Assembly: GCA_025463925.1 (NCBI GenBank)
Contig: JAODBK010000079.1
Span: forward strand, 29,703 to 93,702
Source of the DNA: Acidimicrobiales bacterium
GTDB lineage: Bacteria > Actinomycetota > Acidimicrobiia > Acidimicrobiales > AC-14
DNA: 64,000 bases
Direction: 5' to 3'
How positions within the stretch are numbered: position 1 is the stretch's first letter; each line of letters starts with the position of its first letter. A program made the translations under genes and the position numbers. Below, piece after piece: positions 1 through 64,000 of the stretch. Under the pieces are notes generated by a model that was given only the letters and a program-made list of their open reading frames with translations, had not been told where the DNA came from and searched no databases.

Positions 1-97
1 CGCCGGCGCCGACGGTGAGGTCGAGCCCGCGCAGGATCTCGGTGCCCTCGACGGAGACGTGGAGGCCTTCGATCTGGAGCAGGGGAGCGGCCGGCAT
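1..97 (-). CDS. sufC: SufC, Fe-S cluster assembly ATPase (N-terminal fragment)
   Basis: Only the first 32 codons lie in the window; the gene runs off the left edge. The reading starts MPAAPLLQIEGLHVSVEGTE and continues into EILRGLDLTV, the N-terminal strand and pre-Walker-A segment typical of SufC, the ABC-type ATPase of the SufBCD scaffold that assembles Fe-S clusters in the cytoplasm. The Walker A motif itself falls outside the window, so the identification rests on the N-terminus alone. Another ABC ATPase is possible, but the 'EGTEILRGLDLTV' wording is SufC-like. The ATG lies 7 nt from a TAGAAT hexamer, suggesting a leaderless transcript. Confidence 0.7.
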   Translation of the reverse strand, partial: MPAAPLLQIEGLHVSVEGTEILRGLDLTVGAG

Positions 98-104
98 CGG
101 CGCG

Positions 105-110
105 ATTCTA
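105..110 (-). promoter_or_regulatory. -10 box for sufC (leaderless)
   Basis: TAGAAT on the minus strand matches the -10 consensus at 5 of 6 positions and ends 7 nt before the sufC ATG. The transcript should therefore begin at or next to the start codon. No Shine-Dalgarno sequence fits in between. Confidence 0.5.
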
Positions 111-113
111 TTA

Positions 114-131
114 CCACTACCCACGTAGTGG
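114..131. promoter_or_regulatory. Inverted repeat between sufC and the divergent glycosidase gene
   Basis: CCACTAC-CCAC-GTAGTGG is a perfect 7-bp inverted repeat with a 4-bp spacer. It sits just upstream of the sufC -10 box, about where the -35 element should be, so a bound protein would block sufC transcription. A Suf-pathway regulator of the Rrf2/SufR type is a reasonable guess, but the regulator is not in the window. Confidence 0.45.
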
Positions 132-154
132 AAATCCCGGCGGTGACGCTCGTT

Positions 155-160
155 TAGGCT
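155..160 (+). promoter_or_regulatory. -10 box for the glycogen debranching gene (leaderless)
   Basis: TAGGCT ends 6 nt before the GTG at 167. The intervening CGCCCG contains no Shine-Dalgarno sequence, so leaderless transcription is expected. Confidence 0.5.
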
Positions 161-166
161 CGCCCG

Positions 167-2302
167 GTGGCCCAGCCCTGGACGTTCGCGGGCGAGAGCG
201 CCTCGCTCACGTCCGCGTCCGGCACCGTCACCCTCGTCGAGGGCTCGTCGTTCTGCATCTCGGGCCGTTCGGGGGACATTTCGCCCGGGTCGCCCCAGGG
301 CCTGTTCTTCCGGGACATGCGGTTCCTCTCCCGCTTCGAGCTGCGGGTGAACGGGGTGCAGCCCGAGCCGCTGACCGCCGAGATCACCGATCCGTTCTCG
401 GCGACGTTCGTCCTGCGGTCGCGGCCGCGGCCGGGGCGGGCCGACTCGACCCTCGTGGTGTTCCGGCGCCGGCACGTCGGCCGCGGAATGCGCGAGGACA
501 TCACCATCTCGAACTACGGCGAGGAGCCGGCGTACTGCTCGATCGAGATCCAGGTCGACGCCGACTTCGCCGACCTGTTCGCGGTGAAGGAGGGCCGGCT
601 GGAGGACGACGGCGAGATCGCGGTCGAGTCGGTGGGCGGCGAGATCATGTTCCGCTACCGCAAGGGCCCGGTCCGCCGCGGCGCCCGCATCGACCTCAGC
701 GAGCCGGCCCAGGTCGCGGTGAACCTGGCGACGTTCGAGGTCATCGTCCCGGCCCACGACCACTGGACGACCTGCCTCCAGCTGACGCCGCAGATCGACG
801 GTCACGACATCGAGCCGCGGCACAAGTGCGGCGAGCCGGTCGAGCGGGCCACGCCCGTCGAGCGGCTGGAGAAGTGGCGCAGCGAGGTGCCCGCGGTCGA
901 CACCGACTTCCTGCCGCTCGTCAACACGGTCGCCCGGAGCTCCGAGGACCTCGGCGCGCTGCGCATCTTCGATCCCGACTACCCCGAGCGCACCGTCGTC
1001 GCCGCCGGGGCGCCGTGGTTCATGACGTTGTTCGGGCGCGACTCGCTGATCACGTCGTGGATGGCGCTCCTCGTCGACCCCGACCTCGCGCTCGGCGTGC
1101 TGCAGACGCTGGCGCGGTTCCAGGGCACGAAGGTCGATCCGCGCAACGAGGAGGAGCCCGGCCGCATCCTCCACGAGATGCGGTTCGGCGACGCGCCGAC
1201 GCTGTCGCTCGGCGGCGGCAACATCTACTACGGCACCGCCGACGCCACACCGCTGTTCGTGATGCTGCTCGGCGAGTTGCGGCGGTGGGGCCTCGCCACC
1301 GAGTTGGTCGACTCGTTGCTCCCGGCGGCCGACCGCGCCATGGAGTGGATCGAGCACTACGGCGATCGCGACGGCGACGGGTACGTCGAGTACCAGCGAT
1401 CCACCGACCGCGGCCTGGTGAACCAGGGTTGGAAGGACAGCTGGGACGGCATCCGGTTCGCCGACGGCACGTTGCCCAAGGGCCCGATCGCGCTGTGCGA
1501 GGTGCAGGGCTACGTCTACGGCGCGTACCTGGCGCGGGCCCACTTCGCCAACGAGACCGGCGACGTGGCGACCGCGGCGCGCTTCCGCAAGCGGGCCGCC
1601 GCCTTGAAGGAGGCGTTCAACCGCGACTTCTGGGACGAGAAGCACGGCTGGTACGCGATGGGGCTCGACGGTGAGAAGAAGCCCATCGACGCGCTGGCGT
1701 CGAACATGGGCCACTGCCTCTGGACCGGGATCATCGACCAGGACCGGGCATCGATCGTCGCCGAGCAGCTGCTGTCGGACGACATGTTCAGCGGCTGGGG
1801 CATCCGCACGCTGGCCCAGTCGATGGTCGGCTACAACCCGATCAGTTACCACTGCGGATCGATCTGGCCGCACGACAACGCGCTGATCGCCGCCGGCCTC
1901 ATGCGGTACGGCTTCGTCGAGGAGGCGCAACGCGTGATCCTGGGGATGCTCGACGCCGGCGTGCACCTGGGCGCCCGCCTGCCGGAGCTGTTCTCCGGGC
2001 TGTCGCGCCGCGACGTGCCGTTCCCGGTGAGCTACCCGTCGTCCTGCTCGCCGCAGGCCTGGGCGGCGGCGTCGCCACTGCTCTTCCTGCGCACGCTGCT
2101 GCGGCTCGACCCATGGGTGCCGCATCACAAGGTGTGGTGTGCCCCGGTGCTGCCGGAGCGCATCGAGCGCCTGCGCGTGGACCGCATCCCGCTGGCCGGC
2201 CGGCGGGTGACGGTGGACGTGCAGGGCGACGAGGTCCGGATGGACGGCCTGCCACCCGACGTCGAGTGGGTCGACCACCCGCGTCACCCGCTCACCGCGT
2301 AG
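167..2302 (+). CDS. Amylo-alpha-1,6-glucosidase / glycogen debranching-type glycosidase
   Basis: A 711-residue cytoplasmic protein with no signal peptide. Roughly residues 20-210 form the beta-rich N-terminal domain of bacterial debranching-type enzymes; the rest is an alpha/alpha-barrel catalytic domain. Recognisable blocks are WFMTLFGRDSL (about 283), NQGWKDSWDG (about 421) and CGSIWPHDNALIAAGL (about 564), shared by this glycosidase group and, in part, by GH63 mannosylglycerate hydrolases. The enzyme probably hydrolyses alpha-linked glucosidic bonds in storage or compatible-solute glycans; the exact substrate cannot be read from sequence. The GTG start is supported by the -10 box 6 nt upstream. 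It is divergent from sufC and stands alone. Confidence 0.85.
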   Translation: MAQPWTFAGESASLTSASGTVTLVEGSSFCISGRSGDISPGSPQGLFFRDMRFLSRFELRVNGVQPEPLTAEITDPFSATFVLRSRPRPGRADSTLVVFRRRHVGRGMREDITISNYGEEPAYCSIEIQVDADFADLFAVKEGRLEDDGEIAVESVGGEIMFRYRKGPVRRGARIDLSEPAQVAVNLATFEVIVPAHDHWTTCLQLTPQIDGHDIEPRHKCGEPVERATPVERLEKWRSEVPAVDTDFLPLVNTVARSSEDLGALRIFDPDYPERTVVAAGAPWFMTLFGRDSLITSWMALLVDPDLALGVLQTLARFQGTKVDPRNEEEPGRILHEMRFGDAPTLSLGGGNIYYGTADATPLFVMLLGELRRWGLATELVDSLLPAADRAMEWIEHYGDRDGDGYVEYQRSTDRGLVNQGWKDSWDGIRFADGTLPKGPIALCEVQGYVYGAYLARAHFANETGDVATAARFRKRAAALKEAFNRDFWDEKHGWYAMGLDGEKKPIDALASNMGHCLWTGIIDQDRASIVAEQLLSDDMFSGWGIRTLAQSMVGYNPISYHCGSIWPHDNALIAAGLMRYGFVEEAQRVILGMLDAGVHLGARLPELFSGLSRRDVPFPVSYPSSCSPQAWAAASPLLFLRTLLRLDPWVPHHKVWCAPVLPERIERLRVDRIPLAGRRVTVDVQGDEVRMDGLPPDVEWVDHPRHPLTA

Positions 2303-2336
2303 AGGGACTTCCGCCGCCGCCGCCGAACTTCGGGAC

Positions 2337-3584
2337 ATGGCCAGGCGGACACGTGCGCTCGGGGGCATCGCCGGCGTTGCCGCCTTCGCGGCGCTGATCG
2401 GTGGTCCGGCCCGCGCCACCGCACCGGTGGCGGCCCCGTTCCGTGCGCCGGTGGTCATCAGCGACATCGACACCGGCGAGCCCGGCGTCGACATCGCCAC
2501 TGACGGGACGATCTACGTGAACGCGCCGGCCAGCGTCTTCGCGCCCAGTTACGTGTGGCGCTCGGGCGACGGCGCCCACTGGGTGCTCACGCCCGCCGGG
2601 GCGCGGGCGACTGCGCCAGGCGGCGGCGACTCGGACATCGCGGTCGACCCGCAGGGGGTGGTCTACATGACCGACCTCTACCTCGGCAGCGCCGCGGTCT
2701 CGTCGTCCACCAACCGGGCCCAGACGTGGACGACGAACGCCGTCCAAGGAACGCTCGTGCAGGACCGGCAATGGATCGCGACGACCGGCCGCGGCGTCGT
2801 GTACCACGTCACCCATCAGTTCCCGACCGGGTTGGTGGTGACGAAGTCGACCAACGGCGGCCGGACGTTCCTGTCGTCGACCGTCGCGGCCACGCCGCTC
2901 GACCAGACCGGCTGCGAGTGCCAGCCGGGGACGATGGTCGCGTTGCCCGGCGTCGCCGCGGGTGGCGACAAGGTCGGCGTGATCTACGCCACGTCGACCG
3001 GTGGCATGAAGTTCGCCCGATCGACCAATGGCGCCGCCACGTTCAAGAACGTCACGGTGTCGCCACCGTCCAGCGCCGACACGACGGTCGCCATGCCGGT
3101 CGTCGCGTCGCGCGGCGGCGATGACCTCGTCGCGGTGTGGCAGGAGACGTTCGCCGCCGGCAGTCGCGTGCAGCTCTCACGGTCGGGCGACTTCGGTCGC
3201 AGCTGGACGCCGCCGGTCACGATCGTCAGTGGCGGCACGTCGCTTTATCCGTGGGTCGACGGCCGCGGCGGCAAGGTCGCGGTCTCGCTGTACCACACCG
3301 ACGCCGTGAGATCGCCGGACCTCATGCCGAAGGGCACGCCGTGGTACGAGACCTATCTCGAGAGCACCGACGGCGGGGCGACGTTCACCGCGACCCGCGT
3401 GCTCGATGCGATCCCCGTGAAGACCGGGCCGATCTGCACCGCCGGCGTCACCTGCGAATCGAACCGCGAGCTGCTCGACTTCCAGTCCGTCGCCATCGAC
3501 CCGGCGGGCCGCGCCAACGTGGCGTGGACGCGGTCGATCGACAACGCCGTCAACACCGAGATTCGCTTCGCCCGCCAGCTCTGA
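2337..3584 (+). CDS. Secreted Asp-box (BNR) repeat protein, sialidase-like propeller
   Basis: 415 residues beginning with a signal peptide (basic MARRTRA, then an alanine-rich hydrophobic stretch to about residue 25). At least five Asp-box-like motifs of the form S-x-D/N-x-G-x-T-F/W occur (STNRAQTW, STNGGRTF, STNGAATF, SGDFGRSW, STDGGATF), the hallmark of beta-propeller sialidases and related exo-enzymes. Catalytic arginine-triad residues of true sialidases are not evident, so it may only be a propeller-fold secreted or substrate-binding protein. Cysteine pairs (CECQ, CTAGVTC) suggest disulfides outside the cell. ATG start about 35 bp after the preceding stop; a hairpin follows the stop codon. 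Confidence 0.75.
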   Translation: MARRTRALGGIAGVAAFAALIGGPARATAPVAAPFRAPVVISDIDTGEPGVDIATDGTIYVNAPASVFAPSYVWRSGDGAHWVLTPAGARATAPGGGDSDIAVDPQGVVYMTDLYLGSAAVSSSTNRAQTWTTNAVQGTLVQDRQWIATTGRGVVYHVTHQFPTGLVVTKSTNGGRTFLSSTVAATPLDQTGCECQPGTMVALPGVAAGGDKVGVIYATSTGGMKFARSTNGAATFKNVTVSPPSSADTTVAMPVVASRGGDDLVAVWQETFAAGSRVQLSRSGDFGRSWTPPVTIVSGGTSLYPWVDGRGGKVAVSLYHTDAVRSPDLMPKGTPWYETYLESTDGGATFTATRVLDAIPVKTGPICTAGVTCESNRELLDFQSVAIDPAGRANVAWTRSIDNAVNTEIRFARQL

Positions 3585-3585
3585 A

Positions 3586-3615
3586 TTTCGACACGCACTC
3601 GTTCGGGTGCCGAAA
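3586..3615. terminator. Hairpin between convergent genes
   Basis: TTTCGACAC and GTGCCGAAA pair with one mismatch around a 12-nt loop. The hairpin lies 2 bp after one stop codon and 5 bp from the other, as expected of a bidirectional terminator; no clear U-tract follows on either strand. Confidence 0.45.
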
Positions 3616-3619
3616 CGGG

Positions 3620-4234
3620 CTACCAGCCCCGGTCGATCCACTCCTGGAGGTGCGGGCGCTCGTCGCCGATGGTGGTGTCGGCGCCGTGGCCGGGCAGCAC
3701 GATGGTGTCCGCCGCCAGTTTCGAGAACAGCCGGTCGTCGATCGAGCGGATGATCGTCGCGAAGTCGCCGCCCTCGAACTTGGTCGCCCCGGGCCCGCCC
3801 GGGAACAGGGTGTCGCCCGACAGGAGCACCGGCGAGCCCTCCACCACGAAGCACATCGACCCCGCGGTGTGGCCGGGCGTCAGGACCGTCCGGAGCCGCA
3901 GGCGCCCGACCTCGATGACGGTGTCGTCCTCCAGGACGAAGTCGTACGACGGCAGCATGGCGGCGTCCGCGGCGGTGATGCCGACCTCGTAGCCGGCGTC
4001 GCGCACCGCGGGTACCGCTTGGATGTGGTCCCAGTGGCCGTGGGTCTCGAGGACCTTGCGGACGCCGAGCGCCTGGCACAGCTCGAGCAGCCGCTCGTGC
4101 TCGTTGGCCGCGTCGAGGAGCACGGAGTCGCCGGTCTCGCGGCAACGGACGATGTAGACGTTGTTGTCCATCGGGCCGACGGAGACCTTGGTGATCTCGG
4201 CCTGAGTGTCGCGGAAGTGGGGCTCGGGATGCAT
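3620..4234 (-). CDS. MBL-fold metallo-hydrolase (glyoxalase II-like)
   Basis: 204 residues with the metallo-beta-lactamase signature THGHWDH at about residues 61-67 (H-x-H-x-D-H metal ligands), GHTAGSMCF further on, and a late GHGADT histidine. The compact length without the glyoxalase II C-terminal extension fits the YcbL/GloB-like group of thioester or small-molecule hydrolases; the substrate is unknown. It is divergent from an acyl-CoA dehydrogenase, with a short intergenic region carrying a 5-bp inverted repeat, so a thioester role is possible but is only inference from context. Confidence 0.8.
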   Translation of the reverse strand: MHPEPHFRDTQAEITKVSVGPMDNNVYIVRCRETGDSVLLDAANEHERLLELCQALGVRKVLETHGHWDHIQAVPAVRDAGYEVGITAADAAMLPSYDFVLEDDTVIEVGRLRLRTVLTPGHTAGSMCFVVEGSPVLLSGDTLFPGGPGATKFEGGDFATIIRSIDDRLFSKLAADTIVLPGHGADTTIGDERPHLQEWIDRGW

Positions 4235-4237
4235 CTT

Positions 4238-4249
4238 GACCGCCCGGTC
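4238..4249. promoter_or_regulatory. Candidate operator GACCG-CC-CGGTC
   Basis: A perfect 5-bp inverted repeat lies 4 bp upstream of the MBL-hydrolase start and 45 bp before the divergent acyl-CoA dehydrogenase. Short ACCG/CGGT palindromes are typical of TetR-family operators, but no regulator gene is adjacent. Confidence 0.3.
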
Positions 4250-4294
4250 TAGTAAAAACGGTGAACCCTGTGAGTCTAGGGAGAAGAGGCCTCA

Positions 4295-5410
4295 GTGAAC
4301 TTCGCCTTCAGCGAGGAGCAGGAAGAGCTCCGCAAAACGGTCCGCAGCTTTCTCGAGGGCAAGTCGCCGTCGGCCGAGGTCCGGCGGCTGATGGACACCA
4401 CCGAGGGCTACGACCCGGCGGTGTGGAAGCAGATGGGTGAGCAGCTCGGGCTGCAGGGCCTCGCCATCCCGGAGGAGTACGGCGGGTCGGGCTACACCTA
4501 CGTCGAGCTCGGCGTGGTGCTCGAGGAGATGGGCCGGGCGCTGCTCTGCGCGCCGTACTTCGCCACCGTGGCCCTCGCCACCAACGCCATCCTGCACTCG
4601 GGCGACGACGCCGCCAAGAAGGAGCTGCTTCCGGGCATCGCCTCGGGCGAGACGATCGCGACCCTCGCGTTCACCGAGGACTCCGGCCGGTGGGACGCCG
4701 AGGGCATCACGCTCCAGGCCACCAAGTCGGGGGACGGCTACACCCTCGACGGCCACAAGATGTTCGTGCTCGACGGCCACACCGCCGACTTGATCGTCGT
4801 CGCCGGCCGGACGCCGGAGGGCATCAGCCTCTTCACGGTCGCCGGTGACGCCGCCGGTCTCACCCGCACGCCGCTGTCGACGATGGACCAGACCCGCAAG
4901 CAGGCCCGATTGGAGTTCGCGGGCACGCCGGCCAAGCTGCTGGGCTCGGAGGGCAAGGGTTGGGACACGCTGAACCGGGTGCTCGACCTGGCCGCGGTCG
5001 CGCTGGCCGCCGAGCAGGTCGGCGGCGCGCAGAAGGTGCTGGAGATGTCCGTGGAGTACGCCAAGGTGCGGGTGCAGTTCGGCCGGCCGATCGGCTCGTT
5101 CCAGGCCATCAAGCACAAGTGCGCCGACATGCTGCTCGAGGTCGAGTCGGCCAAGTCGGCGGCGTACTACGCCATGTGGGCCGCGTCCGAACTGAACGAC
5201 GAGCTGCCCACGGTGGCGTCACTGGCGAAGGCGTACTGCTCCGACGCCTACTTCCACGCCGCCGCCGAGAACATCCAGATCCACGGCGGCATCGGCTTCA
5301 CCTGGGAGCACGACGCCCACCTGTACTTCAAGCGGGCCAAGTCCTCCGAGCTGTTCCTGGGTGATCCCACGTACCACCGTGAGCTTCTCGCCCAGCGCAT
5401 CGGCATCTGA
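4295..5410 (+). CDS. Acyl-CoA dehydrogenase
   Basis: 371 residues spanning the complete ACAD fold: N-terminal helical domain (FSEEQEELRKTVRSF), middle beta domain (AFTEDSGRWD) and C-terminal four-helix domain ending in IQIHGGIGFTWEHDAHLYFKRA. It would use FAD to make the alpha,beta-double bond of an acyl-CoA and pass electrons to ETF. The C-terminal wording resembles actinobacterial FadE subunits, some of which work as heteromers, so a partner elsewhere is possible. The GTG start follows an A/G-rich stretch (GGGAGAAGAGG) that serves as ribosome binding site. Chain-length specificity is not apparent. Confidence 0.9.
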   Translation: MNFAFSEEQEELRKTVRSFLEGKSPSAEVRRLMDTTEGYDPAVWKQMGEQLGLQGLAIPEEYGGSGYTYVELGVVLEEMGRALLCAPYFATVALATNAILHSGDDAAKKELLPGIASGETIATLAFTEDSGRWDAEGITLQATKSGDGYTLDGHKMFVLDGHTADLIVVAGRTPEGISLFTVAGDAAGLTRTPLSTMDQTRKQARLEFAGTPAKLLGSEGKGWDTLNRVLDLAAVALAAEQVGGAQKVLEMSVEYAKVRVQFGRPIGSFQAIKHKCADMLLEVESAKSAAYYAMWAASELNDELPTVASLAKAYCSDAYFHAAAENIQIHGGIGFTWEHDAHLYFKRAKSSELFLGDPTYHRELLAQRIGI

Positions 5411-5618
5411 TTTGACGGTGTCGAACTAGTCCGGTCTCACTATTGCGGGCGGCTCATGAGATCCGTACCGTCGGGACACCAGGGGCAGGGACGGCAATCC
5501 GCCGGCATGGGGCCTGGTTTGGAGGGGTTGGGGTGTTGGCTCGCGGCACGGCGGACTCGGCACGCGTCGTAGGCGCATGCCCTCCTGACCCGGCAATCGG
5601 ACGAGGAGCGCGCGCGAC

Positions 5619-8600
5619 ATGAAGACCGCCCGGATCGGACCGGCCCTCGTGGCCGCGCTGACGACTGCCGGCTCCTTGACCGGCATGCTCGCCTCGTCAC
5701 CTCCTGCACACGCCGCGGCGTGCATCGCCGTCACAACGACGGCCGACAGCGGCACCGGATCCCTGCGCCAGGCCATCATCGACGCCAACGCGGCCGCCGG
5801 CGCCGACACGATCTGCTTCAGCATCCCCGTCTCCGGTGCGCACACCATCGCCCCGGTCACCGCCCTTCCGACGATCACGGACCCGGTCACCATCGACGGG
5901 ACGACGCAATCGGGATTCACCGCGACACCCGTGATCGAGCTGTCGGGCGCCAACATCGCCGGGGTGGCGAACGGCCTCGACTTCCAGGCCGGGTCGGCGG
6001 CCTCGACCGTGCTGGCGCTCGTCGTGAACCGGTTCGGTGGGATCGGCGTGAACTTCGCCAGCATCAACGGCAAGATCGCCGGCAGCTACGTGGGCCTCGA
6101 CCAAACGGGCGCGGTCGCGTTCGGCAACGGAACCGGGGTCAAGGTCGCCACCGGCGTGACCGGCGCGGCCATCGCGCCAACGGATCCCCTCGGCGGCAAC
6201 GTCATCTCCGGCAACGGGGTGGGCGTCGACCTGTCGGGCGACACCAACGTGGTCGCCGGCAACCGGATCGGCACCAACGCGGCCGGCGGCGCGCCGGTGG
6301 GCAACACCATCGCAGGCATCAGCGTCACCGGCGACAGCAACACCATCGGCGGCTCGACCGGCAGCAACCAGATCTCCGGCAACAGCGCGGCCAACGCCGT
6401 CGGCGTGGTCGTGAGTGGGTCGGCGGCCTCGACCCTCGTCCAGGGCAACACCGTCGGGCTCAACGCCGGCGGGACGGTCGCGCTCCCCAACGACACCGGC
6501 GTCTCGGTCACCGGGGGCAGCGGCACCAGCATCGGTGGCACCGACCCGAGTGACACCAACATGATCTCGGGCAACTCCCACGCCGGCGTCTCGGTGAGCG
6601 GTGGCACCGGGCTCCTGCTGGCCGGCAACCGCATCGGCACCAGCGCCGACGGCCAGTCGGCGGTCGGCAACGGCGAGGGCGTCCGAGTCTCGACCGACAC
6701 CGTCACGGTCGGCGGCTCGGCTGGCTCGTTCACGAACGTGATCTCTGGCAACACCGGCCCCGGCGTGCACCTGGCGGGGACGGGCGCGAACGCCGTCCAC
6801 GTCGTCGGCAACCTCATCGGCACCAAGCCGGTGTCCGGGCCCGGGAGCCCCGCCCCGCTCGGCAACCACACCGGCGTGCTGGTCGACGGCGGCGCTCACG
6901 ACAATGTCATCGGCGGTACCGGTGGCAACGACGGCAACACGATCGCGGCCGCCAACGGTGCACCCACCGAGGCCTACGGCGTGATCCTCGCCGGCGACGG
7001 CAACATGGTCGAGGGCAACGGGATCGGGTCCGACTCCAACAGCGCGACCAACTTGGGCAACGCCACCGGTGGTGTGCTCATCAGCGGCTCGAACAACACC
7101 ATCGGCGGAACGCTCGCCGCGAGTCGAAACATGATTTCCGGGAACGGCGCCGGCAGCGGTGGCGTGGGCGGCATCCGCATTCAAGGGGCGTCGACGACGC
7201 CCACCGGCAACGTCATCGCCGGCAACCGCATCGGGACGACCTCGAACGGCAACGGCGCGTTGGCCAACACCGGCGCGGGCGTCTCGATCGTGGCGCCCGC
7301 AGCCGTCAACACCATCGGCGGGACCGACCCCGGCGCGTCGAACCAGATCTCCGGCAACACCGGCGACGGCGTGTCCGCCTCGGGCGTGAACGGCACCATC
7401 ATCGAGGGTGATCTCATCGGCACCGACGCCGCCGGCACCGGTTCGGTGGCCAACGGCGGCGCCGGGGTCCGCCTCGACAACGCCAACACCAGCACCGTCG
7501 GCGGCGTGGTCGCCGGGGCCGCGAACACGATCGCGCACAACACCGGCATCGGGGTCGTCGTCTCGGGCTCGTCGGTCAGTGACACGATCAGCGGCAACTC
7601 CATCGATGCGAACGGTGGGTTGGGCATCGACCTCGGACCCGCGGGCATCACGCTGAACGACGACAAGGATGTCGACGCCGGCGCCAACGGCCTCCAGAAC
7701 TACCCCGTGATCACCTCGGCGACCGAGAACGGGACCGGGGACGACACCATCAACGGCACCCTCAACAGCACGCCGGCCAAGTCGTTCACCATCGAGCTGT
7801 TCGCCAGCACCACCAAGGATCCGTCCGGCAACGGGGAGGGCGCCACCTACTTGGGCACCGTGAACCCGGCGGCCACCGACGGGTCGGGCAACACCAGCTT
7901 CAGCGCGCCGTTCCCGGGCGGCAACCTCGCCGGGAAGTGGATCACCGCCACTGCGACTCGCAACGACACTGGCGACACGTCGGAGTTCTCGACCGCAGTC
8001 CAGGTGTCGGGCCCGGCGGACCACTTCAGCGTGGTCACGCCGCCGTTCGCGGCCGCCGGCTCGTCGTTCACCTTCACCGTGACGGCACTCGACGCGGGCG
8101 GCCGCGTGGCCAACGACTACGCCGGCACCGTCACCTTCAGCTCCACCGACGGCAGCGCGACGTTGCCGGGCGACTACACCTTCACCGGCGGAGACGCCGG
8201 CAGCCACACGTTCTCGGCCACCTACGCGACGCCGGGGAACCAGACCATCACCGCCACCGACAACGTGACCGCGAGCATCAACGGCACGTCGAACAGCACC
8301 GCGGTGACGCCGGTCGGGAGCGTCGCGACCCACCTGGACGTGAGCGCGCCGCCGGCGGCCACGGCGGGCACGCCGATCTCGTTCACGGTGACGGCCCTCG
8401 ACGCCCTGAACCAGGTCGTCACCGGCTACACGAACACCGTGCAGTTCTCGTCCACCGACGGCAGCGCCACCCTCCCTGGCAATTATTCCTTCGTGGCCGG
8501 GGACCACGGCGTGCACACCTTCGGCGCGACGTTGCGGACTTCGGGGTCGAAGACCATCACCGCGACGCAGACGCCGCTCACGGCGGTGACGGGCACGTCG

Positions 8601-11399
8601 GGCGCGATCGTCGTCGCGCCGGCCCCCGCCAACCACTTCACCGACGACGCCACCGGGACGGCGACGGCCGGCACGCCGTTCACCCTGAATGTCACCGCTC
8701 GCGACCAGTTCGGCAACATCGCCACTGATTACAGCGGAACCGTCCACTTCACCTCGAGTGATGCTTTCGCCAGTCTGCCGGACGACTACACGTTCACGAC
8801 CGGCGGCGGCGCCGACAACGGCGTGCACGGCTTCAGCGTCACGCTCAACACCGCCCCGACGCGCACGCTCACCTATCAAGACGTCGGCCACCCGTCGATG
8901 AAGGTGACGCACACCTACACGATCACTCCCGGCCCCGCGGTGAACCTCGTCGTGGACGGCCCGGCTTCGGCGACGGCCGGCTCCGCGGTCAGCATCACCG
9001 TGACCGCGGTCGACAGCCACGGCAACACCGCGACCGGCTACGCCGGCACCGTGCACTTCACGTCGTCGGACGGCGCGGCCACCCTGCCGGCGAACTACAC
9101 CTTCACCGGTGCCGGAGCCGGCAAGGACAACGGCGTCCACACCTTCAGCGTCACCTTCAAGACGGCGGGTTCGCAGACCGTCACCGCCACCGACACGATC
9201 ACCTCGTCGATCACCGGCAGCCACGGGCTGCTCGTGAACCCGGGTGCCGCGACCCATTACACCGTGACTGCGCCTTCAACGTCGGTGAGCGGCTCACCGT
9301 TCGGCATCACGGTCACCGCGCTGGACGCCAACAACAACGTCGCGACGGGATACACCGGCCGGGCGCACTTCACCTCGTCCGACGGCGCCGCCACGCTGCC
9401 GGGCGACTACACGTTCGAGACCGGCGATCACGGCGCGCACACCTTCCCCGACGGCGTGACCCTGCGCACCGTCGGCACCAAGACCGTGACCGCCACCGAT
9501 ACGGTCACCGCGTCCATCACCGGGCAGGCCTCGGTCGACGTGACGCCGGCCGCCGGCGAGCACCTGGTGGTGTCGGCTCCGGCCACCGCGACCTCGGGCT
9601 CGTCGATCTCGGTGACGGTGACCGCCACGACCTCGGGCGGCGCGACCGACACGGGGTACACCGGGACCGTGCACTTCACCTCGTCCGACGGCGCCGCGAC
9701 GCTGCCGGCGGATTACGCCTTCGTCGGTGGCGATGCCGGCACCAAGACGTTCAGCGTCACGCTCAAGACCGCGGGCAACCAGACCGTCACGGCAACCGAC
9801 ACGTCGAACAGCTCGATCACCGGTACGAGCGGCACGATCGCGGTCTCGCCCGGCCCGGCGAGCTCGATCACCGTCGTCGCGCCGACCTCGGCTTCTGCGG
9901 GTACCCCGTTCACCTTCTCGATCACCATCAAGGACACGTCCGGCAACACCGTCACGAGCTACGGCGGGACGGTCCACTTCACGTCGAGCGACGGGGCCGC
10001 GGTGAAGCCGGCCGATTATCCGTTCGTGGCCGGCGACAACGGCGCGCACACCTTCACCAACGGCGCCACGCTCTTCACCGCGGGGCCACAGACGATCACT
10101 GCGACGGACACGGTGACGGGTTCGATCACCGGCACCAGTGGCCCGATCGCGGTGACTGCGCCGGGCCCGGCGACCCACTTCGTCGTCGTCGCCCCTGCAT
10201 CAGCAACCCAGGCGGCCCCGGTGAGCGTGTCGGTCACGGCGCGCGATTCCAATGACAACGTGGCGACTGCGTACAGCGGAACGGCCCACTTCACCTCGAC
10301 CGACGGCGCGGCAACGCTGCCGGCCGACTACGCGTTCACCGGCGGGGACGCGGGAGCGCACACCTTCTCGGTGACGTTCAACACCGTGGGCAGCCAAACG
10401 GTGACCGCGACCGACACGTCGACGGCCATCACCGGCACCAGCAACGCGGTGACCGTTGCCGCGGCCGGCGGGGGCGGAGGTGGCGGCGGCGGGCCGACGC
10501 TGGACCCGATGAAGCGCCTGTCGGGCGACGACCGCATCCTCACCGCGATCGCGGTGTCGAAGGACAGCTTCCCGGCGGCCGGCACCGCCAATGCGGTGGT
10601 GCTCAGCCGCTCGGACGCCTTCGCCGACGCCCTCGCGGGCACTCCGCTCGCGATCGCCAAGAACGCGCCGTTGCTGCTGACGGCGCCGGGCGGCGCGATC
10701 GACGCCCGCACATTCGGTGAAATCCAACGGGCGCTCACGCCGGGCAAGACCGTCTACATCCTCGGCGGTCCGTCGGCGGTCGATCCGTCGGTCGCGACGG
10801 CATTGCAGAGCGCCGGCTACACCGTGGTCCGTTACCAGGGCAACAACCGCTACAGCACCGCGGCGGCGGTCGCCCACGACGGGTTGAACGACCCGCCGAC
10901 GCAGTTCCTCGCCACCGGCACCGACTTCGCCGATGCCTTGGCCGGCGGGGCCGCGGCGGCCAACGTGCCGGGCGGCGCGGTGATCCTGCTGACGAACGGC
11001 TCGACCATGGCACCGGAGACGTCGACCTACATGGCCGCGCATCCGGCGGTGGCGAAGTTCGCGCTCGGCGGACCGGCGGCGGCCGCCGATCCCACTGCGA
11101 CCCCGATCGTCGGGTCCGACCGCTTCGACACGTCGGTGAAGGTCGCCACCACGTTCTTCAACCACCCGGTGGTGGTGGGCATCGCGTACGGCTTCAACTT
11201 CCCGGATGCGCTCGCCGGCGGCACCCACATCGGCGCCAAGCACGGGCCGTTGCTGCTCACCGACACCAACGCCCTGCCGGCGAAGGTGTCGACCTACCTC
11301 ACCAACGAGAAGACCAGCATCAACAGCGGCTACGGCTACGGGGGCGTCGCCGTGATCTCGAACGCGACCCTCACGGCCGCGCAGACCGCGTACACCTGA
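5619..11399 (+). CDS. Giant secreted surface protein: beta-helix, eight Ig-like repeats, cell-wall-binding repeats
   Basis: 1926 residues. Order of parts: signal peptide (1 to about 32, ending AHA); a CSLREA-like opening (GTGSLRQAIIDANA); a parallel beta-helix to about residue 690 with many NxISGN and GNxIGT turns; a linking beta domain to about 800; eight Ig/filamin-like repeats of about 102 residues, each with HFTSSDGAATLP-DYTF or a variant; a poly-glycine hinge at about 1616; and a C-terminal region of cell-wall-binding type 2 repeats (LSGDDRILTAIAVS, QGNNRYSTAAAVA, VGSDRFDTSVKVA). This is the plan of a wall-attached adhesin or stalk. There is no LPXTG motif, so attachment would be non-covalent. 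GAGGAG lies 9 nt before the ATG. Long opposite-strand frames through it are repeat-driven shadows. Confidence 0.85.
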   Translation: MKTARIGPALVAALTTAGSLTGMLASSPPAHAAACIAVTTTADSGTGSLRQAIIDANAAAGADTICFSIPVSGAHTIAPVTALPTITDPVTIDGTTQSGFTATPVIELSGANIAGVANGLDFQAGSAASTVLALVVNRFGGIGVNFASINGKIAGSYVGLDQTGAVAFGNGTGVKVATGVTGAAIAPTDPLGGNVISGNGVGVDLSGDTNVVAGNRIGTNAAGGAPVGNTIAGISVTGDSNTIGGSTGSNQISGNSAANAVGVVVSGSAASTLVQGNTVGLNAGGTVALPNDTGVSVTGGSGTSIGGTDPSDTNMISGNSHAGVSVSGGTGLLLAGNRIGTSADGQSAVGNGEGVRVSTDTVTVGGSAGSFTNVISGNTGPGVHLAGTGANAVHVVGNLIGTKPVSGPGSPAPLGNHTGVLVDGGAHDNVIGGTGGNDGNTIAAANGAPTEAYGVILAGDGNMVEGNGIGSDSNSATNLGNATGGVLISGSNNTIGGTLAASRNMISGNGAGSGGVGGIRIQGASTTPTGNVIAGNRIGTTSNGNGALANTGAGVSIVAPAAVNTIGGTDPGASNQISGNTGDGVSASGVNGTIIEGDLIGTDAAGTGSVANGGAGVRLDNANTSTVGGVVAGAANTIAHNTGIGVVVSGSSVSDTISGNSIDANGGLGIDLGPAGITLNDDKDVDAGANGLQNYPVITSATENGTGDDTINGTLNSTPAKSFTIELFASTTKDPSGNGEGATYLGTVNPAATDGSGNTSFSAPFPGGNLAGKWITATATRNDTGDTSEFSTAVQVSGPADHFSVVTPPFAAAGSSFTFTVTALDAGGRVANDYAGTVTFSSTDGSATLPGDYTFTGGDAGSHTFSATYATPGNQTITATDNVTASINGTSNSTAVTPVGSVATHLDVSAPPAATAGTPISFTVTALDALNQVVTGYTNTVQFSSTDGSATLPGNYSFVAGDHGVHTFGATLRTSGSKTITATQTPLTAVTGTSGAIVVAPAPANHFTDDATGTATAGTPFTLNVTARDQFGNIATDYSGTVHFTSSDAFASLPDDYTFTTGGGADNGVHGFSVTLNTAPTRTLTYQDVGHPSMKVTHTYTITPGPAVNLVVDGPASATAGSAVSITVTAVDSHGNTATGYAGTVHFTSSDGAATLPANYTFTGAGAGKDNGVHTFSVTFKTAGSQTVTATDTITSSITGSHGLLVNPGAATHYTVTAPSTSVSGSPFGITVTALDANNNVATGYTGRAHFTSSDGAATLPGDYTFETGDHGAHTFPDGVTLRTVGTKTVTATDTVTASITGQASVDVTPAAGEHLVVSAPATATSGSSISVTVTATTSGGATDTGYTGTVHFTSSDGAATLPADYAFVGGDAGTKTFSVTLKTAGNQTVTATDTSNSSITGTSGTIAVSPGPASSITVVAPTSASAGTPFTFSITIKDTSGNTVTSYGGTVHFTSSDGAAVKPADYPFVAGDNGAHTFTNGATLFTAGPQTITATDTVTGSITGTSGPIAVTAPGPATHFVVVAPASATQAAPVSVSVTARDSNDNVATAYSGTAHFTSTDGAATLPADYAFTGGDAGAHTFSVTFNTVGSQTVTATDTSTAITGTSNAVTVAAAGGGGGGGGGPTLDPMKRLSGDDRILTAIAVSKDSFPAAGTANAVVLSRSDAFADALAGTPLAIAKNAPLLLTAPGGAIDARTFGEIQRALTPGKTVYILGGPSAVDPSVATALQSAGYTVVRYQGNNRYSTAAAVAHDGLNDPPTQFLATGTDFADALAGGAAAANVPGGAVILLTNGSTMAPETSTYMAAHPAVAKFALGGPAAAADPTATPIVGSDRFDTSVKVATTFFNHPVVVGIAYGFNFPDALAGGTHIGAKHGPLLLTDTNALPAKVSTYLTNEKTSINSGYGYGGVAVISNATLTAAQTAYT
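7990..10460 (+). repeat. Eight degenerate tandem repeats of about 300-320 bp
   Basis: Within the giant surface gene, the block encoding the Ig-like module recurs near 8120, 8440, 8740, 9050, 9360, 9664, 9967 and 10278. Spacing is about 300-320 bp, with recurring text such as GTGCACTTCACCTCG. Copies 4, 5, 6 and 8 are the most alike, suggesting recent duplication or gene conversion in the C-terminal half. Confidence 0.75.
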
Positions 11400-11411
11400 T
11401 CCGGATGACCG

Positions 11412-11437
11412 GCGGGGCCGGTGAGCGCCGGCCCCGC
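11412..11437 (+). terminator. Hairpin terminator of the surface-protein gene
   Basis: GCGGGGCCGG and CCGGCCCCGC form a perfect 10-bp stem with a 6-nt loop, 12 bp after the stop codon. The stem abuts the -10 box of the next gene, so terminator and promoter are packed end to end. No U-tract. Confidence 0.6.
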
Positions 11438-11443
11438 TAGGTT
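11438..11443 (+). promoter_or_regulatory. -10 box for the 11450 gene (leaderless)
   Basis: TAGGTT ends 6 nt before the ATG at 11450 and starts directly after the preceding hairpin. Confidence 0.45.
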
Positions 11444-11449
11444 CTCCGC

Positions 11450-11884
11450 ATGGCGGTCGTCCTGGTGATCGTGGCCGTCGCCGCGGTGTTCGCGATCGCC
11501 GCGGTGGTCGTCGGGCGGGAGGCCCGGCGGCTGGCGGCGCAGGCGCCGCGGCCGACGTTCGACTTCGACGAGGCCGTCGAGTGGGTCTGCCGCCACGTCA
11601 CCGATGACGTCGCCGCGGTCCTCAGCCCGGAGGACGTCCGCACGATCCTCAACTGGCACCTCGAGTACTTCCGCATGAAGGGCGTGTCGACCAACGGCTC
11701 GTCGGCGAGCCACGACGGCCGGGTGGTCGTGGGCGGGGCCGAGACGGTGGATTACGTGCTGGCCCGGGCCCAGGCGCTGGGGTCCCCGTACACGCCGGCG
11801 CAGGTCCACGCCGTCCTCGAGGCGCAGATGACCTATCTCGAGGCCATCGGCGCGATCGGGCCCGAGGCCGGCGGCGAGAAGTAG
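11450..11884 (+). CDS. Conserved hypothetical single-pass membrane protein
   Basis: 144 residues. Residues 1-23 form one hydrophobic segment (VVLVIVAVAAVFAIAAVVVG), followed by a basic patch and a soluble cytoplasmic or external domain rich in acidic residues (FDEAVEWVCRHV, LSPEDVRTILNWHLEYFRMKG). I do not recognise a named family; the soluble part looks like a small helical domain. It lies just before the unusual leader region and a 71-residue conserved protein, which may form one functional neighbourhood. The start is supported by the leaderless -10 box. Confidence 0.6.
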   Translation: MAVVLVIVAVAAVFAIAAVVVGREARRLAAQAPRPTFDFDEAVEWVCRHVTDDVAAVLSPEDVRTILNWHLEYFRMKGVSTNGSSASHDGRVVVGGAETVDYVLARAQALGSPYTPAQVHAVLEAQMTYLEAIGAIGPEAGGEK

Positions 11885-11904
11885 CCGAAAAACGCCGTCG
11901 AAAT

Positions 11905-11916
11905 GGTTCACGAACC
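11905..11916. promoter_or_regulatory. Palindrome GGTTC-AC-GAACC upstream of the leader ORF
   Basis: A perfect 5-bp inverted repeat sits about 60 bp before the CTG-started mini-frame, in the likely promoter region (TTCACG near -35; TTTCATAAG further on as a weak -10). Possibly an operator. Confidence 0.25.
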
Positions 11917-11947
11917 GCCGCCGGCTGTGCTTTCATAAGGCCACCGG

Positions 11948-11968
11948 AGAAAGGAGGTGGTCCAGCTG
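11948..11968 (+). promoter_or_regulatory. Extended anti-16S (super-Shine-Dalgarno) sequence
   Basis: These 21 nt contain AAAGGAGGTGGTCC and can pair without interruption, with two G-U wobbles, to the universal bacterial 16S rRNA 3' end (...GGCUGGAUCACCUCCUUUCU). The AGGAGG core at 11952-11957 is 8 nt from the CTG at 11966. An ordinary ribosome binding site pairs over 4-7 nt, so this length is exceptional. Confidence 0.6.
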
Positions 11969-12010
11969 ATCGATTGTTTGTCTGGGACCCTGGAGGTGGC
12001 TGGCCGCTAG
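11966..12010 (+). CDS. Candidate 14-codon leader peptide with CTG start
   Basis: Read from CTG at the optimal distance behind the extended Shine-Dalgarno, the frame gives (M)IDCLSGTLEVAGR followed by TAG. There is no competing ATG, GTG or TTG at proper spacing. It may be a regulatory leader peptide, or a site where ribosomes are held by 16S pairing. It lies between two small conserved genes and is followed, 113 bp on, by a strong hairpin. I do not recognise a named family and the coding call rests only on the ribosome-site geometry. Confidence 0.4.
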   Translation: MIDCLSGTLEVAGR

Positions 12011-12123
12011 TCGGCAGCTGGACCTGGCTGGCGAATCCTCGCCGGTCACCGTTCGATCCGCACCGGGGCTGGTCCCACCGGAAACATCATGCGGTTCGAC
12101 CTCTTCACATCCAGCAGGTATTC

Positions 12124-12152
12124 GCGAGGGGCGCCCGACGGGCGCCCCTCGC
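12124..12152 (+). terminator. Strong 13-bp hairpin after the leader ORF
   Basis: GCGAGGGGCGCCC pairs perfectly with GGGCGCCCCTCGC around the 3-nt loop GAC. It ends 12 bp before the -10 box of the 12177 gene. It may end a short leader RNA of roughly 200-230 nt starting upstream of 11948. No U-tract follows. Confidence 0.55.
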
Positions 12153-12163
12153 TCGCGCTCGCG

Positions 12164-12169
12164 TACCAT
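12164..12169 (+). promoter_or_regulatory. -10 box for the 12177 gene (leaderless)
   Basis: TACCAT ends 7 nt before the ATG; no ribosome binding site lies between. Confidence 0.45.
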
Positions 12170-12176
12170 CGCCGCC

Positions 12177-12392
12177 ATGGCGCGCCCGACCCGCTTCGAG
12201 CACTTCCGGTGGCTCGGGGACAAGCGCAACCAGCGCGTGCACGACCTCGACCGCGCCACCGACGCGTGCGACATCGACGAGCTGATGGCCTCGGAGCAGT
12301 TCGCCGCCTTCGGGCCCGACATGCTGCCCGAGGCCCGCAACCGGTCCTACCGGCCGTGCCGCCACTGCGTCAGCGCGCCGGTCGACGCTTGA
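12177..12392 (+). CDS. Small conserved hypothetical protein with C-terminal CxxC
   Basis: 71 residues, hydrophilic and basic at the start (MARPTRFEHFRWLGDKRNQRVHDLD), with a C-terminal RPCRHC pair that could bind zinc or form a disulfide. There is no signal peptide or membrane segment. The regular amphipathic make-up, good codon bias and leaderless promoter support a real gene. The function is unknown. It follows the hairpin that closes the leader region and precedes an alpha/beta hydrolase. Confidence 0.6.
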   Translation: MARPTRFEHFRWLGDKRNQRVHDLDRATDACDIDELMASEQFAAFGPDMLPEARNRSYRPCRHCVSAPVDA

Positions 12393-12426
12393 CGCACCAG
12401 TCCTCGACCCGGCCCGCTCGCTAGCG

Positions 12427-13185
12427 ATGGCGATGCCGCACCTCATCGACTCCGGCGGGCTGCGGCTCTCCGGGCATCTGGCCCGCCCACTCTCGTCCGG
12501 CACGGGCTCGCTGAACGGGCTCGTGCTCTGCCACGGGTTCCCGTCGGGGCCGCGGGGCGCGGCGACGTCCGGCCAGACCTACCCGCAGTTCGCCGACCGG
12601 TTGGCCGCCGAGACCGGCTGGGTCGTGCTGACGTTCAACTTCCGCGGCAGCGGCACCTCCGAGGGCAACTTCTCGCTCGGCGGCTGGTTGGCCGACCTCG
12701 GCGCCGCGGTCGACCATCTGTCGGCCGAGCCGCGCGTCAACGGGGTGTGGCTCGCCGGCTCCTCGACGGGCGGCGCGCTGGCGGTGTGCGCCGCCGCCGA
12801 GGACGAGCGGGTGCGCGGCGTCGCCACGCTGGCGGCACCGGCCGACTTCGACGCGTGGGCCGGCGACGCCCGCCGCTTCCTGCAGCACGCCCGTTCCGTC
12901 GGGGTCATCACCTCGCCGTCGTTCCCGTCCGACCTCGACGCGTGGAACCGTGAGCTGCGCGAGATCCGGGCGCTGACCGCGGTCACCAAGCTGGCGCCCC
13001 GCCCGCTGCTCGTCGTCCACGGCACCGACGACGACGTCGTCCCGGTCAGCGACGCCCGCGCGCTCGTCGACGCCGCTGACGGTCCGGTCGAGATGCGGAT
13101 CCTCGTGGGCGCCGGCCACCGCCTGCGCCACGACCCCCGGGCCGTCGCCATCCTGCTCGGCTGGATGGACCGCCAGCAGCTCTGA
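12427..13185 (+). CDS. Alpha/beta hydrolase
   Basis: 252 residues with the alpha/beta-hydrolase layout: oxyanion-region HGFPSG near residue 37, FNFRGSGTSEG, nucleophile elbow GSSTGG at about residue 114 (catalytic Ser), acid region VVHGTDDDVVP near 197 and catalytic His in GAGHRL near 227. Most likely a cytoplasmic carboxylesterase or thioesterase. The ATG at 12427 and another at 12433 are both possible starts. It converges on thiE with only 14 bp between stop codons. Confidence 0.8.
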   Translation: MAMPHLIDSGGLRLSGHLARPLSSGTGSLNGLVLCHGFPSGPRGAATSGQTYPQFADRLAAETGWVVLTFNFRGSGTSEGNFSLGGWLADLGAAVDHLSAEPRVNGVWLAGSSTGGALAVCAAAEDERVRGVATLAAPADFDAWAGDARRFLQHARSVGVITSPSFPSDLDAWNRELREIRALTAVTKLAPRPLLVVHGTDDDVVPVSDARALVDAADGPVEMRILVGAGHRLRHDPRAVAILLGWMDRQQL

Positions 13186-13199
13186 CCCCCCCGGGCGGT

Positions 13200-13853
13200 T
13201 CAAGGCACGGGGGCGGCGGAGGCGATCGCGTCGTCGATGGCGCGGGCGAGGGCGCGGGCGGCGCCCTCGGGGTCGGCAGCCTCGGTGAGCCAGCGGACCG
13301 CGACGAACCGGCGCGCGCCGGCGGCCACCATCGCAGCGACGGTGTCGGGCGCGGCGCCGCCGGTGACGAACCAGGGTTGCCGGCTCTCGGCCGCGGCGTG
13401 GCGCAGGTAGCCGAGCCCGGTACCGGGGCGACCCGGCTTGGTGGGCGTCGGGCGGACCGGGCCGACCGAGACGTAGTCGACCGGCTCGGTGTTGGCCCGG
13501 GCCAGCTCGTCCGGCGCGTGGGTCGACCGGCCGACGATGGCGTCGGGCCCGAGGACGCGCCGGGCCAGTTCCGGCGGCGCGTCGTCCTGGCCGACGTGGA
13601 CGCCGTCGGCGCCGCACTCGAGGGCCAGGTCCGGGCGGTCGTTGACGATGAACGGCACGCCGTGGTCCCGGCACACGCCGAGAGCGAGCCGGGCCCGGCC
13701 GAGCAACGGCCGCGCGTCCAGGTGCTTCTCCCGGAGCTGCACCAGGTCGACGCCGCCGGCGAGGCACGCCGCGACGAAGCGCTCGAGGTCCGGCCGGTCG
13801 GGCGTGCAGAGGTACAGCCGACGGCCGGCGAGCCGATCGGCGGGTGCGGTCAC
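13200..13853 (-). CDS. thiE: ThiE, thiamine-phosphate synthase
   Basis: 217 residues. ThiE joins HMP-diphosphate to the thiazole phosphate to give thiamine monophosphate. Diagnostic blocks: LYLCTPDR at the N-terminus, GVDLVQLREKHLD, FIVNDRPDLALECGADGVHVGQDD, GRSTHAPDEL, DYVSVGPVRPTPTKPGRPGTGL and FVTGGAAPDTV. The GTG start at 13853 overlaps the thiS stop as GTGA, indicating translational coupling. A longer in-frame extension upstream would run through thiS in another frame and was rejected. thiS-thiE lacks a TPP riboswitch, unlike thiG. Confidence 0.92.
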   Translation of the reverse strand: MTAPADRLAGRRLYLCTPDRPDLERFVAACLAGGVDLVQLREKHLDARPLLGRARLALGVCRDHGVPFIVNDRPDLALECGADGVHVGQDDAPPELARRVLGPDAIVGRSTHAPDELARANTEPVDYVSVGPVRPTPTKPGRPGTGLGYLRHAAAESRQPWFVTGGAAPDTVAAMVAAGARRFVAVRWLTEAADPEGAARALARAIDDAIASAAPVP

Positions 13854-14050
13854 CCGCCGGCGACGGCCCGCACGAGCTCGAGCCGGTCGCCGTCGCGCAG
13901 CGCGGTGGCGTCGACCTCGGCTCGGGCCACCGGCTGGCCGTTCCGCTCGACGAGGACCCATTTCCGGCCGAGGGCGAGCGCCACCAGCAGGTCACCGACG
14001 GTGGACCCGTCGGCCAGCTCCACCCGGTCCCCGTTGGCGATCACGACCAT
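13850..14050 (-). CDS. thiS: ThiS, sulfur carrier protein
   Basis: 66 residues with the beta-grasp pattern (MVVIANGDRVELADGSTVGDLL, VLVERNGQPVAR) and the essential C-terminal Gly-Gly that is adenylated and thiocarboxylated to carry sulfur to ThiG. It overlaps thiE by 4 bp. The ThiG partner is encoded 25 kb away; the rhodanese-ThiF protein at 58.7 kb is a plausible activator. The start lies 7 nt from a TAGCTT box, so the message is probably leaderless and escapes riboswitch control. Confidence 0.88.
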   Translation of the reverse strand: MVVIANGDRVELADGSTVGDLLVALALGRKWVLVERNGQPVARAEVDATALRDGDRLELVRAVAGG

Positions 14051-14057
14051 CGTTGCG

Positions 14058-14063
14058 AAGCTA
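14058..14063 (-). promoter_or_regulatory. -10 box for thiS-thiE (leaderless)
   Basis: TAGCTT on the minus strand ends 7 nt before the thiS ATG, leaving no room for a TPP riboswitch in the leader. Confidence 0.45.
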
Positions 14064-14099
14064 CCTTCACTTCCCACCGAACCCGACCGATGATGAGGC

Positions 14100-15047
14100 G
14101 TGCCCCCCGACCTGGTCGTCGTGCTCGACGGCGTCCGCCGATCCTTCGGCCGGGCGGTCGGTTTGACCGATCTCAGCCTCTCCGTCCCGGTCGGGACGGT
14201 CACGGTCCTGCTCGGCCCGAACGGCGCCGGCAAGACGACCGCGGTCCGGATGATCACCGGCGCGCTGTCGCCCGACGCCGGGACGGTGCGGGCGTTCGGC
14301 CTCGACCCGGCGGTCGACGGCGCCGCGGTGCGCCGGCGCTGCGGGGTCGTCTCGGCCAAGCCGGCGCTGTACGACCGGCTCACCGGTCGCGACAACCTGC
14401 GGTACTCGGCCGACCTCTACGGCATCGGCGCCGCGGCTCCAGTCGACGACGCCGCGGCGCGCTTCGGCATCGATCACGCGCTCGATCTGAAGGTCGGCGG
14501 CTACTCGACCGGCATGAAGACGCGGCTGGCACTGGCCCGCGCGGTGTTGCACGACCCGGACCTGCTGCTGCTCGACGAGCCGACGTCCGGTCTCGATCCC
14601 GAGTCGGCGCTGGCGGTGCTCCGGCTGATCGACGAGCTGGCCGCCGGCGGCAAGACGGTCGTGATGTGCACCCACCTCTTGCTGGAGGCCGAAGGGCTGG
14701 CCGACCAGGTCGTCATCCTCGAGGCCGGCCGGTCGCTGCTGTCGGGCCCGCCGGACGAGTTGGTGCGCCGCTACTGGCCGCACCCGACGGTCGTCATCGA
14801 CGCCGAGGATCGCGCCGGGCTGGCGGCGCTCGCCGATCTCCCGGGCGTCCTCGAGTGCCACCGCAACGGCAGCGCGGCGCGGATCGCGCTCGACGACCTC
14901 GCGCGCGTCCCCGACTTGATCGACGCCCTCAACGGCCTCGGCGTCCGGTTGACGCGTGTCGCGCCCCACGAGCCGTCGCTCGAAGAGCTGTACTTCGCGG
15001 TGCGCCGCGAGTCGGGCGCGGTCATCGAGGAACGGGACGCGCGGTGA
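14100..15047 (+). CDS. ABC-2 transporter ATP-binding protein
   Basis: 315 residues. Walker A is GPNGAGKTT (about residue 40), the signature is the degenerate [14 protein letters not shown] (about 137), Walker B is [15 protein letters not shown] and the H-loop is CTHLLLEAE. The C-terminal 100 residues form the accessory domain common to ABC-2 exporter ATPases. It energises the permease directly downstream, whose ATG overlaps this stop codon (TGATG). The start is uncertain: GTG at 14100 gives a natural N-terminus, with no strong ribosome binding site. The substrate is unknown. Confidence 0.88.
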
Positions 15048-15880
15048 TGTCACGGTTCCGTCGATCGACGGTCTGGCTGGTGGCCCGCACCGACCTCCGG
15101 CAGTTGAAGGAGAGCCCGGACTTCTGGGTGCCGATGCTGATCCTGGCGGCGTTGTTCTTCGTCGCCGCGCCCGCCGGGTTGCTCTGGATCGTCACCCACG
15201 TCGACAACGCGTCCATCGTCGCCAGGGTGTCGACCACGCTCGACGTGCTGCCGGCTTCGGCCAAGGCCGCGGTGCACGGCCGGAGCCCGCAGGCGAAGGC
15301 GGCCTACTCGTTGTCGGTGTTCCTGTTCGCGCCGCTGGCGGTGATCGTCCCGATGACGATCTCCACCGCGGTCGGCGCCAACATCATCGTTGGGGAGAAG
15401 GAGCGGGGCACCGGCGAGTTCCTGGCCCACAGCCCGGCGACCGAGCGCGACATCTACCTCGGGAAGCTGGTGGCCAGCCTCGTGCCGGGGTACCTCACGA
15501 CGATCGTCGGCTTCCTCCTCTACTCGTTGGTGGTCAACCTCATCGCCGGCCCGAAGCTGGGCGGATGGTTCTTCCCGACCGGCTCGTGGTGGCTGCTCAT
15601 GTTGTGGGTCGTGCCGCCGTTCCTCGCACTCACGCTGTCGGTGGTGTTGCGGTTGTCGGCGCGGGTGCGCAGCGCAGCCGCCGCGCAGCAGGCGTCGGGC
15701 CTGGTGACGCTCCCGCTGATCCTGCTCTCCTACGGCCAGTCGAGCGGCGCGGTGTTCGGGTCGCTGCGCGGCGCGCTGGTGCTCGGTGCGGTGTCGTGGC
15801 TCGCGGCCATCGTCGGCTTGCACCGCGGCGCGCGGGCCGTCACGCGCGAGCGTTTGCTGGGCGCCGAGTCCGCGGCTTAG
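15047..15880 (+). CDS. ABC-2 transporter permease
   Basis: 277 residues with about six membrane spans, beginning with a cytoplasmic amphipathic stretch (FRRSTVWLVARTDLRQLKESPDFW) and then MLILAALFFVAAPAGLLWIV. The ISTAVGANIIVGEKERGTGEFLAHSPATERDIYLGK region is the conserved ABC-2 cytoplasmic motif (E-x-G-T-x-E). It pairs with the upstream ATPase by a 1-bp overlap of stop and start codons. The transported substrate, perhaps a drug, lipid or polymer, cannot be told. Confidence 0.85.
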   Translation: MSRFRRSTVWLVARTDLRQLKESPDFWVPMLILAALFFVAAPAGLLWIVTHVDNASIVARVSTTLDVLPASAKAAVHGRSPQAKAAYSLSVFLFAPLAVIVPMTISTAVGANIIVGEKERGTGEFLAHSPATERDIYLGKLVASLVPGYLTTIVGFLLYSLVVNLIAGPKLGGWFFPTGSWWLLMLWVVPPFLALTLSVVLRLSARVRSAAAAQQASGLVTLPLILLSYGQSSGAVFGSLRGALVLGAVSWLAAIVGLHRGARAVTRERLLGAESAA

Positions 15881-15892
15881 CGCGACTGCGCG

Positions 15893-16474
15893 TCAGCTCT
15901 CCGACTTCGCCTTGGCCTTGGCCTTCATGTCGCGCTTGTAGGCGCGGACCGCGGCAAACGCGTCCGGCCCGTCGATGTCGGCGATCGAGCGGTGGCCGGG
16001 TTCGGCATACGCACCGGCGGCCAGCTCCCATCCGGCCGGCGTCACCCCGAGCCGCTTGGCCAGCAGCGCGGTGAAGATCTGCGCCTTCTGGGTGCCGAAC
16101 CCCGGGAGCGAGGTGAGACGGGCCAGGAGGTCCGGTCCGTCGGCGGCGCCGGCCCACACCTGCTCGGCCCGGCCATCGAAGTCGTCCACCAGCGCTTGGC
16201 ACATCGCCTGCGTGCGGGCCGCCATCGAACCGGGGAACCGGTGCAGTGCCGGCCGCTCGCTGAAGATCTCGACCAGCTTGGCCGGGTCCACCGCCGCGAT
16301 CTCGACGCAGTCGAGTCGCCCGCCGAGCCGCTCGCGCAGGTCGTACGGCGAGTGGAAGGCCTTCTCCATCGGCACCTGCTGGTCGAGCAGCATGCCGATC
16401 AGCAGCGCCAGCGGGTCGTCTTCCAGGAGTTGGTCGGCCGGGTCGTCACCGGTGAGCGGGAGCGTGCACGTCAT
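15893..16474 (-). CDS. HhH-GPD family base-excision repair protein
   Basis: 193 residues of the actinobacterial HhH-GPD group. LLIGMLLDQQVPMEKAF matches the first helices, and LPGFGTQKAQIFTALLAKRLG (about 130) is the helix-hairpin-helix; the canonical catalytic Lys/Asp of endonuclease III is not obvious. The C-terminus ends in a lysine-rich tail (KRDMKAKAKAKSES), plausible for DNA contact. Likely a DNA glycosylase-like repair protein. The first 14 codons include one copy of a 41-bp direct repeat whose second copy lies beyond the acyltransferase gene upstream. Confidence 0.75.
   Translation of the reverse strand: MTCTLPLTGDDPADQLLEDDPLALLIGMLLDQQVPMEKAFHSPYDLRERLGGRLDCVEIAAVDPAKLVEIFSERPALHRFPGSMAARTQAMCQALVDDFDGRAEQVWAGAADGPDLLARLTSLPGFGTQKAQIFTALLAKRLGVTPAGWELAAGAYAEPGHRSIADIDGPDAFAAVRAYKRDMKAKAKAKSES
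16427..16467. repeat. Direct repeat copy A (41 bp)
   Basis: Starts GAGTTGGTCGGCC and ends CGGTGAGCGGGAGCGTGC. It matches 38 of 41 bases of 17619-17659 in the same orientation. This copy lies inside the coding start of the HhH-GPD gene (LPLTGDDPADQL on the minus strand). The two copies bracket the acyltransferase gene. Confidence 0.8.
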
Positions 16475-16482
16475 CGCGTTCG

Positions 16483-16488
16483 AGACTA
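16483..16488 (-). promoter_or_regulatory. -10 box for the HhH-GPD gene (leaderless)
   Basis: TAGTCT ends 8 nt before the ATG at 16474, just beyond the stop codon of the upstream acyltransferase gene. Confidence 0.4.
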
Positions 16489-16489
16489 G

Positions 16490-17593
16490 TCACCCCTCCA
16501 GTGCAAGCCCCTTCCGCTTGAGGAACGGTCGCTCCAGGTAGCGGTACGACACCGCGGCGACAACCACTGCCGCGCCAACGGCGAATGGCGTGCCGACGGC
16601 CGTGTTTCGCGGGAGCAGCCAACCGGCGAGTGCGATCGACGGGGCGTGCCAAAGGTAGACGCCGTAGGAGCGGCGTCCCAGGAAGACCAGCGGCTTCGCG
16701 GCAAGGGCGTCCCGGACCGACCGGGCGCCGGGGGTCCACAGCCATATCAGCAGGACCGTGGTCCCGAGGTCGATGACGGTGATCGGAGCGGTGGGACTCA
16801 TTCCCGGTATCGCCGGGTTGTGGCCGAAGACGGTGGCCACGAAATAGCCCGCGGAGAGCGCAGCGCACACGGCCATGGTTCGTTGCACCCAGGCTCTGGT
16901 CGGGACCCGGCCGGTCGCGACGAGCCACCCGGCGGCGCAACCCAACAGAATGGCTCCGCCTCGGGTGTCGGAGCCGTAGTACACCCGCGAGGCGCTGGCC
17001 CCAGCGTGCCAGAGCAACTCGCGGAGGCAAAGAGCGGCGCTGCCGCCCAGCACGGCGACAGGGCCGATGGCGTCCGCGCCCCACCGCCGCAGCGCCAGCC
17101 ACACCACCAGCGGCCAGACGACGTAGAACTGCTCCTCTATCGCCAAGGACCACATCTGGCCGAGTCCAGGCCCGAGCCCATGCCCGCGTACGGCCAGCCA
17201 GTTGGACCCGTAGGTCAGCACGGCAGGGACCGACCGGAGCATCGAGCCGCGAACCTGTGGCCGCGCCACGACGAGCGCAAACATCGCGTAGACGACGAGA
17301 AGGCCGACGAGCGCGGGGAGCAGACGACGGGCTCGGCGCACGTAGAACGCCGAGAACCGGAGGCGGCCGGTGCGCGCTCGCTCTTCCAGCAGCAACCAGG
17401 TGATCAGGAACCCACTGAGAACGAAGAAGACATCGACGCCCAGATAGCCGCCAGGGAAGGTTCGCCACCAGGCGTGGAACGCGACCACCGCGGCAATGGC
17501 CAACGCCCGGAACCCATCGAGCATCGGCTGGTACCCGAGCCCGCGCACGCGTCTGCTCTGCGCCGACGCCTCGGCAGTCGTGCCAGTGCCCAC
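16490..17593 (-). CDS. Acyltransferase-3 family membrane protein (OafA-like)
   Basis: 367 residues, about ten membrane segments. The AT3 start GYQPMLDGFRALAIAAVVAFHAW carries the conserved R-x-x-A...H of helix 1; YVRRARRLLPAL and SLAIEEQFYVVWPL are further AT3 landmarks, followed by FLGRRSYGVYLWHAPS. Such proteins O-acylate glycans, peptidoglycan or exported small molecules. The GTG start lies 6 nt from TAGTCT. The whole gene sits between two copies of a 41-bp direct repeat, a sign that it may have been inserted next to the HhH-GPD gene. A GT-C-like protein is divergently encoded, so surface-polymer modification is plausible. Confidence 0.85.
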   Translation of the reverse strand: MGTGTTAEASAQSRRVRGLGYQPMLDGFRALAIAAVVAFHAWWRTFPGGYLGVDVFFVLSGFLITWLLLEERARTGRLRFSAFYVRRARRLLPALVGLLVVYAMFALVVARPQVRGSMLRSVPAVLTYGSNWLAVRGHGLGPGLGQMWSLAIEEQFYVVWPLVVWLALRRWGADAIGPVAVLGGSAALCLRELLWHAGASASRVYYGSDTRGGAILLGCAAGWLVATGRVPTRAWVQRTMAVCAALSAGYFVATVFGHNPAIPGMSPTAPITVIDLGTTVLLIWLWTPGARSVRDALAAKPLVFLGRRSYGVYLWHAPSIALAGWLLPRNTAVGTPFAVGAAVVVAAVSYRYLERPFLKRKGLALEG

Positions 17594-17599
17594 CGTCCA

Positions 17600-17605
17600 A
17601 GACTA
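17600..17605 (-). promoter_or_regulatory. -10 box for the acyltransferase gene (leaderless)
   Basis: TAGTCT ends 6 nt before the GTG at 17593. The hexamer is identical to that of the neighbouring HhH-GPD gene. Confidence 0.4.
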
Positions 17606-17618
17606 AGTATCCGCGGCC

Positions 17619-17659
17619 GAGTTGGTCGGCCCGATCGACACCGGTGAGCGGGAGCGTGC
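17619..17659. repeat. Direct repeat copy B (41 bp)
   Basis: Second copy of the repeat at 16427-16467, with three substitutions. On the minus strand it reads like the N-terminus of the HhH-GPD protein (TLPLTGVDRADQL) and then loses homology, so it looks like a leftover of that gene's 5' end. Confidence 0.75.
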
Positions 17660-17696
17660 GGCCGGACAGGACGGGAGTGTCGCGCGCCGGTCCCGC

Positions 17697-17702
17697 TACG
17701 GT
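17697..17702 (+). promoter_or_regulatory. -10 box for the GT-C-like gene (leaderless)
   Basis: TACGGT ends 8 nt before the GTG at 17711; only CGCGCCCC lies between. Confidence 0.4.
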
Positions 17703-17710
17703 CGCGCCCC

Positions 17711-19249
17711 GTGCGCGGGTGGCGAGATTGGTGCTGGCGCGGCGCGCCGTATGTGCTCCTGGCAGCCGGGGCCGCGGTGCGCGTCGAGCAGTACGCGGCT
17801 CGCCGGTCGCTCTGGGTCGACGAGGCGTTGCTGAGTTGGAGCATCGTCCACCGCAACTACGCCGGCCTGACGCACCCGCTGGCGTACAAGCAGGGCGCAC
17901 CGATCGGCTTCCTGTTCCTCGAGCGCACCGCGGTCGTCGCGCTCGGCAACAACGAGCTGGTGTTGCGGCTCGTCCCGCTGATCGCCGGCCTGGCATCGCT
18001 CCTGTTGACCTGGCAGCTCGCCCGCCCGCTGTTCGACCGCGCCGCCGCGCTGGTCGCGGTCGCGCTGGTCGCGGCGTCGCCGTCGCTCATCTACTACTCG
18101 AACGAGGTCAAGCAGTACTCGAGCGATGTCGCGCTCACCCTGCTCGTGGTGTGGGTGGCCCGCCCGCTGTTCGGCGATCCGTCCAAGCGGCGTGTCGTGG
18201 TGGCGTCGATCGTGGCCGCGGCGACGGTATGGCTCTCGTACCCCGCGGTCGTCGCGGTTGCCGCGGTCGTGCTGGTGCTGCTCGTGCGGGCGGTGGTGGA
18301 GGAGCGGTGGACGGATGTCCGGCTGACGATTGCCGCCGCCATCCCCGCTGCGGCCAGCGTCACCGCCGCGTGGGCGGTGTCGCTGCGCCGGCTCAGCGGC
18401 GAGGCGTTCTTCAAGACGTTCTGGGCGGCCGGCTTCCCGCCGCGCCACGCCGGCGTGGTGGACGCGGCCAGGTGGGTGGGCCGGGCCATCGACGCGGTGA
18501 TGGCCGATCCCGTCGGGCTGCGATTCACGGTGCTGGGTGCGCTGATGGCCGGCGTGGGCCTGACTGTGGTCGCCCGGCGGTCGCGGCCGTTCGGCGCGCT
18601 GCCCGCGGTGATCGTCGTCATGGTCGTCGGCGGTGCCCTGGCGCGCGTCTATCCGCTGCAGGGCCGATTGGCGCTGTTCCTCGTGCCGCTCGTGGCGCTC
18701 GCGCTGGCGGCGACGACCGATGTGGGCGGCCGCGTCGGCGCCGCGTTTGCGATCCTGGTGCTGGTGCTCGCGGGTCACCCGGTACGCGTCGCCGCCAATG
18801 CGGTGTGGCATCCGGTGCAGGTCGCCGAGACCCGGCCCGTTCTCGAGTACCTCGCCGCGCACCGCGCGCCCGGCGACCGGATCTATCTCCACTACGCGTC
18901 GGGCGCCGCGTTCGGGTACTACGGGCCGAAGCTGCACCTCACCGCCGACGGGATCGTCGACGTGGCGGCGCCTCCGTGCCCACCCCTTGCGACCGCATTT
19001 CGCGGGGCCACCCGGGTGTGGCTGTTCGTCGGGTACCACCCGAGCGCCGCGCCCCCCAACGAGGACGCCATCTTCACCAGCCGATTCGCGACCGTCGGGC
19101 ACCCGATCGACGTCGTGCGCGCCAAGGGGGCGTTCGCGGTGCTCTACGACCTGGCCGAGCCGCTCGACCCGGACGGCACGAGCGCGCTGGCTCCGCCCGG
19201 CGGCCGGTGCCTCCGGATCGATCCGGTGCCACCCGACCCGGCCGGTTGA
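17711..19249 (+). CDS. Integral membrane glycosyltransferase-like protein (GT-C / PMT-ArnT type)
   Basis: 512 residues. After a first membrane helix, RRSLWVDEALLSWSIVHRNYAG carries the acidic Asp-Glu of the first external loop characteristic of GT-C enzymes that use polyprenyl-phosphate sugars. About ten further hydrophobic helices follow to about residue 390, then a soluble C-terminal region with HYASGAAFGYYGPKLHL. Probably transfers a sugar to a surface acceptor outside the membrane; donor and acceptor are unknown. It is divergent from the acyltransferase-3 gene. The GTG start is supported by the -10 box. Confidence 0.75.
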   Translation: MRGWRDWCWRGAPYVLLAAGAAVRVEQYAARRSLWVDEALLSWSIVHRNYAGLTHPLAYKQGAPIGFLFLERTAVVALGNNELVLRLVPLIAGLASLLLTWQLARPLFDRAAALVAVALVAASPSLIYYSNEVKQYSSDVALTLLVVWVARPLFGDPSKRRVVVASIVAAATVWLSYPAVVAVAAVVLVLLVRAVVEERWTDVRLTIAAAIPAAASVTAAWAVSLRRLSGEAFFKTFWAAGFPPRHAGVVDAARWVGRAIDAVMADPVGLRFTVLGALMAGVGLTVVARRSRPFGALPAVIVVMVVGGALARVYPLQGRLALFLVPLVALALAATTDVGGRVGAAFAILVLVLAGHPVRVAANAVWHPVQVAETRPVLEYLAAHRAPGDRIYLHYASGAAFGYYGPKLHLTADGIVDVAAPPCPPLATAFRGATRVWLFVGYHPSAAPPNEDAIFTSRFATVGHPIDVVRAKGAFAVLYDLAEPLDPDGTSALAPPGGRCLRIDPVPPDPAG

Positions 19250-19363
19250 CGGGCGATCAGCGGCTGGGGCGCGTGCGGCCGGGCTCCTGAAGCGCGCCTG
19301 ACAGGTGTCGCGTCGGCTGGTGTGGAACTGCCTCCTGTCGGTACCGAACTGGGAGGCCTGAAC

Positions 19364-19873
19364 ATGACCAAGCGATCTGCAGTCGCGCTGGCTGTAGCAG
19401 CCGCTGCCACCACGATCGTCGCGGCACCGCTGGCGCGAGGTGCGACCGGGTCGACGCAGTGCACTGACGGGTCCCGCGCCTGCGTCATTTCGGCGGCGAA
19501 GACCTACATCGATGCCTTCCTGAGCCACGACGGCAGCAAGGTGCGGCTCGCTCCGAACGCCCGCCGGACCGAAAACGGGATGGTCACCGGCACCAGCGGT
19601 CGCGAGATCGCCAACAACCTCAGCACCAACCAGGGCGACCACGCCATCTACGCGTTGCGCGATGTCCGCTGGTTCGTCGATGGCGACCAGGCGATCGCCT
19701 ACTACCTCCAGGACACCGCCGCCCCCAACACCAATGCACCCCATACCGCGACGGTGCACCTGGCGGAGCGGTTCAAGGTCGACCGCGGCCTGATCCAACA
19801 GATCGAAGCGATCTTCTGGGCCTCGCCTGGTCCGACGCCGGAAAGTTCGGGCTGGGAGGCCCCGAGCCACTAG
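19364..19873 (+). CDS. Secreted SnoaL/NTF2-like protein
   Basis: 169 residues. The N-terminus MTKRSAVALAVAAAATTIVAAPLARG is a signal peptide. The mature part has AKTYIDAFLSHDGSKVRLAPNARRTENG, VTGTSGREIANNLS and RFKVDRGLIQQIEAIFW, the alternating pattern of a cone-shaped NTF2/SnoaL fold of the type seen in secreted DUF8021-like proteins. Two cysteines (QCTDGSRAC) may form a disulfide. GGGAGG 7 nt upstream of the ATG at 19364 fixes the start; a longer in-frame start upstream lacks a ribosome binding site. The function is unknown; it may bind or degrade a small molecule outside the cell. Confidence 0.65.
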   Translation: MTKRSAVALAVAAAATTIVAAPLARGATGSTQCTDGSRACVISAAKTYIDAFLSHDGSKVRLAPNARRTENGMVTGTSGREIANNLSTNQGDHAIYALRDVRWFVDGDQAIAYYLQDTAAPNTNAPHTATVHLAERFKVDRGLIQQIEAIFWASPGPTPESSGWEAPSH

Positions 19874-20236
19874 CCGACGAGAAGAGATTGAGGCACCAAG
19901 CCACATCATCTCCACGTCGAGGCCGGTGGTTTCGGAGGCGGGCCATCCCTCTGACCGGCGCGATCTTCGCGTGACTCGCTACGCGCTGGTGATAACCGGC
20001 CTTGTGCCGGCAGCATTACAGGTCGGTCCGCTTGTCGTCAGGCCTCGCCGGGTGTTTACGGAAATCCTCCCGAAATGGCAGGAACCGGATCAAAGACGTC
20101 GAAATCGTCCCTCGTCGAGTCCCTCGCGCAGGGCTCGCCTGGAGGTCCACAGTTCCTCGTCGAACTACCGCGTCGTCCTACGGCTGGGGCCGCCGTGGAA
20201 GGGGTCACTTGATCCAATGACGGAAGGAACGAATCC
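19874..20236. other. Intergenic region, 363 bp
   Basis: No convincing gene. It holds a weak hairpin (CCGGC-CTTGT-GCCGG near 19998-20012) and, at its end, GGAAGGAA as ribosome binding site for the next gene. Base composition is visibly less GC-rich than in the flanking housekeeping genes. Confidence 0.4.
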
Positions 20237-20668
20237 GTGAGGAAACTCCTCATTCGCACGGCAGTGGCGGGGGGCGCAGCCAGCCTGACGCTGCTCGGCT
20301 TGAGCGGTAGCACCATCGCCGCCCACGCGTCAGCACCCGAAGGGTGCATCGCCGCCGGTCAAGGCAGCTCTGTGACCAACGGTGGGTACGTCGTCATCGG
20401 CTCGGTCCAGGGCAACGGCGCCACCCCGTCTAGTGCGCCCTCGCCGTCGGCGCAGTGCGCCTATGAAGCCACCGTCGCCGCCAGCGGGTACTCCGCTGCG
20501 GGTACCTACACGATCACCTACGGGGTGGGGACGCTGAACTCGGCCGGGACGGCGTGCACCTACGGCACCAACCCGACGACCACGATCACAGGGTCCGCCG
20601 CCGCTCCCACGGCGATAACCGGCGGCCCCAACGTGGCAGGGGACTGCGTACAAGTCACCGCCGGATAA
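20237..20668 (+). CDS. Small secreted protein of unknown function
   Basis: 143 residues with a clear signal peptide (MRKLLIRTAVAGGAASLTLLGL, cleaved near AAHASA). The mature part is small, rich in Gly, Thr, Ser and Ala, with four cysteines (GCIAAG, QCAYE, ACTYG, DCVQV) that could make two disulfides, and beta-strand-like runs (AGTYTITYGVGTLNS). I do not recognise a family. GGAAGGAA precedes the GTG start. A strong hairpin with a UUCG loop follows, so it is probably a single-gene transcript that is efficiently terminated, as for an abundant secreted protein. Confidence 0.65.
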   Translation: MRKLLIRTAVAGGAASLTLLGLSGSTIAAHASAPEGCIAAGQGSSVTNGGYVVIGSVQGNGATPSSAPSPSAQCAYEATVAASGYSAAGTYTITYGVGTLNSAGTACTYGTNPTTTITGSAAAPTAITGGPNVAGDCVQVTAG

Positions 20669-20702
20669 ATCACCTCCCTGATCGGCAACGACTTCTGGGC
20701 GA

Positions 20703-20734
20703 GAGACGGGGAGAGCTTCGGCCCTCCCCGTCTC
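20703..20734 (+). terminator. Terminator hairpin with UUCG tetraloop
   Basis: GAGACGGGGAG pairs with CTCCCCGTCTC (11 bp). After one A-C mismatch the stem closes with GC-TTCG-GC, an extra-stable tetraloop. It lies 35 bp after the stop of the secreted-protein gene. No U-tract. Confidence 0.65.
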
Positions 20735-20909
20735 GCGTCCGATAGACATCCGCCGCCGTCGAAGCCAGGACCGCCGGCGTCTCGGCGGCATGCCAATCCT
20801 TGGGGCGCGGCGGCCTGTTCATTCGGCCTGTCTGCGATGAGTTGGTTCTGGCGATCAGAGTCCACCGATTACGCGTGAACTGACGATCGATCTCGCTGTC
20901 GAAGACGAC

Positions 20910-21191
20910 GTGTGGATGTGGAACACCTACCAATCAGGTGGCGGCATTGCAGGCACCAACTGGGATGCCGACGACGCCCCCGCCGACGGGTTGGCCTTTG
21001 TGACGTACCGGGTCGCCGACTCAATCCTCGATTACGCCTTCGATCACGTCATGGAGGCGTGGCCGTTGTGTCCGCTTCACGGCGAGCATCCGCTCTATCC
21101 GGAGCATCGCCACGACCGCGCCATCTGGGTGTGTCGGAAGCCCGGTGGTGGCAAGGTCTGCGAGATCGGCGAGTTCGGTCAGCCGACGTAG
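20910..21191 (+). CDS. Hypothetical protein
   Basis: 93 residues from GTG 20910. The same frame is open back to 20841 and reads ELTIDLAVEDDV before the first GTG, so the natural start may be an upstream rare codon (CTG 20880 or ATT 20868) or the 5' end may be damaged. The body has DSILDYAFDHVMEAWPLCPLHGEHPLYPEHRHDRAIWVCRKP, a Cys/His-rich pattern (C-x-x-H plus a later Cys) seen in small actinobacterial hypothetical proteins and suggestive of metal binding. Function unknown. Confidence 0.45.
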   Translation: MWMWNTYQSGGGIAGTNWDADDAPADGLAFVTYRVADSILDYAFDHVMEAWPLCPLHGEHPLYPEHRHDRAIWVCRKPGGGKVCEIGEFGQPT

Positions 21192-21256
21192 ATCCATCCG
21201 GCAGGTGCCGCGGTGCGCTCAGGAAGCCCGGCACGATTCGCTCTCCTGGCCGCGCC

Positions 21257-21262
21257 GATAAT
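21257..21262 (+). promoter_or_regulatory. -10 box before a disrupted frame
   Basis: GATAAT, 5 of 6 to consensus, ends 6 nt before GTG 21269. That GTG opens a proline-rich frame (MSEGPQGRPNAPRPVPPPG) closing at 21520, while the better coding signal continues in another frame. Confidence 0.35.
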
Positions 21263-21330
21263 GGGGTCGTGAGCGAAGGGCCTCAGGGAAGGCCGAACGC
21301 TCCGCGGCCCGTACCGCCACCCGGGCTGCT

Positions 21331-21939
21331 TTGCGGCGGAGAGGCTCGAGTTCGGGTGGTAGCGAGAACTCGAGCGCGCTCACCGCTGCTTCGTCATCAG
21401 CTTTCGGCGTTCACCTCAGCAAGGCAAAGGAGCACATCGAGGGCACGACGACGAAGGTCTTCACGCTGCTTGACCTCGCCGAGCTGTTGGTGGCGGAGCC
21501 GTCCGACCTACAGGCACTGATCGACGAACTCACGAGTTACAAGGCGCGAGAGCGCATCCGGGTCGTGGCGTCCGAGCAATCCATTATCGCGTTGTTGAAC
21601 GAAGCCGGTATCACGAGCCTCGTGAGCGTGCACCGCGACATCGGCAACGCCGTCGACACTCATCACCTTGTCGGCGGTCGACGTCCGACCGACCCGACTC
21701 ACCCCATGAACAGCGAACCGTTCCCCGACCGAGATCCTGCGGGCGAGTTGAATGCCTCGCAACGCAGCGCCATCGACGCCCGCCAAGCCGACCAAGACCG
21801 CACGCTCGCGGCGATCCTTGATCTCGAGACCGCACTGGCAACGGCCGCGCCAGGGTCGTGCCGTAGCCGTTGGATAGATGGCCACAGGCATGTGACGGTT
21901 GCGGCAGCTCCGGTAAGCGACCGGTGTCGGCATGACTAG
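21331..21939 (+). pseudogene. Hypothetical protein, probably frameshifted
   Basis: The region from about 21400 to 21840 has good coding character (HLSKAKEHIEGTTTKVFTLL, LAELLVAEPSDLQALIDELT, EQSIIALLNEAGITSLVSVH), but its frame has no sensible start: upstream it runs into low-complexity Ser/Arg text. A leaderless promoter and GTG at 21269 feed a different frame (SEGPQGRPNAPRPVPPPG) that stays open until 21520. A single frameshift around 21400 would join the two into one protein. Domain family not recognised; the tail (ASQRSAIDARQADQDRTLAAILDLE) is helical. It could be a decayed gene. Confidence 0.4.
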
Positions 21940-22054
21940 ACGTTGGCGAGCGGTTCGCCGCCAAGAAATGACTCCGTGACAACTATCGGTGCGCGCGCTC
22001 AGGTGTGACGATGGGAGTTCTGCGACCGACCATGGTTGCTCAGTCAGGAGAACC

Positions 22055-22255
22055 ATGCGGATCTGGAAGCATTCCTACGTACGCTTCATCATCGCTGCGG
22101 CCGTAGTCTTCGTCGTCGGCTTGGCCATCGGCGGTTGGCAGGGAAGCGCCAAGACGGTCTTGAACAGCGTGTCAGCGATACTGCTAACCGTGGGCGCACT
22201 TGGAGTAATTGCGTTGTCGGGCCTCGAAATCGTGCGACGGACAAGGCACGCGTAA
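22055..22255 (+). CDS. Small two-helix membrane protein
   Basis: 66 residues from ATG 22055, with AGGAG 4 nt upstream (22046-22050). Two hydrophobic segments (IIAAAVVFVVGLAIGGW and SVSAILLTVGALGVIALSGLEIV) flank a short loop; both ends are basic. No known family. A second tiny membrane-protein frame follows. It belongs to the cluster of small hypothetical genes between 20.2 and 25.2 kb. Confidence 0.55.
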   Translation: MRIWKHSYVRFIIAAAVVFVVGLAIGGWQGSAKTVLNSVSAILLTVGALGVIALSGLEIVRRTRHA

Positions 22256-22301
22256 GTTCCTGACTAGATTGCACGCGACGAGGTTCGCCCTTACCTGGTA
22301 G

Positions 22302-22499
22302 CTGAGCACACATGAGCGCACAACGACGCCGAGTCGGTCGATTCTCGGCCTACTCCTGTGCGGCGGGATAGCTGGAATCGTCTACTTCGTGTCGGTGCGC
22401 TCCGATCTGCAGCGACGCGGTCATCCGGCCGACGGGCATCGCCGCGCCGCGGCTGTCCCAACGTCATGGCGCGAGCGCGACCACAACGAGGACGAGTGA
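22302..22499 (+). CDS. Candidate small single-span membrane protein (CTG start or broken)
   Basis: A frame of 65 residues contains one convincing membrane span (ILGLLLCGGIAGIVYFVSV) followed by a polar tail (RSDLQRRGHPADGHRRA). Its only in-frame start after the preceding stop is CTG 22302. An ATG at 22312 opens another frame that stops after 19 codons just inside the span, so a one-base shift may have broken an ATG-started gene. No good ribosome binding site. Coding status is uncertain. Confidence 0.3.
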   Translation: MSTHERTTTPSRSILGLLLCGGIAGIVYFVSVRSDLQRRGHPADGHRRAAAVPTSWRERDHNEDE

Positions 22500-22570
22500 C
22501 GGCAGCGGGTCGCCGCTGACGCCACGGCCCGATCGCAATGTGATGCCGACCGCGCCGGTCTGCGTCGCCG

Positions 22571-23416
22571 CTACGGATGCTGTGCGGCGATCTTCAGGGC
22601 GGAACCGGGCAGTAGCCACCCGTCGTCGGCGCGGAAGGGTTCGATCGCCGCGACGACCGCGTCGACGGCGGCTCGTCGCGTGGTCTCATCGGCCTTGTCG
22701 TAGGCCTCGCCGAGGGGACCGACCTCGAGGAGCGTTCGCACGTCGTCGTCGGCGGTGGCTGTCGTGATGAGCCGCGAGCTCGCGAGTGGATCGACGGTGA
22801 TGTCGACGAATCCTGCCTCGCCGACCACCGCCATGACCCGTGTGCGGTCCGCGAGCGAGAACGGTCCCGGCTCGTTCGCGCCGGGGAAAGTCAGCTCCGC
22901 TTGCAGTACGGGACCGGCGGCGAGCGTCGGCACGAACATCCATGGATTGTCGGTGAGTGGTCCCCACACCACGCAAGCCAGCCGACCTCCCGGACGCAAC
23001 GCCCCGCCGATGTTCGCGAAGGCAGCCACCGGATCGGAGAAGAACATCACGCCGAATCTCGAGTAGGCCGCGTCGAAACCCTGGACCATCGTCTCCGTTT
23101 GGGCGTCGGCCACGACAAAGCGAACGTTCGTCACTCCGGCAGCCGCCGCTCGACGGGTCGCGGCCGCGACCATTGCCGGGGAAATGTCGACCCCGACCAC
23201 GACTCCGCCGGGACCAACTCGCTCTGCCAGTTCGATCGCGGTGGTGCCCGGTCCGCAGCCCACGTCCAGCACCCGGTCACCCGGCTCAACGTGCAGCGCA
23301 TCCATCGCGGCGACGCCGTAGGCATCAGAGAACGCGTTCAGCGAATCGGCGCGCCGCTCCCACGCGTCGGCGCGACGATCCCAGAAGTCACGCTCGTCGG
23401 ACGGGGTCTCGGTCAT
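22571..23416 (-). CDS. Class I SAM-dependent methyltransferase
   Basis: 281 residues. Motif I is VLDVGCGPGTTAIELAERVGP (about residue 49), followed by GVDISPAMV and VRFVVADAQ, the Rossmann-like SAM-binding order of UbiE/COQ5-type enzymes; post-motif SRFGVMFFSDPVAAFANIGGALRPGGRLACVVW completes the core. The C-terminal 100 residues are the variable substrate cap. The substrate is unknown and the genes around it give no pathway clue. The start ATG lies 6 nt from TAGCCT. Confidence 0.85.
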   Translation of the reverse strand: MTETPSDERDFWDRRADAWERRADSLNAFSDAYGVAAMDALHVEPGDRVLDVGCGPGTTAIELAERVGPGGVVVGVDISPAMVAAATRRAAAAGVTNVRFVVADAQTETMVQGFDAAYSRFGVMFFSDPVAAFANIGGALRPGGRLACVVWGPLTDNPWMFVPTLAAGPVLQAELTFPGANEPGPFSLADRTRVMAVVGEAGFVDITVDPLASSRLITTATADDDVRTLLEVGPLGEAYDKADETTRRAAVDAVVAAIEPFRADDGWLLPGSALKIAAQHP

Positions 23417-23422
23417 GAGCGC

Positions 23423-23428
23423 AGGCTA
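23423..23428 (-). promoter_or_regulatory. -10 box for the methyltransferase gene (leaderless)
   Basis: TAGCCT on the minus strand ends 6 nt before the ATG at 23416. Confidence 0.45.
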
Positions 23429-23621
23429 CGTGGTTCCATCGGCGACCCCGCACTACTCGTGCCGCTCCTGCGCACGCCGGTCAGTCAGCGCCGTGCGGGC
23501 GCCCATTGCTACCAGCACGTGCAGCAACAAGCAGAAGCCGGTACCCGTGGCCATCCGATAGGTGCCTGATGCAGCATTCGGGCACGCGCCTGATCCAGCG
23601 CGACATCCATGCTCCGCATTG

Positions 23622-23627
23622 CATGAT
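23622..23627 (+). promoter_or_regulatory. -10 box for the GNAT gene (leaderless)
   Basis: CATGAT ends 6 nt before the ATG at 23634; it is a weaker match (4 of 6) than the others in the window. Confidence 0.3.
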
Positions 23628-23633
23628 CGCGAG

Positions 23634-24098
23634 ATGGACTCCTGGAGTGTTCGACGGGCCGGTGATGGGGACGTCTCAGCACTGGTCCGCGTCCGGCACC
23701 AGTCCGCGGTCGAGCAAGTCGGTCAGATCATCGACGACCGGTTCGAGCATGACTGGCGGGACTGGTACGGCCGGGAACGTGACCGCCGTGTCTTTTGGCT
23801 CGCAGAGATCGCCGAGGGAGCCATCGGCGCGACGAACCTCATGATTTTCGACCGGATGCCCAGGCCGGGAGGCGGCGCCGGGCGCTGGGGATATTTGGCC
23901 AACATGTATGTCGTGGCCGAACACCGCAACCGCGGCGTGGGTCATGACCTTCTTGCCGCGGTGCTGGATCATGCTCGCCAGCTTCACCTGGTTCGGGTCG
24001 TGCTCAGCCCGTCGGCCCGTTCCAGGCCGTTCTACGAGCGCGCCGGCTTTGCTCCAGCCTCGGAGCTGTTCGTTCTGACGCTGGACGACCGGGAGTGA
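23634..24098 (+). CDS. GNAT family N-acetyltransferase
   Basis: 154 residues from ATG 23634. The acetyl-CoA-binding core is YLANMYVVAEHRNRGVGHDLL (R/Q-x-x-G-x-G/A motif), followed by LHLVRVVLSPSARSRPFYERAGF, the usual GNAT end. The N-terminal SVRRAGDGDVSALVRVRHQSA matches GNAT beta-1. It acetylates an amine on a small molecule or protein; no substrate is suggested. In-frame sequence before 23634 has no ribosome binding site and odd composition, so the shorter start is preferred. Confidence 0.8.
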   Translation: MDSWSVRRAGDGDVSALVRVRHQSAVEQVGQIIDDRFEHDWRDWYGRERDRRVFWLAEIAEGAIGATNLMIFDRMPRPGGGAGRWGYLANMYVVAEHRNRGVGHDLLAAVLDHARQLHLVRVVLSPSARSRPFYERAGFAPASELFVLTLDDRE

Positions 24099-24143
24099 AG
24101 GCGTCAGTAGCGGTACCCGTCCTCAGGCGCGCCGCCTCGAAAG

Positions 24144-24503
24144 TCAGGTTTGCTTTGCGATGGGTTCGGCGTCCGTGGTCGGCACTGCAGCCGGAGCTGG
24201 ACCCATCGGGTCGGGAGTGCCGAGTGGTTGCGCTGACGCAACCAGCTCGTCGACGTGCTCGCGAGGTACGTCGGACCCCACGCCGCAGTTGCGGCAGACC
24301 GTCGCGTGCCCGAGGACCTTCCACCGGCCGAGCTGGATCCAATACAGCTTGAACCGACGCTCGACCTTCCGGAGCCAAAACGTCCCGGCCCAGCCGCATC
24401 TGGCGCAGGTATATGGCCCCACGAAACCAACGGTCTGCACGCGCTTGGCCCAGCCCCACACGATGAAGAACAACGTGCCTCCCCGCCTTGCCTGAGTGGA
24501 CAT
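24144..24503 (-). CDS. Zinc-ribbon protein (zinc_ribbon_15-like)
   Basis: 119 residues from ATG 24503. GGTLFFIVWGWAKRVQTVGFVGPYTCARCGW and, about 35 residues on, ATVCRNCGVG give two CxxC knuckles, the arrangement of zinc_ribbon_15 proteins, which typically start with FFI-FG. The intervening WLRKVERRFKLYWIQLG is the short hydrophobic strand pair of that family. The tail is proline/alanine-rich and probably disordered. Function unknown. A longer start at 24617 adds 38 arginine-rich residues and is unlikely. Confidence 0.65.
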   Translation of the reverse strand: MSTQARRGGTLFFIVWGWAKRVQTVGFVGPYTCARCGWAGTFWLRKVERRFKLYWIQLGRWKVLGHATVCRNCGVGSDVPREHVDELVASAQPLGTPDPMGPAPAAVPTTDAEPIAKQT

Positions 24504-24649
24504 TTCCAGAGTTCGGCGTGCGTCAGGCTCGGTCCTGCCGGGACTCTCGCGTCGGCCAGGCTGCCTCGGTGCGCCCGTCCGCAATGTGCCTCGGTCTCGG
24601 CCGGGCGCACCCGGCAAGATGTGCGGATGACGGGGGCCGAGGAACTGGA

Positions 24650-24859
24650 GTGAACCTGAACCTCCTCTACATCGCGAGCATCGTCCTGATCGCCGGGTTG
24701 GTTGGCTGGGATTGCGAGCGCCGCGGCCGCGTCGGAGCGTTCTGGTTCGTGCTCACGCTGATCGCCTTCCCTGTCGGACTGGTCGGTTGGATGGTCGGGC
24801 GCAGCAAGGATCGCTACGTCCGCGCTGATGAGCGTCAGTCGGATCGCGAGGGCGTGTGA
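24650..24859 (+). CDS. Small two-helix membrane protein
   Basis: 69 residues starting at GTG 24650 with GAGGAACTGGA just upstream. Two membrane segments ([15 protein letters not shown] and [20 protein letters not shown]) are separated by a short charged loop CERRGRV; the tail is charged. The stop codon overlaps the start of the next gene by 3 bp within GTGTGA, so it is translationally coupled with the cytochrome b-like fragment. A role in the same small membrane complex is possible but not shown. Confidence 0.55.
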
Positions 24860-25224
24860 GGAGTAGGAGTCCGACAGGCGGAACGACGCCGGTGACAGCC
24901 CCGGCGAGGGACCTGCAACCGCTGCGTCAGGTTCAGCGAGTCGCGCTCTTTGTCTTGGCGGCCGCGACCTTCACAGGATTCCTGCTTCCGTGGGACCAGC
25001 TTGCACTTTGGGCGGTGACCGTCGGCACGAACATGAAGGGCTACACGCCAGTCTTCGGATCACAGGTCCGATTCGCGCTCTTGGGTGGCGTCGAAGTTAC
25101 GCAGGCGACTTTGTGGCGGTGGTTTGTCGTCCACACGATTGTCCTGACGGTCGCCCTGGGTGGACTGACGGCCGTGGTGGTCTGGCTCGGACCGCGTCGG
25201 CGCCCCTCCACTGACCAGCGGTGA
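24856..25224 (+). CDS. Orphan cytochrome b-like fragment
   Basis: 122 residues. [20 protein letters not shown] and [20 protein letters not shown] align with helices C and D of cytochrome b/b6 (the LPW-GQ/DQ region and the A-T-L-x-R-F-x-x-H haem-ligand helix). Helices A and B, which carry the other two haem-ligating histidines, are replaced by one hydrophobic helix without paired His. At least one haem-ligand His remains in WFVVHTI. It cannot form a normal bis-haem cytochrome b by itself; it is either a decayed piece or a repurposed two- or three-helix membrane protein. It is coupled to the small membrane protein before it. Confidence 0.6.
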
Positions 25225-25253
25225 TCGCTCCAGGGAGCAGGGGACGGCCTGAA

Positions 25254-25715
25254 TTACGAGCCTTCGGCGGCCGCTTTGACCCGTTCGAGCGTGCGGAGCA
25301 TGTCCCGCCGGTTGCGGCGCTCCCGAAGGAAGCCGCCGAGCGGGCGCCAGACCTTGGTGAAGAGGCTCTCGCCGAGGTCGAATGACTCGGTGACGTCGGT
25401 GCCTCCGTCGTCCGTCGCACGGAACTCGTAGCGCCAGGTGTTCACCGGCCGGTCGCGCATCATGACGGCGAACTCGAACACCTCGCCGGGCACGCACTCG
25501 GTGATCTCGCACGTCGTCCAGTAGAGGATGGGCCAGTTCTCATTGCGCTTCACGTGGCCCCGGTAGCGGGCACCCACTGCCGGTCCGGTGGCACCGCCGA
25601 TCCACTCGGCCTCGATCACCTCGGGGCTGTACTGGCCCATCTTCGTGATGTCACTGATCAGCCCCCAGACCGTGTTCGACGGGGCCTCCATGTGCAGGGT
25701 TACCGCAGCGCGCAT
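25254..25715 (-). CDS. SRPBCC family protein (polyketide cyclase/START-like)
   Basis: 153 residues. The order MRAAVTLHMEAPSNTVWGLISDITKMGQYSPEV, GARYRGHVKRNENWPILYWTTCEITECVPGEVFEFAV and WRYEFRATDDGGTDVTESFDL is that of the SRPBCC (START/Bet v1-like) fold with a deep hydrophobic cavity. Actinobacteria have many such single-domain proteins; ligand unknown. It is followed on the same strand, upstream, by a small XRE regulator. ATG start with a weak TATCGT 5 nt upstream. Confidence 0.8.
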   Translation of the reverse strand: MRAAVTLHMEAPSNTVWGLISDITKMGQYSPEVIEAEWIGGATGPAVGARYRGHVKRNENWPILYWTTCEITECVPGEVFEFAVMMRDRPVNTWRYEFRATDDGGTDVTESFDLGESLFTKVWRPLGGFLRERRNRRDMLRTLERVKAAAEGS

Positions 25716-25756
25716 GGCAGACGATAGAACGGCCGGCGACGCCAGCCCGACCCGGG

Positions 25757-25993
25757 TCAGCTGCGCAATCCTCGGACGAGGTCGGCGGGGTCGATGCCCA
25801 GCGAGTCCGCCAGCCGCACGATGTTGAGCAGCGAGATGTTGCGCTCGCCGCGCTCGACCGAGCCGACATAGGTCCGATGGAGGCCCGTCGCCGCCGCCAG
25901 GTCCTCCTGGGAGAGCCCGAGCTCGGTGCGCCGCGCGCGGACCCGGTCACCGAGCGCTTGCGGGGGATGGACGCGCTTCTTGGCAGTCGGCAT
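25757..25993 (-). CDS. XRE-family HTH regulator
   Basis: 78 residues. The helix-turn-helix lies at LGLSQEDLAAATGLHRTYVGSVERGERNISLLNIVRLADSLG (about 25-66), a compact Cro/C1-type domain of the size seen in restriction-modification controller (C) proteins and small XRE repressors. The N-terminus is basic (PTAKKRVHPPQALGDRVRARR). No methyltransferase or nuclease gene is adjacent, so a control role in restriction is not supported. It probably represses its own promoter and perhaps the SRPBCC gene. Confidence 0.8.
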   Translation of the reverse strand: MPTAKKRVHPPQALGDRVRARRTELGLSQEDLAAATGLHRTYVGSVERGERNISLLNIVRLADSLGIDPADLVRGLRS

Positions 25994-26057
25994 TTGCCCC
26001 CGAGTTCAGAGCAGGGCCGACTATTCGTCTACAGCCGATGAGTAGCGTCCGCCGCGG

Positions 26058-26435
26058 TCAGTCGAAACCGCCCCCGGTGCCGAGCGTCCCCTCCTGCTCC
26101 ACCCACCAGCTGTAGACCGGGCGACCGTCGTCGTCGCTCAGATGGAAGGCCGCGCCATGGCGCAGGGCGTCGGAGCGGTCGTCCTCGACACCGAGGTGGA
26201 TGACGTTGTTGCCCTTGTGGTCGAACACGAGCGCCGGGCCCGTGTCATGGAGGGCGAGCCACGCCCGGTGCTGCCCGTCCTCGTCGAGCACGGCGATGCC
26301 GAAGACGCCCGGCGTGGCGCCCCCGATGTCGCCGACGACGACCCGCACGCGGCCGACGACGTCGACGATCTCGAGGCGGCGCGTCCGGACGACCTCGGTC
26401 GGCCAGTCGCTGATCCCTTCCTCTGCAGAGCTCAT
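26058..26435 (-). CDS. Hypothetical protein
   Basis: 125 residues from ATG 26435 (GTG 26489 in the same frame would add 18). A beta-rich soluble protein: RRLEIVDVVGRVRVVVGDIGG, GVFGIAVLDEDGQHRAWLALHDTGPALVFDHKGN, then VYSWWVEQEGTLGTGGGFD. The repeated short beta-strands with D-x-D/G turns recall small repeat domains of unknown function in actinobacteria. No signal peptide. It lies downstream of a perfect 6-bp inverted repeat (26585-26600) that may be its operator. Confidence 0.5.
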   Translation of the reverse strand: MSSAEEGISDWPTEVVRTRRLEIVDVVGRVRVVVGDIGGATPGVFGIAVLDEDGQHRAWLALHDTGPALVFDHKGNNVIHLGVEDDRSDALRHGAAFHLSDDDGRPVYSWWVEQEGTLGTGGGFD

Positions 26436-26489
26436 CGGCGCCGCCGATCCCCGGCGCGTGTGTTCGCTGTTCTCATGGTCACCCTTCAC

Positions 26490-26889
26490 GCCCGTCGCGT
26501 TCGAAGGCCGGCTCTCGCTCGAGACGTTGCTGAGCCGACGAGCGGCGGGGGAAGACCGGGCCAGGTTCAGCCGCGGCGCCAGGAATTACATGAGTGTAAT
26601 GCGAGGGTGTGACAGGCTCCGCGGCCCGTTTCGCGAGTGGCAGCATGATGACAATGGATAGCATTCCCCCGAGGATTGTGTGTCGGTCGGCTCGACGCAA
26701 GCATTCGGGGTGACGTCTCACCCGTTCTTCGCGGCCGGCACATCCGAACGGGGGACGCATCGCCCATGTCCCGGTGACGTCGGCTCGTCCGGCGGGCCCC
26801 GGGCGCACTCGTTCACCCGATCGGTGGAGGGATTCGGTCGGGTGCGGGCCGAACCATCTGGCGACGCGCCACCGAGGAGGGGACCACCG
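26490..26889. other. Intergenic region, 400 bp or more
   Basis: No supportable gene. It contains the palindrome at 26585-26600 and TAGCAT near 26658, a possible -10 for the rightward gene, giving a leader of about 220 nt that ends in a GAGGAGG-type ribosome binding site. Frames crossing it have poor codon character. Confidence 0.4.
26585..26600. promoter_or_regulatory. Palindrome ATTACA-TGAG-TGTAAT
   Basis: A perfect 6-bp inverted repeat with a 4-bp spacer, AT-rich within very GC-rich DNA, in the divergent intergenic region. It has the form of a binding site for a dimeric regulator; which one is unknown. Confidence 0.45.
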
Positions 26890-27273
26890 ATGCATGGCAC
26901 GGAACCATTGACGCGAACCGCTCGGCGGTCCCGGTTCACCGTCGTGACGCCGCCGGCGAGCGAAGGGCTCGACGAGCTCGGGGACAGGTGGCCGCTCGAC
27001 GCCGAGGGGTCGGAGGCGCCGTGGGTCGGCGTGGTCGTGGTGGCCGGCATCGCCGCCGGCGTCGTGTGCCTCACGGCGATCGCGCGTCTCGGTGTGGTCG
27101 GCCGGTTCCTCGACGGCCGATGGATGGCCGGGATCGAGCGGCTGCTCGGGCTCTACGTGCTGGCGTCGTTCACCGTGTGCGCGGTGCTCGCGCTGGCGGT
27201 CGAGATCGGCCGCCCGCTCAGGACTGGATCGTCGTCCCAGCTGCGACCGGCCCCTCGCCGGCGCGGCACGTGA
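26890..27273 (+). CDS. Two-helix membrane protein of unknown function
   Basis: 127 residues from ATG 26890, preceded by GAGGAGGGGACC. An N-terminal soluble 45 residues (TRTARRSRFTVVTPPASEGLDEL) is followed by two membrane spans, WVGVVVVAGIAAGVVCLTAIARLGVV and LLGLYVLASFTVCAVLALAVEIG, and a basic tail (RPAPRRRGT). No family recognised. Its 3' end overlaps by 56 bp with the convergent regulator gene, so the two may interfere at transcript level. Confidence 0.5.
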   Translation: MHGTEPLTRTARRSRFTVVTPPASEGLDELGDRWPLDAEGSEAPWVGVVVVAGIAAGVVCLTAIARLGVVGRFLDGRWMAGIERLLGLYVLASFTVCAVLALAVEIGRPLRTGSSSQLRPAPRRRGT

Positions 27274-27850
27274 GCACCACCTGCACGGCGTGCTCGTCGG
27301 TCGCGGCGAGCTCGGGATCGGAGTACTTCGACGTGATCGCGCGAAAGGCTTCCTCGAGCTCGGCGAAGAGGAACGCGTAGCGCGGCGCGTCGGTCCGCAG
27401 CGTCGCGGTGCAGACCGCGGTGAACGTCGTCGCCGGCGCATGGCGCGTCGTCGATCGCGCATCGTGCGGTGCCTTCAGCAACCCGTCGATCATGCGGGCG
27501 ATCAGCTGCGCGTCGCCACCCGAGGCATCCGGTCCGCCGGGGCGGCAGAGGTCCATCGGCATGGTGAGCGAATCCGCGCAGGCCCGGTAGATCCGCTTGC
27601 CGCCACGGATGCCGGCTTCCTCGATCAGGCCGACACGAGCGAGCGCGTCGACGTGGTACTTGACCCGGTCGACGTCCTCGCCGAGCTGCGCGGCGACACT
27701 GTACGTCGACGCCGGATCCCGGAGACACCACAGCACCTTGACGCGGAGCAGCTTGAGGAGCGCGTCCGCCTGCTCGGGTCCGAGGGCGAGCGATCCGGTC
27801 CCGACGTCGGAGGGCATCCGCGTGGACGTGGCATCGTCGATGGCGTGCAT
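27218..27850 (-). CDS. ArsR-like winged-helix transcriptional regulator
   Basis: 210 residues from ATG 27850. Residues about 25-95 are a winged helix (LKLLRVKVLWCLRDPASTYSVAAQLGEDVDRVKYHVDALARVGLIEE...KRIYRA) of the ArsR/DUF5937-like type, with the recognition helix in DRVKYHVDALARVGL. The C-terminal half is a helical effector or dimer region with HAVQVVLTCRAGEGP. No metal-binding CxC is seen in the DNA-binding helix, so metal sensing is unlikely. It lies 56 bp downstream of aceE on the same strand and may be cotranscribed with it. Confidence 0.75.
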   Translation of the reverse strand: MHAIDDATSTRMPSDVGTGSLALGPEQADALLKLLRVKVLWCLRDPASTYSVAAQLGEDVDRVKYHVDALARVGLIEEAGIRGGKRIYRACADSLTMPMDLCRPGGPDASGGDAQLIARMIDGLLKAPHDARSTTRHAPATTFTAVCTATLRTDAPRYAFLFAELEEAFRAITSKYSDPELAATDEHAVQVVLTCRAGEGPVAAGTTIQS

Positions 27851-27906
27851 GCGAGCATCAGTTCCCGGCGCTCGCCGGCAGTTCCCTCCACCATCCGGGT
27901 GAACTT

Positions 27907-30600
<2,694 letters not shown>

Positions 30601-30633
30601 GACCCCAATCGTCGCGCGTCATGCTGAGGTGAG

Positions 30634-31683
30634 ATGACGACGACCGCCTACACGGATGGCGCCTGCCTGGGGAACCCCGGGCCGGGCGGCTGGGCGTGGG
30701 CCGTGCCCGATGGCGCCTTCGCCAGCGGCGCCGAGCCCCACTCCACCAACCAGCGCATGGAGATCACCGCGGCGCTCGAAGCGGCGCGCGCCATCCGCGG
30801 ACCGCTCGACATCGTGAGCGATTCGACCTACGTGGTGAACTGCTTCCGGGACCGCTGGTGGGAGGGCTGGCTCGCGCGGGACTGGAAGAACTCGCAGAAG
30901 AAGCCGGTCGCCAACCGCGATCTCTGGGAGCCGCTGATCGAGCTCGTCAACGCCCGGGCCGGTGGGCCGGACCGGGTCACGTTCCGGTGGGTCAAGGGCC
31001 ACAGTGAAGATCCCATGAACGATCTGGTCGACGCGCTCGCGGTCGAGGCGGCGACCACCGGCGAACGTCGGCGGGGCGATTCCCCGCCGGACTCGGTCGG
31101 GCCGCCCGACAGCCCGAAGACGCGGAGCCGCGGGCGTGCCGGCCCGGCGCGCCGCGACGATCCGCCCGACGGGCACCGGCTCGTGGTCGTCGGCCACCGG
31201 CCACCGGAGCTCGGCGGATACGGCGACAACGACGTGGCCGAGGGCGTGCGGACGCGCCTGGCCGAGATCCTCGCCGCCAAGAAGGTCATGCACCCGGACC
31301 TGGTCGTGCTCACCGGGCTCGGGCTCGGGGCCGAGCAACTGGCCGCAGAGGCGGCGGTCGCGGCCGACGTGCCCTTCGTCGCGGTGCTGGCCTTCCCGGA
31401 CCAGGAGTCGGTGTGGTCGGCGGCACTGCAACGCCGCTACGGCGAGCTCCTCGAGCGGGCGGCCGACGTCCGCACGGTCACCGCCAAGAAGCCCGGATCG
31501 CGCACTGCCGTCCTCGGCGCGCTGGCGCGGCGCAACGGCTGGTTGGCGCGAAACGCCGACGAGGCGATCGCGGTGTGGAGCGGCGGCGACGAGGCGATCG
31601 GCCGGCTCGTGCGCTCATTGCGCGATCACGTCGGCGACGAAGACGTGTGGGTGCTCGACCCTACGGAGCTGTCAGCCGGCTGA
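30634..31683 (+). CDS. RNase HI fused to a YpsA-like SLOG domain
   Basis: 349 residues. Residues 1-140 are RNase HI with a full catalytic set: Asp8 (YTDGA), Glu43 (RMEITAA), Asp63 (SDSTYV), His123 and Asp133 (GHSEDPMNDLVDALA). A charged linker (about 141-180) leads to 182-345, a Rossmann-like SLOG domain: RLVVVGHRPPELGGYG, VLTGLGLGAEQLAAEAAVAADVPFVAVLAF, FPDQESVWSAALQRRYGELL, RRNGWLARNADEAIAVWSGG, the order of the YpsA/DUF1273 group. The first half should cut RNA in RNA-DNA hybrids; SLOG domains bind nucleotides or related ligands. GAGGTGAG precedes the ATG. It overlaps the convergent aat gene by 23 bp. Confidence 0.82.
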   Translation: MTTTAYTDGACLGNPGPGGWAWAVPDGAFASGAEPHSTNQRMEITAALEAARAIRGPLDIVSDSTYVVNCFRDRWWEGWLARDWKNSQKKPVANRDLWEPLIELVNARAGGPDRVTFRWVKGHSEDPMNDLVDALAVEAATTGERRRGDSPPDSVGPPDSPKTRSRGRAGPARRDDPPDGHRLVVVGHRPPELGGYGDNDVAEGVRTRLAEILAAKKVMHPDLVVLTGLGLGAEQLAAEAAVAADVPFVAVLAFPDQESVWSAALQRRYGELLERAADVRTVTAKKPGSRTAVLGALARRNGWLARNADEAIAVWSGGDEAIGRLVRSLRDHVGDEDVWVLDPTELSAG

Positions 31684-32374
31684 CCGGAAGTCGGTCCACG
31701 GCAAGGCGAACGTCGTCGTCGCGCACCTGGGCCAGCGCGTCGAGGAAGATCGGGCGATCGACGGCGCGCGCGCCGAGCGACTCGAGGTGGTTGGTCGGCA
31801 TTTGGCAGTCGATCAGCGCGCCGCCCGCCTGACTGAAACGGGCATCGAGCTCCACCAGCGCGGCCTTCGACGCGTCCGGCGCGTGATGGAACATCGACTC
31901 GCCGGTGAAGCACCCGCCGACCTGCACGCCGTAGAGGCCGCCGACGAGCTCGTCGGCGGCCCACACCTCGACACTGTGGGCCCAGCCCAGCTCGTGGAGG
32001 GCGCGGTACGCGCCGCGCATCGCGGCGGTGACCCATGTGCCCTCGCCGTCGGGCCGCGGCGCCGCGCAGGCGTCGACGACCGCGGCGAACGCGGCGTCCA
32101 CCGTCGCCGTCCATCCCGAGCGGGCCAGCTGCCGGCGGAGCGAGCGGGTGACCCGCACGCCGCCGGTCGGGATGACGGCGCGCGGGTCGGGACTGAACCA
32201 GGGCAGTGGCACGTCGTCGTGCGGCCACGGGAACAGGCCGTTGCGGTACGCCGCCACGAGGGTGGTGGGTTCGAGGTCGGCCCCGAAGCCGACGAGCCCG
32301 CTCTCGTCGGCGTCAGCCGGTTCCGGCAGGGCCCAGCGGCAGGACGCCACCGGCGTCGGCGGAACGGCCAGCAC
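31661..32374 (-). CDS. aat: Aat, leucyl/phenylalanyl-tRNA-protein transferase
   Basis: 237 residues from GTG 32374 (GTG 32416 would add 14). The family core is complete: GLVGFGADLEPTTLVAAYRNGLFPW, PLPWFSPDPRAVIP, GTWVTAAMRGAYRALHELGWAHSVEVW, LVGGLYGVQVGGCFTGESMFHHAPDASKAAL and LIDCQMPTNHLESLGARAVDR. The enzyme adds Leu or Phe from tRNA to N-terminal Arg or Lys, marking proteins for ClpS-dependent degradation (the N-end rule). Convergent overlap with the RNase H-SLOG gene. Confidence 0.9.
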   Translation of the reverse strand: MLAVPPTPVASCRWALPEPADADESGLVGFGADLEPTTLVAAYRNGLFPWPHDDVPLPWFSPDPRAVIPTGGVRVTRSLRRQLARSGWTATVDAAFAAVVDACAAPRPDGEGTWVTAAMRGAYRALHELGWAHSVEVWAADELVGGLYGVQVGGCFTGESMFHHAPDASKAALVELDARFSQAGGALIDCQMPTNHLESLGARAVDRPIFLDALAQVRDDDVRLAVDRLPVSRLTAP

Positions 32375-32540
32375 GCCCGTCAGTCTGACGCCGGTGCCAC
32401 ATCCGGCCGACCACACCGCGCCGGCGGCCCCGGCCGCGCTGGCGGGACGCCGCGGCGTCGCCCCGGTGCTGGCGCTGGGCCCACTGGAGCCGCTCCTCCA
32501 CCAACTGCCGGCTCAGCTCGCTTGCAATGATCGGGTGCAC
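32313..32540 (-). CDS. Small basic hypothetical protein
   Basis: 75 residues from GTG 32540. A strong ribosome binding site, AGGAGGGGAGG, ends 5 nt before the GTG, inside the 3' end of the preceding small gene. The N-terminal MHPIIASELSRQLVEERLQWAQRQH is a clean amphipathic helix of the sort found in small actinobacterial membrane-associated proteins; the remainder is arginine/glycine-rich and overlaps the start of aat in another frame, so the C-terminal half may be poorly constrained. Function unknown. Confidence 0.45.
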   Translation of the reverse strand: MHPIIASELSRQLVEERLQWAQRQHRGDAAASRQRGRGRRRGVVGRMWHRRQTDGRAGRSADAGGVLPLGPAGTG

Positions 32541-32674
32541 GGCAACCTCCCCTCCTGGCCGCAGGGGCAGCACCAGTGCACCGCCACCCCGTCGGGGGTC
32601 TGTTCGAGGGAGGTGACGCAGTCCGGCCAGAGCAGAACGTGGGCTTGGTGGCGCTCGCACCAGACGGTGAACAT
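32513..32674 (-). CDS. Small Cys/His zinc-binding-like protein
   Basis: 53 residues from ATG 32674: MFTVWCERHQAHVLLWPDCV and HWCCPCGQEGR. Cys6 and His9 (C-x-x-H) and the CCPCG knuckle form a likely zinc site, as in many tiny actinobacterial proteins with a C-x-x-H...C-x-C-G pattern. It is divergent from the GlxA-type regulator and coupled to the small basic gene after it (28-bp overlap with its own ribosome binding site). Function unknown. Confidence 0.5.
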   Translation of the reverse strand: MFTVWCERHQAHVLLWPDCVTSLEQTPDGVAVHWCCPCGQEGRLPCTRSLQAS

Positions 32675-32696
32675 GTGGCCAGTTTGTGGCGAGGGC

Positions 32697-32746
32697 AAGG
32701 ATCCTGCCAGTGACTTTATTGACTACATGCGCGAGAATCCTGCCAT
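32697..32746 (+). promoter_or_regulatory. Control region of the GlxA-type gene with direct repeat
   Basis: ATCCTGCCA occurs at 32701-32709 and again at 32738-32746, 37 bp apart, bracketing TTTATT (a possible -10 for the ATG at 32727). The second copy runs into the ATG at 32745. The spacing, about 3.5 helical turns, would suit an autoregulating AraC-type protein. Confidence 0.3.
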
Positions 32747-33719
32747 GGCATCCCGACCCAAACGCCACACCGTCGCCGCGGTCATCGGCCACGAGACGTC
32801 GCCGTTCGAGCTTGCCGTCGCGTGCGAGGTGTTCGGCATCGACCGGTCGGAGGACTTCGGTGTTCCTTGGTACCGCTTCATGGTCGTGGCCGCCGAGGAG
32901 CCACCCATCCGGGCCGCCACCGGCTTCACCATCGACACGCCGTACCGCCTCGATTCGTTGCGCAAGGCCGACACCATCGTCGTTCCGGCGCGGTCGGGCG
33001 CGCCCGAGGCGATGGCGCCGCAGCTCATCGACGCGCTGCGCGCCGCGCACCGGCGCGGTGCCCGCATCCTCTCGGTGTGCACGGGCGCGTTCGCGCTCGC
33101 CGAAGCTGGCTTGCTCGACGGCAAGCGCGCCACCACGCACTGGTTCCACGCAGCCGAGATGGCGCGGCGCTACCCGAACGTCAAGGTCGACCCCGACGTG
33201 CTCTACGTCGACGAAGGTGACGTGATGACCTCGGCCGGGACGGCGGCGGGCATCGACCTGATGCTGCACGTGGTGCGGCAGGACTTCGGCGGCGAGATCG
33301 CCAACGCACTGGCCCGCCGGATGGTCGTCCCGCCGCACCGCGACGGCGGTCAAGCGCAGTTCGTCGACGAGCCGATGCGCGACGCATCGGACGGCGATCT
33401 CTTCGGTGACACGCTCGCGTTCATGGAGCAGCATCTCGGGGAGGTGTGCACCATCGACGATCTCGCCGCCCGTTCGGCGATGAGCCCGCGCACCTTCGCC
33501 CGTCGGTTCCGCGCCGCCACCGGCACCACGCCGCACCAATGGCTCACGCGGCAGCGGGTGCTGCTCGCGCAGCGGCTCCTCGAGACGTCGGACGAGTCGA
33601 TCGACCGCGTCGCCGAGCGTTGCGGCTTCGGGTCGGCGGCCGCGCTGCGGCCCCACTTCCAGCGAATCGTGCGCACCTCGCCGATGGCCTACCGGAAGTG
33701 CTTCTTCGAGTGCCCGTGA
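32745..33719 (+). CDS. GlxA family transcriptional regulator (DJ-1/PfpI + AraC HTH)
   Basis: 324 residues. Residues 1-170 are a DJ-1/PfpI-like domain (HTVAAVIGHETSPFELAVACEVFGID, ARILSVCTGAFALAEAGLLDGKRATTHW with the elbow Cys); residues about 215-320 are the AraC double HTH (TIDDLAARSAMSPRTFARRFRAATGTTPHQWL, LLETSDESIDRVAERCGFGSAAALRPHFQRI). Such proteins usually activate catabolic genes for nitrogen or glycine-betaine-type compounds. ATG 32727 in the same frame is an alternative start. It is translationally coupled to the following HAD gene by a GTGA overlap. Confidence 0.88.
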   Translation: MASRPKRHTVAAVIGHETSPFELAVACEVFGIDRSEDFGVPWYRFMVVAAEEPPIRAATGFTIDTPYRLDSLRKADTIVVPARSGAPEAMAPQLIDALRAAHRRGARILSVCTGAFALAEAGLLDGKRATTHWFHAAEMARRYPNVKVDPDVLYVDEGDVMTSAGTAAGIDLMLHVVRQDFGGEIANALARRMVVPPHRDGGQAQFVDEPMRDASDGDLFGDTLAFMEQHLGEVCTIDDLAARSAMSPRTFARRFRAATGTTPHQWLTRQRVLLAQRLLETSDESIDRVAERCGFGSAAALRPHFQRIVRTSPMAYRKCFFECP

Positions 33720-34441
33720 TCGAGGCGGTGGTGTTCGACTGGGGCGGGACGCTGTCGGAGTTCGTCAGCGCCGAGCTGGTGGACGCCTGGCGCTTGGCGG
33801 CCCGCCACCTGGCGCCCGACCGCGAGGACGAGATCACCGCGGTGCTGGTCGAGGTCGAGAGCGATTTCTGGAGCACGGTGGCGACCCACCAGGAGAGCAC
33901 GACGCTCGCCGCGCTGGTCGCCGAGGCCAGCCGGCGGCTCGGCATGGACGTCGGCGAGGCGCTGCTCGAAGAAGCCGCGGTCCGCCACCTCGACGCGTGG
34001 ACGCCCCACATCACCCACGACGCCGACGCCGCGCCGGTGCTCACCGCGTTGCGCGACCGCGGGCTGCGCATCGGCCTGCTGTCGAACACGCACTGGCCGC
34101 GCTCGTTCCACGAGCGCTTCCTCGAGCGCGACGGACTGACCAAGCTCATCGACGTCCGGCTCTACACGAGCGAGATGTCGCACCAGAAGCCGCATCCGTC
34201 GGTGTTCCACGCCGCGCTCGACGCGCTGCACGTCGACGATCCGGCGAGCGCGGTGTTCGTCGGCGACCGCCCGTTCGACGACATCGGCGGCGCGAGCGCG
34301 GTCGGCATGCGCACGATCCTGCGCCGCAACCCGGCCGTCACCGATCCGGGTCCCGACGCCGACGCGACGATCGATCGCCTGCCCGAGCTGCTGCCGATCG
34401 TGAGCGGTCAGCGGAGGCGGATCGTGCCCTTCATCCCGTAG
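33716..34441 (+). CDS. HAD family hydrolase
   Basis: 241 residues. Motif I is VVFDWGGTLSE, where the second Asp of DxD is replaced by Gly-Gly, as in several putative phosphatases of the WGGT type. Motif II is LLSNTHW, motif III is the Lys of SHQKPHPSVF, and motif IV is VFVGDRPFDDIGGA. A helical cap lies between I and II. It probably dephosphorylates a small metabolite. GTG 33716 overlaps the regulator's stop; GTG 33710 is an equal alternative. It overlaps the convergent cupredoxin gene by 34 bp. Confidence 0.85.
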   Translation: MIEAVVFDWGGTLSEFVSAELVDAWRLAARHLAPDREDEITAVLVEVESDFWSTVATHQESTTLAALVAEASRRLGMDVGEALLEEAAVRHLDAWTPHITHDADAAPVLTALRDRGLRIGLLSNTHWPRSFHERFLERDGLTKLIDVRLYTSEMSHQKPHPSVFHAALDALHVDDPASAVFVGDRPFDDIGGASAVGMRTILRRNPAVTDPGPDADATIDRLPELLPIVSGQRRRIVPFIP

Positions 34442-34821
34442 GCGTAGTGCCCCGGCAGGTGGCAGGCGTACTCGAACCCGGTGCGGACCGTGACTTCGGT
34501 CGTGCGGGTCGCGCCTGACGGGACCGACACCTCGCCGGGTGCGTCGTGGTGTGCGTCGGTGCCGAACTCGTGCCGGTTCTGCGTGGCGTCGTCGCCGACG
34601 ATCAACTCGTGGTCGATCGGGTCGTTGTTCGTCACCACGAAGCGGACCAGCGCGCCGGACGGCAACGCGAGGACGTCGGGCTGGAAGTGCGAGTGGTGGA
34701 TCCTGAGCTGCACGGTGACCGGGGGCACCGGCACGGGCGGCACCGGCGGGCCGGCGTGCGCCGACCCGCCACAAGCCGCCAGCGCCAGTGCGGCGAGCGC
34801 CATCCCGCAGCGCCGAAGCAT
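34408..34821 (-). CDS. Cupredoxin-domain lipoprotein
   Basis: 137 residues. A lipoprotein signal (MLRRCGMALAALALAACGG, lipobox LAAC) would anchor it outside the membrane. The mature domain carries the type 1 copper set: His in PIDHELIVGD, then Cys, His and Met in YACHLPGHYAYGMKG. It is a plastocyanin/azurin-like electron carrier or copper-binding protein. It follows the DUF2330 gene by 13 bp on the same strand, so the two may act together at the cell surface. Confidence 0.8.
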   Translation of the reverse strand: MLRRCGMALAALALAACGGSAHAGPPVPPVPVPPVTVQLRIHHSHFQPDVLALPSGALVRFVVTNNDPIDHELIVGDDATQNRHEFGTDAHHDAPGEVSVPSGATRTTEVTVRTGFEYACHLPGHYAYGMKGTIRLR

Positions 34822-34834
34822 CGCGGTCACGACC

Positions 34835-35899
34835 TCACCGCTTCCGGGTCGCCACCGCCAGGCCGGCCAGCCCGCCACCGGCGCCGATCACCGCGAGCAC
34901 CACGAGCGCCGCGGTCCAGCCGCGGTCCTTGGCCGGCGTCGCTGGGCCGGGGACGCCGCCGCCGAGCGCGACCTGGTCGGCGCCGAAGCCGGCGGCCCAC
35001 GGCGACGGCCGGGCTCCGCCGTGGGCGTCGATGGCGAGGTCGTATGTCAGCGACCCCGCCGGGCTGTCGACCTTGAGGTACGACAGCCACATCGACGAGG
35101 TGGGCACCCAGTCCATGCTCTTGTCGTTGTGCAGGTCGGCGAGCAGTGAGCCCGACGCCGACTCGGAGCGCTCGAGGCTCAGGCCGGGGTTGCCGTCGAG
35201 GGGCAGCAGCGACGGCTGCCGGTCGGTCAGGAGGAACACGTCGGCCTGGATACGCTCCTGCGCCTGGCGCCCGAGGCCGAGGATCCGCAGCGGCACCCAC
35301 GGCTGCGACGTGGGGATGGTGAGGTGGATGGGCGTGCCGTCACCGAGCTGCTGGCCGGTGGCCTTGGCGGCGTTGCCGTCGAACACCGCGGCCATGAAGA
35401 TCGGCGAGCGGGTGGCGTAGAAGTCGAGGACTTCGGGGGCGTCCGGGGGCAGGACGAAGCCGTGCTCGCGGGCCCAGTCGCCGACGGCAGTCCCACCGCC
35501 GGACAAAACGGTGAGGTCGAGGGCGCCGACCTTGGCGGTGAGGATCACCTGCGCCGACGCGCTGGTCGCGGCCACGCGACCGACGGCGTTGTCGGCGAGC
35601 TCGGCCACCGGCGGCTGCACCTCCCGCACGAGCCGCTGGAGCGTCCAGTCGCCGCCCCGCTCCACCTTGGTGGGCACGCCCGGCAGCGGCACGATCGAGC
35701 CGAACTGGCCGCCGGCGCCGAGGAACTTGAACGCGGTGACGTAGTGCTCGATGCCGTCGTGGTAGCCGGCCAGCGTCGTCGTCTTGACCAGGTTGACGCC
35801 GCCCCGGGGGCCGATGAGCCCGCCGCAGGCCGCCGCCGGGCCGGCGCCGAGGACCGCCGCCGCCGACGCCACCACCGTCGCTGCCAGCCATCGCCTCAT
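34835..35899 (-). CDS. DUF2330 family membrane-anchored secreted protein
   Basis: 354 residues. A signal peptide ([24 protein letters not shown]) is followed at once by [10 protein letters not shown], the conserved start of mature DUF2330 proteins. The large extracellular domain contains [30 protein letters not shown] and ends before a C-terminal span ([22 protein letters not shown]) and RKR stop-transfer tail. The function of DUF2330 is unknown. GAGAGGGG lies before ATG 35899. It precedes the cupredoxin lipoprotein. Confidence 0.8.
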
Positions 35900-35965
35900 G
35901 CGGGTCCCCTCTCGATCGGTTGGGGATTGGACGACGCCGGTGTGCGCCCGGTTCCCACCCGCTCC

Positions 35966-35971
35966 TACGAT
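35966..35971 (+). promoter_or_regulatory. -10 box for the 35980 SDR gene (leaderless)
   Basis: TACGAT ends 8 nt before the ATG. Confidence 0.4.
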
Positions 35972-35979
35972 CCGCGACC

Positions 35980-36747
35980 ATGCAGATCGCGGGAGCATCG
36001 GCGTTGGTCACCGGCGGGGCATCCGGGCTGGGCGAGGCGACGGTGCGCCGGCTGCACGCCGGCGGGGCGATGGTCACGATCGTCGACCGCGACGAGGCGA
36101 AGGCCAAGGCGTTGGCGGCCGAGCTGGGCGGGCAGACCAGCTACCTGATGACCGATGTCACCGACCCGGACCAGGCGGCGGCCGCGGTCGCGCAGGCGGC
36201 GTCGGCCGGCCCGCTGCGGATCGCGGTCAACTGCGCAGGCATCGGGTGGGTCGGGCGGGTGATCAACCGCGACAACTCGCCCCACGATTTCGGCGCGTTC
36301 ACCAAGGTCATCGAGATCAACCTGATCGGCACCTTCAACATGATGCGCCTGGCGGCGTCGGCGATCGCCGCGACCCAGCCGCTCGAGGACAACGAGCGCG
36401 GCGTGATCGTGAACACCGCGTCGGTGGCGGCGTTCGACGGCCAGATCGGCCAACTGGCCTATTCGGCGTCCAAGGGCGGCATCGTCGGCATGACGCTGCC
36501 CGCGGCGCGCGACCTCTCCGCGGTCGGCATTCGCGTGGTGACGATCGCGCCAGGCACGTTCGACACACCGCTGTTCGCCGGCGCGCCCGACGAGGTGCGC
36601 GATGCGCTCGGTGCCGCGGTCCCGTTTCCCAAGCGCATGGGCCGGCCCGACGAGTACGCCGCGCTGGTGGCCCACATCGCGGAGAACGTCATGCTGAACG
36701 GTGAGGTCATCCGCTTGGATGGCGCGATCCGCATGCCACCCAAGTAG
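35980..36747 (+). CDS. SDR family oxidoreductase (HSD17B10-like)
   Basis: 255 residues of classical SDR: cofactor motif [10 protein letters not shown] (about 10), [10 protein letters not shown], catalytic Ser region [12 protein letters not shown], and catalytic YSASKGG (Tyr and Lys). The acidic residue after beta-2 (VDRDEAKAK) favours NAD(H). Its wording ([45 protein letters not shown]) is like type 2 3-hydroxyacyl-CoA dehydrogenases, so a role in fatty-acid or branched-chain breakdown is likely. Confidence 0.88.
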
Positions 36748-36767
36748 TCGACGAGAGGAGTCTAGGG

Positions 36768-37733
36768 ATGCGACACATCGAGGTCGGCGGAGTGAGGCTC
36801 TCCGTCATTGGACTGGGCACGTGGCAGTTCGGATCGCGCGAGTGGGGCTACGGCGACGACTACGCGCAGGGCGAGGCGGTGCGCATCACGCAGCGGGCCC
36901 TCGACCTCGGCATCAACCTGATCGACACCGCCGAGGCGTACGCGTTCGGGAAGTCCGAGCGCATCGTCGGCCGGGCGATCGCCGGCCGGCGCGACGAGGC
37001 GTTCGTCGCCACCAAGGTCTTCCCGATCATGCCGCTGGCGCCGATCGTCGAGCAGCGCGGCCGCAAGAGCCGGGCCCGGCTCGGCATCGACGCCATCGAC
37101 CTGTACCAGATCCACTGGCCCAACCCGGTGGTGCCGATCGCGCCGCAGATGCACGGGATGCGGCGGCTGGTCGATGCGGGGATCGTCCGCCACGCCGGCG
37201 TGAGCAACTTCTCGCGGAAGCAGTGGCAGGAGGCCGAACGCCACTTCGCCGGGCCGGTGCTGTCGAACCAGGTGCAGTACAGCCTGGCCGCGCGCGGGCC
37301 CGACGAGGAGATCGTTCCGTGGGCCCAAGCGAATGACCGCGTCGTGATCGCGTACAGCCCGCTCGGTCAGGGCCTGCTCTCGGCGAAGTACGACGCCACG
37401 AACGCGCCCGGCGGTGTGCGCCGGACCAACGCGCTGTTCCTGCCGGAGAACCTGGAGCGGGCCCACGAGTTGCTGACCGCGCTGCGCGAGATCGCGAAGA
37501 CCCACGACTCGACGCCAGCGCAGGTCGCGCTGGCCTGGGTGATCCGGCGGCCGAACGTCGTCGCCATCCCCGGCGCGAGCAGCGTCGACCAGCTGGTGCG
37601 CAACGCCGAAGCCGCCGACCTCGAGCTGACCGACGACGACGACGCCCGCCTCACCGAGGCGTCCGACCACTTCCACCCGATCTCCGGTACGGCCGCGGTG
37701 CCGAAGATCATTCGTCGCCGGCTCCCGTTCTAG
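36768..37733 (+). CDS. Aldo/keto reductase
   Basis: 321 residues. An (alpha/beta)8-barrel AKR with catalytic Asp in NLIDTAEAY, Tyr in EAYAFGKSE, Lys in VATKVF and His in YQIHWPNPVVP; IPGASSVDQLVRNAEAADLELTDDD is the NADPH-binding C-terminal part. It reduces an aldehyde or ketone with NADPH; substrate unknown. GAGAGGAG upstream of the ATG. It overlaps the convergent membrane-protein gene by 26 bp. Confidence 0.9.
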   Translation: MRHIEVGGVRLSVIGLGTWQFGSREWGYGDDYAQGEAVRITQRALDLGINLIDTAEAYAFGKSERIVGRAIAGRRDEAFVATKVFPIMPLAPIVEQRGRKSRARLGIDAIDLYQIHWPNPVVPIAPQMHGMRRLVDAGIVRHAGVSNFSRKQWQEAERHFAGPVLSNQVQYSLAARGPDEEIVPWAQANDRVVIAYSPLGQGLLSAKYDATNAPGGVRRTNALFLPENLERAHELLTALREIAKTHDSTPAQVALAWVIRRPNVVAIPGASSVDQLVRNAEAADLELTDDDDARLTEASDHFHPISGTAAVPKIIRRRLPF

Positions 37734-38427
37734 GGCCGCCGCGCTCGGGCCGGGGATCGTCCTCGACCACGTTCTCCGTCAGCTGCTTCAACTCGCCGAG
37801 CTCGCCACCGCCGCGCCGGCGCATCTGCCACACGTTGACGCCGACGATCAGCACCGACGCCGCGAGCAGCGGCACGCGGTACCGGGCGAAGAAGTGCAGT
37901 ACGTCGTCGATCGGCGCCTGGAAGGTGCTGCCCAGCACACGGATGAGGTACAGCCGAGCGATGGTGCCGACGATGTTGAGACCGAAGAACAGGCCGACGT
38001 TCATGCCGGTCGCGCCGGCCAGCAACGAGACGATGTTGTTCGGCGCGACGAGCACGAACGGGATGGCCGCCTTGCTGAAGTTCCGCTCGATCCAGCTGAC
38101 GATCCGGCCGAACTGATCGCCCTGCCGCGACACCCATCGCAGCGCGGTGTCGCCCGACAGCAGCCCGATGAGGAACCAGAGCGGGTCGGTGAGCAGCAGG
38201 CGAGCCGCGCCGACCACGTAGTAGCTCGTGGCGTCGACCTTGTTGGTGACGAGGATGAGGATGCGGTTGCGCGCGTTCAGCGCCATGAGCGCGAGCGGAT
38301 GGGTGTCGGCCCACGTCGTCGTGAGCGCGTCACCGACGTAGGCACCGACGGTGATCACCACGATGGGCACGGCCAGGGCGATGATCTGCGCGCGGTTCGA
38401 CCGCCGGCCGTCCGCCCGGGCCGCCAG
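37708..38427 (-). CDS. VTT/DedA-like integral membrane protein
   Basis: 239 residues, about five membrane spans. The central FERNFSKAAIPFVLVAPNNIVSLLAGATGMNVGLFFGLNIVGT-like segment (with F replaced by I at its start) resembles the VTT (SNARE-associated, TVP38/DedA) core with its re-entrant G-x-x-x-M/G turn. No ATG, GTG or TTG is found ahead of the first span, so the start is probably CTG 38427, 11 bp after the thiH stop. Proteins of this type move lipids across membranes. It sits in the TPP-controlled thiG-thiH unit; a thiamine link is only positional. The polar tail is acidic. Confidence 0.6.
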   Translation of the reverse strand: MAARADGRRSNRAQIIALAVPIVVITVGAYVGDALTTTWADTHPLALMALNARNRILILVTNKVDATSYYVVGAARLLLTDPLWFLIGLLSGDTALRWVSRQGDQFGRIVSWIERNFSKAAIPFVLVAPNNIVSLLAGATGMNVGLFFGLNIVGTIARLYLIRVLGSTFQAPIDDVLHFFARYRVPLLAASVLIVGVNVWQMRRRGGGELGELKQLTENVVEDDPRPERGGPRTGAGDE

Positions 38428-38438
38428 AACGCCCCCCG

Positions 38439-39599
38439 TTACCTGCGGGGCCCGATGGTGTCCATCCACACCGCGTCGTAGCCGGCGGCCCGCACCGCGG
38501 CAACGACCTCGGCGGGCGACCGCTCGTCGCTGATGGCGAACTGCGGCTCGGCGTCGCTGGCGGACGCGTAACCCCCGGGTTCGGTGTGCGACCCGGCCGA
38601 CATCTGCGTGATGCCCAGGGGCAGCAGCCCGTCCCGGAACGCCGCCGCTTCGCGCGTCGACAGCGACAGCCCGACGTCGGGCAGCGCGAGCCGCAGCGCG
38701 CAGACGAGCTGGACGAAGTCGCGGTCCGTTACGGGGTCGGCCGGCTCGAAGCCGCCGGCGGCCGGGCGCAGGCGCGGGAGCGCGACCGACACCTCGCAGC
38801 GCCACCACCGCCGCATCAGCGCGCGGGCGTGGGCCGCGACCGCGATGGCCTCGGCGCGCCAGTCGTCGTGCAGCCCGAGCAGCGCGCCGACGCCGAGCCG
38901 CCGCATGCCGGCCTCCGCGCCGCGGTCGGGCGCGGCGAGGCGCCAGTCGTAGTTGCGCTTCTTGCCTTTGCGATGGACGTCGCCGTACGTCGATCGGTCG
39001 TAGGTCTCCTGGTAGACGACGAGGCCCTCGCACCCGGCCTTGACCAGCCGCCGGTAGGTCTCGGTGTCCCAGACCTGCACTTCGACCGACACCGACGGCA
39101 CGACCGAAGCGACCGCGTCGACCGCGTCGACGAGGTAGTCCTTGCTCACGATCCGCGCGTGCTCGCCGCTGACGAGCAGCAGGTGGCGGAAGCCGCGGTC
39201 CCGGAGCGAGGTCGCCTCGACGATCAGCTCGTCGGTGGACAGCGTGCGGCGGGCGATCTCGTTGCCGGCCGAGAACCCGCAGTACGTGCAGACGGACACG
39301 CACTCGTTCGACAGGTAGAGGGGCGCGAACAGCCGAACGGTGGGCCCGAAGCGGCGGAGCGCGGTCTCGTGGGCGGCCGCCGCCAGGTCTTCCAGGCGGT
39401 CCGCCGCGGCCGCCGACAGCAGCGCCGCGAAGTCGGCGAGGCCGCGCCGGTGGGCCGGCGCCCGCAACGCCCGGTCGACGTCGGGCGCAGCCGCCGACGC
39501 CGCGATGCGTCGCAACGCCGTCAGGTCGATGGCCAACAGGTCGGCGGCCGCGGTGCTGTCGGGCACGCCCTGCGGCCGGTGCTCGAGCTCGACTCTCAC
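38439..39599 (-). CDS. thiH: ThiH, 2-iminoacetate synthase (radical SAM)
   Basis: 386 residues. The radical-SAM cluster motif is [12 protein letters not shown] (C-x3-C-x2-C) at about residue 106, followed by LVSGEHARI and VVYQETYD, with C-terminal [23 protein letters not shown] typical of ThiH. It cleaves tyrosine to dehydroglycine for thiazole formation by ThiG. The GTG start overlaps the thiG stop as GTGA. Its presence, in place of the oxygen-using glycine oxidase ThiO, suggests thiazole synthesis by the anaerobic-type route. Confidence 0.92.
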
Positions 39600-40366
39600 G
39601 ACGTCGACAAGAAACCGGTCAGCGGCGACGAGGCCGACGCCCCACCGGCCGCCGCGGGGAGCCCGGCGAGGTAACCGGCCCGTCCGGCGTCGACCGCGAG
39701 CTTGAACGCCCGGCCCATGGCGACCGGGTCGCCGGCGGTGCCGATGGCGGTGTTGACCAACACCGCGTCGGCACCCAGCTCCATGGCCTCTGCGGCCTGC
39801 GAGGGCGCGCCGATGCCGGCGTCGACCACGACGGGCACCAGCGCCTGCTCGACGATGATCTCCAGGGCGCCCTTGGTGCGCAGTCCCTGGTTCGACCCGA
39901 TCCACGAGCCGAGGGGCATCACCGTCGCGCAGCCGGCTTCCTCGAGCCGCTTGCACAACACCGGGTCGGCGTTGCAGTACGGCAGCACGGTGAAACCGTC
40001 GGCGCAGAGGATCTCGGCCGCCTTCAGCGTCTCGACCGGGTCGGGGAGGAGATACCGCGGCTCGGGTGTGATCTCGAGCTTGATCCACGTGGGCATGCCG
40101 GCGGCCCGGGCCAGCCGGGCCAGTCGCACCGCCTCCTCGGCGTCGTCGGCGCCGCTGGTGTTGGTGAGGAGCAGCACGCGGTCGTCGTCGATGGCGTCGA
40201 GGATGTCCTCGTCGGCGGTCGGGTCGACGCGGCGCAAGGCGACGGTCACCATCTCGGTGCCGGTGGCCGTGATGGTGTCGCGCAGCGAGGCGACCGACGG
40301 GAACTTGCCGGTGCCGAGGAAGAGCCGCGACGAGAAGCTCCTCCCGGCGACCACCAACTCATCCAT
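39596..40366 (-). CDS. thiG: ThiG, thiazole synthase
   Basis: 256 residues. Lys96 in PTWIKLEIT forms the Schiff base with deoxyxylulose phosphate; [52 protein letters not shown] text, [30 protein letters not shown] and GRAGYLAG are all conserved. ThiG combines the sulfur on ThiS with dehydroglycine from ThiH. The ATG lies only 3 nt after the 3' arm of a TPP riboswitch, whose AGGGAG also serves as ribosome binding site. Confidence 0.95.
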
Positions 40367-40369
40367 GAC

Positions 40370-40460
40370 ACGCTCCCTTTCACCCGCATTACCGGGCCGG
40401 TCGGAAGGGTCGCGGGCCTCGTGCCCGCCTCTCAGCCCGGCTCGCCGAGCTCCCCTGCGT
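40370..40460 (-). promoter_or_regulatory. TPP riboswitch (Thi box) upstream of thiG
   Basis: Read on the minus strand: closing stem ACGC/GCGT, GGGGAGC, the conserved GGCTGAGAGG, a variable arm (CGGGC...GCCCG), GACCCTT-type core, then the second sensor arm with CGGTAATGCGGGTG and the final AAAGGGAGCG. All conserved TPP-aptamer blocks are present in order. The last strand contains AGGGAG, 8-10 nt from the ATG, so ligand binding should hide the ribosome binding site and shut off translation of thiG and its coupled genes. Confidence 0.9.
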
Positions 40461-40468
40461 CGATGGGC

Positions 40469-40474
40469 ATCCTA
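40469..40474 (-). promoter_or_regulatory. -10 box for the thiG riboswitch transcript
   Basis: TAGGAT ends 8 nt before the first base of the aptamer closing stem, so transcription would start at the riboswitch itself. It is back to back with the -10 of the divergent DUF2203 gene (40489-40494). Confidence 0.5.
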
Positions 40475-40488
40475 CCGTCCGGGGCCGG

Positions 40489-40494
40489 TAGGTT
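40489..40494 (+). promoter_or_regulatory. -10 box for the DUF2203 gene (leaderless)
   Basis: TAGGTT ends 8 nt before GTG 40503. Confidence 0.45.
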
Positions 40495-40502
40495 CCGCGG
40501 CC

Positions 40503-40859
40503 GTGGCCGGCACCGACGATCTCCGGTTCTGGACGGTCGACGAGGCCCGCGCCTACCTGCCCCGGTTGCGCGAGCTGGTCGAGCGGGTGCGCGACGCGGC
40601 CGAGCAGGCGGACCACGTCCGCACCAACGGGCACGGCGCCCCCGACCAGGCCGACGTCGACGCCGCGGTCGACGAGCTGGCCGCGGGCGACATCGTCCTG
40701 CGCGACACCGACAGCGGGCTCATCGACTTCCATGCGCGCGGTGCCGACGGCGTCATCTACTTCCTGTGCTGGAAGCTCGACGAGGACGCCCTCGACTGGT
40801 GGCATCTTCCCGACGAGGGCTTCGCCGGCCGCAAGCGCCTGCCGCGCGACCCGGAGTAG
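40503..40859 (+). CDS. DUF2203 family protein
   Basis: 118 residues. RFWTVDEARAYLPRLRELVERVRDAAEQA opens the family, and the end LRDTDSGLIDFHARGADGVIYFLCWKLDEDALDWWHLPDEGFAGRKRL is its most conserved block. A small soluble protein of unknown function. A start further upstream in the same frame would cross the thiG promoter and riboswitch and was rejected. A 30-codon membrane-peptide gene follows after 5 bp. Confidence 0.85.
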   Translation: MAGTDDLRFWTVDEARAYLPRLRELVERVRDAAEQADHVRTNGHGAPDQADVDAAVDELAAGDIVLRDTDSGLIDFHARGADGVIYFLCWKLDEDALDWWHLPDEGFAGRKRLPRDPE

Positions 40860-40864
40860 CAGCA

Positions 40865-40957
40865 GTGTCGACCCGCAAGCTCATCCTCGCCGCGCTGGCC
40901 ACCGGCCTCGCCATCCTCGTCGCGTCGGCCATCCAGATCTTCCTCGCCAGCCGCTGA
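40865..40957 (+). CDS. 30-residue single-span membrane peptide
   Basis: GTG 40865, 5 bp after the DUF2203 stop, with GGAG at the end of that gene as ribosome binding site. The product is MSTRK, then one span (LILAALATGLAILVASAIQIFL) and ASR. Basic start and uniform hydrophobicity fit a true membrane peptide with positive end inside. It is too small for routine detection; function unknown, probably cotranscribed with DUF2203. Confidence 0.55.
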   Translation: MSTRKLILAALATGLAILVASAIQIFLASR

Positions 40958-40987
40958 CGCCCCGACGGCGTACGCGTGTCGCCTGGG

Positions 40988-40993
40988 TAGGCT
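40988..40993 (+). promoter_or_regulatory. -10 box for lpdA (leaderless)
   Basis: TAGGCT ends 7 nt before the ATG at 41001. Confidence 0.5.
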
Positions 40994-41000
40994 GCCCGTC

Positions 41001-42392
41001 ATGGCCGAGTCGTTCGACGTCGTCGTGATCGGTGGCGGCCCCGGTGGCTACGCCGCCGCGCTGTACGGGGCCGGGATCGGGCTGTCGGTCGCGGTCGTCG
41101 AGAAGGAGAAGGTCGGCGGCACGTGCCTGCACCGCGGCTGCATCCCGGCGAAGGAGTTCCTCGAGACCGCGACGGTGTTCCGCACGGTCGCCGGCGCCAA
41201 GGAGTTCGGCGTCCAGACCGACCAGCCGGCGGTCGACTTCTCGGTCAGCCAGGCCCGCAAGCAGAAGGTGGTCGACCAGCTGTGGAAGGGCCTGCAGGGC
41301 CTGATGAAGAGCCGGAAGATCACCACCGTGATCGGCACCGGCACCTACCACGGCAACAAGCTGGTGCGGATCGACGACGGCAGCGAGCTGAAGGCGACGA
41401 AGGCGGTCATCCTCGCGTCGGGGTCGGTGCCCCGGACGATCCCGGGCTTCGAGCCGGACGGCCGGTTGGTGATGACGTCGGACGAGGTCCTGGCGCTCGA
41501 CAAGCTGCCGGGCTCGGCGGTGGTCATCGGCGCCGGCGCCATCGGCTGCGAGTTCGCGTCGATGATGGCCGACCTCGGCACGCAGGTCACCGTCCTCGAG
41601 GCGCTGCCGAAGATGCTGCCCGGCTGCGACAGCGACGTCGTCGACGTCGTCGGGAAGTCGTTCAAGAAGCGGGGTATCGACGTGCGCCTCGGCGTGAAGG
41701 TCGAGGGCCACCAGCCGAATGGCTCGCAGACGACGGTGACCTTCGGTGACGGCGAGTCGGTCACCGTCGACGCCGTCGTGGTGTCCGTCGGTCGCCGGCC
41801 GCTGACGGACGACCTGCTCGCCGGTGTCGCCAAGGTCGAGGTGGACGACAAGGGCTTCGTCACCGTCGACGCGAAGATGCGCACCAGCGAGCCCGGCGTC
41901 TACGCCGTCGGCGATCTCGTGGCGACGCCGCAGCTCGCGCACGTCGGCTTCGCCGAGGCCATCGTGGCCATCACCGACATCCTCGGCGAGGACGCGATCC
42001 CGGTCGACTACGGCAAAGTGCCATGGTGCATCTACTCGCATCCGGAGGTGGCGTTCGCCGGGATGAGCGAGCAAGCGGCCAAGGACGCCGGGATCGACGT
42101 GGTCGTGTCGAAGCATCGCTACATCGGCAACGGCCGGGCGCTGATCATCGGTGAGCCCGAGGGCATGGTGAAGGTGATCGCGCGCAAGGAGGCCGACGGC
42201 TCCGCCGGGCCGATCGTCGGCGTCCACATGGTGGGGCCGTGGGTCACCGAGCAGCTCGGCGAGGCCTACCTCTCGGTGAACTGGGAGGCGACGCCGGCGG
42301 AGGTCGGCCACTTCATTCACCCGCACCCCACGTTGTCGGAGACGTTCGGCGAGACCGTCCTCGCGCTGACCGGAAGGGGGCTGCACGGCTGA
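41001..42392 (+). CDS. lpdA: Dihydrolipoyl dehydrogenase (E3)
   Basis: 463 residues. FAD motif VIGGGPGGYAAA, redox disulfide GGTCLHRGCIP (C-x4-C), NAD motif VIGAGAIGCEFASMM, second FAD motif GVYAVGDLVATPQLAH, and the C-terminal His-Glu acid-base region HFIHPHPTLSETFGE. It reoxidises dihydrolipoyl groups of E2, making NADH. It is the first gene of lpdA-E2-lipBA; the E2 start overlaps its stop (TGATG). Unlike the protein at 62.4 kb, both redox cysteines are present, so this is the true E3. Confidence 0.93.
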   Translation: MAESFDVVVIGGGPGGYAAALYGAGIGLSVAVVEKEKVGGTCLHRGCIPAKEFLETATVFRTVAGAKEFGVQTDQPAVDFSVSQARKQKVVDQLWKGLQGLMKSRKITTVIGTGTYHGNKLVRIDDGSELKATKAVILASGSVPRTIPGFEPDGRLVMTSDEVLALDKLPGSAVVIGAGAIGCEFASMMADLGTQVTVLEALPKMLPGCDSDVVDVVGKSFKKRGIDVRLGVKVEGHQPNGSQTTVTFGDGESVTVDAVVVSVGRRPLTDDLLAGVAKVEVDDKGFVTVDAKMRTSEPGVYAVGDLVATPQLAHVGFAEAIVAITDILGEDAIPVDYGKVPWCIYSHPEVAFAGMSEQAAKDAGIDVVVSKHRYIGNGRALIIGEPEGMVKVIARKEADGSAGPIVGVHMVGPWVTEQLGEAYLSVNWEATPAEVGHFIHPHPTLSETFGETVLALTGRGLHG

Positions 42393-43786
42393 TGGCCGAC
42401 ATCACCATGCCGCAACTCGGCGAGACCGTGACCGAGGGAACCATCACCAAGTGGTTCAAGCAGGTCGGCGACCAGGTCAAGGAGGACGAGGTGCTGTTCG
42501 AGGTGTCGACCGACAAGGTCGACTCCGAGGTGCCGTCGCCGGCGGCCGGCTTCCTCGCCGAGATCCTCGTCCAGGAGGGCGACACCGTCGACGTCGGCAC
42601 CAAGCTCGCCGTCATCACGTCCGACGCGCCGTCGGGCGGCAACGGCCAGGCGGCGACCGCGGAACCGTCGCCCGACGCGCAGCCGGAGCCGGAGCCGGAG
42701 GAAGCGGAGGCGCAACAGGAGGACCGGGCCGAGGCGACACCGGCGCCGGAACCCGCCGCGCCGGAACCCGCCGCGCCGGAGGCGGCGGGCGACGGTGGTG
42801 GTGACGCCGGGGGCAAGGTGCTGTCGCCGGTCGTGCGCAAGCTGCTCGCCGAGCACGCGCTCGACCCGGCGCAGATCCCGGGCACCGGCCAAGGGGGCCG
42901 CATCACCCGCGCCGACGTGCTGGCCTTCATCGACAAGGGCGCCACGCCGGGCCAGCCGGCGGCCCGAGCGCAACCGGCAGCCCAGCCGGCAGCCCAACCG
43001 GCAGCCCAGCCGGCGACCCAGCCGCAGCCCGCCCCGACACGGGTGGCGGCGGCCGCATCGGTCGCGGCGACCGGCGACGACGAGGTCATCCCGTTCTCCA
43101 ACATCCGCCGCCGGACCGCCGAGCACATGATCCGCTCGCAGGCCACGTCGGCCCACGTCCTCACCGCCGCCGAGGTCGACTTCGAGAACGTCGACAAGGT
43201 CCGCCGCGCCGCCAAGGACGAGTTCAAGGCCAAGGAAGGGTTCAGCCTCACCTACCTGCCGTTCGTCGGTCGGGCCGTCATCGATGCGCTGGCCGAGTTC
43301 CCCAAGCTGAACGCGTCGGTTGGTGAGGACCAGCTGATCGTCCACCGCCGGATCCACCTCGGCATCGCGGTCGACCTCAACTTCGACGGCCTGCTCGTGC
43401 CGGTCATCCACGACGCGCAGGACAAGCGCCTGCGGGCGATCGCGCGCGAGGTCAGCGACCTGGCGGCGCGCGCCCGGTCGAAGAAGCTCGGTGTGGACGA
43501 CCTGGCCAACGGCACGTTCACGATCACCAACCCAGGACCGTTCGGCACGTTCATCACCGCCCCGGTGATCAACCAGCCGCAAGTCGCGATTCTGTCGACC
43601 GACGGCGTGAAGAAGCGGCCGGTCGTCGTCGAGCTGCCGGACGGTTCCGACAGCATCGCCATCCATCCCGTCGGCATGCTCGCGCTGAGCTTCGACCATC
43701 GCGCCAACGACGGGGCGTACGCGTCGGCGTTCCTCGCGAAGACCAAGGAAATCCTCGAGACGCGCGACTGGGCCGAGGAGCTCTGA
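42392..43786 (+). CDS. sucB: 2-oxo acid dehydrogenase E2, dihydrolipoyl acyltransferase
   Basis: 464 residues: one lipoyl domain (MADITMPQLGETVTEGTITKW, lipoyl-Lys in VSTDKVDSEV), an acidic Pro/Glu linker, a peripheral-subunit-binding domain (LSPVVRKLLAEHALDPAQIPGTG), a second linker built of PAAQ repeats, and the catalytic core ending with SFDHRANDGAYA (H-x3-D-G). In actinobacteria one such E2 (DlaT/SucB) is shared by the pyruvate and 2-oxoglutarate complexes; the acyl specificity is not clear from sequence. It lies directly before the gene that makes its lipoyl cofactor. Confidence 0.92.
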   Translation: MADITMPQLGETVTEGTITKWFKQVGDQVKEDEVLFEVSTDKVDSEVPSPAAGFLAEILVQEGDTVDVGTKLAVITSDAPSGGNGQAATAEPSPDAQPEPEPEEAEAQQEDRAEATPAPEPAAPEPAAPEAAGDGGGDAGGKVLSPVVRKLLAEHALDPAQIPGTGQGGRITRADVLAFIDKGATPGQPAARAQPAAQPAAQPAAQPATQPQPAPTRVAAAASVAATGDDEVIPFSNIRRRTAEHMIRSQATSAHVLTAAEVDFENVDKVRRAAKDEFKAKEGFSLTYLPFVGRAVIDALAEFPKLNASVGEDQLIVHRRIHLGIAVDLNFDGLLVPVIHDAQDKRLRAIAREVSDLAARARSKKLGVDDLANGTFTITNPGPFGTFITAPVINQPQVAILSTDGVKKRPVVVELPDGSDSIAIHPVGMLALSFDHRANDGAYASAFLAKTKEILETRDWAEEL

Positions 43787-43793
43787 CCCCGGC

Positions 43794-45335
43794 TTGACCT
43801 TGCGGGTCCGCTGGCTCGGGCGGGCGCACTACCGCGACGCCCACGCGCTGCAGCACGCGCTGGTCGACTCGGGCGAGGACTACCTCCTGTTGCTCGAGCA
43901 CCCGCACGTCTACACGCTCGGCGTGCGAGCGTCGCTCGACCACGTGCTCGTCCCGCCGGCGTCGGTCGGCGCCGAGCTCGTGAAGACCGATCGCGGCGGC
44001 GACGTGACCTACCACGGGCCCGGCCAGCTGGTCGGCTACCCGATCGTCGACGTGCCGATGGGGCCGGCGGCGATCCCCGCGCACGTTCACGCGGTGGAGC
44101 AGGTGGTCATCGACGCGCTGGCCGACGTCGGCCTTCCGGGCGCGACCCGCAAGTCCGACTACCCGGGCGTCTGGATCGCCGACCGCAAGATCGCGGCCAT
44201 CGGCGTGCGGGTGACGCGCGGCCGGTCGATGCACGGCTTCGCGCTGAACGTCGACCCGGACATGACGATGTTCGACCACATCGTCCCTTGCGGCATCCGC
44301 GAGTTCGCGGTGACGTCGCTCGCGGCCGAGGGCGTGGCCGTCTCGATCGCCGACGTCGTCGACGCGGTCGTCGGCCGCGCCGGCGCGCGGTGGGGCCCCG
44401 AAGTGGATCGGGCGGACGTGTCGTCGGCGCGTGTGCCGCCGATCGAGGGGCTGGCTCTCGGCGAGCGCAAGCCCGAGTGGGTGCGGGTGAAGGCGCGGAT
44501 GGGCCCGGAGTACCGCGGGCTCCAGCGGACCATGCGCTCGCACGAGCTGGTGACGGTGTGCGAGGAAGCCGGCTGCCCGAACATCTTCGAGTGCTGGCAG
44601 CAGGGCACGGCCACCTTCATGATCAACGGCGACCGGTGCACCCGGGCGTGCGGGTTCTGCCTGGTCGACACCCGGCTGCCGAGCGGCCCCCCCGACCCCG
44701 GCGAGCCGGCCCGGGTGGCCGACGCGGTCGCGTCGATGGGCCTGGCGCACGCGGTGGTGACCGCGGTGGCGCGCGACGACCTGCCCGACGGCGGCGCGTC
44801 GCAGTTCGCCGACGTCGTGCGGGCGGTGCGCCAGCGGCTGCCCGGCTGTCGTCTCGAGCTGCTGATCCCGGACTGCAAGGGCGACGCCGCCGCGCTGGCC
44901 ACGATCTTCGACGCCCGGCCCGACGTGCTGAACCACAACCTCGAGACGGTGGCCCGGCTGCAGCGGCTGGTGCGGCCGTCGGCGTCGTACACGCGCAGCC
45001 TGGCAGTGCTGGCCCGGGCCAAGCAGGCCGGGTTGACGACCAAGTCGGGTGTGATGGTCGGCCTCGGCGAGTCGGCCGACGAGGTCGGGCAGGCACTGGC
45101 CGACTTGCGGGCGGTCGGCGTCGACATCGTCACCGTCGGCCAGTACCTGCGGCCGTCGGCCGAGCACCTGCCGGTGGCGCGATGGTGGACGCCCGACGAG
45201 TTCGCGGCGCTGCGGGCATCCGCGGAAGCGATGGGCTTCGCCCACGTCGAGGCCTCGCCGCTGACCCGGTCGAGCTACCACGCCCGCGCCGCCGCCGAGT
45301 CCGCCGCGACCGCGACGCTCGCCGTCTCGTCCTGA
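43794..45335 (+). CDS. Fused LipB-LipA: octanoyltransferase + lipoyl synthase
   Basis: 513 residues in one uninterrupted frame. Residues 1 to about 205 are LipB: EHPHVYTLG, RGGDVTYHGPGQLVGYP, catalytic Lys in DRKIAAIGVR (about 131) and Cys in IVPCGI (about 165). After a linker, residues about 225-513 are LipA: CEEAGCPNIFEC (auxiliary cluster, about 256-267), CTRACGFC (radical-SAM cluster, about 282-289) and the C-terminal RSSYHA serine ligand. The protein would transfer octanoate from ACP to E2 and insert the two sulfurs. The start is TTG 43794, 8 bp after E2; TTG 43800 is possible. In most bacteria these are two genes. Confidence 0.9.
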   Translation: MTLRVRWLGRAHYRDAHALQHALVDSGEDYLLLLEHPHVYTLGVRASLDHVLVPPASVGAELVKTDRGGDVTYHGPGQLVGYPIVDVPMGPAAIPAHVHAVEQVVIDALADVGLPGATRKSDYPGVWIADRKIAAIGVRVTRGRSMHGFALNVDPDMTMFDHIVPCGIREFAVTSLAAEGVAVSIADVVDAVVGRAGARWGPEVDRADVSSARVPPIEGLALGERKPEWVRVKARMGPEYRGLQRTMRSHELVTVCEEAGCPNIFECWQQGTATFMINGDRCTRACGFCLVDTRLPSGPPDPGEPARVADAVASMGLAHAVVTAVARDDLPDGGASQFADVVRAVRQRLPGCRLELLIPDCKGDAAALATIFDARPDVLNHNLETVARLQRLVRPSASYTRSLAVLARAKQAGLTTKSGVMVGLGESADEVGQALADLRAVGVDIVTVGQYLRPSAEHLPVARWWTPDEFAALRASAEAMGFAHVEASPLTRSSYHARAAAESAATATLAVSS

Positions 45336-45342
45336 CGCGTTC

Positions 45343-45383
45343 TGCCTCCCTGCACCGGCCCTCCAGGCCGGTCTCGGGAGGCA
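45343..45383. terminator. Hairpin repeat, copy 1, after lipBA
   Basis: TGCCTCCC/GGGAGGCA (8 bp) and, inside a 3x3 internal loop, ACCGGCC/GGCCGGT (7 bp) around CTCCA. It is followed by AAAACC. Nearly the same structure and text occurs at 61462-61508. Its place after a stop codon suggests a terminator. Confidence 0.65.
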
Positions 45384-45394
45384 AAACCCTGCTT

Positions 45395-45400
45395 TAGGCT
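45395..45400 (+). promoter_or_regulatory. -10 box for the 45407 SDR gene (leaderless)
   Basis: TAGGCT ends 6 nt before the ATG at 45407. Confidence 0.5.
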
Positions 45401-45406
45401 GCGCCC

Positions 45407-46243
45407 ATGGCTCGATCAGTGCTCATCACCGGCTGCAGCAGTGGCTTCGGGCTCGACGCGTCCGTCGCGCTCGCGCAGAAGGGGTGGCAGGTCTTCCCGA
45501 CCATGCGCAACCTCGACAAGCGCGAGCGGCTCGACAAGGCGCTGGCCGGCGCCGGCGTGGCCGACCGGGCCACGGTGCTGCAACTCGACGTGGACGACGC
45601 CGCGTCGATCACGGCCGCGCTCGATCGCGCCGGCCGGCTCGATGCCGTGGTCAACAACGCCGGCATCAGTCTCGGCGGGGCCTTCGAGGACGTCGACGAG
45701 GCCGACGTGCGACGCGTGATGGAGACCAACTTCTTCGGCGTGCTGGCGCTCACCCGCGCGGTCCTGCCGGGCATGCGGGCGCAACGGTCGGGCCACATCG
45801 TCGTCGTGTCGAGCAACTCGGCGTTCGACGGCGCGCCCGGCATGTCCGCCTACACCGCCTCGAAGTGGGCGGTCGAGGGCTGGGCCGAGTGCCTGGCCTA
45901 CGAGGTGACGAAGTTCGGGATCCACGTCGTTCTGGTCGAGCCGGGGTCGTACGCCACCGACATCTGGGACAGCTCGCCGCGCATCATGCCGGCCGACGGG
46001 CCCTACGCCGAGATGGGGGCGATCGTGGAGCCAGCGGTCGACAAGCAGGTCATCCGCAGGGCGCGTGATCCGCGCGAGGTGGCGGACGTGATCGTGAAGG
46101 CCCTCGAGTCGTCCAAGCCGAAGCTCCGCTGGCCGGTGGGGCCCGACGCCAGGATCGGTCACGCGACCCACGGCATCATGCCGTTCGGCGTGCGCAAGGC
46201 GATCGTCGAGCGGGTCCTCGGCCTTCACCGATGGAAGCCGTGA
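45407..46243 (+). CDS. SDR family oxidoreductase
   Basis: 278 residues. Cofactor motif TGCSSGFGLDA at the N-terminus, VVNNAGISLGG, catalytic Ser in HIVVVSSNSAFDG and YTASKWAVEG (Tyr and Lys), then EPGSYATDIWD. The C-terminal FGVRKAIVERVLGLHRWKP is longer than in minimal SDRs, as in retinol/steroid-dehydrogenase-like members. Substrate unknown. The following M24 peptidase gene overlaps its end. Confidence 0.85.
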   Translation: MARSVLITGCSSGFGLDASVALAQKGWQVFPTMRNLDKRERLDKALAGAGVADRATVLQLDVDDAASITAALDRAGRLDAVVNNAGISLGGAFEDVDEADVRRVMETNFFGVLALTRAVLPGMRAQRSGHIVVVSSNSAFDGAPGMSAYTASKWAVEGWAECLAYEVTKFGIHVVLVEPGSYATDIWDSSPRIMPADGPYAEMGAIVEPAVDKQVIRRARDPREVADVIVKALESSKPKLRWPVGPDARIGHATHGIMPFGVRKAIVERVLGLHRWKP

Positions 46244-47361
46244 CCGACCCATCGGTCGGTGACGCGCTGGCGGCGCGCGCGGCGCGGGTGCGCGACGCGA
46301 TGCAACAGGTTGGTGTCGACGCGTTGCTGCTGTCGCTCGGCGCCGACCTGCCGTGGCTCACCGGCTACACCGCGATGCCGCTCGAGCGGCTGACGATGCT
46401 GGTGCTGCCGGCCGACGGCGACGCCACGCTGGTCGTGCCCGGACTCGAGGCACCGCGCGTCGCCGAGCACCCAGGCCTCTTCTCGGTGTTGCCGTGGGCC
46501 GAGACCGACGACCCCGTGGCCATCGTCGCCGGACTGGTCGGGCGGCGCGTCACGCTCGGGATCTCCGACCGGTGCTGGGCCACGTTCCTGCTGCAACTGC
46601 AGGCGCGATTGCCGGAGGCGTCGTGGCTCGCGGCGTCCACGGTCACGTCGCCGATCCGCGCCGTGAAGGACGCGGCCGAGATCGCGGCGCTGCGGCGGGC
46701 CGGAGCGGCCGCCGATCGGGTCGCGGCCCAACTGGTGGCGGGCGAGATCCCGCTCATCGGCCGGACCGAGGCCGAGGTGTCGGCGGACATCGGGCGCCGG
46801 CTGCGGGCCGAGGGCCACGACAAGGTGAACTTCGCCATCGTCGGCAGCGGCCCGAACTCGGCCAGCCCGCATCACGAGGCCGGCAGGCGCGTCATCGGCG
46901 CCGGCGAGTCGGTGGTGTGCGACTTCGGCGGGACGATGGCCGGGTACTGCTCCGACATCACCCGCACGGTGTGGACGGGGGGCGCCGGCCCGGCGTCGCA
47001 GTTCCGCGATCTCTACGCGGTGCTGCAGGCCGCGCAGGCGGCGGCGGTCGACGGCGCCACGGTCGGGACCCCGTGCGAGGACGTCGACGGCATCGCCCGG
47101 CGGATCATCTCCGACGGCGGGTACGGCGACGCCTTCATCCACCGCACCGGCCACGGCATCGGGCTCGAGGAGCACGAGGACCCGTACCTCGTCGGCGGAA
47201 ACTGCACCGCGCTGGTGCCCGGCCACGCGTTCTCCATCGAGCCCGGCATCTACCTGGCCGGCGAGTACGGCGCCCGCATCGAGGACATCGTCGTCGCCGC
47301 CGACGCCGGGCCCGACGCCCTCAACGCCGTCGACCACGACCTGGCGGTGGTCGACGCCTGA
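46231..47361 (+). CDS. M24 family metallopeptidase (Xaa-Pro aminopeptidase-like)
   Basis: 376 residues. An N-terminal creatinase-like domain (to about 140) is followed by the pita-bread catalytic domain with all five metal ligands: Asp in VCDFGG, Asp in YCSDITRTV, His in HRTGHGIGLEEHE, Glu in FSIEPGIY and Glu in ARIEDIVV. It removes N-terminal residues next to proline or acts on dipeptides. ATG 46231 lies inside the SDR gene; GTG 46240, which overlaps its stop as GTGA, is equally likely. Confidence 0.88.
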   Translation: MEAVTDPSVGDALAARAARVRDAMQQVGVDALLLSLGADLPWLTGYTAMPLERLTMLVLPADGDATLVVPGLEAPRVAEHPGLFSVLPWAETDDPVAIVAGLVGRRVTLGISDRCWATFLLQLQARLPEASWLAASTVTSPIRAVKDAAEIAALRRAGAAADRVAAQLVAGEIPLIGRTEAEVSADIGRRLRAEGHDKVNFAIVGSGPNSASPHHEAGRRVIGAGESVVCDFGGTMAGYCSDITRTVWTGGAGPASQFRDLYAVLQAAQAAAVDGATVGTPCEDVDGIARRIISDGGYGDAFIHRTGHGIGLEEHEDPYLVGGNCTALVPGHAFSIEPGIYLAGEYGARIEDIVVAADAGPDALNAVDHDLAVVDA

Positions 47362-48086
47362 TGGACCTCGGCATCCGCGGCCGGACCGCGCTGGTCACCG
47401 CGGCGTCGAAGGGGCTCGGCCTCGGCAGCGCCGTCGCGCTGGCCGAAGAGGGCGCCAACGTCGTGATCTGCGGGCGTGGCAAGGACGCGCTGCGCGACGC
47501 CGAGGCGCGGATACGTGGCGTCGGAGGCGAGGTGCTGGCCGTCGTCGCCGACGTCACCGAGCCGGCGGCACCAGCCGCGCTCGTGGCACAAACAGTGGAG
47601 CGCTTCGGCGCGCTGGAGATCCTCGTGGCCAACGCCGGAGGACCGCCGCCGGGTCGCGCCCTCGACGTCACCGACGAGCAGCTCGCGGCCGCGCTCAACG
47701 ACAACCTGCTCACCAGCATCCGCCTGGTGCGTGAGGCCGTCCCGCACATGCGCACCGCCGGATGGGGCCGCATCTGCGCCATCACGTCGTTCGGCATCAA
47801 GCAGCCGATCCCCGGGCTGGCGCTCTCGAACGTGGCCCGCACCGCGCTGTGGGCCTGGGCCAAGACCGCGGCCGCCGACCTGGCGCCCGACAACATCACG
47901 CTGAACCTCACCGCCCCCGGCCACCACGACACCGAGCGCATGCGCAAGCTCGGCGCCACCGACGGGCCGATGGGCGACCCGGACGACTTCGGCAAGGTGG
48001 TCGCCTTCCTCTGCTCCGAGCCGGCCAACTTCGTGAACGGCGTGGCGTTGCCGATCGACGGTGGCGCCACGATGTCGCTCTCGTAG
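47361..48086 (+). CDS. SDR family protein with atypical active site
   Basis: 241 residues. The cofactor motif is TAASKGLGLG and NAGGPPPGR is present, but the segment where Y-x3-K is expected reads ITSFGIKQPIPGLALSNVARTALWAWAK: the catalytic Tyr is replaced by Leu and the usual Lys position differs. This text is typical of a defined SDR subgroup annotated as 3-oxoacyl-ACP-reductase-like, so it is probably a natural variant rather than damage. The catalytic mechanism is unclear. The start overlaps the peptidase stop (TGATG). Confidence 0.82.
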   Translation: MDLGIRGRTALVTAASKGLGLGSAVALAEEGANVVICGRGKDALRDAEARIRGVGGEVLAVVADVTEPAAPAALVAQTVERFGALEILVANAGGPPPGRALDVTDEQLAAALNDNLLTSIRLVREAVPHMRTAGWGRICAITSFGIKQPIPGLALSNVARTALWAWAKTAAADLAPDNITLNLTAPGHHDTERMRKLGATDGPMGDPDDFGKVVAFLCSEPANFVNGVALPIDGGATMSLS

Positions 48087-48141
48087 ATCAGCACACGCGA
48101 CTGAGTGTTCCGGAAGGGGCCGGTCTAGCCTCTCGGCCGCT

Positions 48142-48999
48142 TTGATCAGGCTCGACGCCGCCACCGTGCTGTTGCAGTGGGCCACCGGTGGCCTGCTGTT
48201 CCTCTGGGTCACGAGCCGCCGGCGCGAGGTCGGGATCGGGTACGGCTGGCTGCTGCGCGGCGTGTACGGCGCGATGGCCGTCGGCGCCGCGGCTGCCGGT
48301 GGGTTGGTGCGGGCCGACGCGATGCGCGACGTCTGCGCGCTGCTCACCGGCCTGGCGGCGTTCGGCGCGTTGGGAGTGTCGGTCGTGCGCCGGCGGGCCG
48401 GGGTCGCCGGGGAGCGGGCCCGCGAGCAGCGCCGCCGCGACCGCGTGCTGGCGATGACCGGCGGCATCGAGCGGGGCGACGGCGCACCGGATGCGACCGT
48501 CGCCGAGTTCCCGCCGTGGCTCGATCTCGTCGCGCCGGCGATCGGCGTGGTCGGGCTCGTCGCGGCGGCGCTCGCCGACGGCGGCCCCCACCCGCTGGCC
48601 GTCGCCCGCACGCTGGTGGGCGCAGGGTTCCTCGGCGCGGTGAGCGATGCCATGCTGCTCGGCCACTGGTACCTGGTGCAGCCCGGCCTGGGCCGGGCGC
48701 CGCTGCACGAGCTCGTGAACTGGGTCGCGGCGATGTGGCCATTGGAGGTCGCGGTCCTGTTGTGGCCCACCGGCATGTGGCAGGTGCTCGACGGCACCGT
48801 CGACGACAAGTGGCAGGGCACGCTCGGGTGGTTCTGGCTGGCGTGCGCGGTGACGACGATCGCGCTGGCGTTCGTCACCAAGGCTGCACTGCGCGAACGG
48901 GCCTATTCGGCCGTCATGGCCGCAACCGGACTCCTGTACCTCGCCATCCTCACTGCGTTCGGGACGGATTTGGTCGCGCGAGCCGTGCTGGCTCGTTGA
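48142..48999 (+). CDS. Polytopic membrane protein of unknown function
   Basis: 285 residues from TTG 48142, with about eight hydrophobic segments (ATVLLQWATGGLLFLWV, VYGAMAVGAAAAGGLV, LDLVAPAIGVVGLVAAALA, TLVGAGFLGAVSDAMLLGHWYLVQP and more). A polar cytoplasmic loop rich in Arg (AGERAREQRRRDRVL) lies near residue 110. GHWYLVQPGLGRAPLHEL is a recognisable conserved block in actinobacterial membrane proteins of unknown role. TAGCCT 10 nt upstream of the TTG suggests a very short leader. Confidence 0.65.
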   Translation: MIRLDAATVLLQWATGGLLFLWVTSRRREVGIGYGWLLRGVYGAMAVGAAAAGGLVRADAMRDVCALLTGLAAFGALGVSVVRRRAGVAGERAREQRRRDRVLAMTGGIERGDGAPDATVAEFPPWLDLVAPAIGVVGLVAAALADGGPHPLAVARTLVGAGFLGAVSDAMLLGHWYLVQPGLGRAPLHELVNWVAAMWPLEVAVLLWPTGMWQVLDGTVDDKWQGTLGWFWLACAVTTIALAFVTKAALRERAYSAVMAATGLLYLAILTAFGTDLVARAVLAR

Positions 49000-49084
49000 A
49001 CAGCAGGAGAGCGATATCCTGACGTCGAACTCGTAGGTCGAACGATCCAGCGCCCGCTGCCCTTGCACGCAACTGGGACGCAGC

Positions 49085-49111
49085 ACAGAGGCCCCCACTG
49101 GGGGCCTCTGT
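49085..49111. terminator. Bidirectional terminator hairpin between convergent genes
   Basis: ACAGAGGCCCCC pairs perfectly with GGGGGCCTCTGT (12 bp, 3-nt loop). It lies 6 bp after the metH stop on one side and 86 bp after the membrane-protein stop on the other. Confidence 0.65.
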
Positions 49112-49116
49112 CGCGA

Positions 49117-52100
49117 CTATGCGACGAAGTACTTGGCTCTCGGGTGGTGGGCGATGATGGCCGAGGTGGTCTGCTCGGGCTGGTACTGCCAGCCGGTCTC
49201 CTCGCCGACGACGATGCCGAGCCGGTCGGAACCGAGCAGCTCGGCGACCTTGGCGTTGTCCTCCAGGTCGGGGCACGCCGGATAGCCCCACGAGTAGCGG
49301 CCGCCGCGGTACTGCTGCCGGAAGAGCCCGGTCAGCGTCGGCCCGTCCTCAGCGGCGAAGCCCCACTCCTCGCGGATGCGGTGGTGCCACAACTCGGCCA
49401 GCCCCTCGGCCATCTCGACGCCGAGCCCGTGCAGCAGCAGGTACTCCTGGTACTTGTCGTCGGCGAACAGGGCCGCCGCGGCCTCGCTGATCGCGCCGCC
49501 CATGGTGACGATGTGGAACGCCGCGTAGTCCGGCTCGCCCGACGCGACCGGCCGGAAGAAGTCGGCGATGCAGAGGAACGGCGCCTTCCGCTGGCGGGGG
49601 AACGGGAAGCGCATCCACTCGGCGGTGCGGGTCTCGTCCTTCCAGATGACGACGTCACCGCCGTCGCCGTTGGCGGCGAAGAACCCGTAGACCACCTGCG
49701 GGACCAGGACGCCCGACGCCTTGGCCTTGTCGAGCTCGGCCCGGAGCGTCGGCCGGATGCGCGCCTTGAACTCGTCGTCGGTCTCGCCACCCTCGGGCCG
49801 GAACTGCCACTGGTTGCGGAACAGCGCGGTCTCGTTGAGGTAGCCGGCGATGTCGTCGACCGAGATCCCCTTCACCACGCGGCTGCCGAGGAACGGTGGC
49901 ACGAACACCGTGTTGTCGGTCTCAACCTCGGGTGACCGCGCCGGCACGTCCGCCGGATCGGTGGCCGCGGCCGCGGCGGCGTCGCGCGCCGACTTCCGCT
50001 CCGGCAACGACCGGCCGGTCAGCTCGCGGCCGAACGCGGGATCGCTGTCGAGGCCGGCGCCCCGCTTGAGCTCCATCAGCCGGTCCATCGTCCGCAAGCC
50101 CTCGAAGGCGTCGCGGCCGTAGAACACGCGGCCGTCGTACACCTCGCGGAGGTCGCGCTCGACGTATGAGCGGGTGAGCGCGGCGCCGCCGAGGATCACC
50201 GGCGTGCCCGACAGGCCGCGCTGGTTCAGCTCCTCGAGGTTCTCCCGCATGATGAGGGTGCTCTTCACCAGCAGGCCGCTCATGCCGAGCGCGTCGGCGT
50301 CGACCTCGTCGGCCTTGGCCAGCATCTCGGTGATCGGCACCTTGATGCCGAGGTTGTGCACCTCGTAGCCGTTGTTGGTGAGGATGATGTCGACCAGGTT
50401 CTTGCCGATGTCGTGCACGTCGCCCTTCACGGTGGCGAGCACGACGATGCCCTTCGACGTCTGGCCCTCGACCCGCTCCATGTGCGGCTCGAGGTACGCC
50501 ACCGCCGACTTCATGCACTCGGCCGACTGCAGCACGAACGGCAGTTGCATCTCGCCGGCGCCGAACAGGTCGCCGACGACCTTCATGCCGGCCAGCAGGG
50601 TGTCGTTGACGATCGCCAGCGCCGGCGTCGTCGACAGCGCCTCGTCGAGGTCGGCCTCGAGACCGTCACGGTCACCGTCGATGATGCGCGTCTTCAGCCG
50701 CTCCTCGACCGGCCAGCCGCTGCGGTCCTCCTTGGTGGTCACCTCGGTGGCGCTGACGCCCTCGAACATCGACAGCAGCGTCTGCAACGGGTCGTACCCC
50801 TCGCGGCGGCGGTCGTAGACGAGGTCGAGGCAGACGTTGCGCTGGTCCTCGGGGATGCGGTTCAACGGGATGATGCGCGCCGCGTGCACGATGGCGGCGT
50901 CGAGCCCGGCTTCCACGCACTCGTGCAGGAACACCGAGTTGAGGACGTGGCGGGCCGCCGGCGTGAGCCCGAAGCTCACGTTCGACAGGCCGAGGATCGT
51001 CGACACCCCGGGCAGCTCGGCCTTGATGCGCCTGATGCCCTCGATCGTCTCGATGCCGTCGCGGCGGCCCTCTTCCATGCCGGTGGACAGCGGCAAGGCC
51101 AGCGCGTCGAACAGCAGATCGGTCGGGTCGAGGCCGTACCGGTCGACGGCGAGGTCGTGGATGGCCTTGGCGGCGCGGAGCTTCCAATCGGCGGTGCGGG
51201 CCTGGCCCTCCTCGTCGATGCACGTGCACACCACTGCGGCGCCGTACTCCTTGGCCAGCGAGAGGAAGCGGTCGAGCCGGGTGCCCGGCGCGTCGCCGTC
51301 CTCGAGGTTGACCGAGTTGAGGATCGGCTTGCCACCGATCCACTGCAGCGCCGCTTCGATGACCGGCGGCTCGGTGGAGTCGACCATGAGCGGAATGGCG
51401 ACCTGCGTTGCGAACCGCGACGCCACCTCCTCCATGTCGGCCACGCCGTCTTCGCCGGTGTAGTCGACGCAGACGTCGAGGACGTGAGCGCCCTCCTTCA
51501 CCTGGTCGCGCGCCATCGCGAGGCAGGTGTCCCAGTCGTCGGCCAGCATCGCGTCGCGGAACTTCTTCGACCCGTTGGCGTTGGTGCGCTCGCCGACGAC
51601 GAGGAACGACGTGTCCTGCTTGTACGGCACCGCGCTGTAGAGCGACGCCACGCCGGGCTCGACGACCGGCTCGCGCCGCCCCGGCGTCAGGCCGCGCACC
51701 TTCTCGACGACGGCGCGGATGTGCTCGGGCGTCGTGCCGCAGCAACCGCCGACGATGCTGACGCCCAGCTCGGTGACGAACCGGGCGTGATGCTCGGCCA
51801 GCGCGTCGGGCGTGAGGTCGTAGTGCATCCTGCCCTCGACCACCGACGGCAGCCCGGCGTTGGGCAGGCAGCTGATCGGGAACGGCGAGTGCTGGCTGAG
51901 ATGGCGGAGATGCTCGCCCATCTCCTGCGGGCCGGTCGCGCAGTTGAGCCCGAAGACGTCGGGCCGCAGCGCGCCGAGCGCGACGAGCGCGGCGCCGATC
52001 TCGGTGCCCGGCAGCATGCGCCCGGTGAGCTCGAGCGTCACCTGCAGCTGGATCGGCACCTCGCGGCCGACCGCCGCCATGGCCCGCCGGCACGCGATCA

Positions 52101-52602
52101 CGCCGGCCTTCGCGGCCAGCACGTCGTACTGCGTCTCGACGAGCAGCAGGTCGACGCCGCCTTCCAGCAACCCCTCGGCCTGCTCCTGGTACGCGTCGCG
52201 CAGGTCGGCGAAGCGGATGTGACCCAGCGACGGCAGCTTGGTGCCCGGTCCCATCGAGCCCGCGACCCAGCGCTCGCCGCCGTAGGCCCGGGCCACCTCC
52301 TTGGCGATGCCGGCCGCGGTGCGGTTCAGCTCGCGCGCCCGATCGGCGATGCCGTACTCGGCCAGCACCACGGAGAAGGCGCCGAAGGTGTCGGTCTCCA
52401 CCACGTCGGCGCCGATGTCGAAGAACGACCGGTGCAGCTGCTCGACCGCGTCGGGCCGGGTGGCGACGAGGATCTCGTTGCAACCCTCGAGCGCCGGGCC
52501 GCCGAAGTCGTCGGCGGTGAGGTCCATCAGCTGAAAGCTCGTGCCGGTGGCGCCGTCGTACACGACGACGCGCTCGCGGGCGGCTTCCAGGTAGCTGGCC
52601 AT
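49117..52602 (-). CDS. metH: MetH, cobalamin-dependent methionine synthase
   Basis: 1161 residues with all four modules: homocysteine-binding barrel (1 to about 320; zinc Cys in LNCATG and GGCCGTT), pterin/methyl-THF barrel (FLVVGERTNANGSKKFRD, about 345-620), cobalamin domains (axial His in KGDVHDIGKNLVDIIL, about 731) and the AdoMet reactivation domain (about 900-1161, with LYRPEGG-like and SWGYPACPDLEDNAK text). It transfers methyl from methyl-THF to homocysteine through B12. The ATG lies 8 nt from TAGCCT; no B12 riboswitch precedes it. Confidence 0.95.
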   Translation of the reverse strand: MASYLEAARERVVVYDGATGTSFQLMDLTADDFGGPALEGCNEILVATRPDAVEQLHRSFFDIGADVVETDTFGAFSVVLAEYGIADRARELNRTAAGIAKEVARAYGGERWVAGSMGPGTKLPSLGHIRFADLRDAYQEQAEGLLEGGVDLLLVETQYDVLAAKAGVIACRRAMAAVGREVPIQLQVTLELTGRMLPGTEIGAALVALGALRPDVFGLNCATGPQEMGEHLRHLSQHSPFPISCLPNAGLPSVVEGRMHYDLTPDALAEHHARFVTELGVSIVGGCCGTTPEHIRAVVEKVRGLTPGRREPVVEPGVASLYSAVPYKQDTSFLVVGERTNANGSKKFRDAMLADDWDTCLAMARDQVKEGAHVLDVCVDYTGEDGVADMEEVASRFATQVAIPLMVDSTEPPVIEAALQWIGGKPILNSVNLEDGDAPGTRLDRFLSLAKEYGAAVVCTCIDEEGQARTADWKLRAAKAIHDLAVDRYGLDPTDLLFDALALPLSTGMEEGRRDGIETIEGIRRIKAELPGVSTILGLSNVSFGLTPAARHVLNSVFLHECVEAGLDAAIVHAARIIPLNRIPEDQRNVCLDLVYDRRREGYDPLQTLLSMFEGVSATEVTTKEDRSGWPVEERLKTRIIDGDRDGLEADLDEALSTTPALAIVNDTLLAGMKVVGDLFGAGEMQLPFVLQSAECMKSAVAYLEPHMERVEGQTSKGIVVLATVKGDVHDIGKNLVDIILTNNGYEVHNLGIKVPITEMLAKADEVDADALGMSGLLVKSTLIMRENLEELNQRGLSGTPVILGGAALTRSYVERDLREVYDGRVFYGRDAFEGLRTMDRLMELKRGAGLDSDPAFGRELTGRSLPERKSARDAAAAAATDPADVPARSPEVETDNTVFVPPFLGSRVVKGISVDDIAGYLNETALFRNQWQFRPEGGETDDEFKARIRPTLRAELDKAKASGVLVPQVVYGFFAANGDGGDVVIWKDETRTAEWMRFPFPRQRKAPFLCIADFFRPVASGEPDYAAFHIVTMGGAISEAAAALFADDKYQEYLLLHGLGVEMAEGLAELWHHRIREEWGFAAEDGPTLTGLFRQQYRGGRYSWGYPACPDLEDNAKVAELLGSDRLGIVVGEETGWQYQPEQTTSAIIAHHPRAKYFVA

Positions 52603-52610
52603 GGCCCGAA

Positions 52611-52616
52611 AGGCTA
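52611..52616 (-). promoter_or_regulatory. -10 box for metH (leaderless)
   Basis: TAGCCT on the minus strand ends 8 nt before the metH ATG, excluding a cobalamin riboswitch in the leader. Confidence 0.45.
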
Positions 52617-52639
52617 CCGGCGACTGCGAGGGTTCCCCC

Positions 52640-52645
52640 TACGGT
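52640..52645 (+). promoter_or_regulatory. -10 box for the ABC-F operon (leaderless)
   Basis: TACGGT ends 6 nt before the ATG at 52652; divergent from the metH box. Confidence 0.45.
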
Positions 52646-52651
52646 TACCGG

Positions 52652-54268
52652 ATGCTCTCGGCGGTCCGCGTCTCGCGACACCACGGCGCCCATGTCGTCC
52701 TCGACGACGTCTCGCTGTCGGTCGGGCCGGGCAGCCGGATCGGGATCGTCGGCCCGAACGGCATCGGCAAGTCGACGCTGTTGCGGGTGCTCGCCGGCCT
52801 TGAACCGCCCGACGGCGGAACGGTCGAGCGGGCCCCGGCAGGTCTGGCCGTCGGCTACCTGCCGCAAGAGCCCGACGCGGTGCCGGGGGAGACGCTGGCC
52901 GGGTTCCTCGCGCGGCGGACCGGCGTGGCCGCGGCGTCGGCCGAGCTCGACCGGTGGACGGCGACGCTGGCCGAGTCGAGCGACGAAACCACGTTGCACG
53001 CGTACTCGGCCGTGCTCGACGCGTTCCTCCACCTCGGCGGCGACGACCTGGACGCCCGCATCGGTCAGGTCCTCGCCGACGTCGGGCTGGCCGGCGACCG
53101 CGTCGACGTCGCCATGTCGGCGCTGTCGGGCGGCCAGGCGGCCAAGGCCGGGTTGGCGGCGATCCTCCTGGCCCGCTTCGACGTCTTCCTCCTCGACGAG
53201 CCGACCAACAACCTCGACTTCGCCGGGCTCGACCGGCTGGAGCGGTTCCTCGACGCGTTGCCCGGCGGCGTGGTGGTCGTCAGCCACGACCGCGCCTTCC
53301 TCGACCGGTCGGTGACGCGTGTCGTCGAGCTCGAGGAGGAGCGGCACCGCGCCCGCGAGTTCGCCGGCGGATGGAGCGACTTCGTCGCGGCTCGCGCGCT
53401 GGCCCGGCGGCAGGGCTACGAGGCGTACGAGAAGTACGTCGCCCGTCGGGCGTCGATCACCGATCGCATCCAGACGCAGAAGCTGTGGGCCATCAAGGGT
53501 GTGAAGGCGGCCAAGAGCAAGGCCACCGACCGCGACAAGTTCGTGAAGCACTTCCGTGCTGCCGGATCGGAGAAGCAGGCGGCCAAGGTGAAGATCAGCG
53601 AGAAGCGTCTCGAGCGGCTCGAGGCGGTCGACAAGCCATGGGAGGGCTGGCAGCTGAAGATGTCGCTGTCGCCGGCGGCCCGCAGCGGCGACGTCGTGGC
53701 GCGGTTGCAACAGGCGGTCGTGCCGCGCGGCTCGTTCACCCTTGGCCCGATCGGCCTCGAGATCGCGTGGCAGGACCGCATCGCCATCCTGGGCCCGAAC
53801 GGGAGCGGCAAGACGACGTTGCTGCGGGCGTTGCTCGGGCAAGCGCCGCTGCGCAGCGGGACCCGCTGGCTCGGGCCGGGCGTCGTGGTCGGCGAGCTCG
53901 ACCAGGCGCGCCACGGGCTGGCCGCCGGCACGGTCGTGGTCGACGCGGTGATGGCCGCCACCGGCCTGCGACTGGACGAGGCCCGCTCGCTGCTGGCCAA
54001 GTTCGGTCTCGGCGCCGAGCACGCGCTGCGACCCGGTGGCGAGCTGTCGCCGGGGGAGCGCAGCCGGGCGATCCTCGCGACCCTCATGGCGCAGGGCGTG
54101 AACTGTCTGGTGCTCGACGAGCCGACCAACCATCTCGACCTCGCCGCCATCGAGCAGCTCGAGGACGCCCTCGAGAGCTACGACGGTACGCTCCTGCTCG
54201 TCACGCACGACCGGGCGATGCTGGAGGAGGTCCGGATCACGCGGACGATCGAGCTGGGAGCGACGTGA
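52652..54268 (+). CDS. ABC-F family ATPase
   Basis: 538 residues with two nucleotide-binding domains on one chain and no membrane span. NBD1: GPNGIGKST, ALSGGQAAKAGLA, LLDEPTNNLD. Linker about 225-330, rich in Lys/Arg (AIKGVKAAKSKATDRDKFVKHF). NBD2: GPNGSGKTT (about 381), LSPGERSRAILA, VLDEPTNHLD. ABC-F proteins act on the ribosome, as translation factors or by antibiotic protection; the linker type does not tell which. First gene of a compact run with pduO (GTGA overlap) and pepA. Confidence 0.9.
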   Translation: MLSAVRVSRHHGAHVVLDDVSLSVGPGSRIGIVGPNGIGKSTLLRVLAGLEPPDGGTVERAPAGLAVGYLPQEPDAVPGETLAGFLARRTGVAAASAELDRWTATLAESSDETTLHAYSAVLDAFLHLGGDDLDARIGQVLADVGLAGDRVDVAMSALSGGQAAKAGLAAILLARFDVFLLDEPTNNLDFAGLDRLERFLDALPGGVVVVSHDRAFLDRSVTRVVELEEERHRAREFAGGWSDFVAARALARRQGYEAYEKYVARRASITDRIQTQKLWAIKGVKAAKSKATDRDKFVKHFRAAGSEKQAAKVKISEKRLERLEAVDKPWEGWQLKMSLSPAARSGDVVARLQQAVVPRGSFTLGPIGLEIAWQDRIAILGPNGSGKTTLLRALLGQAPLRSGTRWLGPGVVVGELDQARHGLAAGTVVVDAVMAATGLRLDEARSLLAKFGLGAEHALRPGGELSPGERSRAILATLMAQGVNCLVLDEPTNHLDLAAIEQLEDALESYDGTLLLVTHDRAMLEEVRITRTIELGAT

Positions 54269-54816
54269 AGATCTACACGCGGAAGGGCGACGACGGCACG
54301 ACCGGTCTGCTCTACGGCGGCCGCGTCCGCAAGGACGCCGCGGCCCCGACGGCGTACGGCGACGTCGACGAGGCCCAGGCGGCGCTCGGTGTGGCCCGCG
54401 CGCTCGCGGCGTCGGGGGCCGACGCGAGCGCGCTCGACGCGTTGCTCGTCCGGCTCGAGCGCGATCTCTGGGTGCTGATGGCGGAACTGGCCACCGACGC
54501 CGGCAACCGCGCCAAGCTCCAAGCGGGCACGAGCCTGGTGACGAGCGAGATGGTGGCGGCGCTCGAGCCGCTGATCGACGACCTCACTGGCCGGTTCGAG
54601 CAGCCGACCGAGTTCGTCGTGCCCGGGCAGAACCTGGTGTCGGCGCAGCTCGACGTGGCCCGCACCGTCGTGCGGCGGGCCGAGCGGATGGCACTCGCCG
54701 CCGCCGCCGAGGGCTCGCACGTCGTGCCCTACCTCAACCGCTTGTCCGATCTGTTGTGGACCATGGCCCGCTGGCAGGAAGACGCGTTCCTGCCGGCCCG
54801 CGAAAGGAACGCCTGA
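54265..54816 (+). CDS. pduO: PduO-type ATP:cob(I)alamin adenosyltransferase
   Basis: 183 residues. KIYTRKGDDGTTGLLYGGRVRKD is the ATP-binding N-terminus, AYGDVDEAQAALGVARA follows, and the C-terminal VARTVVRRAERMALAAA...YLNRLSDLLWTMAR helices hold the conserved R-x-x-E-R and N-R-L-S-D cobalamin/ATP residues. It makes adenosylcobalamin, the cofactor needed by the mutase at 59.9 kb. The GTG start overlaps the ABC-F stop; pepA begins at the next base after its stop. Confidence 0.92.
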   Translation: MKIYTRKGDDGTTGLLYGGRVRKDAAAPTAYGDVDEAQAALGVARALAASGADASALDALLVRLERDLWVLMAELATDAGNRAKLQAGTSLVTSEMVAALEPLIDDLTGRFEQPTEFVVPGQNLVSAQLDVARTVVRRAERMALAAAAEGSHVVPYLNRLSDLLWTMARWQEDAFLPARERNA

Positions 54817-56268
54817 ATGCCGATCGCCTTCTCCCACGCCCGTCAGGTGCCGGCCGAGATCGACGTGCTCGGCGTCCCGGTCGCCGAAGGCGGCCGGATC
54901 TCCGGGCCGTCCGTCAACGGGCAGACCGCCGACTTCCTGGCCGAGCGCGGGTTCGAGGGCAAGCTCGGTGAGACGATGGCGGTGCCCGGCGCTGGTGGCG
55001 TCACCCTCGTGGCGGTCGGCATCGGGCACGCCGACGAGGTCGACCCGACCGCGCTGCGCAGGGCCGCGGCGGCGTTGGCCCGCGCCGCATGGAAGGACGC
55101 GCGGCTCGCGACGACGTTGCTCGACGCCGCGCCCGCCGGCGTGGACCGCGGCGCGGCCGCGCAGGCGATCGCCGAGGGCGTCGGCCTCGCGGCGTACCGG
55201 TTCACGCGCTACAAGGCCGACCCGAAGGCGGCGCGCATCCGGTCGGTGGTGATCGTCGGGAGCGGCGGCGCCAAGGCCTCGACCGGCGTCGAGCGCGGGG
55301 CCCGCATCGCCGGCGCGGTCAACGCGGCGCGCGACCTCATCAACACGCCGGCGAGCGACATGACCCCCCGCAAGCTCGCCGCGTTCGCGACCGAGGTCGC
55401 CGAGCGCGAGGGACTGAAGGTCACGATCTGGGACGAGAAGGCGATCGCCAAGGAGAAGCTGGGTGGGCTGGCGTCGGTGGCGCGGGGATCGGACGAGCCG
55501 CCGCGCCTCATCCGGCTCGACTACGACCCGCCGGGCGCCAAGGCGGCGGTGGCGTTCGTGGGCAAGGGCATCACCTTCGACAGCGGCGGCCTCTCCATCA
55601 AAACGGCCGACGGCATGGAGACCATGAAGACCGACATGTCGGGCGCGGCCGCGGTGCTGGCGGCGATGTCGCTGTTGCCGGTGCTGCAGCCCAAGGTGCG
55701 GGTGATCGGCATCGTGCCGGCCACCGAGAACATGCCGAGCGGCCGCGCCATCAAGCCGGGCGACGTGTTCGCGGCCCGCAACGGCAAGACCGTCGAGGTG
55801 TTGAACACCGACGCCGAGGGCCGGCTCGTCCTCGCCGACGCGCTGTCGTTGGCGGTCGAGGCCAAGGTCGACGCCATCATCGACCTCGCCACGCTGACCG
55901 GCGCGTGCCAGGTCGCGCTCGGCATGAAGATCGCCGGGCTGATGGGCAACGACGACGGCTGGATCGCACAGGTGCAGGACGCCGCCGACCGGGCCGGCGA
56001 GTCGGTGTGGCACCTGCCGCTGCCGCCCGAGTACCGCAAGATGATCGACTCCGACGTGGCCGACATGAAGAACGTCGGCGCCCGGTGGGGCGGCGCGCTC
56101 ACGGCCGGGCTGTTCCTGCAGGAGTTCGTCGGCGACGTGGCGTGGGTGCACCTCGACATCGCCGGCCCGGCCCGCTCCGACGACGAGGACGGCTGGACCG
56201 TCAAGGGCGGCACCGGCTTCGGCGTGCGCACCCTGATCGAGACGGCCATGAAGTTCAAGAAGCCCTGA
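54817..56268 (+). CDS. pepA: Leucyl aminopeptidase (M17)
   Basis: 483 residues. The catalytic domain has VGKGITFDSGGLSIK (metal and catalytic Lys), DMSGAAAVLA, the M17 signature NTDAEGRLVLADAL, and ATLTGACQVALG. The N-terminal 160 residues form the usual regulatory domain. A hexameric two-metal aminopeptidase with wide substrate use. The ATG follows the pduO stop directly, with GAAAGGAA as ribosome binding site. Confidence 0.93.
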   Translation: MPIAFSHARQVPAEIDVLGVPVAEGGRISGPSVNGQTADFLAERGFEGKLGETMAVPGAGGVTLVAVGIGHADEVDPTALRRAAAALARAAWKDARLATTLLDAAPAGVDRGAAAQAIAEGVGLAAYRFTRYKADPKAARIRSVVIVGSGGAKASTGVERGARIAGAVNAARDLINTPASDMTPRKLAAFATEVAEREGLKVTIWDEKAIAKEKLGGLASVARGSDEPPRLIRLDYDPPGAKAAVAFVGKGITFDSGGLSIKTADGMETMKTDMSGAAAVLAAMSLLPVLQPKVRVIGIVPATENMPSGRAIKPGDVFAARNGKTVEVLNTDAEGRLVLADALSLAVEAKVDAIIDLATLTGACQVALGMKIAGLMGNDDGWIAQVQDAADRAGESVWHLPLPPEYRKMIDSDVADMKNVGARWGGALTAGLFLQEFVGDVAWVHLDIAGPARSDDEDGWTVKGGTGFGVRTLIETAMKFKKP

Positions 56269-56286
56269 CGGCGCCAGACGAACCTG

Positions 56287-56952
56287 TCACGCCGCGGGTT
56301 CGGGCGCGTCGGCGTCGGCGTCGGCGGTGGCGGCTTCGGCGGCGGCCAGGGCGGCGCGGTGACGGTCCCAGGCCCACGCGGTCGCTTCGCGGGCCATCGC
56401 CGGGTGGAAGCGCCAGCGGTGGAGCTGGCGCTCGGCGCCCTCCGGGTCCTCGCCGAGCTCGAACAGGGACAGCGCGAGGCGCTTGGCCCGTCGGCGTTGC
56501 TGCTCGACCACCGGCACCTCCAACTGCTCGAGCTGCCAGCCCTCGTGCTCCGCCTGAAGCGTCTCGCTGAGCCGCGAGACCTGGCGGCGGTTGAGCGGTG
56601 GCAGCTTTCGGCGCACCGCGAAGACGCCGTCGGGCGCGAGGTGGGCGAGGTCGAACGTGCAGCACCGCATCAGGGCGCGCACGAACGGCGAGCCCTTGCC
56701 GCCGAAGCCGCCGATGCCCAGCGCGCGCGCCGCCTCCGACAGCGACAGGTCGAAGCCGTTCGGGCTGGCCTCCATGCCGGCGGCGAGCCGGCGCATGAGC
56801 AGCGTGGTGCTCGGGCCCAGGATGCCGAGCCAGAACCGCTCGACGTACGGCGACCGCGGGTCGTGGCCCAGCGCATCGATCACCGGGTCGGGCCACGGAC
56901 GGATCGGCAGCGTCTCGCGGCCGGCGATGCGGGACGGGTCGAGGTCACTCAT
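56287..56952 (-). CDS. Conserved hypothetical protein
   Basis: 221 residues, soluble. The first 130 residues are well ordered (DPRSPYVERFWLGILGPSTTLLMRRLAAGME, LSLSEAARALGIGGFGGKGSPFVRALMRCC) and suggest a helical, possibly DNA-binding wHTH-like fold; YVERFWLGILGPSTTLLMRRL is typical of an actinobacterial family of unknown function. The C-terminus is a helical arm, then an ADADADA low-complexity tail from repeated GTCGGC triplets. GAGGGGAGACC is the ribosome binding site before ATG 56952. Confidence 0.65.
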   Translation of the reverse strand: MSDLDPSRIAGRETLPIRPWPDPVIDALGHDPRSPYVERFWLGILGPSTTLLMRRLAAGMEASPNGFDLSLSEAARALGIGGFGGKGSPFVRALMRCCTFDLAHLAPDGVFAVRRKLPPLNRRQVSRLSETLQAEHEGWQLEQLEVPVVEQQRRRAKRLALSLFELGEDPEGAERQLHRWRFHPAMAREATAWAWDRHRAALAAAEAATADADADAPEPAA

Positions 56953-57065
56953 GGGGTCTCCCCTCGGGGATCGGGAACCATCGGAGGGGAAGTGACGTGT
57001 AGTGCTGTTTGCTGTTATTTCATACTCGACCTCCGGTCGTCAAGGGGTTGCGCGAGAGTGAGCCG

Positions 57066-57812
57066 GTGAGCGACGTCGACGCCGTCAAGCGCTGGGTCGG
57101 CGCGGCCCGCGAGATCGTGGTGCTCAGCGGCGCCGGGATCTCCACCGATTCCGGCATCCCGGACTTCCGTGGCCCGAACGGCGTGTGGACCAAGAACCCT
57201 GCGGCCGAGAAGACGGCGACATTGCAGTACTACCTCGGCGATCCCGAGGTCCGGAAGCTGTCGTGGCGCAACCGGCTGGAGTCGCCGGCGTGGTCGGCGG
57301 AGCCCAACGCCGGCCACCGGGCGGTCGTCGACCTCGAACGGCAGGGCAAGCTGCTGGCGGTCGTGACCCAGAACATCGACGAGCTGCATCAGGTGGCCGG
57401 CACGAGCCCCGGGCTGGTGATCGAGCTCCACGGCACGATGCGCCACGTGAAGTGCATGAGCTGCGGCGAGCGGGCACCGATGGAGCGCGCCCTCGAGCGG
57501 GTGCGCGCCGGTGAGGACGACCCGCCGTGCCGGTCGTGCGGCGGCATCCTCAAGTCGGCGACGATCAGCTTCGGCGAGAACCTCGTTGCCGACGACCTCG
57601 CGCGAGCCGAGCAGGTCGCGCGGCAGTGCGACCTGCTGCTCGCGGTCGGCACCAGTCTCGGCGTGTACCCGGCGGCCGCCATCGTCCCGATCGCGGCCGA
57701 CGCCGGCGCGCGCGTCGTGATCGTCAACGGCGAGCCGACGCCCTACGACGACATGGCGGACGCGGTGCTGCGGGGCTCCATCAGCGACGTCCTGCCGGCA
57801 GTTGTCGGCTGA
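57066..57812 (+). CDS. cobB: Sirtuin, NAD-dependent protein deacylase
   Basis: 248 residues. GAGISTDSGIPDFRGPNG, TQNIDELHQVAG, HGTMRHVKC, two zinc CxxC pairs (CMSCG and CRSCG), SFGENL and VGTSLGVYPAA complete the sirtuin core. It removes acyl groups from lysines using NAD+. There is no Tyr/Arg pair of SirT5-type desuccinylases, so deacetylase activity is more likely. The GTG at 57066 is preferred; an in-frame ATG at 57009 would add 19 residues lying over the promoter region (CATACT, GAGAG). Confidence 0.92.
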   Translation: MSDVDAVKRWVGAAREIVVLSGAGISTDSGIPDFRGPNGVWTKNPAAEKTATLQYYLGDPEVRKLSWRNRLESPAWSAEPNAGHRAVVDLERQGKLLAVVTQNIDELHQVAGTSPGLVIELHGTMRHVKCMSCGERAPMERALERVRAGEDDPPCRSCGGILKSATISFGENLVADDLARAEQVARQCDLLLAVGTSLGVYPAAAIVPIAADAGARVVIVNGEPTPYDDMADAVLRGSISDVLPAVVG

Positions 57813-58608
57813 ACCGGCGGCCGAGGTCCCGCTCAGCGGGGGCGTTGCCAACCCGGGCGCGGTCGTGCGCGTCGGCGACACCGTCCGCCGGCCGACGGGC
57901 CCGCACACTGCGGCGGTGCACGCCTTCCTGCACCACCTGCGCGACGCCGGGTTCGACGGCGTGCCGCGGCCGCACGGCTTCGACGATCAAGGTCGCGAGA
58001 TCCTCGACTTCGTCGAGGGCGAGGCGCCGCTGCCGCCGTTCCCGGAGTGGGCCGCGGCCGACGACGTGCTGGCGTCGGTGGCGCGCCTGACTCGGCGCTT
58101 CCACGACGCCGCGGCGACGTTCGTCACACCGGTCGGCGCGCGGTGGGCGTACGACGCGCCCACCGGTTGGGCCGGCTCGTTCGTCGGGCACAACGACTTG
58201 TGCCCCGAGAACGTGATCTTCCGCGACGGGCAGGCGGTCGCCATCGTCGACTTCGACTTCGCCGGGCCGGCCGACCCCGTGCTCGACGTCGCCGAGGCGG
58301 CGTACTACTGGATGCCGTTCTTCGCGCCCGACGACCTCGACGTCGCCTTCGGGCCGGTGGACCAGGCGGCGCGCCTGCGCCGGTTCGCCGACGAGTACCG
58401 GCTGCCACGCGCCGACCGTCGCCGGCTGGTCGACGGCCTCGGCGCGTACGCGGCGTGGGGCGAGCGCATGGTGACGGGCCGGATCGCGGCCGGCGAGCCC
58501 GGCTTCGTCGCCATGGCGGCCGGCGGATGGGGCGACCGGAAGCGGCGAGCCAAGGAGTGGTTCGGGCGCGAGCGGGCGCGGCTCGAGCGAGTCCTCGTCC
58601 GGTCCTGA
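57802..58608 (+). CDS. Phosphotransferase family protein (APH-like)
   Basis: 268 residues from TTG 57802, overlapping the sirtuin gene by 11 bp. Kinase-like motifs: catalytic loop FVGHNDLCPENVIF (H-x-D-x4-N) and metal site AIVDFDFAGPADP (D-x-D). The N-lobe is reduced, without a clear glycine-rich loop, as in many actinobacterial aminoglycoside/choline-kinase-like proteins. It may phosphorylate a small hydroxylated metabolite. No resistance function can be inferred. Confidence 0.8.
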   Translation: MSAEPAAEVPLSGGVANPGAVVRVGDTVRRPTGPHTAAVHAFLHHLRDAGFDGVPRPHGFDDQGREILDFVEGEAPLPPFPEWAAADDVLASVARLTRRFHDAAATFVTPVGARWAYDAPTGWAGSFVGHNDLCPENVIFRDGQAVAIVDFDFAGPADPVLDVAEAAYYWMPFFAPDDLDVAFGPVDQAARLRRFADEYRLPRADRRRLVDGLGAYAAWGERMVTGRIAAGEPGFVAMAAGGWGDRKRRAKEWFGRERARLERVLVRS

Positions 58609-58676
58609 CCGCCGTTTCCGGGAATGCCGACTGTCCCGGTACGGTTTGGCCAGGAGACCCAGAGGAGTCGTGATCG

Positions 58677-59852
58677 ATGGCCAGCTTCCGCGAGCTGCTC
58701 AGCGCCGCCAAGTCCCAGATCCGCGAGGTGGACACCGCCTCGGCCGAGGCCGCCGTCGCGCAGGGCGCGACGGTGCTCGACGTGCGTGAGCCCGACGAGT
58801 ACGAGCAGGGCGCGCTGCCCGGCGCGATCCACATCCCCCGCGGCAACCTCGAGTCCAACGTCGAGAACCGCATCGCCGATCACGGCGCGCCGGTGGTCGT
58901 CTACTGCGCCGGCGGCACCCGGTCGGCGTTCGCGGCCAAGACGTTGCAGGACCTCGGTTACACCGACGTGGTGTCGATGATCGGCGGCTTCAACCGCTGG
59001 AAGGACGAGGGCCGCGAGTGGCGGACGCCCCAGGTCCTGAACCCCGAGCAGCGCAACCGGTACCAGCGCCATCTGCTCCTGCCGGAGGTCGGCGAGGCTG
59101 GCCAGCGGAAGCTGCTCGGCTCGAAGGTCCTGCTGCTCGGCGCCGGCGGGCTCGGCTCGCCGGCGGCGCTCTACCTGGCGGCGGCCGGCGTGGGCACCAT
59201 CGGCATCATCGACATGGACGTGGTGGACCACTCCAACCTGCAGCGGCAGATCCTCCACAACATGGACAGAGTCGGAGAGCGCAAGGTCGACTCGGCCAAG
59301 AAGACCCTCACCGCGCTGAACCCCGACGTCGACGTCGTCACCTACGACGTGCGGCTTGGTGCCGACAACGTGCTCGCCATCATCGACGGCTACGACGTGA
59401 TCGTCGACGGCACCGACAACTTCCCCACGCGCTACCTCGTCAACGACGCGTCGCTGATCAAGCGGATCCCGGTCGTGCACGGCTCGATCTTCCGCTTCGA
59501 GGGCCAGGCGTCGGTCTTCCAGCCGTACGTGGGGCCGTGCTACCGCTGCTTCCTGCCGGAGCCGCCGCCGGCCGAGATGGCGCCGTCGTGCGCCGAGGCC
59601 GGAGTGCTCGGCGTCCTGCCCGGCATCATCGGCTCGATCCAGGCCATGGAGGCCATCAAGCTGCTGCTCGACATCGGCGACCCGCTGGTCGGCCGGTTGC
59701 TGGCCTACGACGCGCTGGAGGAGTCGTTCCGGGTGTTCAAGGTCAACCGCGACCCGGAGTGCCCGGCCTGCGGCCCGAACGCCGGCGAGATCGTCATCGC
59801 CGAGTACGACGAGTACTGCATGCCGCACCCCAAAGAGGCGCCCACCTCGTAA
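58677..59852 (+). CDS. Rhodanese-ThiF/MoeB-type adenylyltransferase
   Basis: 391 residues. Residues about 15-110 are a rhodanese domain with active-site loop YCAGGTRS; residues about 125-385 are an E1-like domain ([66 protein letters not shown], and zinc pairs CYRC and CPAC). It should adenylate and thiolate the C-terminal Gly-Gly of a sulfur carrier such as ThiS or MoaD. In MoeZ/MOCS3 the rhodanese domain is at the C-terminus; here it leads. GAGGAG upstream of the ATG, with TACGGT near 58639 as -10. Confidence 0.88.
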
Positions 59853-59859
59853 CCGGTCG

Positions 59860-59865
59860 TAGCCT
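59860..59865 (+). promoter_or_regulatory. -10 box for the mutase gene (leaderless)
   Basis: TAGCCT ends 7 nt before GTG 59873. Confidence 0.45.
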
Positions 59866-59872
59866 TGACGGC

Positions 59873-61459
59873 GTGAGCGAGCGCAGCGAGCGAAGCACCG
59901 ACAGCGGCATCGAGATCAAGCCCGTCTACACCGACGCCGACCTCGCCGGCTGGGATCCGGCCGAGCGGCTCGGCCTTCCCGGCAAGCCGCCGTACGCGCG
60001 TGGCATCCGGCCGGACATGTACCGCGGCCGCCTCTGGACGATGCGCCAGTACGCCGGCTTCGGCACCGCCGAGGCGACGAACGAGCGGTTCAAGTTCCTC
60101 CTCGCCGCCGGCCAGACCGGACTGTCGTGCGCCTTCGACCTGCCGACGCAGATGGGCTACGACTCCGATCACCCGCGCGCCGAGGGCGAGGTCGGCAAGG
60201 TCGGCGTGGCCATCGACTCCATCGACGACATGCGCCGGCTGCTCCACGGCATCCCGCTCGACACCGCAACGACGTCGATGACGATCAACGCCACCGCGGC
60301 GATCCTGCTGCTGCTCTACCAACTGGTCGCCGAGGAGCAGGGCGTGGACCCGGCGGCCCTCGGCGGCACCATCCAGAACGACGTGCTGAAGGAGTACATC
60401 GCGCGGGGGACGTACATCTACCCGCCGCGGCCGTCGATGCGGCTCATCACCGACATCTTCGCCTACTGCAAAGAGACGCTCCCGCAGTGGAACACCATCT
60501 CGATCAGCGGCTACCACATCCGCGAGGCGGGCTCGACCGCGGTGCAGGAGATCGCGTTCACCCTCGCCAACGGGGTCGCCTACGTGCAGGCCGCAGTCGA
60601 CGCCGGCCTCGACGTCGACGACTTCGCGCCCCGGCTCAGCTTCTTCTGGAACGCGCACAACAACCTGTTCGAGGAAGCGGCGAAGTACCGGGCGGCGCGG
60701 CGGATGTGGTTCAAGATCATGACCGAACGGTTCGGCGCCAAGGATCCCAAGTCGGCGCTGCTGCGGTTCCACACCCAGACCGGCGGCTCGACGCTCACCG
60801 CGCAGCAGCCGGAGAACAACATCGTGCGGGTCGCGCTCCAGTCGCTGGCCGCGGTGCTCGGTGGCACCCAGAGCTTGCACACCAACGGCTTCGATGAAGC
60901 CCTCGGTCTGCCGACGGAACGGGCCGCCAGGATCGCGCTGCGCACGCAACAGATCATCGGCAACGAGTCGGGCGTCGTCGACACGGTGGACCCGCTGGCC
61001 GGCTCGTACTTCGTCGAGCGGCTGACCGACGAGGTCGAGGCCGGCGCGTGGCAGTACCTCGACAAGATCGACGGCATGGGCGGCGCGGTCGCGGCGATCG
61101 AGGCCGGGTTCCCGCAGGACGAGATCGAGCAGGCCGCCTACGCGTACGCCAAGGCGGTCGACGACGGCGAGAAGGTCATCATCGGCGTCAACCGGCATGT
61201 CGACGACCAGCCTGAGCCGGCCGACGTCTTTCCGACCGACCCCGAACTGCAGCGGTCGCAGGCCGAGCGCGTGCGCGCGCTGAAGGCCGAGCGCGACCAG
61301 CCGGCGGTGGATGCCGCGCTCGACGACGTCCGGGCCGCGGCCAGCGGAACGCAGAACCTGCTGCCGCCGATGAAGGAGGCGCTCGCTCGCCGGGCGACGC
61401 TCGGCGAGGTGAGCGACGTCCTGCGCGACGTCTTCGGCGTCTACCAGCCGACGCGCTGA
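59873..61459 (+). CDS. Acyl-CoA mutase large subunit (methylmalonyl-CoA mutase family)
   Basis: 528 residues: catalytic barrel only, no cobalamin-binding domain, so it needs a separate small subunit that is not in the window. [69 protein letters not shown] and [12 protein letters not shown] cover the substrate pocket. Tyr in RQYAGF and Arg in PSMRL are those of methylmalonyl-CoA mutase rather than isobutyryl- or 2-hydroxyisobutyryl-CoA mutase; specificity is still an inference. The N-terminus SERSERST comes from the GAGCGCAGCGAGCG-type repeat common in GC-rich actinobacteria. Confidence 0.88.
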
Positions 61460-61461
61460 GC

Positions 61462-61508
61462 TTTTGCCTCCCGGCACCGGCCTGTGAGGCCGGTGCCGGG
61501 AGGGAAAA
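61462..61508. terminator. Hairpin repeat, copy 2, between convergent genes
   Basis: A perfect 16-bp stem (CCTCCCGGCACCGGCC against its complement, loop TGTGA) is extended by TTTT/AAAA beyond one G-G mismatch. The same TGCCTCCC...ACCGGCC...GGCCGGT...GGGAGG-AAAACC text occurs at 45343-45389. Both neighbouring genes end here, so it can serve both strands. Confidence 0.75.
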
Positions 61509-61515
61509 CCGGGGT

Positions 61516-62328
61516 TTACAGGGCTCGGGCGACCGACGCCACGACGCGGTCGCGGAGATCGTCCGGGAGCGCGGTGCCGCCGGCGAAGCCCAGGGTGACG
61601 ATCGACCGGGCCGACTGGACCGCGACCACGTCGACGACGAGGCGGTTGCCTCCCCGGAGCGAGAGGACGACGCGATCGGCCGCTGCCTGCTCGCCGATGG
61701 CCGGCGACGGCAGCGGCGCGACTCCGGCCGGGGTGGCCGAGAGCGCCGCCGCCAGCTGGCGGGCCAGGCACGTCCGGTAGCCGTCGGAGTCCCAGGTGGC
61801 GGCCACGTCGCGCGCCCGTCCCTCGCCGTCGACGACCTGGGCGGCGACGAGCACCTCGGCGGCGGTCGACGAGCGGTAGGCCGCGGTGACCTGCGTCGTG
61901 CCGGTGTCGACCGCGCCGAGCACGCACGACCGCACGACGGCGGGCACCTTCACGGCCGACGCGGCCGCGTCCGCAGGGTGGAACTCCGCCGGCAGGCGCC
62001 CGGCGGCGGCCGCGAGCCTGGTGGCCTTCGACCGGTCGGCCGAGGTCTGGCGCGAGTCGGAGATCGAACGCAGCAGCGGCACCCCACCCACCAGCGCGAG
62101 GACGGCCAGCCCGATGAGGACCGCGGCCCACACCGTGCCCGACCGCGGCGGGCGCACCTTGCCCTCGCGCGTGGCGGCCGCGTGGGCCGCCACCTCCTCG
62201 CTCCTCGCCGACCGGTAGGGCTTCTGGGCGCGGCACTGTCCGCAGAACTCTCGGTCGTTCTCGGTGTCGCAGCGCGCGCAGGTCCACGTGTCCGCGTACT
62301 CGCCGTACAGCCCCGAACCGCTCGCCAC
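61516..62328 (-). CDS. Zinc-ribbon membrane protein of unknown function
   Basis: 270 residues from GTG 62328 (AGGGGAG upstream). A short N-terminal zinc ribbon, WTCARCDTENDREFCGQC (two CxxC pairs, RanBP2-like spacing), is cytoplasmic; one membrane span follows (VWAAVLIGLAVLALVGGVPLL, about 66-86); the remaining 180 residues are an external domain with two cysteines (RSCVLG, YRTCLAR) likely in a disulfide. No family recognised. It is divergent from the quinone dehydrogenase, with an inverted repeat between them. Confidence 0.65.
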   Translation of the reverse strand: MASGSGLYGEYADTWTCARCDTENDREFCGQCRAQKPYRSARSEEVAAHAAATREGKVRPPRSGTVWAAVLIGLAVLALVGGVPLLRSISDSRQTSADRSKATRLAAAAGRLPAEFHPADAAASAVKVPAVVRSCVLGAVDTGTTQVTAAYRSSTAAEVLVAAQVVDGEGRARDVAATWDSDGYRTCLARQLAAALSATPAGVAPLPSPAIGEQAAADRVVLSLRGGNRLVVDVVAVQSARSIVTLGFAGGTALPDDLRDRVVASVARAL

Positions 62329-62340
62329 CCACTCCCCTTT

Positions 62341-62359
62341 CGGTACGAAGACCGTACCG
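62341..62359. promoter_or_regulatory. Inverted repeat CGGTAC-N7-GTACCG
   Basis: A perfect 6-bp inverted repeat, 7-bp spacer, in the 53-bp gap between divergent genes. It covers the expected -35 region of the TACCCT promoter of the quinone dehydrogenase, so it is a candidate operator for both genes. Confidence 0.45.
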
Positions 62360-62368
62360 GCGCGCCAC

Positions 62369-62374
62369 TACCCT
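62369..62374 (+). promoter_or_regulatory. -10 box for the quinone dehydrogenase gene (leaderless)
   Basis: TACCCT ends 7 nt before the ATG at 62382. Confidence 0.45.
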
Positions 62375-62381
62375 GATCGGC

Positions 62382-63743
62382 ATGGCCGTGCGATTCGTGA
62401 TCGTTGGCGGTGGCCCCGCCGGAAACACTGCGGCCAGCTACGCGGCCCGCCTCGGCGCCCAGGTGACCGTGGTCGAGCGCGACGTGGTGGGCGGGGCCGC
62501 GCACCTGTGGGACTGCATCCCCTCGAAGGCGATGATCGCCACCGGCGGCGCGATGTCGTTCAGCCGACGGGCCCATGGCATGGGCTTGGCCGACCTGCAG
62601 CCGGCGCTCGACGTCCAGGCGATGAAGAGCCGCATCGCCGAGATCGAGGGTCGGCTGAACCGCTCGATCTGCGACCTGCTCGACGATCAAGGGATCCGGG
62701 TGCTCCGCGGCACCGGTCGCCTCCTCGGGCCACACGAGGTCGTGGTCGAGACGTCGGACGGCACCGAGACCGTGGGCGCCGACGCCATCCTCCTGTGCAC
62801 GGGCAGCCGGCCCCGCGTCCCGGACTGGTGCGCGCCCGACGGCGACCGCGTCCTCACGACCCGGCAGTCCTATCCGCCGCCGTCGATGCCCGAGCATCTC
62901 GTCGTGATCGGGTCGGGCGTGACCGGCGTCGAGTTCGTGCACATGTTCTCGTCGTTCGGCTCGGACGTGACGCTGATCGTGAGCCGCCAGCAGGTGCTGC
63001 CCAACAAGGACCCCGAGGTCGCGGCCGCCCTCGAAGACGAGTTCCTGAGCCGCGGCGTGAAGCTCTTCAAGGGCGCCCGCGCGGTGTCGGCCGAGCGAGA
63101 AGGCGACGAGGTCGTCGTGCGATGCGACGACGGTCGCATCGCGCGCGGCAGCCACGCGCTCTTGGCGATCGGCTCGGTGCCGAACTCCGACGGGCTCGGG
63201 CTCGAGACGGCCGGGGTCGAGGTCGACGGTGGCGGCTACGTGCCGATCAACCACCACTGCCAGTCGAACATCGCGCACATCTACGCCGCCGGCGACCTGT
63301 CCGGCAAGCTGCCGCTGTCATCGGTGGCCGCCATGCAGGGCCGCAAGATCGCGGAGCACGTCATGGGCCTGCACACGCGCGACCATCGCCACCTCGACTA
63401 CGACAAGGCGGCGCAGGCGATCTTCACCGAGCCCGAGATCGCCGAGGTGGGCATCGCCGAGGCGGAGGCGTTCGCCAGCGGCCGCAAGATCCGCGTCACC
63501 AAGGTGCCGTTCTCGGCCAGCGCGAAGGCACTCATCAACGACGACCCGCGCGGGTTCGCCAAGATCCTCTCGGACCCGGCCACCGGCGTGGTGCTCGGCG
63601 GCGCGATCGTCGGCCGGCACGCGGCCGAGCTCATTTCGGTGATCGCCGTCGCGGTCACCGCGCACCTGAAGGTCACCGACATCGTCGAGAGCCTGATGGT
63701 GCACCCCTCGTTGTCGGAGCTCCTCGCCGACGCCGCCGAGTAG
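62382..63743 (+). CDS. NAD(P)H-quinone dehydrogenase (Rv3303c-like flavoprotein)
   Basis: 453 residues with the pyridine-nucleotide disulfide reductase fold: FAD motif VIVGGGPAGNTAASYAA, NAD(P) motif VIGSGVTGVEFVHMF, AAGDLSGKLPLSSVA and a C-terminal dimer domain. The redox site reads GGAAHLWDCIPSK: the first Cys of C-x4-C is missing, so it cannot act as lipoamide dehydrogenase. The same lesion is known in mycobacterial Rv3303c, a quinone reductase linked to oxidative-stress survival. Probably reduces quinones with NAD(P)H. Confidence 0.85.
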   Translation: MAVRFVIVGGGPAGNTAASYAARLGAQVTVVERDVVGGAAHLWDCIPSKAMIATGGAMSFSRRAHGMGLADLQPALDVQAMKSRIAEIEGRLNRSICDLLDDQGIRVLRGTGRLLGPHEVVVETSDGTETVGADAILLCTGSRPRVPDWCAPDGDRVLTTRQSYPPPSMPEHLVVIGSGVTGVEFVHMFSSFGSDVTLIVSRQQVLPNKDPEVAAALEDEFLSRGVKLFKGARAVSAEREGDEVVVRCDDGRIARGSHALLAIGSVPNSDGLGLETAGVEVDGGGYVPINHHCQSNIAHIYAAGDLSGKLPLSSVAAMQGRKIAEHVMGLHTRDHRHLDYDKAAQAIFTEPEIAEVGIAEAEAFASGRKIRVTKVPFSASAKALINDDPRGFAKILSDPATGVVLGGAIVGRHAAELISVIAVAVTAHLKVTDIVESLMVHPSLSELLADAAE

Positions 63744-63748
63744 CTCCG

Positions 63749-64000
63749 TCAACCGATGACCACGACGACGTCGCCGGCGCCGACGGTTTGTCCGGCTTGC
63801 ACCCGAATCTCGGTGACCTGACCGGCCTTCTCGGCGCTGATGTTGTTCTCCATCTTCATGGCTTCGAGCACGCAGACGGGCTGGCCGACCTCGACCTCCT
63901 GGCCGACCTCGACGAGCACCTTCACGATCGTCCCCTGCATCGGGACGGTGATGTTGCCGGCGCCGGCGGCGCCCTCGCCGGCGCCTTGGGTCGTCGGCCG
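63749..64000 (-). CDS. Biotin carrier domain, C-terminal end of a carboxylase/decarboxylase subunit (partial)
   Basis: 83 codons in the window; the gene continues past the right edge. [53 protein letters not shown] text is a biotinyl domain with biotin-Lys in EAMKMEN. The preceding residues are Gly/Ala/Thr-rich, a linker of the kind joining biotin carrier domains to a carboxylase. It may be the end of an acetyl/propionyl-CoA carboxylase alpha chain or a stand-alone carrier. An ATG at 63940 lies inside the domain and is unlikely as start. Convergent with the quinone dehydrogenase, 5 bp apart. Confidence 0.8.

What the first reader, a model, noticed from the sequence alone, without database searches (positions are those of the whole stretch)
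30634..31683. RNase HI fused to a YpsA-like SLOG domain
A fully catalytic RNase HI (Asp8, Glu43, Asp63, His123, Asp133) is joined to a complete SLOG/DUF1273-like Rossmann domain. SLOG domains bind nucleotides or nucleotide-derived ligands and often occur in conflict or signalling systems. A single chain that cuts RNA-DNA hybrids and senses a nucleotide could link R-loop or replication stress to a ligand. The known actinobacterial RNase HI fusion is with a CobC-like phosphatase; I do not know of this one being described.
Basis: partly seen in the sequence, partly recalled or inferred. Interest (0 to 1): 0.7.

Follow-up and report, generated by a model that had tools for sequence, protein, structure and literature searches.

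The report
RNase HI fused to SLOG domain
In a bacterium whose nearest named relatives are uncultured Acidimicrobiales, the only RNase HI gene found, whose enzyme likely removes RNA stuck to DNA, also encodes a second domain predicted to fold like the YpsA family, which is predicted to bind a nucleotide-like molecule and would let a cell signal steer RNA-DNA clean-up.

The parts
30634..31683 (+). Whole gene, 349 aa RNase HI-SLOG fusion with stop codon
   Evidence: single match in the own genome
30634..31068 (+). RNase HI domain, residues 1-145, catalytic D8 E43 D63 H123 D133
31069..31173 (+). Linker, residues 146-180; 163-171 modelled at pLDDT under 50
   Evidence: linker lengths 21-100, median 37.5, in 74 fused copies
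31174..31680 (+). YpsA-type SLOG domain, residues 181-349
31192..31221 (+). First loop GHRPPELGGY, residues 187-196 (G187 in 74 of 74 fused copies; GG194-195 in 52 of 74)
31315..31335 (+). Pocket loop G228-L-G-L-G232-A-E234, the YpsA GxD/E signature (G228, G232, E234 in 74 of 74)
   Evidence: signature from PMC6459960
31531..31542 (+). R300 (74 of 74) and W303 (73 of 74), not found at these positions in three distant stand-alone relatives
27907..30600 (-). Neighbour: pyruvate dehydrogenase E1 (aceE), divergent; marks the locus
   Evidence: PF17831 7.2e-94; a relative of it lies in 13 of 17 fetched loci

Best explanation
This gene encodes a single chain in which an RNase HI with all its catalytic residues is followed by a complete YpsA-type SLOG domain; the enzyme likely cuts RNA in RNA-DNA hybrids, and the SLOG domain is predicted to bind a nucleotide-type ligand at its conserved GxE loop and would thereby change where or how fast the enzyme cuts. 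Shown: the architecture, a predicted YpsA fold of high confidence, the complete catalytic set, invariant G187/G228/G232/E234/R300 in 74 of 74 fused copies, its being the only RNase HI found in the genome, and the near-exclusive linkage of this SLOG subfamily to RNase HI in the genomes searched. Inferred: cleavage activity, ligand binding, the ligand's nature (a nucleotide or ADP-ribose-like molecule), and its effect. Because the predicted linker is loose and the only RNase HI can hardly be off by default, I favour a tether that modulates or positions an always-active enzyme over a strict on/off switch.
For: Fold and signature of YpsA. The residues that never vary in 74 fused copies include the predicted ligand loop, even in copies that lost the first loop (22 of 74 lack GG194-195 in the alignment), which fits a pocket more than a mere scaffold. 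Where dN/dS could be computed the SLOG part gives 0.03-0.24 (8 of 39 pairs tried; six of the eight from one genus). This SLOG subfamily is hardly ever seen apart from RNase HI: 57 of 58 ringing genomes have it in the RNase HI frame, and 210 genomes with a P0001 match show no SLOG match at E<=0.001. That speaks for a job tied to the nuclease. Precedents: ThsA, where a C-terminal SLOG senses a cyclic ADP-ribose variant and triggers an N-terminal enzyme (PMC9503650 passages); RelZ, RNase HII joined to an alarmone synthetase (PMC7591505 passages).
Against: No ligand, no binding data, no activity data. The full model has pTM 0.61 with a low-confidence linker, so no fixed contact between the domains is predicted. 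Fused and unfused relatives are interleaved (at least 16 changes on a poorly resolved tree against a shuffled mean of 48.6; well-supported branches force only 1), so the module is dispensable over evolution. The closest precedent, RNase HI-CobC of M. smegmatis, was judged uncoupled in vivo and fixed by drift, although CobC influenced the RNase of the homologue in vitro (PMC7466739 abstract). Three short database proteins on long contigs (P0178, P0209, P0211) begin at the SLOG itself; I could not read their upstream DNA, so separate SLOG genes may exist.
Confidence: 0.42

Rival explanations
1. SLOG is a targeting module that brings RNase HI to the replisome or to single-stranded DNA, the same job that a clamp-binding C-terminal tail would do in unfused relatives.
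Against: The SLOG domain is acidic (median net charge -4, pI 5.5 in 74 copies), unlike a typical nucleic-acid tether; for this protein the DprA profile stays below its cut-off (12.3 against 29.6 bits); that the tail binds the clamp is recalled from the general motif and was not tested; the unfused set was drawn from the best-matching listed places, not at random.
Confidence: 0.27
2. The two domains are physically joined but work independently; SLOG is a small nucleotide-processing enzyme or binder that merely rides on RNase HI.
For: Loose linker of 21-100 residues; interleaved presence and absence; the CobC fusion in mycobacteria was concluded to be uncoupled in vivo; P0178, P0209 and P0211 could be separate SLOG genes.
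Against: An independent function should survive separation, but in the class survey this SLOG is in the RNase HI frame in 57 of 58 genomes, the other being a distant relative. SLOG-only pieces in three genomes (G002, G007, G402) are cut by contig ends and say nothing. Several short versions in the protein database begin inside the linker or the RNase H part (P0146, P0170, P0226), as expected of broken or mis-started fusions.
Confidence: 0.22
3. It is an anti-phage or conflict effector in which a nucleotide signal unleashes the nuclease.
For: SLOG domains of the YpsA clade occur in conflict systems (PMC9503650 passages).
Against: No PADLOC match, no phage record with 80% coverage (the 3 IMG/VR loci are RNase H only), aceE neighbourhood also in two unfused genomes, only RNase HI found in the genome.
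Confidence: 0.04

Closest known systems
Bacillus subtilis YpsA (PDB 2nx2, PF06908)
   Same: Same fold over 166 residues, GxE/GxD signature, first loop of the same type
   Different: Stand-alone protein linked to cell division and oxidative stress; only 17% identical; no RNase H
Mycobacterial RNase HI-CobC (MSMEG_4305, Rv2228c)
   Same: Actinobacterial RNase HI with a C-terminal metabolite-type domain on a variable linker
   Different: CobC phosphatase instead of SLOG; M. smegmatis has a second RNase HI; domains judged uncoupled in vivo
RelZ (MS_RHII-RSD) of M. smegmatis
   Same: RNase H activity and nucleotide signalling in one chain, tied to R-loop stress
   Different: RNase HII, and a synthetase rather than a SLOG domain
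ThsA of Thoeris
   Different: Sirtuin enzyme, anti-phage system, much more distant SLOG (7% identity)
DprA / ShosA
   Different: For this protein the DprA profile is below cut-off; no RNase H

Membership tests
RNase HI (PF00075) | Profile score over the curated cut-off | tested here: met
   105.2 against 25.8 bits
RNase HI (PF00075) | Catalytic D-E-D-H-D set | tested here: met
   D8 E43 D63 H123 D133, kept in 145 of 145 sequences aligned
RNase HI (PF00075) | Cleavage of RNA in RNA-DNA hybrids | not testable with these tools
   needs an assay
YpsA SLOG family (PF06908) | Profile score over the curated cut-off | tested here: met
   27.9 against 27.7 bits, narrow; 80 of 89 relatives match at E<=0.01
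YpsA SLOG family (PF06908) | GxD/E signature (G53, E55 of YpsA) | tested here: met
   G232, E234 in 74 of 74 fused copies; signature from PMC6459960
YpsA SLOG family (PF06908) | Whole-domain fold of YpsA | tested here: met
YpsA SLOG family (PF06908) | Ligand binding | not testable with these tools
   needs a binding assay; the YpsA passages seen name no proven ligand
LOG phosphoribohydrolase | PGGxGTxxE motif (recalled) | tested here: not met
DprA (PF02481) | Profile score over the curated cut-off | tested here: not met
   12.3 against 29.6 bits for this SLOG part; 12 of 89 relatives match at E<=0.01, best 3.9e-5
RNase HI-CobC fusion | C-terminal CobC phosphatase domain | tested here: not met
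   no such Pfam match listed up to E 1
Thoeris ThsA | N-terminal sirtuin domain | tested here: not met
   N-terminal part is RNase HI; no PADLOC match in it or six neighbours
Known anti-phage system | Match to PADLOC models | tested here: not met
   0 of 7 proteins match at E<=0.001

The most novel reading that the evidence does not exclude
This is a ligand-gated RNase HI: the SLOG pocket (G187, G228, G232, E234, R300) reads an ADP-ribose- or alarmone-type nucleotide and adjusts R-loop removal by the cell's only RNase HI, and in sister lineages the same C-terminal position is given instead to a sliding-clamp peptide, so that Acidimicrobiia swap between metabolite control and replisome control of one enzyme.
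Probability: 0.2. Interest if true: 0.78.

Novelty: new variant of a known kind. Interest (0 to 1): 0.52.

Why it matters
RNases H are usually thought of as constitutive. A conserved SLOG domain on the only RNase HI of a bacterium would make metabolite control of R-loop clearance directly testable in vitro, and the signature residues give ready mutants. As far as the passages seen go, YpsA of the B. subtilis kind has no proven ligand; a fusion to an enzyme with an easy assay gives a read-out for finding one. Together with RNase HI-CobC and RelZ it suggests that actinobacteria have repeatedly attached nucleotide- or cofactor-related domains to RNases H.

Tried and rejected
Misread stop or local fusion: rejected, 57 of 58 SLOG-bearing genomes in the class draw of 395 (own genome included) have the two parts in one frame (55 of these 57 read as loci with both domains; G374 and G387 from the tables only). 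The searches scored only the best few candidates of each genome (at most 5 and 9), so rare separate copies could be missed. SLOG-only pieces in G002, G007 and G402 turned out to be cut by contig ends. Short database proteins that begin at the SLOG (P0178, P0209, P0211 on contigs of 18 kb, 151 kb and 1.09 Mb) remain unexplained.

SLOG remnants behind unfused genes: tblastn of 72 SLOG sequences against 73 unfused loci gave only three matches at E 0.006-0.008, all from one query, which I treat as noise; six of the 73 loci have under 450 bases downstream, so they are not tested properly.

DprA-like DNA binding by charge: not supported (median net charge -4). Defence island: not supported. Phage origin: none found (the two patterns both lie in the RNase H part). 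Gene neighbourhood as a clue to ligand: of the neighbours looked at, aceE recurs most, in 13 of 17 loci including the two unfused genomes fetched, so it says where the gene is, not what SLOG does. The RNase H tree is too short (140 columns, 72 of 142 inner branches open) to separate one gain with many losses from several gains. Identity of the two domains correlates only moderately over 68 fused copies (Spearman 0.50). YN00 failed for most pairs: SLOG values in 8 and RNase H values in 7 of 39.

Rows dropped: L088-L090 (viral RNase H) and the truncated L015 and L045 were left out of the tree and of the tail and catalytic counts, and L104 (open end) of the tail count; the motif and charge tables keep L015 and L045 (74 rows). 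The 73 unfused loci were picked from the best-matching places listed, not at random; 210 genomes of the class draw have a match without SLOG.

No statement on structural families absent from the fold lists is made. Eight literature searches were made; some listings are capped (one search shows 20 of 23 papers, one search shows 12 of 296, one search shows 12 of 33). The two papers that I opened because they hold both 'YpsA' and 'RNase H' do not treat a fusion in the passages shown (PMC3814617, PMC9674854). The founding SLOG paper (Burroughs 2015) is not held and was seen only as cited, so a mention of this architecture there cannot be excluded. JGI product names already read 'ribonuclease HI/uncharacterized phage-like protein YoqJ', so automatic annotation has seen both halves.

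Full report

It is the only RNase HI found. PF00075 rings once in the genome, in this gene, and RNase HII once elsewhere; the assembly is 96.67% complete, so a second one in the missing part is possible. In M. smegmatis loss of both RNases HI is lethal (PMC4429107, abstract), so a housekeeping role is likely here too.

Distribution. P0001 matches in 57 of 60 genomes of the close draw and 268 of 395 of the class draw, the own genome included in each. A profile of the SLOG part (A2) matches in 58 of the same 395. In 57 the SLOG lies in the RNase HI frame: 55 were read as loci with both domains, G374 and G387 are taken from the tables. The other one, G072, and two genomes of other classes (G443, G645) hold weakly matching stand-alone relatives with GxD in place of GxE. 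In a phylum draw 12 of 396 match: eight of the window's order (own genome included), two fusions outside the class (G448, G513; both domains read) and the two stand-alone ones. All 58 are among the 268, which leaves 210 genomes with a P0001 match but no SLOG match. Four SLOG pieces that looked partial were read: those in G002, G007 and G402 end at contig ends, and G049 holds, besides a full fusion, a second copy whose RNase H part lacks its first half. None of 1051 phage records with a match covers 80% of the protein. Relatives with a name in the lists are called Acidimicrobiales, Acidimicrobiia or just Actinomycetota/Actinobacteria.

Locus. A relative of aceE lies divergently beside or near the gene in 13 of 17 fetched loci, including both unfused genomes fetched at that size (L084 adjacent, L085 about 6 kb off); four fusions of other orders or classes lack it within the stretch. 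In the order, the same chromosomal rnhA is thus found with and without SLOG. PADLOC finds nothing in the protein or in six neighbours.

What selection keeps. In 74 fused copies with distinct RNase H sequences five SLOG residues never vary: G187, G228, G232, E234 and R300; W303 is kept in 73. G232-x-E234 is the GxD/E signature of YpsA (G53, E55), predicted there to bind the ligand; changing either abolished the overexpression phenotype of YpsA (PMC6459960, passages). By contrast the first loop (GHRPPELGGY) is lost in part of the copies: GG194-195 remains in 52 of 74. Four genomes of family f18 have very divergent SLOG parts (38-57 bits) that still keep the five residues. Where dN/dS could be computed, it was 0.03-0.24 for SLOG (8 of 39 pairs, six from one genus) and 0.05-0.13 for RNase H (7 of 39).

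Presence and absence. Unfused RNases HI of the class fall among the fused ones in the RNase H tree (16 changes at least against a shuffled mean of 48.6, so the trait is clustered; poorly resolved). In 13 of 73 unfused copies the tail still carries linker-like sequence by a pattern that I set by eye, which also rings in 46 of 72 fused ones; this looks like loss of SLOG in those lineages, but the pattern is loose and one of the 13 (L159) is doubtful. No convincing SLOG remnant lies behind the unfused genes. 15 of 72 unfused proteins, from six families, carry LF within the last six residues (QLSLF, EQRLF, EQSLF and the like), against 0.47 expected and 1 of 72 fused. This resembles the general bacterial clamp-binding peptide (recalled, not tested); two searches brought no paper on it for RNase HI that I could see in the listings. 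It is the best hint that the C-terminal position of this enzyme is a place for targeting or control modules.

How it most likely works. RNase HI would cut hybrids as usual; SLOG would bind a nucleotide-type ligand in the GxE/R300 pocket and adjust the enzyme through the tether. The YpsA clade is linked by its students to NAD and ADP-ribose chemistry (PMC6459960, PMC9503650, passages), and ThsA gives the arrangement enzyme-SLOG sensor. RelZ gives RNase H joined to nucleotide signalling (PMC7591505, passages). Against coupling stands the RNase HI-CobC case, where the domains were found to be independent in vivo although CobC influenced the RNase of a homologue in vitro (PMC7466739, abstract and one section). 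The difference is that this SLOG subfamily was hardly ever found without RNase HI in the genomes searched, which I weigh in favour of coupling; the three short database proteins P0178, P0209 and P0211 are the open exception. Targeting is the main rival.

Novelty. Both domains are known and automatic annotation names both. No paper found in the listings describes the pair, with the caveats that the listings are capped and that the founding SLOG survey is not held. I file it as a new variant of a known kind.

Noticed in passing
L084, L092, L093, L095, L109, L114, L118, L130, L162, L166, L176, L178, L179, L184, L187 (C-terminal ends): Unfused RNase HI proteins of the class often carry LF within the last six residues (QLSLF, EQRLF, EQSLF, AQGTLF), which looks like a sliding-clamp-binding peptide: 15 of 72, 0.47 expected.
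   Followed up: partly
L129 and L149: Tandem RNase HI in one open frame in two genomes of one family (f76); in L129 the second copy has lost the catalytic set (EESAE instead of DEDHD), in L149 the match of the second copy lacks the last two positions.
   Followed up: partly
L191 (genome G049): Beside a full fusion about 10 kb away, a second 281-residue copy keeps SLOG but only the second half of RNase HI, so two catalytic positions (D8, E43) are missing from its frame.
   Followed up: partly
L071, L082 and similar loci: Genes that look by eye like hydantoinase/oxoprolinase subunits A and B lie downstream of the fusion in several genomes; not checked with a profile.
   Followed up: no
L109 and L135 (genome G336): One genome holds both a fused RNase HI and an unfused one with a QESLF tail, on different contigs.
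   Followed up: no
window 32700-33716 (+): DJ-1/PfpI domain joined to an AraC-type helix-turn-helix regulator, a common architecture as far as I recall.
   Followed up: no
window 27221-27868 (-): Possible helix-turn-helix regulator just behind aceE, HTH_20 23.3 bits, below the cut-off of 27.
   Followed up: no
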